Assembly: GCA_001630475.1 (NCBI GenBank)
Contig: KV419404.1
Coordinates: 1-23,571, forward strand
Source: Sistotremastrum niveocremeum HHB9708
Taxonomy: Eukaryota > Basidiomycota > Agaricomycetes > Sistotremastrales > Sistotremastraceae
Length of the DNA: 23,571 nucleotides
Direction of reading: 5' to 3'
Shown here: piece after piece, positions 1 through 23,571 of the stretch
Position numbering within the stretch: position 1 is the first letter of the stretch
Layout: the number at the start of each line of letters is the position of its first letter
Made by a program: the position numbers and the translations under genes
Notes under the pieces: model-generated
Seen by the model: only the letters and a program-made list of their open reading frames with translations
Told to the model about the DNA's origin: nothing
Databases searched by the model: none

Positions 1-95
1 GCCTAATCTCGAAGATTTCCACAAAAAATGACCCTCCCTGCGAAACGACGCGACACGTCGGAGTTGAATTTTTGGCGCGTCGCTGCCTGTCCCCA
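1..95 (-). mobile_element. 5' terminal fragment of a second transposon copy
   Basis: These 95 bases match positions 17636-17730 base for base. That second stretch is the 5' (right) end of the transposon at 14220-17730. The terminal motif TGCCTGTCCCCA ends at 95. The orientation is the same, so the body of this copy lies to the left of the window. No transposase sequence from this copy is visible here. The perfect match suggests both copies moved recently, or that one end was copied. The 8 bp just outside (atatatgg) would be the target-site duplication to look for at the other end. Confidence 0.85.
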
Positions 96-215
96 ATATA
101 TGGTCTATTAGTGTCTATTGGTCACATATATACTGTATATATATCATATACCATGAATACATGCTCATAGATGGGGAAAATACCACTACATGACCCTCTG
201 ACCACCCTGGTTGGG

Positions 216-344
216 GACCCTTAAGGGTCTTCCCTGAGTATCGGTCGCGACCGTGGTCACGACTGGTCATGACTGCGGTTGCCGGTTGCCTGATTTTCAG
301 AAACTGAGGCAACTGGCAACTGCAGTCCAGTCGCGACTTCGGTC
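216..344. repeat. nested imperfect inverted repeat (foldback)
   Basis: The arm at 271-291 pairs with 307-327 at 19 of 21 positions around a 15-nt loop. Pairing extends outward in interrupted form, from about 247-264 to about 328-344. A perfect 14-bp palindrome (gacccttaagggtc) sits at 216-229, immediately after a TGGGGAC motif (212-218) that resembles the transposon terminus. It may be the remnant of a small foldback element. The coding-like frame at 308-787 begins inside the right arm. Confidence 0.5.
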
Positions 345-787
345 CGGTTGCCCAATACGACCAGTCACGTGGACTGGACCTTGGAACTCTAGGACCGACC
401 GCGCACGAGCTCGTCGATTACCTCCTTCTGCCTACTACGAGCCGCGAGACGCCTGACTGGCTCAGAATACGCTCCTTAAAGCTGCACGATATCGACCCAC
501 CAACAGTCCAGTATCCTCTTAACAACGCAGTTTTACCTTCCGCCTTCTTTCAAGCATTTCGGTATTTTCATGCTCGTCGAAGAGGCGACAACGGTCTCGA
601 GGCCTTCGCTGTTCGTTCTGGTTTTGGAAGATCCTTCGTCTGGCCCGGAGTGAATCTAGACAGGACGGAGCTTTTCGACTTTCCTGACCACAACCCGGAG
701 ACTCAGGCTTTGGAGATGAGACAATTCTATTCGTGGCTTATCGCGTGCACTCGGCTGGAAAAACTACCCCCTTGGCTGTTGATGTAG
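308..787 (+). pseudogene. unrecognised coding fragment, probable last exon
   Basis: A plus-strand frame is open from 308 to TAG at 785-787 (159 codons) and has no ATG near its start. The strongest coding look is from about 407 on, in a stretch rich in Leu, Trp, Phe and charged residues (for example LVDYLLLP near the start and WLIACTRLEKLPPW near the end). Possible 3' splice sites lie at 325 (tgcag, which keeps this frame) and 300 (gattttcag, which does not), so this may be the 3' exon of a gene whose 5' part was replaced by the inverted repeat and transposon end. I do not recognise the family. The leucine-rich C-terminus would fit an F-box/LRR-like mushroom protein, but that is only a guess. 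Another frame at 733-1062 is hydrophobic and unconvincing. Confidence 0.3.
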
Positions 788-1275
788 ATTCTGCGGTCTC
801 ACGTTCTTTGGGTTTCACGTCAACAACTCTCTTCTTTTGTTCTTGTGCAGCTTTTTATCTTATATTTTATTCTGTCATCAAGCGGCTTAACTGTATCAAC
901 TATCCATCAATTCCTGTCTGTAATACTCTGTATCCCATCGGTTTGTACTACTTTGTAGAAGCAATTGAAACTATTACTTGTTGTATCATCTTGTCTGCTA
1001 TAAACCCTCTTGTAATTGCATCCTCATGTCTTTCCTTGGATTGCCTTGCTTCCAAAACTTAAGTGACGCCTCGGCTTCTTCGAAGCACCGGAAAGAGATG
1101 GGTTTGAAGCATCCAGTATTTAGAATGAATGAATGAAGTTTATTTTTGTACTTATTGCTTATATGACAAGATCGAATGTACCATGGACAATCCTACTGAA
1201 TGACTTGCAGTACATCCGGACCGAAGCCCAGGAATGACATGCAGGACGTAGTCAGTTGGCATAACCCTGCAATGC
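788..1275. other. noncoding stretch
   Basis: No convincing gene is visible. The first half is pyrimidine- and T-rich and could be the 3' flank of the frame ending at 787. A short GAAT tandem run (gaatgaatgaatgaa) lies around 1122-1136, followed by T-rich sequence. Confidence 0.4.
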
Positions 1276-1463
1276 AATGAACGACTCACGGGAGGAGGAT
1301 ACCCCTCCGGTCCGTCGACAGAGGCTCGTCAGCAGACAACAGAGGGTCCGCTGGAGTACCCGGACTCCAGGACAGGATGCACATGGATCTCATTCGCCGA
1401 CATGATGCGAATGGAGGTGCCGCGAGACGATGGCGCGAGTTCTTGACCTACCTAATGTCTTGA
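1276..1463 (+). pseudogene. decayed coding fragment, left side of inverted duplication
   Basis: A plus-strand frame is open from about 1279 to TGA at 1461-1463 and includes the peptide GGAARRWREF. It matches the minus-strand frame on the other side (about 2822-3023), which contains ESAARRWRVIDLPNVL. The similarity extends outward beyond the near-identical arms at a lower level (GATCTC and CGCCGA blocks, and a shared ACTCAC-G start). A small length difference at about 1437-1443 (gcgagttcttg against gcgttattg) shifts the left copy into an early stop. Family unknown. Confidence 0.4.
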
Positions 1464-1681
1464 AGATGCACGACTCCCTCCGCTGCCGGCGGATGCAATA
1501 AGCCCGTTCACAACAGTACCCTGCTGCCGATGTTTTTCATAAAGACAATCCTCTCATTAACCGGGCTGTGACAGCGGGCGGAAGGGAGCGGCGGGACAAG
1601 GAGGTCGATGCTGAGAATCGACCGTAGTGGAATGGGAGCAAGGTGAAGAAGGTGTATTTCCGACGTGTCCGTTATTTTATG
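1417..1681 (+). repeat. left arm of 1.5-kb inverted duplication
   Basis: The arm runs from GTGCCGCGAGACGATGG to CGTTATTTTATG and pairs with 2639-2900 in reverse complement with only scattered mismatches and two or three short length differences. In this arm a plus-strand frame reads on after the stop of the outer fragment (for example VFHKDNPLIN around 1532-1561). The arms therefore carry decayed coding sequence rather than a typical noncoding terminal repeat. No matching target-site duplication is visible beside either outer edge. Confidence 0.8.
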
Positions 1682-2638
1682 CAAGTGATTGCTGAGTCTG
1701 AGGCGCACTTTGAAATCCAAAAATTCTCAGAATAGTTGCGCCATGAAAAGAGTTGCCAGAGAGAATACTGAGAGGATGCTGAGGTAGAATTCCTGTCGTT
1801 GTCGCTGTCAGCGAGTACAAGGGCGACCTGAGTTGAACGGGCAGACCTGAGTAAAAAGAGCACCGCCCCCCTCTCCGATTGCAATGCTACCGCTGCTATG
1901 CTGCTTTTCCAGTCTATCTCTCAGCAATCCTTGCTGTTTGTGTCCTTCAGGTAAATCTTCTTTTCGATTTGGAAAGCAGGGCTTTGAACTCGAGGAGATG
2001 GAATTGAAACTCCGCAACGAACCGACATTTCATTCGTACCGAATCCAGGACAGCATTGGAACTGTTCCTCAGTCCACACCCTACAGCTTGCTCCCCGCCT
2101 TCAGCTTCTTGTTTTGCCACTCTCTATCGCTGAGGTACATCGGCGGACGGTCATTCGGTCTAGAACCCGGCAACAGGTTTACTGTTGTGGACGAGCCCTG
2201 GGCCCCCGTCGCTCAGTGTACACCAAGAGTCGTGCTCCCCCCTCTCTGACTGGTGGTGGTGCCGTGTGTGTACACGATCCAGTCAGCTGAGGATCATTTG
2301 CCGTCAAGACCCAAGTACTCAATATTCAGTCTGCTTCAACACTTAGCGGTGCGTAGTGTAATTGCCGTCACCAAGTAATGATTTCTTCCAATTGCAGCGT
2401 AACCCATATTCCTCGTTCCCCCTTCAAGTACGTCCTCTTGGTATTTCACCTTCATTGTGCTCACGAGCCTCCTTTGAAGGGGCAAATATCCCACTTTACG
2501 GTCCTTCTCGCATCCTTCCATGCATCGAGTTCGTGCGCGTCGCTACCTTCTTTATCTTCGTCGCTACATCAGTACACCCCCCAGCGAGTGTGCTAAATGC
2601 CACTTTCAAACCGCGCCCCAGAGTCCGCGAGCACTGTC
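1682..2638. other. 957-bp spacer between the inverted arms
   Basis: Reading frames here are short and compositionally unremarkable (for example 1884-2249 on the plus strand, 121 codons, Cys/Ser/Leu-rich at its start). I see no domain, no splice-supported gene and no second inverted repeat. It could be the inner part of a non-autonomous element or ordinary sequence trapped between two inverted insertions. Confidence 0.4.
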
Positions 2639-2900
2639 CATAAAATAACGGACGGGTCGGAAATACGTCTTCCTCACCTTACTCCCATTCCACTACGGTC
2701 GATTCTCAGCATCGACCTCTTGTCCCGCCGCTCCCTTCCGCCCGCTGTCACAGCCCGGTTAATGAGAGGATTGTCTTTATGAAAAACATCGGCAGCAGGG
2801 TACTGTTGTGAACGGGCTTATTGCATCCGCCGGCAGCGGAGGGAGTCGTGCATCTTCAAGACATTAGGTAGGTCAATAACGCGCCATCGTCTCGCGGCAC
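2639..2900 (-). repeat. right arm of 1.5-kb inverted duplication
   Basis: This is the reverse complement of 1417-1681. It differs by a 1-nt loss in the gacaag-agg stretch (about 2719-2724), a 2-nt difference near the outer end, and a handful of substitutions. The outer edge is cgcgccatcgtctcgcggcac at 2880-2900. The transition from very high to moderate similarity at the outer edge is abrupt. Confidence 0.8.
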
Positions 2901-3023
2901 TCTCGCTGGCGACGATCTCGGCGTCAGAGATCAACCTACGGCGTGCCTCCAGGCACGCCACGCCATTGCCCTCTGCGATCTGTTGCCCCTCGTTGGCGGC
3001 AGAACAGAGGGGTCTTGTTTCCG
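2822..3023 (-). pseudogene. decayed coding fragment, right side of inverted duplication
   Basis: Read on the minus strand from about 3023, this frame is open for some 65 codons to a TAA just inside the arm. It carries ACLEARRRLISDAEIV, then ESAARRWRVIDLPNVL, then KMHDSLRCRRMQ. It is the better-preserved partner of the fragment at 1276-1463. Its product is unrecognised. The two fragments point toward each other, so the unit is an inverted duplication of the 3' end of one gene or element. Confidence 0.4.
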
Positions 3024-3640
3024 CGTGAGTTTTCCATCATATCATCGTATGGATGCAAACTGATTGAATGTTATTGTTTGATCTGAGGCATTACTGCAGG
3101 TCCAAGGAGATACTGAGTATATTACATTCCCGTGTAGTAGCTCGAATACTCTCTTTGTTGTATGTATCTCGTATCCATTAATACTTTGCTGAAGAATAAA
3201 GACGTTGTGTATTGAAAGAATAAGCTGAATCACGATTGAAGAGAATTGGTAAAATCGACATGGAAGTACGAGAGGTCCCTGAGCCCTGTTCATGAAATGG
3301 CCCCCGCGATGCGCGATCCTTTCGTGAACACGAGTACAGTTTTGAATTCATCGGCAGGTCCCTAGCATCCACGGTTTCTTGTTTCACGGCGACCCCAGAA
3401 CAGAGTAAAGAATGAATATCCCTGCAAATTCGTTGCGATCGAGCGGTAGGGCAGACGAGAAAGGGACCAAAGTCTTGCGGACTTCTTCGCTACGGATTGG
3501 TCACAGAAGCTTCTTGATGTCAGGTAGACCATTCAGACAGACACAGGTGCGAGAACGAAGCAGGTGATTAGATAGAGCAAAACCAGAATGCCCAAGTGGC
3601 AGCCCTAGAGGAACGTTTAGCCAAGAGTGTCTCGAAGATC
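3024..3640. other. noncoding stretch
   Basis: Only short overlapping minus-strand frames are present (for example 3042-3293 and 3178-3387), without a recognisable motif or consistent splice sites. I see no repeat. Confidence 0.35.
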
Positions 3641-3650
3641 TTCCATCATC

Positions 3651-4129
3651 TCATTTCGATTGCGGCGTCAAGAGATCCACTGAGTACATCCATCGGCGCC
3701 GGCGCGGTTGAGGACTAAGACCACGATTCACTCTCTGACATGCCATGGCGAGAAATCCTTCGGAAATAATCACATTCTTGGAGATGAAGGGTAATTGATA
3801 GGTATCACAAGAGGGTGGCACCAGAATGACGCGGATCGAATTTCGCTTCGCCGAAGTCGAAGGCTGAGAGAGCCGATCTGAAGGCTGGACTCTCACATTA
3901 GAAGATTTTTCGCCGAAGATATCTCGGAATTCGTACCTTGGTAAGGCTATTGAATGGCAAATTTCTCCCATCGGTAGGAAGGCCTGCGCTCTTTTTTGAG
4001 ATCCGCGGAGGCTGATAGTGCGAAGATAAGTGGATTACCGTATTCTTTGCAAGAGGCATCATATTGACGTGAGGACGGTGTGGACGAAGGCCAACCGAAG
4101 TACTGCAACGCATCGTGTGCCTTGGCCAT
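3651..4129 (-). CDS. possible exons of an unrecognised minus-strand gene
   Basis: A minus-strand ATG at 4129 opens 60 codons (start MAKAHDALQYFGW) ending at TAG at about 3947. An overlapping frame continues from about 3971 to 3651. Splicing could join them with further exons upstream at 4640-5056, since the strand is the same. No donor-acceptor pair is clearly better than the others, and no domain is recognisable. This may be a decayed gene. Confidence 0.2.
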
Positions 4130-4483
4130 AGAGTGATTGAATGAAATACTTGAGAATAGCCCAGCGCATTTTGTTTAGCAAAGCGTTGCGTGGGGCGTTC
4201 ATCGAGTACGATATGCGATACTGTTCAAAATGTCAGTATTTTCTCGCAACTGACTAATGCTGATGGTTCGAGTCCTTCCGACACTGTCACGAACTTCTTC
4301 CTGCTTAGCCGAATTGCACTCTTTAAATCCTGGATGCCGATTTAATCGTCACATCTTAAAATGGCGATCGATTGTCCTAGTTTCAAAAACGTGAGGAAAA
4401 CTCTCGAGAGCTTGAATTCCGGTGACTGACCTTTGGATGGTGGCTCGCTCAGCGCTCAAGTACAGCAGTATACGTTCTCAAAG

Positions 4484-5056
4484 CATTCCACGGCCTTTCC
4501 TTAGGTTCGTTTCGGCCTCTGCGCCGTGTATGATTAATGGGATCTTCAGCAAAGACTGCGAAAGGAACTCACAATACCTCAAAAACCGAATGGTATTCCG
4601 AGGCTGGTCAATGCAGAAACGGGGTCATACAACGGCCAGTCAATCTGTGGCCTTCCGTCTGATGAACTTGGAAGAATGTCCCAGACCTGTTGAGAAGCTC
4701 TGGTAGTAGCCAAGGGCGGTGAAGGAATGCTCGTCGAGAACGAGATGAATCCTCCTGAAAACCGAATTTTTCTTGTCCGTCCAGTGCTCACTTCCGGCTG
4801 ACGCCCTTTGGCTAAAATGCGGATGTAATTCTTCGTTAGGCATTGCTGCAAGCATGGTCGTCTGAGACGGGGACAGGGCATTACACCTGTGACACTCACA
4901 AAGCCTTTTCCCGATCTCATAACTTCCTTCCTTCGGCAGCCACAGACTGTCGATGGGGAATCCTTTGAAAGACAGGTAGTGGATGAGTGCGGTTTGACAA
5001 GGTTTTGTCATCCTGAGTTGGAGATCTGGCTGGATGTCGAGTGGTCTGTTCCACAA
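4484..5056 (-). CDS. possible multi-exon gene, unrecognised
   Basis: A minus-strand frame runs from ATG at 5056 to TGA at 4640. A good-looking 54-nt intron (GTGAGT ... CTTGCAG, 4846-4899) can be removed in phase, giving ...YEIGKRL-S-MPNEELHPHF.... Further downstream, in another frame, a coding-looking stretch (RNTIRFLRYCEFLSQSLLK, about 4520-4590) reaches a stop near 4484, so at least one more intron or a frameshift would be needed. The opposite strand is also open at 4889-5110, so the strand is not certain. No family recognised. Confidence 0.25.
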
Positions 5057-5110
5057 TTCAACCGCGAAGCACCCAGATTAGTATTGAATTCTTACGATAA
5101 TCTTGTATAA

Positions 5111-5500
5111 TGTCCTGACTCTTCAGCAGAATAGTCCAGCAGAACACTCAAGCGTATGGACAGGTCATATTTCTGTTTCCATTGCCCCTCATGAACGACG
5201 TGAAAGTTTCAAACTTGGTGACCAGCGGATTTGCGTGAACTTCAGCGGCCAGCAGTAATAGACAGACTTCAGATGAAGATCTCAGCAAAACCTTTCGCAA
5301 TCCAGAGTGGCAACAAGAACTGGGCAATAGCGTGGGCTCATCGATCATCTTTGAGTGACTTGACCGTTGAACGCTGAGTTACCGGCGGATGTTTGTCCTG
5401 GCATCTCGAGTCTGAGTCTTTCCCTTCGCCATCCGCATATTCAGATCCTATGCTTTCTTTCACGACTTCACGAACTTGAAGATAATGATCATGTCTAGAT
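5111..5500. other. stretch without a supported gene
   Basis: This is the presumed upstream part of the degraded plus-strand gene whose 3' exons begin near 5500. Short frames exist on both strands (for example minus 5148-5348), but none can be tied to the paralogous position near 18100-18500, where similarity is weak by eye. Confidence 0.3.
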
Positions 5501-6173
5501 CCCTCTACGAGGCTTGAGAGGCCTGTGAGTTTGGATGATCTTGACGGGAAGAAATTGACGTTCGCGCATAGGCAAAATCGGTCTGGTGGACCGACATCTA
5601 CTTCAGACCATCAAGCAGTTGAGCTCCAGCTCCTCGAACTTATAGTGTACCACTCTGTTAATAAGTATCAGCCAACAACTCTTCAGAGAAATCAATCATT
5701 GTCCCTGAGGACTTCAAACAACCTCCTCGTCGGCGATCCTCTGTTCTTAGGATGATATTCCATGCATCTCTCTTGATCGACGTCTTCGTCTCCTAGAGAA
5801 TATTTTGCGGCGCCCTACATGGCACAGCTGGGAACAGTCTTGGCACTCGATCTTTCAAGCACCAGACATGCCATATTCTTTGCTCGGGAGGAATGTTCGC
5901 ATAAATACTCTGACGCTTTCCTTCGCCGACGATCAACCGACGCCCTTGCTCAGCATTCTTCAGCCTGCAACTCTATCTATCACCCTCTGGATCCCTCTGA
6001 CGATATCCTGAATGTACGAATGTGAAGAGTATACATTCTCTCTCTCGACTGGGCCAACTGCAAAGGGTGCGGCTTCACTCGCGGTGTACGGTTTTCTACG
6101 ACCTCATGAACTTCATGTGGAGTCCGGTGTCACTCTACTCTTGTCAGCGATGCTGCAAGGGCGCGTGAGATAG
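5500..6173 (+). pseudogene. degraded convergent gene, copy A
   Basis: Plus-strand remnants converge on the 3' end of NLR A and have counterparts at 18480-19139. An intron at 5525-5571 (GTGAGT ... CATAG, with TTGACGGGAAGAAATTGAC inside) precedes a short exon reading LVDRHLLQTIKQL. In the other copy the same place reads SVDRPLLRTIRQL. A second acceptor (TTCTTAG, ending at 5750) opens an 86-codon frame to 6011 that contains ISLDRRLRLLENIL and TLTLSFADDQPTPLLSIL. A last small frame at 6012-6173 reads ELHVESGVTLLL. The stops between these pieces cannot all be spliced out, so I call it a pseudogene. The leucine-rich style is like fungal F-box/LRR proteins, but no F-box motif is seen. Confidence 0.4.
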
Positions 6174-6425
6174 AGAAGACGATTGACCACAACATCAACG
6201 CTCCGTTGTCCATTGGACTTGAACATATTAGAGCATTACAGTCTGTGCACCTCTGTGTGGCGTCGTCACGGAATCCGAATGCCTCTCATATACTTCATTT
6301 GTGTCAGGTCGATTGGCAGAGCGTACTCCGTGCAAATAGAATGCCAAATATAAAATGCAACAGGCATCGTAGAAAAACAAGCACAAATTTAGATGTAGCA
6401 TGCAGTGCAATAAATACCGCCCACG
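6174..6425. other. short convergent intergenic region A
   Basis: The 3' ends of NLR A and of the plus-strand remnant face each other here. No terminator-like motif or gene is clear. AT-rich sequence suited to polyadenylation lies around 6340-6420. Confidence 0.35.
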
Positions 6426-8753
6426 TCAAGAGGCCGAGTCAGAAATCGAAGAAGCCGGTCCTTTCCAACACTTCGTCCAATCTTTGCCATGCACAAAGTC
6501 TGAGATATCTACACGAGTCTCGGGAACTCCAATGACTCGGTGTCTGTCACTCCACACGAATCCTCGGCGGAATCTTTCCGGCACCCAGAATAATCGCGAC
6601 TCGTCAGGTCCTGTGTCATACACCCATCCGTCCCAGGGGTCAGGACTGAACCAATATTGATCATCTGCGGGCTTGCTTTTCCAAGGTAAAGCAGATGGTT
6701 CGGTTGCAATGTCCCATGTATGCACAACGCCGTCTGCCGTGGATGCAGCCATGATTTGTCTACCGTCAGGCGTGAATGCAAGAGTCTGAGCCTTGCAGTG
6801 GGAATGTAGGAGAGCTCCAAATTTCTTGCCGGTGTCCACATCCCAAATATGGACAGTTCCATCTTCAAATGCTACTGCAATCCTCCGGCCGTCCGGAGAG
6901 AAAGCTGCTGCACCGACACGGCTGCCTTCCGCATAGTCCGCTTCAAAATTAGGGCCGAACATGCTCAACCGTCCTTTGATGATCGTCCATAATTGAATGC
7001 CCCTAGTGGAGGCCGAGAGAAGTCGCCTTCCTTTGGGCGAAAATGTCAGTACCACATCTTCATCAGCTCGCCCATAAATTGCGTGTTTGAGCGGTTCTTC
7101 AGCCTCTGGATCCCAGACTTCATATCTATCGGGAAAAGTCACAGATACTATCCGGTTTCCATTCGTGGCAAACACAGCAGCCCAAGCATTGTTTCCAAAA
7201 CCGTCGAGAACATGCAACGGCAATGCAGTCCCAGATCGGATATCCCAGACTCGGAGTGTTCCGTCCTCGGAAGCTGATAGGAGCAGCTCTGCGTTACGAG
7301 AGAAAGACAGGCTTGTGATATTGTCACCATGCCCTTCAGACAGATGATGGTGCTGCTCGGGAGTTTGCCAGTGCCAGAGTCCAACAGAATGTTCCTCGTC
7401 TGCATATGCTAGTGTCGTTTGATTCGGTGAGATGGCCATCTTGTTCCACAAGTCATTGTTTGCCCGTACTGACTTTCGAGCACGAACTTTTGCAGACTTG
7501 GTCTCCTGAATCTGAATAATCTGTTTTCCAATAGCCAAGGCAATGATCGAGCTATCAGATGATATCTGGACGCCCACGACGTGCTGAATGGGAGATACGT
7601 AATGATGAGGAGCAGAGAGCGCCCGCTCGACGTTCCACACATGGATGATGCCCTCAGACGTGATGCAAGTCAATTGCCTTCCATCCGGAGAGAACCCCAG
7701 GGTCGTTGGCGAACCGTATTGGCTTTGAAGGGGCTTGCAGAGGAGACGCCCGTCAGTTGCATCCCATAGGCGGATCGTGTGATCCCCTGAGCCGCTTGCG
7801 ACAAGCTGACTGTGACGAGAAGCAGCGAGGCAGTCGATGTGAAGCGCATGTTGCTCGTGCACCTTGGTGTGCCATATTTCCTGTCCTTCCTGGAGATTCC
7901 AAGCACGTATTATGCAGTCATCATCATAAGAAAATACTGTACTATTGTCAAGGGAGTAGATGGCCTCTTGAGCGCGGGCTTTGTGACCCTTGAAGATCCT
8001 CGGGCTGAGAGTCTTAGCACTCCAGTGGCCGATCTGATGACCAGACCTCTCTCCGCCCCACCGGAGTAGACCTTCGCCATCCGGCGAGAATGCAACCTCG
8101 CCGTCATCATCAAATGAACGAAAATCTAAGAGCGATGTAGAAATGATATGCTCTCCAGTTTGAGTGCACCACTTCTGGAGAGTGCCTTGTTTGGTGAGGG
8201 AAAGAACATAACGACAATCAGGGGAAATCATGCCATGAATGACGTCTTCAGGCGGATGGATCTTGATGCGAGATGTGCGGCGGGTACCGTCCCCGATTTG
8301 CATCACCTCAAACTCCAAATGCTGCCCGAGCAGATATATGGAACTTCCATCGGGAGAGAATTGCCAATGACGAAGTTTGGTAGCGTTTAATGTTTCTTGC
8401 CTCCACGTCGGCTCGTAAGATGTGGAATCAAACAGCACAAAAAGCGGGCCATTCGAAGCCAATATGTGAGCACCATCCGGCGAAAATAGTGTTTGAACAA
8501 CACCCATACCATCTCTGACTAGATGAAAGAGTGTTTTCTCGAGGGGGCTGTCGGCAGTCAGCAGCTCTGATGTCACGACAGGTAGACGATGGAGTAGGTA
8601 GTGGTGGTAGCGATGCACCCAATGGGCAGGGTTAACGTATGGCAGAGTGGATAGATACACATGAGGGCCACTTGTTGTCTGGAAATTGCTGGTTTGGCGA
8701 AGACATGCCTCGATCTCAATGCTAGTGTCTGTGAGCTCCTTATTGTTTTCCCA
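6426..8753 (-). CDS. NLR A WD40 double propeller exon (exon 9)
   Basis: A single 776-codon exon encodes about 14 WD40-type repeats, judged by spaced FSPDG and W(D/N) motifs such as GDHTIRLWDATDG, EDGTLRVWDIRSG and EDGTVHIWDVDTG. That is the number for two seven-bladed propellers. Several early repeats are degenerate. After the repeats comes a conserved tail (DPWDGWVYDTGPDESRLFWV, then TRVDISDFVHGKDWTKCW) that I associate with WD40-ending mushroom NLRs. WD40 arrays are the presumed ligand-sensing part of fungal NLRs. This frame also stays open upstream through the intron to 8858, which could mislead gene callers into a separate start at MNQFWRL. No lesion is seen in this exon. The likely 3' end lies beyond the stop at 6426. 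Confidence 0.85.
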   Translation of the reverse strand, partial: WENNKELTDTSIEIEACLRQTSNFQTTSGPHVYLSTLPYVNPAHWVHRYHHYLLHRLPVVTSELLTADSPLEKTLFHLVRDGMGVVQTLFSPDGAHILASNGPLFVLFDSTSYEPTWRQETLNATKLRHWQFSPDGSSIYLLGQHLEFEVMQIGDGTRRTSRIKIHPPEDVIHGMISPDCRYVLSLTKQGTLQKWCTQTGEHIISTSLLDFRSFDDDGEVAFSPDGEGLLRWGGERSGHQIGHWSAKTLSPRIFKGHKARAQEAIYSLDNSTVFSYDDDCIIRAWNLQEGQEIWHTKVHEQHALHIDCLAASRHSQLVASGSGDHTIRLWDATDGRLLCKPLQSQYGSPTTLGFSPDGRQLTCITSEGIIHVWNVERALSAPHHYVSPIQHVVGVQISSDSSIIALAIGKQIIQIQETKSAKVRARKSVRANNDLWNKMAISPNQTTLAYADEEHSVGLWHWQTPEQHHHLSEGHGDNITSLSFSRNAELLLSASEDGTLRVWDIRSGTALPLHVLDGFGNNAWAAVFATNGNRIVSVTFPDRYEVWDPEAEEPLKHAIYGRADEDVVLTFSPKGRRLLSASTRGIQLWTIIKGRLSMFGPNFEADYAEGSRVGAAAFSPDGRRIAVAFEDGTVHIWDVDTGKKFGALLHSHCKAQTLAFTPDGRQIMAASTADGVVHTWDIATEPSALPWKSKPADDQYWFSPDPWDGWVYDTGPDESRLFWVPERFRRGFVWSDRHRVIGVPETRVDISDFVHGKDWTKCWKGPASSISDSAS

Positions 8754-8811
8754 CTGCCAAAAGAGTGTATGAGATAGTGGACGATAACGCTTGAAGGAAA
8801 CATTGGTGTAC

Positions 8812-10324
8812 CTGAGACCACCTGATGACGCGTGCAACAAGCGCCAAAATTGGTTCACCGTATTCGATCAAGTTGAGGACTTCGAGCCAGTGCAGCAGGT
8901 TTTGTTTGTAAAACCATTGGATCTGAGCGGCGGTGTCCGAATCGTAAGCGATGTGAGAAAGGTGGGCCGTCCAAACAGGCAGGCATACTGGAGTTGTGCA
9001 GATAGGATATGTTGTTGCTGATATAGATCGAGATGGTCCGACGACTCAACTCCGCACACGTTGAACCTCAGTTTCATCACCATCTGGTTCAGGCATCCTT
9101 TCACCAGTCTCTGATGATGATCCGAGTCGTTGACATGATAGCTTGAGCTTCGACATTCGTCCATCAAGAAATCGATCAACGACTTGTGAATAGGGGAAAT
9201 CGGTTTGGTGTGGTCATCTACCCCATGTAACAGTGATGCCATGAACGGAAGGATGGTCTTCATGGCTTCCTCGCACTTGTCATGGGAATCCAAAGCAATG
9301 TGAGCGCTATAAGGAAGAGGCTGCTTGAAACAAGCTACCCGCCCCATGACATCTCGAAAATAAGCCAGAGCTTGTGGTTCGTGGCCAATATTTGTCGCCA
9401 GAATTGTACGGTAAAGCGGGTCAATTCCGGGGTCTTGGTCAAGTTCCAGAACTTGTTTGAGGCGAGCTGCGGGTGTCCAACCCGGAGTTGGAACAAGAAT
9501 GTAATCACAGGCTGTAGCAGCAAATATCATCAGACCGCCCGATTTAATCACCAGAAGGGAAACTGCTCGATCACTGAGCCAATCCTGATTCTTGAAGTTT
9601 GCTCTCTGCTCTCTGAATCTGTCCTCTACCAGTGTCCGAATGTCACTGTCATCTTCGGAGCAAAGGTACTGAATGTCGAGCACCGTGTGCTGTTGACCCT
9701 TTGAGAATGCGGCCACTATATCTCGCTCTGGTCGTGAAAACAGGACGAATTGAAAATTGGGAGGTAGCTCGTGGAGTCGAGTCGTCAGCACTTCGATCAA
9801 CTCGGATCGTTCTTTGCGATCCCCGGCTTCATCTAGCCCATCGATCACGAAGAGGATTGGAAGAGGTATGTAAACAGAGAAGGCAGGCCGGAGCAATAGC
9901 AATTCGAATTGCTGTGAGATGGAAGTCTCGTAACGGATGCTCCGATTGCTTCCGACTATCTTGTTGAGAGCGGACCGCCATGCTGGATAAGCGCTCGCAA
10001 GATCCTGAGAGATCTTTGGGATCAGAGAATGAGGAGGGACATCTTTCTGAGTGCGATAATTGAAGAAGAAGGATGATCCCATCTTTCCGTGAGGCGACCA
10101 GAGCTGGACAAGTCGATGGGCGAGGAATGATTTTCCGGTTCCCGCCGCGCCTTTGATCCACAACACAGAAGGGGTTGCTTCTATCTGATCGTCTAGTGCA
10201 AGACCACTTGCGAATTTCTGAAGCACGTGCAGAGCATGCTCTCGTGTTCCCGGGAGACAGGCTTTCTTCGGATCAAAATTCGCTCCTCTGGGATATATCA
10301 TGTCATTGAGATTGATCTGGATAT
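8812..10324 (-). CDS. NLR A NACHT NTPase exon (exon 8), frameshifted
   Basis: This exon carries the nucleotide-binding switch module. The Walker A motif GAAGTGKS lies at 10128-10151 and the Walker B PILFVIDGLDEA at 9825-9860, followed by FSRPERDI (sensor-1-like Arg). The conserved lead-in reads YPRGANFDPKKACLP. These are hallmarks of NACHT/STAND ATPases, which oligomerise on activation. Relative to copy B, one T is missing from the run at 8973-8975. After it the frame runs to a stop at 8868, whereas restoring the length would continue LLHWLEVLNLIEYGEP to the donor at 8811. The exon length (1513 nt) is exactly one short of what the flanking phases require, which confirms the deletion. Intron 8 is 58 nt (8754-8811). 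Confidence 0.8.
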
Positions 10325-10378
10325 CTACAGAAAGAGCGACGTCAGTGTCACAAGCACTCCGCGATGTCGAGCACTCAC

Positions 10379-11823
10379 GAAGGTCTTGTACCTCGTCCAG
10401 GGATTCCAATTGGACGCTCTTGATCTTCATCACGGCTGCACGGATGCTCTCTGCGGTGAGAGCTTGAAATGCGGTCTTGATGTCTTGAAACTGCCCTTCA
10501 AATTTCTTGATGGTCTCGTCAGTCTTTGATGCCGCATTTCGCAGGACGCGTAATGCTATCGTGCCCGGTTACCCTTGTCTGGGACTCAGCTATGTTTCAC
10601 TCACTGAATGTCTTAGTTTTCCGGTATTTCAGTATGAAATTGCAGCAATCCATGGTCACCTGAGACACCTTGTCCCAGACGGATTCCAAAGCTTTAGAAT
10701 TCTGCCATGTCCGCTTGGCGGTCCAAATGGACTCATAGGTGTCTTTCATAGCCATGATGAGCACGTTGACCTTGTCGTCTCGGTCTCTTTGCGCATTCAG
10801 AACCTTTGAACAATTTTATGAGACAAACGCGGGAGCGCTATCTGAAATACCCTAGGGGTAACGAACCCTGTACGCCGCGGTGAGAATGCTAAATGCCACC
10901 TTCGCATACGGGTGAAGCTAAAGATCATCGCCGCTCAGCAAAGGGATTGAGACAAGAAAGTGCTCAGATACCTTGGATATCTTTTCAATGATTTCAACAA
11001 TGAGATCCACACTCTCCATAACCGTGACGAGACACTCTCCGATAGGCTGCATTGGGTCTGCACCATCTAAGACACAATCCATCATATCGAAGGCATGTTC
11101 TATAGCTGGTGACGGGTCTGAGACGGATGGCAAAGCCACAAGATTTGAGGCTGCAGGTTCGAGAGCGTCCGGTGCCTGCCTTGACATCGTAAGTCGAAAT
11201 CTCAAGTGAAGATCTGAGGCTGTGCCATCGGCACATTTCCAGACTCTGATCATTCTATCAAGAGGCTCTGATTTTGCAAGTTATGACATGTCTTTTCAGA
11301 TTGGCGGTATACGTACTTGACTCAGCCAAGTCCTCGACTACATCCTCAGCCTCGTAGCGCAGTTTCTCTTTGCTTTTCTTCTGATAGAACACTCTTATCT
11401 TCAGAACTTCACCGGATCTAGCATTTGAGCTGACTCTAATCATGCAAAGTGATAGCGAGGCAGAAGATCAGGGCTCACCACGGGAACTTCAACTCGTCAG
11501 TCCAGCTCAGCGCTCTTGTGTTTCCAGACCAAGTAGTTCTCTCCTTTCGTCCGCAGTACTCAAACTCCACCAAGAGTGCACTGCGCTTCTTCAACGAAAA
11601 GGAACGCTGCTTAGTTGTGGCATGTACCGTCCCACAGATATCTGGGTCGCTCGTCAGTTGCCGCAGACCTGAAAGCGAACAGATACGTACTCGAGACAAC
11701 CAGCGTGTTCCTGTGCCAATCGTCATCTACAAGCATGCTAGACAATGTTTCAATGTTCTGTCAAACGACGACAAGTAAGGCCCTTCTGTACCTCTCGCTT
11801 TCGTCGGTCGCTGAAGTGGCCAT
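10379..11823 (-). CDS. NLR A N-terminal region: C2-like domain and linker (exons 1-7)
   Basis: Exons 1-4 encode a region that looks like the C2-like N-terminus of agaricomycete NLRs. It holds short beta-type segments, ending with PLDRMIRVWKCADGTA and LHLRFRLTMS, features I associate with that family. Exon 5 has only 17 codons (LHPYAKVAFSILTAAYR). With exon 6 (VLNAQRDRDDKVNVLIMAMK) it forms the conserved helical segment that precedes NACHT domains in mushroom STAND proteins. Exon 7 carries KTDETIKKFEGQFQDIK, matched by KTDKTIKDFEGQFEDIK in copy B. The ATG at 11823 is preceded by ACC (minus strand ACCATGGCC), a good fungal start context. The TGA at codon 21 lies between LLVVV and QNIETL, with coding character on both sides. 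If it is real, translation could begin only at a later ATG. Confidence 0.6.
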
Positions 11824-12657
11824 GGTGGTTGAGAAAGGGCAGCGCAGTGGCTGTGAGCATGTGCAGGAGAGGTGGATGCACTAATCAGGAGACCTAGTCC
11901 ATGAGAGAGTTGTGCACATTATAGGAGAAGAAGCAATACCAGATCAATGCAGTTCCTAGTCTCGGGTGATGTGACCCGTCATCGAACACAGCCCACTGAT
12001 AGTTGATAGCGACTCTTGCTCAGAGTGCTTCCGACCAATTCCATACTAGCATCAATCAGGGGTGGACCTTCTTGAACGTGATAGTCATGCAAAGCCACTC
12101 GAACGTCGAGTCCGAGATACGAGTGAGAAATCGAGCAATGTGGCGGGCGATTTGGAATTGGTACGCATCGCCTCATCTGCATTCTAGGGTGTCGGCCCGT
12201 GCCTGTTACTGTGAAGAGGGTAGTTGAGCAACTAAGGACAGCTAACGAGCTGGCGACCGATGCAAGCATTGGATTCCATTAAAATCAGTTGAGGGACGTG
12301 CGCACAAGAGATCTTGGGTAGTTGAATATGGTTGTTCTTGGAACATTTCAGTTCGAATTGCCAATTTATTGGGTTGACATAGTTTGATGTGATGGCGTTG
12401 AAGTGCAGGATGTCGACGAAGAGAGTCGGAGCTCAGCGCTCAGCGCTCAGGCTGGAGGAAACGTCGTCGGTGCGGTGCGGCCCGGGTACTGGTGTGGTGA
12501 AGGTGCAGCAACCGGCCGAGGTGCGCACTCACAAAATTACAGCCAGTAATTGGTATATTGACCCTATCGTAGGAAAGTGAATACGAGTGTATCAAACGAT
12601 CACTTGTGATAGAATCTCTACCCTCCATCGACAAATATAATAATCCTAATCACAAGC
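11824..12657. other. upstream region of NLR A
   Basis: This region lies between NLR A and the next minus-strand gene. It contains a small tandem repeat (cagcgct twice, with agctcagcgctcagcgctcagg around 12430-12450) and AT-rich tracts near 12340-12370. A minus-strand frame at 11979-12269 contains VRVALHDYHVQEGPPLIDAS, loosely reminiscent of a C2 strand, but I find no splice link to exon 1. Confidence 0.35.
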
Positions 12658-13468
12658 TCATGTCTTGCACAGAACAGACAATATGATATATTCTCGTGCC
12701 GAAGCAGACGAAAGGAAATGCGAGATCAAAGTATTCCACGAGCTCCCATGATCCAGCACCGAGCCAGCAGATATCCCAAGGCCAGGAGTGAGTAGTCTCC
12801 AACAATGCGATATTCTCAAGGCTCGTCTCAAAGCCTGAGATCTGTCTTGTTCGTCGTTCGGGTGGAGCCAATGGAGTGCATCAACTGAAAGGTTGATGCC
12901 AGGGAAGAGCGTTTCGTCCAGAGAGTGAAGAAGACCCGCGGGAGGAAATTGATGTGCAGCGGAAGCGATGGGCTCGAGAAATATTTGGTCGTGAAGCATG
13001 AAGCCGTAGACAGTGAGCAATGCTGATGGTCGACATAGAATCGCAATTCGGTCGAAGAGCCGTGATCCATGCCATTCTTGTCTTGTGCGATAAAACACGA
13101 TGAATTTCCCAGAATAGTATTGGTCGATTAATGCGTTCTTGAGGGGCGTGATAGGCTGCGGCCCCATGTCAGTAAAGGATTTAGAAAAGACTGTCTGGAA
13201 AACCCACGTCCGCTGAGCAACGATGGGTCATGTGCTTGATTCGATTCAGAAACGCAATGTCACAGCAATCGAGATAGCTTGAGAAAAGGGTCCAGTGAAT
13301 TGCCCTGACGCAGCCGCCTTGTATAGATAGCAGCCATCCTCGCTCAAGCCGCCAGAACGCAGAGAGACCGGGTTCGCCAATGAGATGTTCCAGGGCGTCC
13401 TCTTCGTCTAGATCTTCATTCAGAGGAATAACAGTGCAGGTAATCACATGGACAACAGGTGGGTGCAT
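12658..13468 (-). CDS. unrecognised two-exon protein
   Basis: Exon 1 (13208-13468, from ATG at 13468) and exon 2 (12658-13155) are joined across a 52-nt intron (13156-13207). The donor is GTGGGT, TTACTGAC fits a branch site, and the acceptor is CCGCAG; the phase is 0. The product would be about 252 residues. Visible stretches include DLDEEDALEHLIGE (acidic helix), RLERGWLLSIQGGC and GKFIVFYRTRQEWHG, with aromatic-rich helices toward the end. There is no signal peptide, and I recognise no domain. The frame is open a little upstream of the ATG (to about 13489), so more 5' exons are possible in 13480-13650, where other minus-strand frames look weakly coding. It is in the same orientation as NLR A, which lies 0.8 kb downstream. 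Confidence 0.5.
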
Positions 13469-14219
13469 GCAGGGGACTTGCGTCGTTCAGAGTCAGATCG
13501 GGTGCCACCCCTCAAGATTGAAATACGATCTCTATTGCTGAGAGCCGAAGGAATGGATCCGAGGGCTGGCTTGGCTAGGATTGAGGTTGGCGAATTTCCA
13601 ATCTCTTCTTGTATTATCGTGATTCGGCTGACGTGGAAATGACATGACAGACGAATACCTTTGACATAAATCCTTCAGTGCATCGCACGGTGGCGAGTGA
13701 TTGTGTTGGTTTCAAAAAAGGCAAAGAAAAATCCCCTTGAAACTCTGGACTCCGGCGACTAAGGCCTGAATGACAGTCGTCCCAGCCCTTGAGAGGCTAA
13801 TGTTCCAGAATCATTCCGCTGCCGTCTCTTGAAAGCAATCCGTGTCCTGTCTGAGAAATAAAATCATCATAAAAGGCCCAAAAGGGATTCAAAGTACTTT
13901 GAAAACTGAACACTTTCTCGAACAAGGACCAGGCGATTTTCGGCAGTACCTCTGCGCGAGATGGGAGGTATATCTCTGCTCGCCAGAGGCGAGATTCGCG
14001 TCGAGGGCTGATCCGAAGAGAACGCAGTGAGAGTGTACAGATAGTGATGTTTCTTTTTCTTGAGGCGTTTCTTGACCAACACTGGCGCAACTCTAACCAA
14101 CGTTCGTGTCAAGGCTGCGGAGGATGGAAGGAGGGGAAGGGTCACTTCGAGTAGATGCCTGCGAGAACTATGGTCAAATAAAGGAAGCAGGGTTTAAGAC
14201 GCATGGGTCACCTACGAAT
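13469..14219. other. stretch between the two-exon gene and the transposon
   Basis: Minus-strand frames at 13529-13645 and 13867-14145 are the longest. The latter includes a lysine run (KKRLKKKKHH) and is not convincing. I see no repeat or RNA gene. The transposon begins at 14220. Confidence 0.35.
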
Positions 14220-14416
14220 TGGGGACCGGCAAGCCCTATAACGATTTTGTGACGCTTACATAATACTTTCACTGGTCGCGTCATGGCAAGTCTGCACAGT
14301 TACCGTTCTCCCTCTCTTTCCTCGCTATATCGCCATTATAAAATCAAGTAAATATTATACGACTTTTCTATGATACTATAAATGCTATATATATATAAAT
14401 CAGAAGCCCTCCTCTG
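14220..14416 (-). other. 3' untranslated end of the transposon
   Basis: This AT-rich stretch includes a run of 'tatatatata' near 14388-14397 and several 'ataaa'-like motifs on the minus strand, suitable for 3' processing of the transposase-like transcript. No coding frame is visible. Confidence 0.4.
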
Positions 14417-17306
14417 TCAACAGTCATCCATTTCGTCTTCATCTTCGAGGCCCTCACCAGATACATTCTCCTGCTCAATTGGACTCTCTATGCCTGCCGA
14501 CGAGCTTGACTGCTGTCTCAAGACCTCAGCTTCATACCTCTTCACAGCTTCCAAAACAGCTTTGAGTCTTTCCGCCCTCCTCGGCATGTCTTTAGCACGC
14601 GGAATCTTGGGATCTGTGAGCCTAAGTCGTTTGATTTGTGTATCAAGCTCTGCTCGCGTCATCTTGTTGATACGAACACGGTCTGTGATAACCTCCATCA
14701 GCATAATCGCCTCCTTGGCTTGGCGCTTCTGGGTGTCTTTGTCTCGTTTCTTCTGTACTTCAACCCGGTCATGCTCGATGCCCTCTTTCTTCCGGGCTGC
14801 CTCCAATCCACTTTGATCTTGTTGCCGGGCTGTCTGGCGAACATGTTTATCAAGATCCGCATTGCCTACCTGCTTAATATAGAGGCCGGTTTTATTTTTC
14901 TTGTACTTGGCCTTGGCATTGTGCATTGACAATGTTCCGTTCGGAGAGGCACGCATGTCGACGCGCAAGGTTCCTAAAGCTCCCTCGTTCCGGTCGTTGG
15001 TCGGATGCATCCACGAGAGTTTTCTCTGTGACGCCGTGAGTGAGGCAATCTTGCCTCCTACAGCATATTCAGCTGAAAACCGACGCCACGTTTGCAGAGC
15101 CCCCTGAAAGAAGGCAACGAGCAATGGCTTCAGGTGAGGAAGCTCTGCACTCATTAGTTGAATTTTATAAACAACTTCGGGTCGTTCCCATGGCTGTCCG
15201 TCCATTGCTCCAGTCTCGTGAGAAACGGTCTCGGAGACGAGAAGGTACGGGTTCTCTATGATAGCCTCGCAATGTGTGATAACTTGGTGATGCAGCAGAC
15301 CGAGATGCAAAGCATTCATGTCTTTGACATTGGGGCTTCGGATTCTTCGCAGATATGGATGACTGATCGACTGAGAATAGAGAGCGAGAACGGATAGTTC
15401 CTGTAGTGTGGGGGCATCATGTAAGGCATCCCAGAGATTTTGTTCCATATGATTTAATGCACGAGAGTCCTTTTTGTCTTTGACAAGTGCTAATAACTCC
15501 TTGTACAATGGCAGATGCACGAGTAATTCTGAGGCAGCCTCACAATGTGACTGATATCGAGTGTTACTCGTATCTGGGAAGTCCACAGCATAGCCAAGCA
15601 TCGCAACAAAGAACCAACGAAAAGTGTCCTGTTGACCTTTCTTGTCATCTTTGTGATTAAACACAGCACCGGCAAGACTGGTTGCTTTAATTGCACCACC
15701 AATCGAGGTTTCGATTGCACGCAACTTGGCAGCAGAAGGACCTGGTTCGGCAGCGGCGGCAGCGTTGTCTCGATTCATCAGTTTGCGTGGTCCTGGAATG
15801 CCTGAGATTACCCAATAGCCAACCATAGCAGTGTTACCGCCTTTGACTGCATTAAGCTCTTTGTGCATGGAACATCCGACCCAAACAAATTGGGTCTCCT
15901 TTTGTTGGTCCTCTGAGCTCAGGAGTGCAAATCCTCGATCTCCAAGTTCTCGATGAAGGGATTTGAGCATCTCCTTGTGATGCCTCTCGCGCTCTTCGTC
16001 AGATAGGAGCTGCCAGTTTTCATGTCCGCCAAGGGCCGTGATGGTTTCATGGGTTTTGGTCCATAAGAGAGCTAAGACCTCGTCTGATGGCATCTCCAGG
16101 ATCATATTTTTGCCTCTGATCTCGCGAGCACATGCAGTCTTATATTCTTCAACAAGACGGCAGAGCTTTTTCTGATCCTCGGCGTGATCCGTATGCATGC
16201 CAGTGAATTTCGCAGCAAACGTTCGAGGATCGATCGGATTTCGCCGGCCAGCGGGAGTGGCGTTCCATGCATTCGCTATGGCCTCCAGGCGAAGCATCCA
16301 GCCACGGAGCTGCTCATCGCTTGTATGGCTGGGCGCGGAATCTATGCCCAGAAAGAGATCCTCATGCTCGCCATTGGCTGCTATGGCGGTGATATTCTTT
16401 GACTCGTAATTACGGTGCCGGTGTGTCGTTCCGTCCCCGCTGATCGTAATCCCTGTGTAGTTCAGTGAATGACAGATATTTGGTAAAAAATTCGACTCAT
16501 TGCTAAAGTACCAACCTGCGGCTTGATTCATAGCATCTGCAATCTGGATGTCGGCATATATCCCCCCTTCTCGATCACACCGGCGAACTGTGCGAGCATC
16601 GAGCTTCCCAACAATTTCTTTTCCTAGAGCTTCACCCACTACATGCACTACAGCACCGACTGACCCAGCAGGTACACCTAACGAGGACAACTCTCGGGTC
16701 ATCGACCGGATAGCTGGAGGGTATACTCCGTTCTCTTTCAGGCAAAATGTTCGACTCTCGTCAGTATGTTTCTGCACAGCCTGAGTGACTGCTCTCTCAA
16801 TCTGTTGCGGGTGTCTTGTAATCCGGGCTTTCTGAGCTCGACACCGTTTCCGATAGAAAGCAATCTCCTTCTCGAGTGTTTCTATTCTGCCGCGCATCTA
16901 GATATATCTGAATAATTATGCTTCGAGCCAATCATTAAAAATCGATCACCTGATTTGTCTCCGACGAAGTGCCATGAAATTTTGCTAATTCTCTTTCCAT
17001 CTCTGCCTTTAATGATTTCAGGCTTGCCGACTTCTCGTCGAGATCATGTTTCAGCTGTTTCAGCTTGGCTTTGGTCCGGCTGACTATCTTTCTTTCATTC
17101 CGGAATTTCTTCTGATAATCAAGAATGTTAAGGTGTCGTTTAGAGGGTTGGTGAGACGGCGGTGATATATTCTCTTTGTCATTCTCCCAAGACTCAGGAC
17201 CCGAGGACTCTCCCGTTTTGTTCTCAGCCGCTAGGACTAGTGCCGCATGACTTTGTTCACGTTGTGCAGGGCTTCGACGCTTCTTAGCACCTAAACGGGA
17301 GCCCAT
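14417..17306 (-). CDS. transposase-like protein with N-terminal coiled coil
   Basis: Exon 1 (16950-17306, 119 codons, from ATG at 17306) and exon 2 (14417-16897) join in phase 0 across a 52-nt intron (16898-16949, CAG|GTGATC ... ATATCTAG|ATG). The product would be about 945 residues. The join makes the coiled coil (about 65-145) continuous, which argues for one protein. The start is basic (GAKKRRSPAQRE), a possible nuclear localisation signal. The core shows SGDGTTHR (Asp about 274), GMHTDHAED (Asp about 356), GCSMHKELN (Cys 461/His 464) and TNDRNEGALG (Glu about 757). This spacing resembles an RNase H-fold DDE transposase, and C-x2-H-x2-LN recalls the hAT C-x2-H motif. The tail is basic/coiled, then acidic (EDEDEMDD). 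I recall similar proteins repeated in mushroom genomes and usually called hypothetical. Catalytic roles are inferred. Confidence 0.7.
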
Positions 17307-17635
17307 TCACAGGTGTGAGAGTGAGCCCATGCGGAAGCGAGACGCGACGCGACGCGTCGAGTGGATTAGGTAAGCGCTTTTCCTTTGTTTCGAGAGAAAC
17401 TTCTTTCTGGAGCCACACGCTCCCAGAAAAGGCGCGGTTTCTGGCGGAAACTCGTTTTATGCACATGCCCGTGAAAATGTTGGGAACAGATTTTTCAGAT
17501 ACAGCCATTCAGGGGAGATACCGGCACTAACTATATGCTACAGGCCGAAACCGAAAAAACTGTTCCCAACACTTTCTTCAGAACCCCGTAAAACCTCGAT
17601 CTAGAACTCATTTGGATTAAATTTGAGGGCGGGGA
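17307..17635 (-). promoter_or_regulatory. 5' leader/promoter region of the transposase-like gene
   Basis: No convincing protein is encoded. It contains the tandem motif gacgcgacgcgacgcgtcg (17341-17359). It also has an imperfect 20-bp inverted repeat (17477-17496 against 17553-17572; gttgggaaca ... tgttcccaac) separated by 56 nt. Such repeats inside a transposon end are candidates for transposase or regulator binding. Function is inferred only. Confidence 0.4.
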
Positions 17636-17730
17636 GCCTAATCTCGAAGATTTCCACAAAAAATGACCCTCCCTGCGAAACGACGCGACACGTCGGAGTT
17701 GAATTTTTGGCGCGTCGCTGCCTGTCCCCA

Positions 17731-18479
17731 CTAGTACGAAGTCGATTGTCCTATCGCTTCTCAATCTCGAATCTCCTCCGACGCCGTAAACGCGACATAT
17801 GCGGGCTGGAGTCGACAAGAGAGGCAGTATTGGTGGCATACAGCTTTCGAGATGGCTTTGAGGCCGTCGCCAGTTTGAGGAGTTCAAAGTTTATATGGAT
17901 GCTGGGCTTCGATAGGTCAGCGGTGAAAAGGCCAAGCTGTCGATCTCTTCTCACGCAAATTTCTCAGACGTGTCCCAGGGCGTCAAAGGAAGATTTGAAC
18001 GTATCGATATATCATGTTTCAGAGTCCAGATGAGACACCTGAGGAAATGCGTAAGACACCATGGTTGCCGAGCAGAGAGAATTCACCCGAGCTCGCAGCG
18101 ACGACAGCCGTTACAGAGATCTCTCAAATGATAGTCTTGGAGAGATGTTTTATTCCTCCGACGTGGGAAGGGGATCCTGGTACAAGCATCGCAACTTGTA
18201 GTCCTCATTCACGATCATCGAGTGAGGTTGGGTTCCGGCGAGTCCGAGCTATTTGTTCCTGCATTTCCTTTCCTTCCGACGCCGCTGATCCTGACCAAAA
18301 CCTCCATGAAAGTTGACTCTCTACTGTCGTCGGCCATCTATCGTCATTAATCTTGCTCAGTTCCAGTCGTGGCCACCAACGTTGGTGGCTGTGGTGTCGT
18401 CAATATCCTCTGTGATCTCCGGATCCTCTACTATTACTGCCCCGCTCAAGATCCACCAATATCGCCTCCAGTTTCCACA
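17731..18479. other. flank between the transposon and the duplicated segment
   Basis: A plus-strand frame running out of the transposon stays open to 18033 (containing RRRKRDICGLESTREAVLVA). It may be coding relic of the gene whose 3' part follows at 18480. By position it would correspond to about 4730-5480 beside copy A, but similarity is not obvious by eye. Confidence 0.3.
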
Positions 18480-19139
18480 ATCTTCTTGTACCCTTGCCTC
18501 CCTAATGGCGCTGAGAAGGCTACGTGAGTCTTGTTTATCTTGACTGGAAGAAATTGACTTTCATGTGCTGACAGAACCTTTCTGTTGACCGGCCTCTGCT
18601 CCGGACCATCAGGCAATTATTCTCCATCACATGAATCCTCTACCATGACTTCTCGTACTCTGTCGGTCCTCATCAACACACAACTCCTCCAAAATAACCG
18701 CCTGATCTTGGAAACCAAAGAAGAAATTCCGTTTTCCTAGTATGTCATTTTATTAATCTCTCAAGATCGACGCCTTCGATCCGAGTCATCCGACTGGCAT
18801 GTTCTGCAGCGCGCTGGCTGATACAACGGACAACCAGGACTTTCTCTAGCGGCAGAGATGTCGCGTGTTTCTCTCCAGCTAATCTGCTTGTGTCTGACTC
18901 TGATGCCTCCGTTCTTCGGCGACCATGCGACGGTCATTGTCAACGTTCTTCGACTGCGACCCCTGTCAGTCATTCCTGGGTCACTGCGATGACATCCGAA
19001 GGTGCGAATTTCAAGAGTGGCACTCCCCCACACAACTATACAAGCTTCCTTCATCTCGCATGCAGGTTGGTTCATGGCTTATGGAGTCCGGTGTTGTCCG
19101 TCTCGAGTCCACGATATACCAAGGACGAGAGTGCTAGAA
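18480..19139 (+). pseudogene. degraded convergent gene, copy B
   Basis: This is the counterpart of 5500-6173. The intron at 18524-18574 (GTGAGT ... CTGACAG) keeps the ACTGGAAGAAATTGAC block of copy A and is followed by NLSVDRPLLRTIRQL. A second conserved acceptor (GTTTTCCTAG, ending at 18740) is followed by ISQDRRLRS, matching ISLDRRLRL in copy A. The last frame (from about 19042) ends near 19137 with SWLMESGVVRLESTIYQGRE, matching ELHVESGVTLLLSAMLQGR. Between these islands the frame is broken, more heavily than in copy A. The shared splice sites show it was once a spliced plus-strand gene. Identity unknown; the leucine-rich F-box/LRR style is only a guess. Confidence 0.4.
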
Positions 19140-19432
19140 CGAAGAATTGATCTCACAGTCATCGAATCGACCCGGACCAGACTCTAGCGTTACCGCTGGT
19201 GCTGCGAGAGGGGGGGGGGAGGGAGTGTAGCGGGTTAGGAGGAGGGGTGTCGTATGGATGTGATCATGACACGTTGGATGATGGCTACATGGCAATAAAA
19301 TAATAGGTTTACGTCTCGATCATAATGAAGTACATAGTCTCTACAATACAGCAAGCATCAAAGCAGAACACGGTGACGCCGGTCGCAACAAGAATCCAAC
19401 CGAATCGTTACATGCAACGAATACTACAAACA
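19140..19432. other. convergent intergenic region B with G-rich tract
   Basis: This lies between the facing 3' ends. At 19210-19247 there is a run of ten G followed by further GGG-type runs (gggag, cggg, gagggg), enough for a possible G-quadruplex on the plus strand. The corresponding region beside copy A lacks it. Confidence 0.5.
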
Positions 19433-20623
19433 TCACGAAGCCGAATCAGAAATCGCAGACGTAGGCCCTTTCCAACACTTCGTCCAATCTTTGCCATGCA
19501 CGAAGTCTGAGATGTCAACGCGAGTCTGGGGAACTCCAATGACTCTATGCCTAACACTCCACACGAACCCAGGGCGAAATCTTTTCGGGACCCAAAATAA
19601 GCGCGACTCGTCAGGTCCTGTATCATATACCCATCCATCCCACGGGTCATCGACCACCCAGGAAGCATCTGTGGGCTTGCTTTTCCAAGGTAAAGGAGTT
19701 GGTTCGGATGCAATGTCCCATGAATGCACGACTCCGTCTCCTCTGGATGCAGCCATGATTTGTGTACCATCAGGCGTGAATGCGAGGGTGTGAGGCTTGC
19801 AATGAGCATGCAAGGGTGCTCCAAATTTCTTGCCAGTCTCCACATCCCAGATTTGGATATTGTTGTCTCCAAATCCTACAGCGACCTTGCAACTGTCCGG
19901 AGAGAAAGCTGCTGAGCAGACGTCTCCATGGTCCGCTTCCAGATTATGGCCGAATTTGCTCAATTGTCCGTCAATCATAGTCCACAGTTGAATGCCACTC
20001 TTCGATGCTGAGAGAAGTCGCGCCCCGTTGGGCGATAACGCAAGTCTGATATCTAGATCAGGTGGCCAAGTAATACGTTGTTTGAGCGATTCTTCAGCGT
20101 CTAAATCCGAAACTTTGATGGAGTGATCGTAAAAGTCAGCAGAGACGATCCAGTTTCTACCCTCCACAAATACTGGTACAGCATTTATAGGTAGCGACAT
20201 TCCATTGGTCTGGATGACACGGAAGGGCGATGCAGTCCCAGATCGGATATCCCAAACCCGGATTGTTTTGTCGTCAGAGGCTGACAGCAGCAGCTCTGCG
20301 TTGGGCGAGAAACATAGTGACCGGATATAGGCAGTATGTCCCTCATACAGATGATGATCCTGCTCGGGAGTTTGCCAGTGCCAGAGTCCGATGCAATGCG
20401 TGTCGTCAGCATATGCCAGTATTGAGTTCTCCGGTGAGAAGGCCAATACTCCGTAGGTGTCAGGTCTAGACCTCAATGATTTTCGAGCAATAACTTTCGC
20501 GGACTTGGTCTCCTGAATGCGGATGACATCTGATCCGACAGCCACGGCCATAAGTGAACTGTCGGTTGATATCTGGATGCCAAAGACGGCTCGTGAAGAG
20601 CCTGCATAGTGATGCGGACTCAT
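19433..20623 (-). CDS. NLR B second WD40 propeller, out of frame with the first
   Basis: This frame resumes as SPHHYAGSSRAVFGIQIS and encodes the remaining repeats (for example DDKTIRVWDIRSG, DNNIQIWDVETGKKFG) plus the conserved tail DPWDGWVYDTGPDESRLFWV and TRVDISDFVHGKDWTKCW. The frame itself extends upstream to an ATG at 20656 in the overlap. The ATG at 20623 overlaps the TGA of the preceding frame (ATGA), so reinitiation is conceivable, though it is rare in nuclear genes. No Walker motif is present, so on its own it would be a soluble WD40 protein. Confidence 0.65.
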   Translation of the reverse strand: MSPHHYAGSSRAVFGIQISTDSSLMAVAVGSDVIRIQETKSAKVIARKSLRSRPDTYGVLAFSPENSILAYADDTHCIGLWHWQTPEQDHHLYEGHTAYIRSLCFSPNAELLLSASDDKTIRVWDIRSGTASPFRVIQTNGMSLPINAVPVFVEGRNWIVSADFYDHSIKVSDLDAEESLKQRITWPPDLDIRLALSPNGARLLSASKSGIQLWTMIDGQLSKFGHNLEADHGDVCSAAFSPDSCKVAVGFGDNNIQIWDVETGKKFGAPLHAHCKPHTLAFTPDGTQIMAASRGDGVVHSWDIASEPTPLPWKSKPTDASWVVDDPWDGWVYDTGPDESRLFWVPKRFRPGFVWSVRHRVIGVPQTRVDISDFVHGKDWTKCWKGPTSAISDSAS

Positions 20624-20628
20624 TGCGG
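20613..20628. other. 11-nt insertion flanked by TGCGG direct repeats
   Basis: On the plus strand the site reads TGCGG-ACTCAT-TGCGG, while copy A has a single version of the repeat unit (tgatgagg). The 11 extra bases are one repeat unit plus six bases, the form expected of a footprint left by excision of a DNA transposon with a 5-bp target duplication. Replication slippage with filler sequence is an alternative. Confidence 0.6.
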
Positions 20629-21768
20629 AGCAGAGATCGCTAGCTCGACATTCCACACATACGCAATGCCCTCAGTTGTGACGCAGACCAACCGCTCTCC
20701 ATCTGGAGAGAACTCCAGCGTGTTCGGCGAACCATGTTGGCTTTGAAGGGGTTTGCAAACCAGACGTCCGTTAGTTGCATCCCATAGACGGACAGTGCCA
20801 TCTTCTGAGCCGCTTGCGACAAGCTGATTGTCACGAGAAGCAGCGAGGCAGCAGGGGGAATCCGCATGTTGTTCATGCACCTCGGAGCGCCATTTTTCCT
20901 GTCCACTGTGGAGACTCCAAGCACGAATTGTGCATTCATCGTCACATGAAAATATTGTGGAATTATCGAAGGAATATATGGCATCTCGGATGGGGCCCGT
21001 GTGTCGATTGAAGAAACTAGGGCTTAGACCCTTGGCAGTCCAGCAAGAGATTTGATAGCCAGATCCCTTTCCTCCCCACCGCAGTAGACTTACACCATCC
21101 GGCGAGAGTGCAACATTGCCATGATCATCAAATATATCGAAATCTGGAAGGGTTGAAGGAGTCATGTGCTCTCCGGTTTGAGTGCACCACTTCAGAATAG
21201 CGCCTTGTTTGGTGACAGAACGAACATAACGACAATCGAAGGAAATAACGGCATGAATGATGTCTTCAGTGGGGTGGATTTTGATGGGAGATGAGCGGCA
21301 GGTACCGTCTATGATTTGCATCACCTCAAACTCCAAATTCTGCCCGAGCAGATAGATGCAACTTCCATCTGGGGAGAAATGCCAATCACGAATCCCGGTG
21401 GTGCTTGGATATTCGTGCCTCCAAATCGGCTCATAAGATGTGGAATCAAACAACACGAAGAGCGGGCCATTTGAAACACAAAGGTGAGCACCATCAGGCG
21501 AATATTGTGCCCGAGCAATATTGGTGCCATCTCTGACCAGATAAAAGAGTGTTTTCTCAAGGGAGCTTGGGTCAGTCAACAACTCCGAAGTCACGACAGG
21601 GAGATGATGGAATAGGTGACGGTATTGGCGATGTACCCAATTGGTCGGATTAACGTATGGCAAGGTGGATAGATAGACATGAGGACCGCTTGTTGTCTGG
21701 AAATCGCTACTTTGGCGGAGCCATGCTTCGGTTTCTGGGCCGATGTGTGCGAGCTCCACGTCGTCCCA
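20620..21768 (-). CDS. NLR B first WD40 propeller, ends at premature TGA
   Basis: From the intron 8 acceptor (21769) the frame reads WDDVELAHIGPE and then seven WD40-type repeats, including EDGTVRLWDATNG. It ends with VWNVELAISAPQ and a TGA at 20620-20622. In copy A the same place continues APHHYVSP. A product stopping here would join an intact NACHT to a single propeller. A start at 21759 would be an artefact of ignoring the upstream intron. Confidence 0.7.
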   Translation of the reverse strand, partial: WDDVELAHIGPETEAWLRQSSDFQTTSGPHVYLSTLPYVNPTNWVHRQYRHLFHHLPVVTSELLTDPSSLEKTLFYLVRDGTNIARAQYSPDGAHLCVSNGPLFVLFDSTSYEPIWRHEYPSTTGIRDWHFSPDGSCIYLLGQNLEFEVMQIIDGTCRSSPIKIHPTEDIIHAVISFDCRYVRSVTKQGAILKWCTQTGEHMTPSTLPDFDIFDDHGNVALSPDGVSLLRWGGKGSGYQISCWTAKGLSPSFFNRHTGPIRDAIYSFDNSTIFSCDDECTIRAWSLHSGQEKWRSEVHEQHADSPCCLAASRDNQLVASGSEDGTVRLWDATNGRLVCKPLQSQHGSPNTLEFSPDGERLVCVTTEGIAYVWNVELAISAPQ

Positions 21769-21825
21769 CTGTCGGAAAGAGAGTACGACAGTGCATGATA
21801 ACCCCTAAAGGAAAGAAAGATTTAC

Positions 21826-23571
21826 CTGAGACCACCTGATGATGTGTGCAACGAGCGCCGAGATCGATTCACTGTATTCGATGCAGTTAAGAACTTCAAG
21901 CCAATGCAGCAATTTTTGTTCGAGAAGCAATTTGAGTTGAGTGGCAATTTCCGAATCATATGTGATATCAGAAAGATGAACGGCCCAAAATTGGCAGGCA
22001 TACTTGAGTTGTGCTGATATGTTCTGTCGCTGCTTATCTTGATCGGCATTGTCGGACGTTTCCGCACCACAGACATTGAACCAGAGGTTCTTCGCCATCT
22101 CGCTCAGACAGTCTCGGAGCAATAACCTGCGATGGTCTGGCTTGCGAATGTGATACTCCACACTTCGATCTTTGTCAATCAGAAAATCGGTGAATGATTT
22201 GTGTATGGGAGAGATCGGAATTCCGCGGTCCTGTACACCGTGCAATAATGAAGCCATGAAAGGGAGTGTTGTCTCTGTAGCATTCTGATGCACCCCATGG
22301 CGATCCAAAGCCACGTACGCGTCATACGACAGCGGCTCTTGCAGGGATACCATCCGACCCATGACAGTTTGGAAATGAGCTGTGGCCTGTTTGTCGCTTC
22401 CGATGTTTGCCTGCAGGATCGCACTGTAGAGCGAGTCCATCTTAGGGACTTGCTCAAGCTCAAGGATATGTTTGAGACGGCCAGCAAAAGTCGAGCCCTG
22501 TACTGGAATGATAATGTAATCACATGCCGTGCCGGCGAATACCATCAAACCGCCTGACTTGAGCACCAGATGAGAAAGTGCTCCATCAGTGAGCCATCCT
22601 GCATTTTCGGGCTTCGCCTTCAGAGGTTTGAATTTATTCTCAACCAATCTTTCGATATCCCCGTCATCGGCCGTGCAGAGATCCTTCATATCAAGCGATA
22701 TGTGATGCGAGGAACTGGCAAATGCGTCCGCAATGTCGCGCTCTGGACGCGAAAACAAGACGAAGCGAAAGTTGGACGGAAGCTCGTGAAACCGAGTGGT
22801 CAGGACTTCGATCAACTCGGAGCGTCCTTCGCGGTCTCCTGCTTCATCCAGCCCATCAATCACGAAGAGAATGGGGTGAGGGATAAAGACAGCACGGGTA
22901 GGCTGGATCAACAACGAATCGAACTGCTGGAGAATCGAGGTCTCGTAACGAAGACTCCGATTCCTTTCGATGATCGCATTGAGTGCATGTTTCCAGGCTG
23001 GATAAGCGCTGGCAAGATCCTGAGAGAACTTTGGTATCAGAGAATGGGGAGGTGCGTCTTTCTGAGTGCGATAATTGAAAAAGAAAGAGGATCCCATCTT
23101 CCCGTGTGGCTGCCAGAGCTGGACGAGTCGATGAGCGATGAATGACTTTCCGGTTCCCGCTGCGCCTTTGATCCACAACACAGAAGAGTTAGAAGAGTTT
23201 CTTTGCATCTGATGATCGTGCAGTGCCAGTCCACTGGCGAACTTCTGAAGCACATGCAGGGCATGCTCGCGCGTGTCCGGGAGGCAGGCTTTCTTCGGAT
23301 CAAAGTTTGCCCCTCTCGGATATATCATGTCGTTCAGGTTAACTTGGACATCTATGAACACGACGATGTCAGCGTCACAGCTATACCAGATAACTACACA
23401 CTCACGAAGATCCTGGACTTCATCCAACAGTTCCAATTGGATACTCCGTATCTTGATCACAGCTGCATGGATGTTTTCTGTAGTCAGGGTTTGAAATGCG
23501 CCCTTGATGTCTTCAAACTGCCCCTCGAAATCTTTGATGGTCTTGTCAGTCTTGGAGGCCACATTCTGAAT
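21826..23571 (-). CDS. NLR B NACHT region (exon 8 and part of exon 7), intact
   Basis: Walker A GAAGTGKS is at 23143-23166 and Walker B PILFVIDGLDEA at 22840-22875, again followed by FSRPERDI. The lead-in YPRGANFDPKKACLP is conserved with copy A. After splicing of intron 7 the protein reads DEVQDL-H-VQVNLNDMIY. The frame is unbroken to the donor at 21825, where reading on would hit a TAG inside the intron, which supports the splice. The 3' part (LLHWLEVLNCIEYSESI) is the piece lost to frameshift in copy A. Loop regions differ between copies (for example extra residues after the LHDH stretch), so the two NTPases have diverged while keeping the catalytic motifs. Confidence 0.85.

Follow-up and report, generated by a model that had tools for sequence, protein, structure and literature searches.

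A CxxH motif following the second aspartate of the transposase is a feature of the hAT, P, Kolobok and MuDR superfamilies of DNA transposons, and a C/DxxH motif is a feature of Dada (PMC3706591). In the hAT transposase Kat1, CxxH mutants are unable to form hairpins (PMC4763223). The target-site duplication (TSD) of hAT elements is usually 8 bp in length, with 5–7 bp in hAT5, hAT6 and hAT7 (PMC12730594), and the domains DUF659 and DUF4371 are hAT models (PMC3985635). Kyakuja, of the KDZ group, is found in Agaricomycotina and has a 7 bp TSD and CA..TG termini without terminal inverted repeats (TIRs) (PMC12730594). Dada elements have a 6–7 bp TSD and target small RNA genes (snRNA and tRNA genes), their U6 and U1 groups being without TIRs (PMC3706591). 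The TSDs of Galileo, a P element, are mostly of 7 bp and follow the motif GTANTAC (PMC4168063).

The window (the whole stretch of 23 571 nucleotides of Sistotremastrum niveocremeum DNA that was analysed) contains a complete DNA transposon of 3511 bp at 14220..17730, with its coding strand on −, as established from identical copies, the TSDs of the family and a paralogous empty site. Three letter-identical 3511 bp copies were found in the 34.7 Mb host assembly: that in the window and those at C16:549048-552558 and C23:1418-4928. A full-length diverged relative (66% identity to the window element) is located on contig C10, and three groups of shorter copies have the same ends. The search for other copies suggested by the initial annotation was successful, in that other copies with the same ends and with 7 bp TSDs exist. 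With P0003 as query at E values of up to 10, eight matches were obtained in the host genome, giving no relative beyond those already known. The right border had initially been backed by an exact copy at 1..95 (−). The match is indeed exact, but the bases belong to the right end of the neighbouring C23 insertion, the rest of which is cut off by the contig end. The contig ends overlap here, C11:96-1512 matching C23:1-1417 exactly in reverse orientation, so that the stretch counts as no further insertion and was rejected as an independent second copy.

The unit has moved as DNA: its ends are discrete, its TSDs are of exactly 7 bp, full-length copies without any difference occupy separate sites and the ends recur in shorter copies. 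We regard it as an autonomous, recently active cut-and-paste TIR transposon with short TIRs and a putative DDE transposase of the C/DxxH type, and estimate the probability of this reading at roughly 0.87. A retroelement and a Helitron were rejected on anatomy, because TIRs and 7 bp TSDs are present and the main protein matched neither a reverse transcriptase nor a helicase.

The left TIR (TGGGGACCGGCA; 14220..14231, +) and the right TIR (TGGGGACAGGCA; 17719..17730, −) are the 12 bp inverted termini by which the borders had been set initially, and the borders are borne out: 11 of the 12 outermost positions match, no run of matches is present further in and TGGGGA is invariant at both ends of all eight aligned representatives. 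Within the window, TGGGGACMGGCA occurs without mismatch only at 14220 (+), 17719-17730 (−) and 84-95 (−). When up to two mismatches were allowed, six matches were obtained in the window against 2.78 expected, a count reached by seven of 100 shuffles, and the terminal motif alone is therefore little proof. A search of the whole genome with the outermost 16 bases of the left end gave ten exact and 12 two-mismatch matches (four for the backward control). In the alignment of the eight representatives the left end is conserved over ∼70 bp across five copy groups (14220..14289, +) and the right end over ∼55–59 bp (17672..17730, −); these are likely to be the regions bound by the transposase. Two subterminal CGACGCG motifs are found at 17681-17687 and, on −, at 17711-17717, and the site lying 44 nt in from the right end is kept in 8/8 representatives. 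Three further, overlapping CGACGCG/CGCGTCG motifs are clustered immediately upstream of the gene (17345..17359), and the motif is enriched, with six occurrences in the 3511 bp element versus 0.10 per kb in the flanks. An imperfect inverted repeat with 34 nt arms (82% complementary) is also located upstream of the gene (17473..17576).

Perfect TSDs, each exactly 7 bp long, flank 12 of the 14 copies examined, and the C10 relative has a 7 bp TSD of its own. The two exceptions are a 601 bp copy at C23:299046 and the window copy. The window copy is preceded by TACGAAT (14213..14219, +) and followed by CTAG and TACGAA (17731..17740, +), which we read as an aberrant target duplication (TACGAA + T on the left, with four extra bases on the right). 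A paralogous empty site agrees with the borders of this copy, give or take a few bases. The target preference is a weak nTnnnAn (14/24 positions, a value reached by two of 2000 random sets).

The gene was modelled as two exons separated by a 52 nt GT..AG intron predicted from the sequence (16898..16949, −). Exon 1 (119 codons; 16950..17306, −) encodes a basic N-terminus and the first part of a coiled coil, and exon 2 (826 codons plus stop; 14417..16897, −) encodes the remaining coiled coil, a putative transposase core and a charged C-terminus. Splicing of exon 1 (17306-16950) to exon 2 (16897-14417) reproduced the 945-residue protein of the initial annotation, with D274, D356, C461, H464 and E757 numbered as before. 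In the C10 relative a gap likewise separates exon 1 from exon 2 and a splice is needed. Compared one to one, its exon 1 homologue gave an E value of 3e-17 with 38% identity across 125 columns; in exon 2, 447 of 682 columns are identical. The N-terminal coiled coil previously proposed is supported by this homologous exon 1 and by a simple heptad test, in which heptads were found over spliced residues 57-154. Between the window element and its C10 relative the differences at codon positions 1, 2 and 3 are 0.24, 0.20 and 0.61, respectively (678 codon pairs); dN is 0.256 (NG86), and dS was not computable and was taken as saturated. That the main protein (945 residues, two exons) has been kept by purifying selection is strongly supported by comparison of the two sequences.

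The protein could instead be a passenger or domesticated gene of an element whose ends are moved by another transposase, a reading that has in its favour that the catalysis and fold of the protein are putative. It is, however, found unchanged in three insertions, and in two full-length elements, unlike each other in both ends and protein, it is the product of the main gene. In the window element, every other frame of at least 100 amino acids either runs antisense to exon 2 or lies across its right end. We consider the passenger explanation to be highly improbable.

The candidate catalytic residues were located in the spliced protein as D274 (D155 of exon 2; codon 16433..16435, −) in the motif SGDGTTHRHRNYE, D356 (D237 of exon 2; codon 16187..16189, −) in TG(M/I)HxDHAEDQKKL, C461-x2-H464 (C342 and H345 of exon 2; codons 15863..15874, −) in GCxMHK(E/D)LNAVKGGN and E757 (E638 of exon 2; codon 14984..14986, −), the candidate third acidic residue, in MHPTNDxNEGALG. 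All of them are identical in the C10 relative in a two-sequence alignment that also has many other acidic residues in common. The hAT-like order D, D, C-x2-H, E seen initially stands on reading of the protein and on this identity, with E as a candidate. The distance from the second aspartate (D2) to CxxH is 105 residues and the stretch from H to E is 293 residues. The 945-residue protein may adopt an RNase H fold, as suggested by its sequence; single-sequence AlphaFold models had mean pLDDT values of 38 and 46, too low for the models to be of use. No related solved structure was found by sequence or by a two-sequence profile search; the sole sequence match among solved structures, a viral capsid protein (E = 0.93), was disregarded.

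In the mechanism that we propose, the 945-residue protein would act as a C/DxxH-type DDE transposase oligomerized by its N-terminal coiled coil. It would bind the conserved 55–70 bp ends and the CGACGCG subterminal motifs, with D274, D356 and E757 holding two metal ions and C461-x2-H464 lying, as in hAT, at the active site. Cleavage of the two ends would be followed by their joining to target strands at a 7 bp stagger, repair of which would give the TSD. The short copies were probably moved in trans by the same or a sister protein.

No Pfam-A model passed its cut-off with the main protein of the element. Weak matches to Kbp-5, KxDL and TPR_MLP1_2 (exon 1) and to MLLE and C8 (core) were below the curated cut-offs and were disregarded. 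Profile–profile comparison with the KDZ and hAT pieces of the host using hhalign gave no match, and is without power because the KDZ–hAT control likewise gave none. Relatives were sought in viral contigs (no matches in one pattern search and 13 in another, none confirmed), in prokaryote genome contigs (164 pattern matches, none confirmed) and in plasmids (none); these negatives say little because the collections are not fungal. Among the matches listed in the open-access literature, none described TGGGGAC termini together with a 7 bp TSD, which is weak evidence of absence. The initial view of the element as unclassified, matching no nameable superfamily, holds within the scope of Pfam-A, in which no transposase profile exceeded its cut-off, and of a small open-access literature search.

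Our best reading, by comparison with Pfam and the open-access literature, is a TIR transposon of the C/DxxH (hAT/P/Dada/MuDR/Kolobok) type with its superfamily left unnamed. On the same comparison it is conceivable, although doubtful, that a superfamily of eukaryotic DNA transposons yet to be named is represented here by the first of its members to be described. Such a superfamily would be characterized by TGGGGA..TCCCCA termini, 7 bp TSDs, subterminal CGACGCG motifs and a C/DxxH transposase with an N-terminal coiled coil and ∼100 residues between D2 and CxxH. If the transposase lies outside the named superfamilies, it would form a new branch of the C/DxxH clade, and profile-based annotation can then overlook an autonomous transposon that was mobile recently, along with the short elements sharing its ends. 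With three intact copies that do not differ from one another, and short derivatives whose ends are defined, the family is directly amenable to tests in yeast, for example of whether CxxH and hairpinning behave as they do in hAT when the architecture is different.

The element resembles Kyakuja in its 7 bp TSD and its occurrence in Agaricomycotina, and 19 pieces in the host genome are matched by the KDZ profile PF18758. It differs in having TIRs and TGGGGA..TCCCCA termini, compared with the CA..TG termini without TIRs of Kyakuja; PF18758 matches neither P0001 nor P0003, and none of the 19 genome matches is inside the element. Membership of the KDZ group, with Kyakuja as the nearest relative, was rejected on both the profile and the termini and is very unlikely.

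Placement in the P, Dada, MuDR or Kolobok superfamily would agree with the C/DxxH-type motif and, for Galileo (mostly 7 bp) and Dada (6–7 bp), with the TSD length. No Pfam transposase model was matched up to an E value of 10, a result that is specific for the P superfamily, whose transposase domain PF12017 gave no match, and general for MuDR and Kolobok. The TSDs do not fit the target motif of Galileo. Dada is described in snRNA and tRNA genes, with U6 and U1 groups that lack TIRs, whereas the present element has TIRs and no tRNA gene was detected at any of the 13 loci scanned (ARAGORN, bacterial code). We consider membership of any of these four superfamilies to be unlikely.

With hAT (Hermes, Ac, Kat1) the element shares the order D, D, CxxH, E, the long stretch before E (293 residues from H) and subterminal repeats; the 7 bp TSD is that of hAT7 of rust fungi. 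The target motif of hAT elements is nTnnnnAn, which the nTnnnAn bias echoes. The element could accordingly be a diverged hAT member similar to hAT7 and missed by Pfam, with nothing new above the family level, and we hold this to be plausible, if short of probable. Against it, the C-terminal hAT dimerization domain Dimer_Tnp_hAT (PF05699) was not matched in P0001 or P0003, nor were DUF659 and DUF4371 in the element's protein; PF05699 has 21 matches in the genome and DUF659 one, none of them inside the element. No zinc-finger model was matched. The D2-to-CxxH spacing in hAT transposases is much shorter than 105 residues. The element differs from hAT in its TGGGGA termini, its N-terminal coiled coil, the lack of a match to zinc-finger or hAT Pfam domains, a TSD of 7 bp versus the usual 8 bp and the 105 residues that separate D2 from CxxH.

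The assembly of the host (34.7 Mb, 111 contigs) was searched with the 3511 bp candidate element at 14220–17730. KDZ transposases, NACHT/WD40 genes and short introns suggest a fungal host, probably a basidiomycete. At least 23 DNA matches were obtained; the searches score the best candidates only and all copy counts are therefore lower bounds. Full-length copies on contigs C16 and C23 matched the window copy in every one of its 3511 bp, and a copy on C2 carried both ends and a target-site duplication (TSD) around an interior that reads N. A full-length, 66%-identical relative on C10 (C10:373692–377261, 3570 bp) had the terminal inverted repeats (TIRs) TGGGGATCGGCA, and its core protein was identical to that of the window element in 447 of 682 columns. 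The short copies fell into three groups: 897–901 bp (C28, C21, C55 and C58), 582 and 624 bp (C3 and C45) and 601–603 bp (C27, C23:299046 and C7). Those of 897–901 bp retained 424–430 bases from the start of the element and 458 from its end, with 92–95% identity to it. The pairs C28/C21 and C23:299046/C7 were 100% identical over aligned bases and the remaining within-group pairs 95.5% to 99.7%; more than one group has therefore moved recently. A 43 bp right-end remnant lay at C55:47857–47899; its left end was not found in the 801 bases read. The analysis shows the window element to be a genuine and recently active TIR transposon, accompanied by shorter copies with the same ends.

The 12-base terminus TGGGGACMGGCA was found in the window with zero mismatches at 14220 (+), 17719–17730 (−) and 84–95 (−). 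Allowing two mismatches, six matches were found against 2.78 expected, and seven of 100 shuffles gave six or more, so that the motif alone is weak. The outermost 12 positions of the element ends matched at 11, and no longer inverted repeat was found between the ends inward of these. Eight representatives from five groups of copies shared approximately 70 bp at the left end and 55 bp at the right. The window element has six CGACGCG motifs, one of them within exon 2 and the other five in its right 511 bases; their density in its flanks is 0.10 per kb. All eight representatives carry the motif 44 nt from the right end, and seven carry it at base 58 counted from the left, where the window copy differs by one base. 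An imperfect 34 nt inverted repeat (82%) was also observed at 17473–17576, in the element's 5′ region; 24 nt pieces of it were matched in the 897–901 bp copies.

An exact second copy at 1–95 had been used in the initial annotation to confirm the right border. The border stands; the second copy is not a separate insertion. C11:96–1512 (C11 being the contig that begins with the window) was identical to C23:1–1417 reversed; 1–95 is therefore the right end of the copy on C23, which appears again because the contigs overlap. The two contigs meet head to head (overlap within 1–1512), with the break at the transposon.

The flanks of 14 copies, excluding the C55:47857–47899 remnant and the 1–95 piece, were compared. 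A perfect TSD of exactly 7 bp was present in 12, with twelve different sequences, and absent from the 601 bp C23 copy and the window copy. The latter is flanked as TACGAA-T, element, CTAG-TACGAA, a duplication of 6 bp plus one additional base at the left and four additional bases at the right. Both flanks matched one uninterrupted paralogous stretch, C23:22578–22925 (94 and 95%), which has a single TACGA followed by C at the insertion point. Aligned to this stretch, the joined flanks (800 bp) gave 88%; of the 16 gap positions, 11 formed a single gap at the junction. Our reading of the aberrant duplication is that the insertion was imperfect or that the ends were damaged later; it may also come from an assembly error. 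The borders of the window copy are fixed, since other copies define them. Target sites leaned to nTnnnAn (14 of 24 positions, equalled in 2 of 2000 random sets), in a small sample and with the position picked after the counts were seen; a more stringent test, taking in every symmetric position, was equalled in 52 of 2000. The sequence around the insertion (14060–14219 and 17731–17930) is part of a repeated unit with paralogues at C23:22578–22925 (94–95%), C11:38338–38521 (84%) and C23:13042–13238 (78%). The transposon lies between two tandem paralogous NLR-like genes (6426–10568 and 19433–23571, −), each with a NACHT domain (8871–10568 and 21808–23571, −); a scan of the WD40-like part of the first gave WD40 repeats (6429–8867, −). 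Both genes run over more than one open frame, suggestive of introns or frameshifts.

The main gene consists of two open frames, exon 1 (17306–16950, −) and exon 2 (16897–14417, −), which give 945 residues when spliced over a predicted 52 nt GT..AG intron. The intron proposed in the initial annotation is supported by a homologue of exon 1 in the C10 relative (38% identity over 125 columns; E = 3e-17, one-to-one comparison, filters off), where a splice joining exon 1 to exon 2 is likewise required. That relative also appears to contain an additional intron, immediately ahead of the first Asp motif, that is absent from the window element. Other frames of at least 100 aa in the element (104–144 aa) were antisense to exon 2, and two (119 and 142 aa) straddled the right end of the element. 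Against the C10 relative, dN was 0.256 (NG86, 678 aligned codons; dS not computable and taken as saturated) and differences at codon positions 1, 2 and 3 were 0.24, 0.20 and 0.61 (678 codons); the main protein is therefore under selection. Residues 57–154, spanning the exon junction, were coiled-coil-like by a simple heptad test (nine overlapping 42-residue segments, each equalled in 0–13 of 500 shuffles). This test is crude: 16 of 129 segments passed at ≤15/500, and seven of these sit later in the protein with 5–8 prolines or glycines each.

The motifs SGDGTTHRH, TGMHTDHAEDQ, GCSMHKELNAVKGG and NDRNEGALG fit the order D, D, CxxH, E, and the residues named previously (D274, D356, C461, H464 and E757) kept their numbering in the spliced translation. 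They were the same in the C10 relative, as were many others in this comparison of two sequences. The product of the main gene is very probably a C/DxxH-type DDE transposase. Related unnamed proteins are, we believe, common in mushroom genomes. Pfam-A gave no match up to E = 10 for the core of either protein and only matches below curated cut-offs for sub-regions and exon 1. Elsewhere in the genome 19 KDZ, 21 hAT-dimerisation and one DUF659 matches were obtained, none inside the element, so members of these families can be recognised in this genome where they occur. KDZ-type pieces are frequent in this host, several with in-frame stops. Profile comparison of the element with the host KDZ and hAT pieces gave no match and had no power, as the KDZ–hAT control also failed. 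Single-sequence AlphaFold models had a mean pLDDT of 38 (exon 2) and 46 (residues 140–350).

The element works like a hAT-type element, with hAT membership not established, and is ordinary in kind and possibly new in lineage. The stretch of 293 residues separating H345 from E638 (exon 2 numbering) is hAT-like; the 105 between D237 and C342 are unlike the hAT spacing from D to CxxH in Hermes, and a search for a hAT dimerisation domain in the protein found none. The nTnnnAn lean is reminiscent of the hAT target preference nTnnnnAn. The hAT transposase Kat1 requires CxxH to form hairpins, according to PMC4763223. TSDs of 7 bp are recorded for Galileo of the P superfamily (PMC4168063), and for hAT7 and Kyakuja (PMC12730594); Kyakuja, unlike the present element, has CA..TG ends without TIRs.
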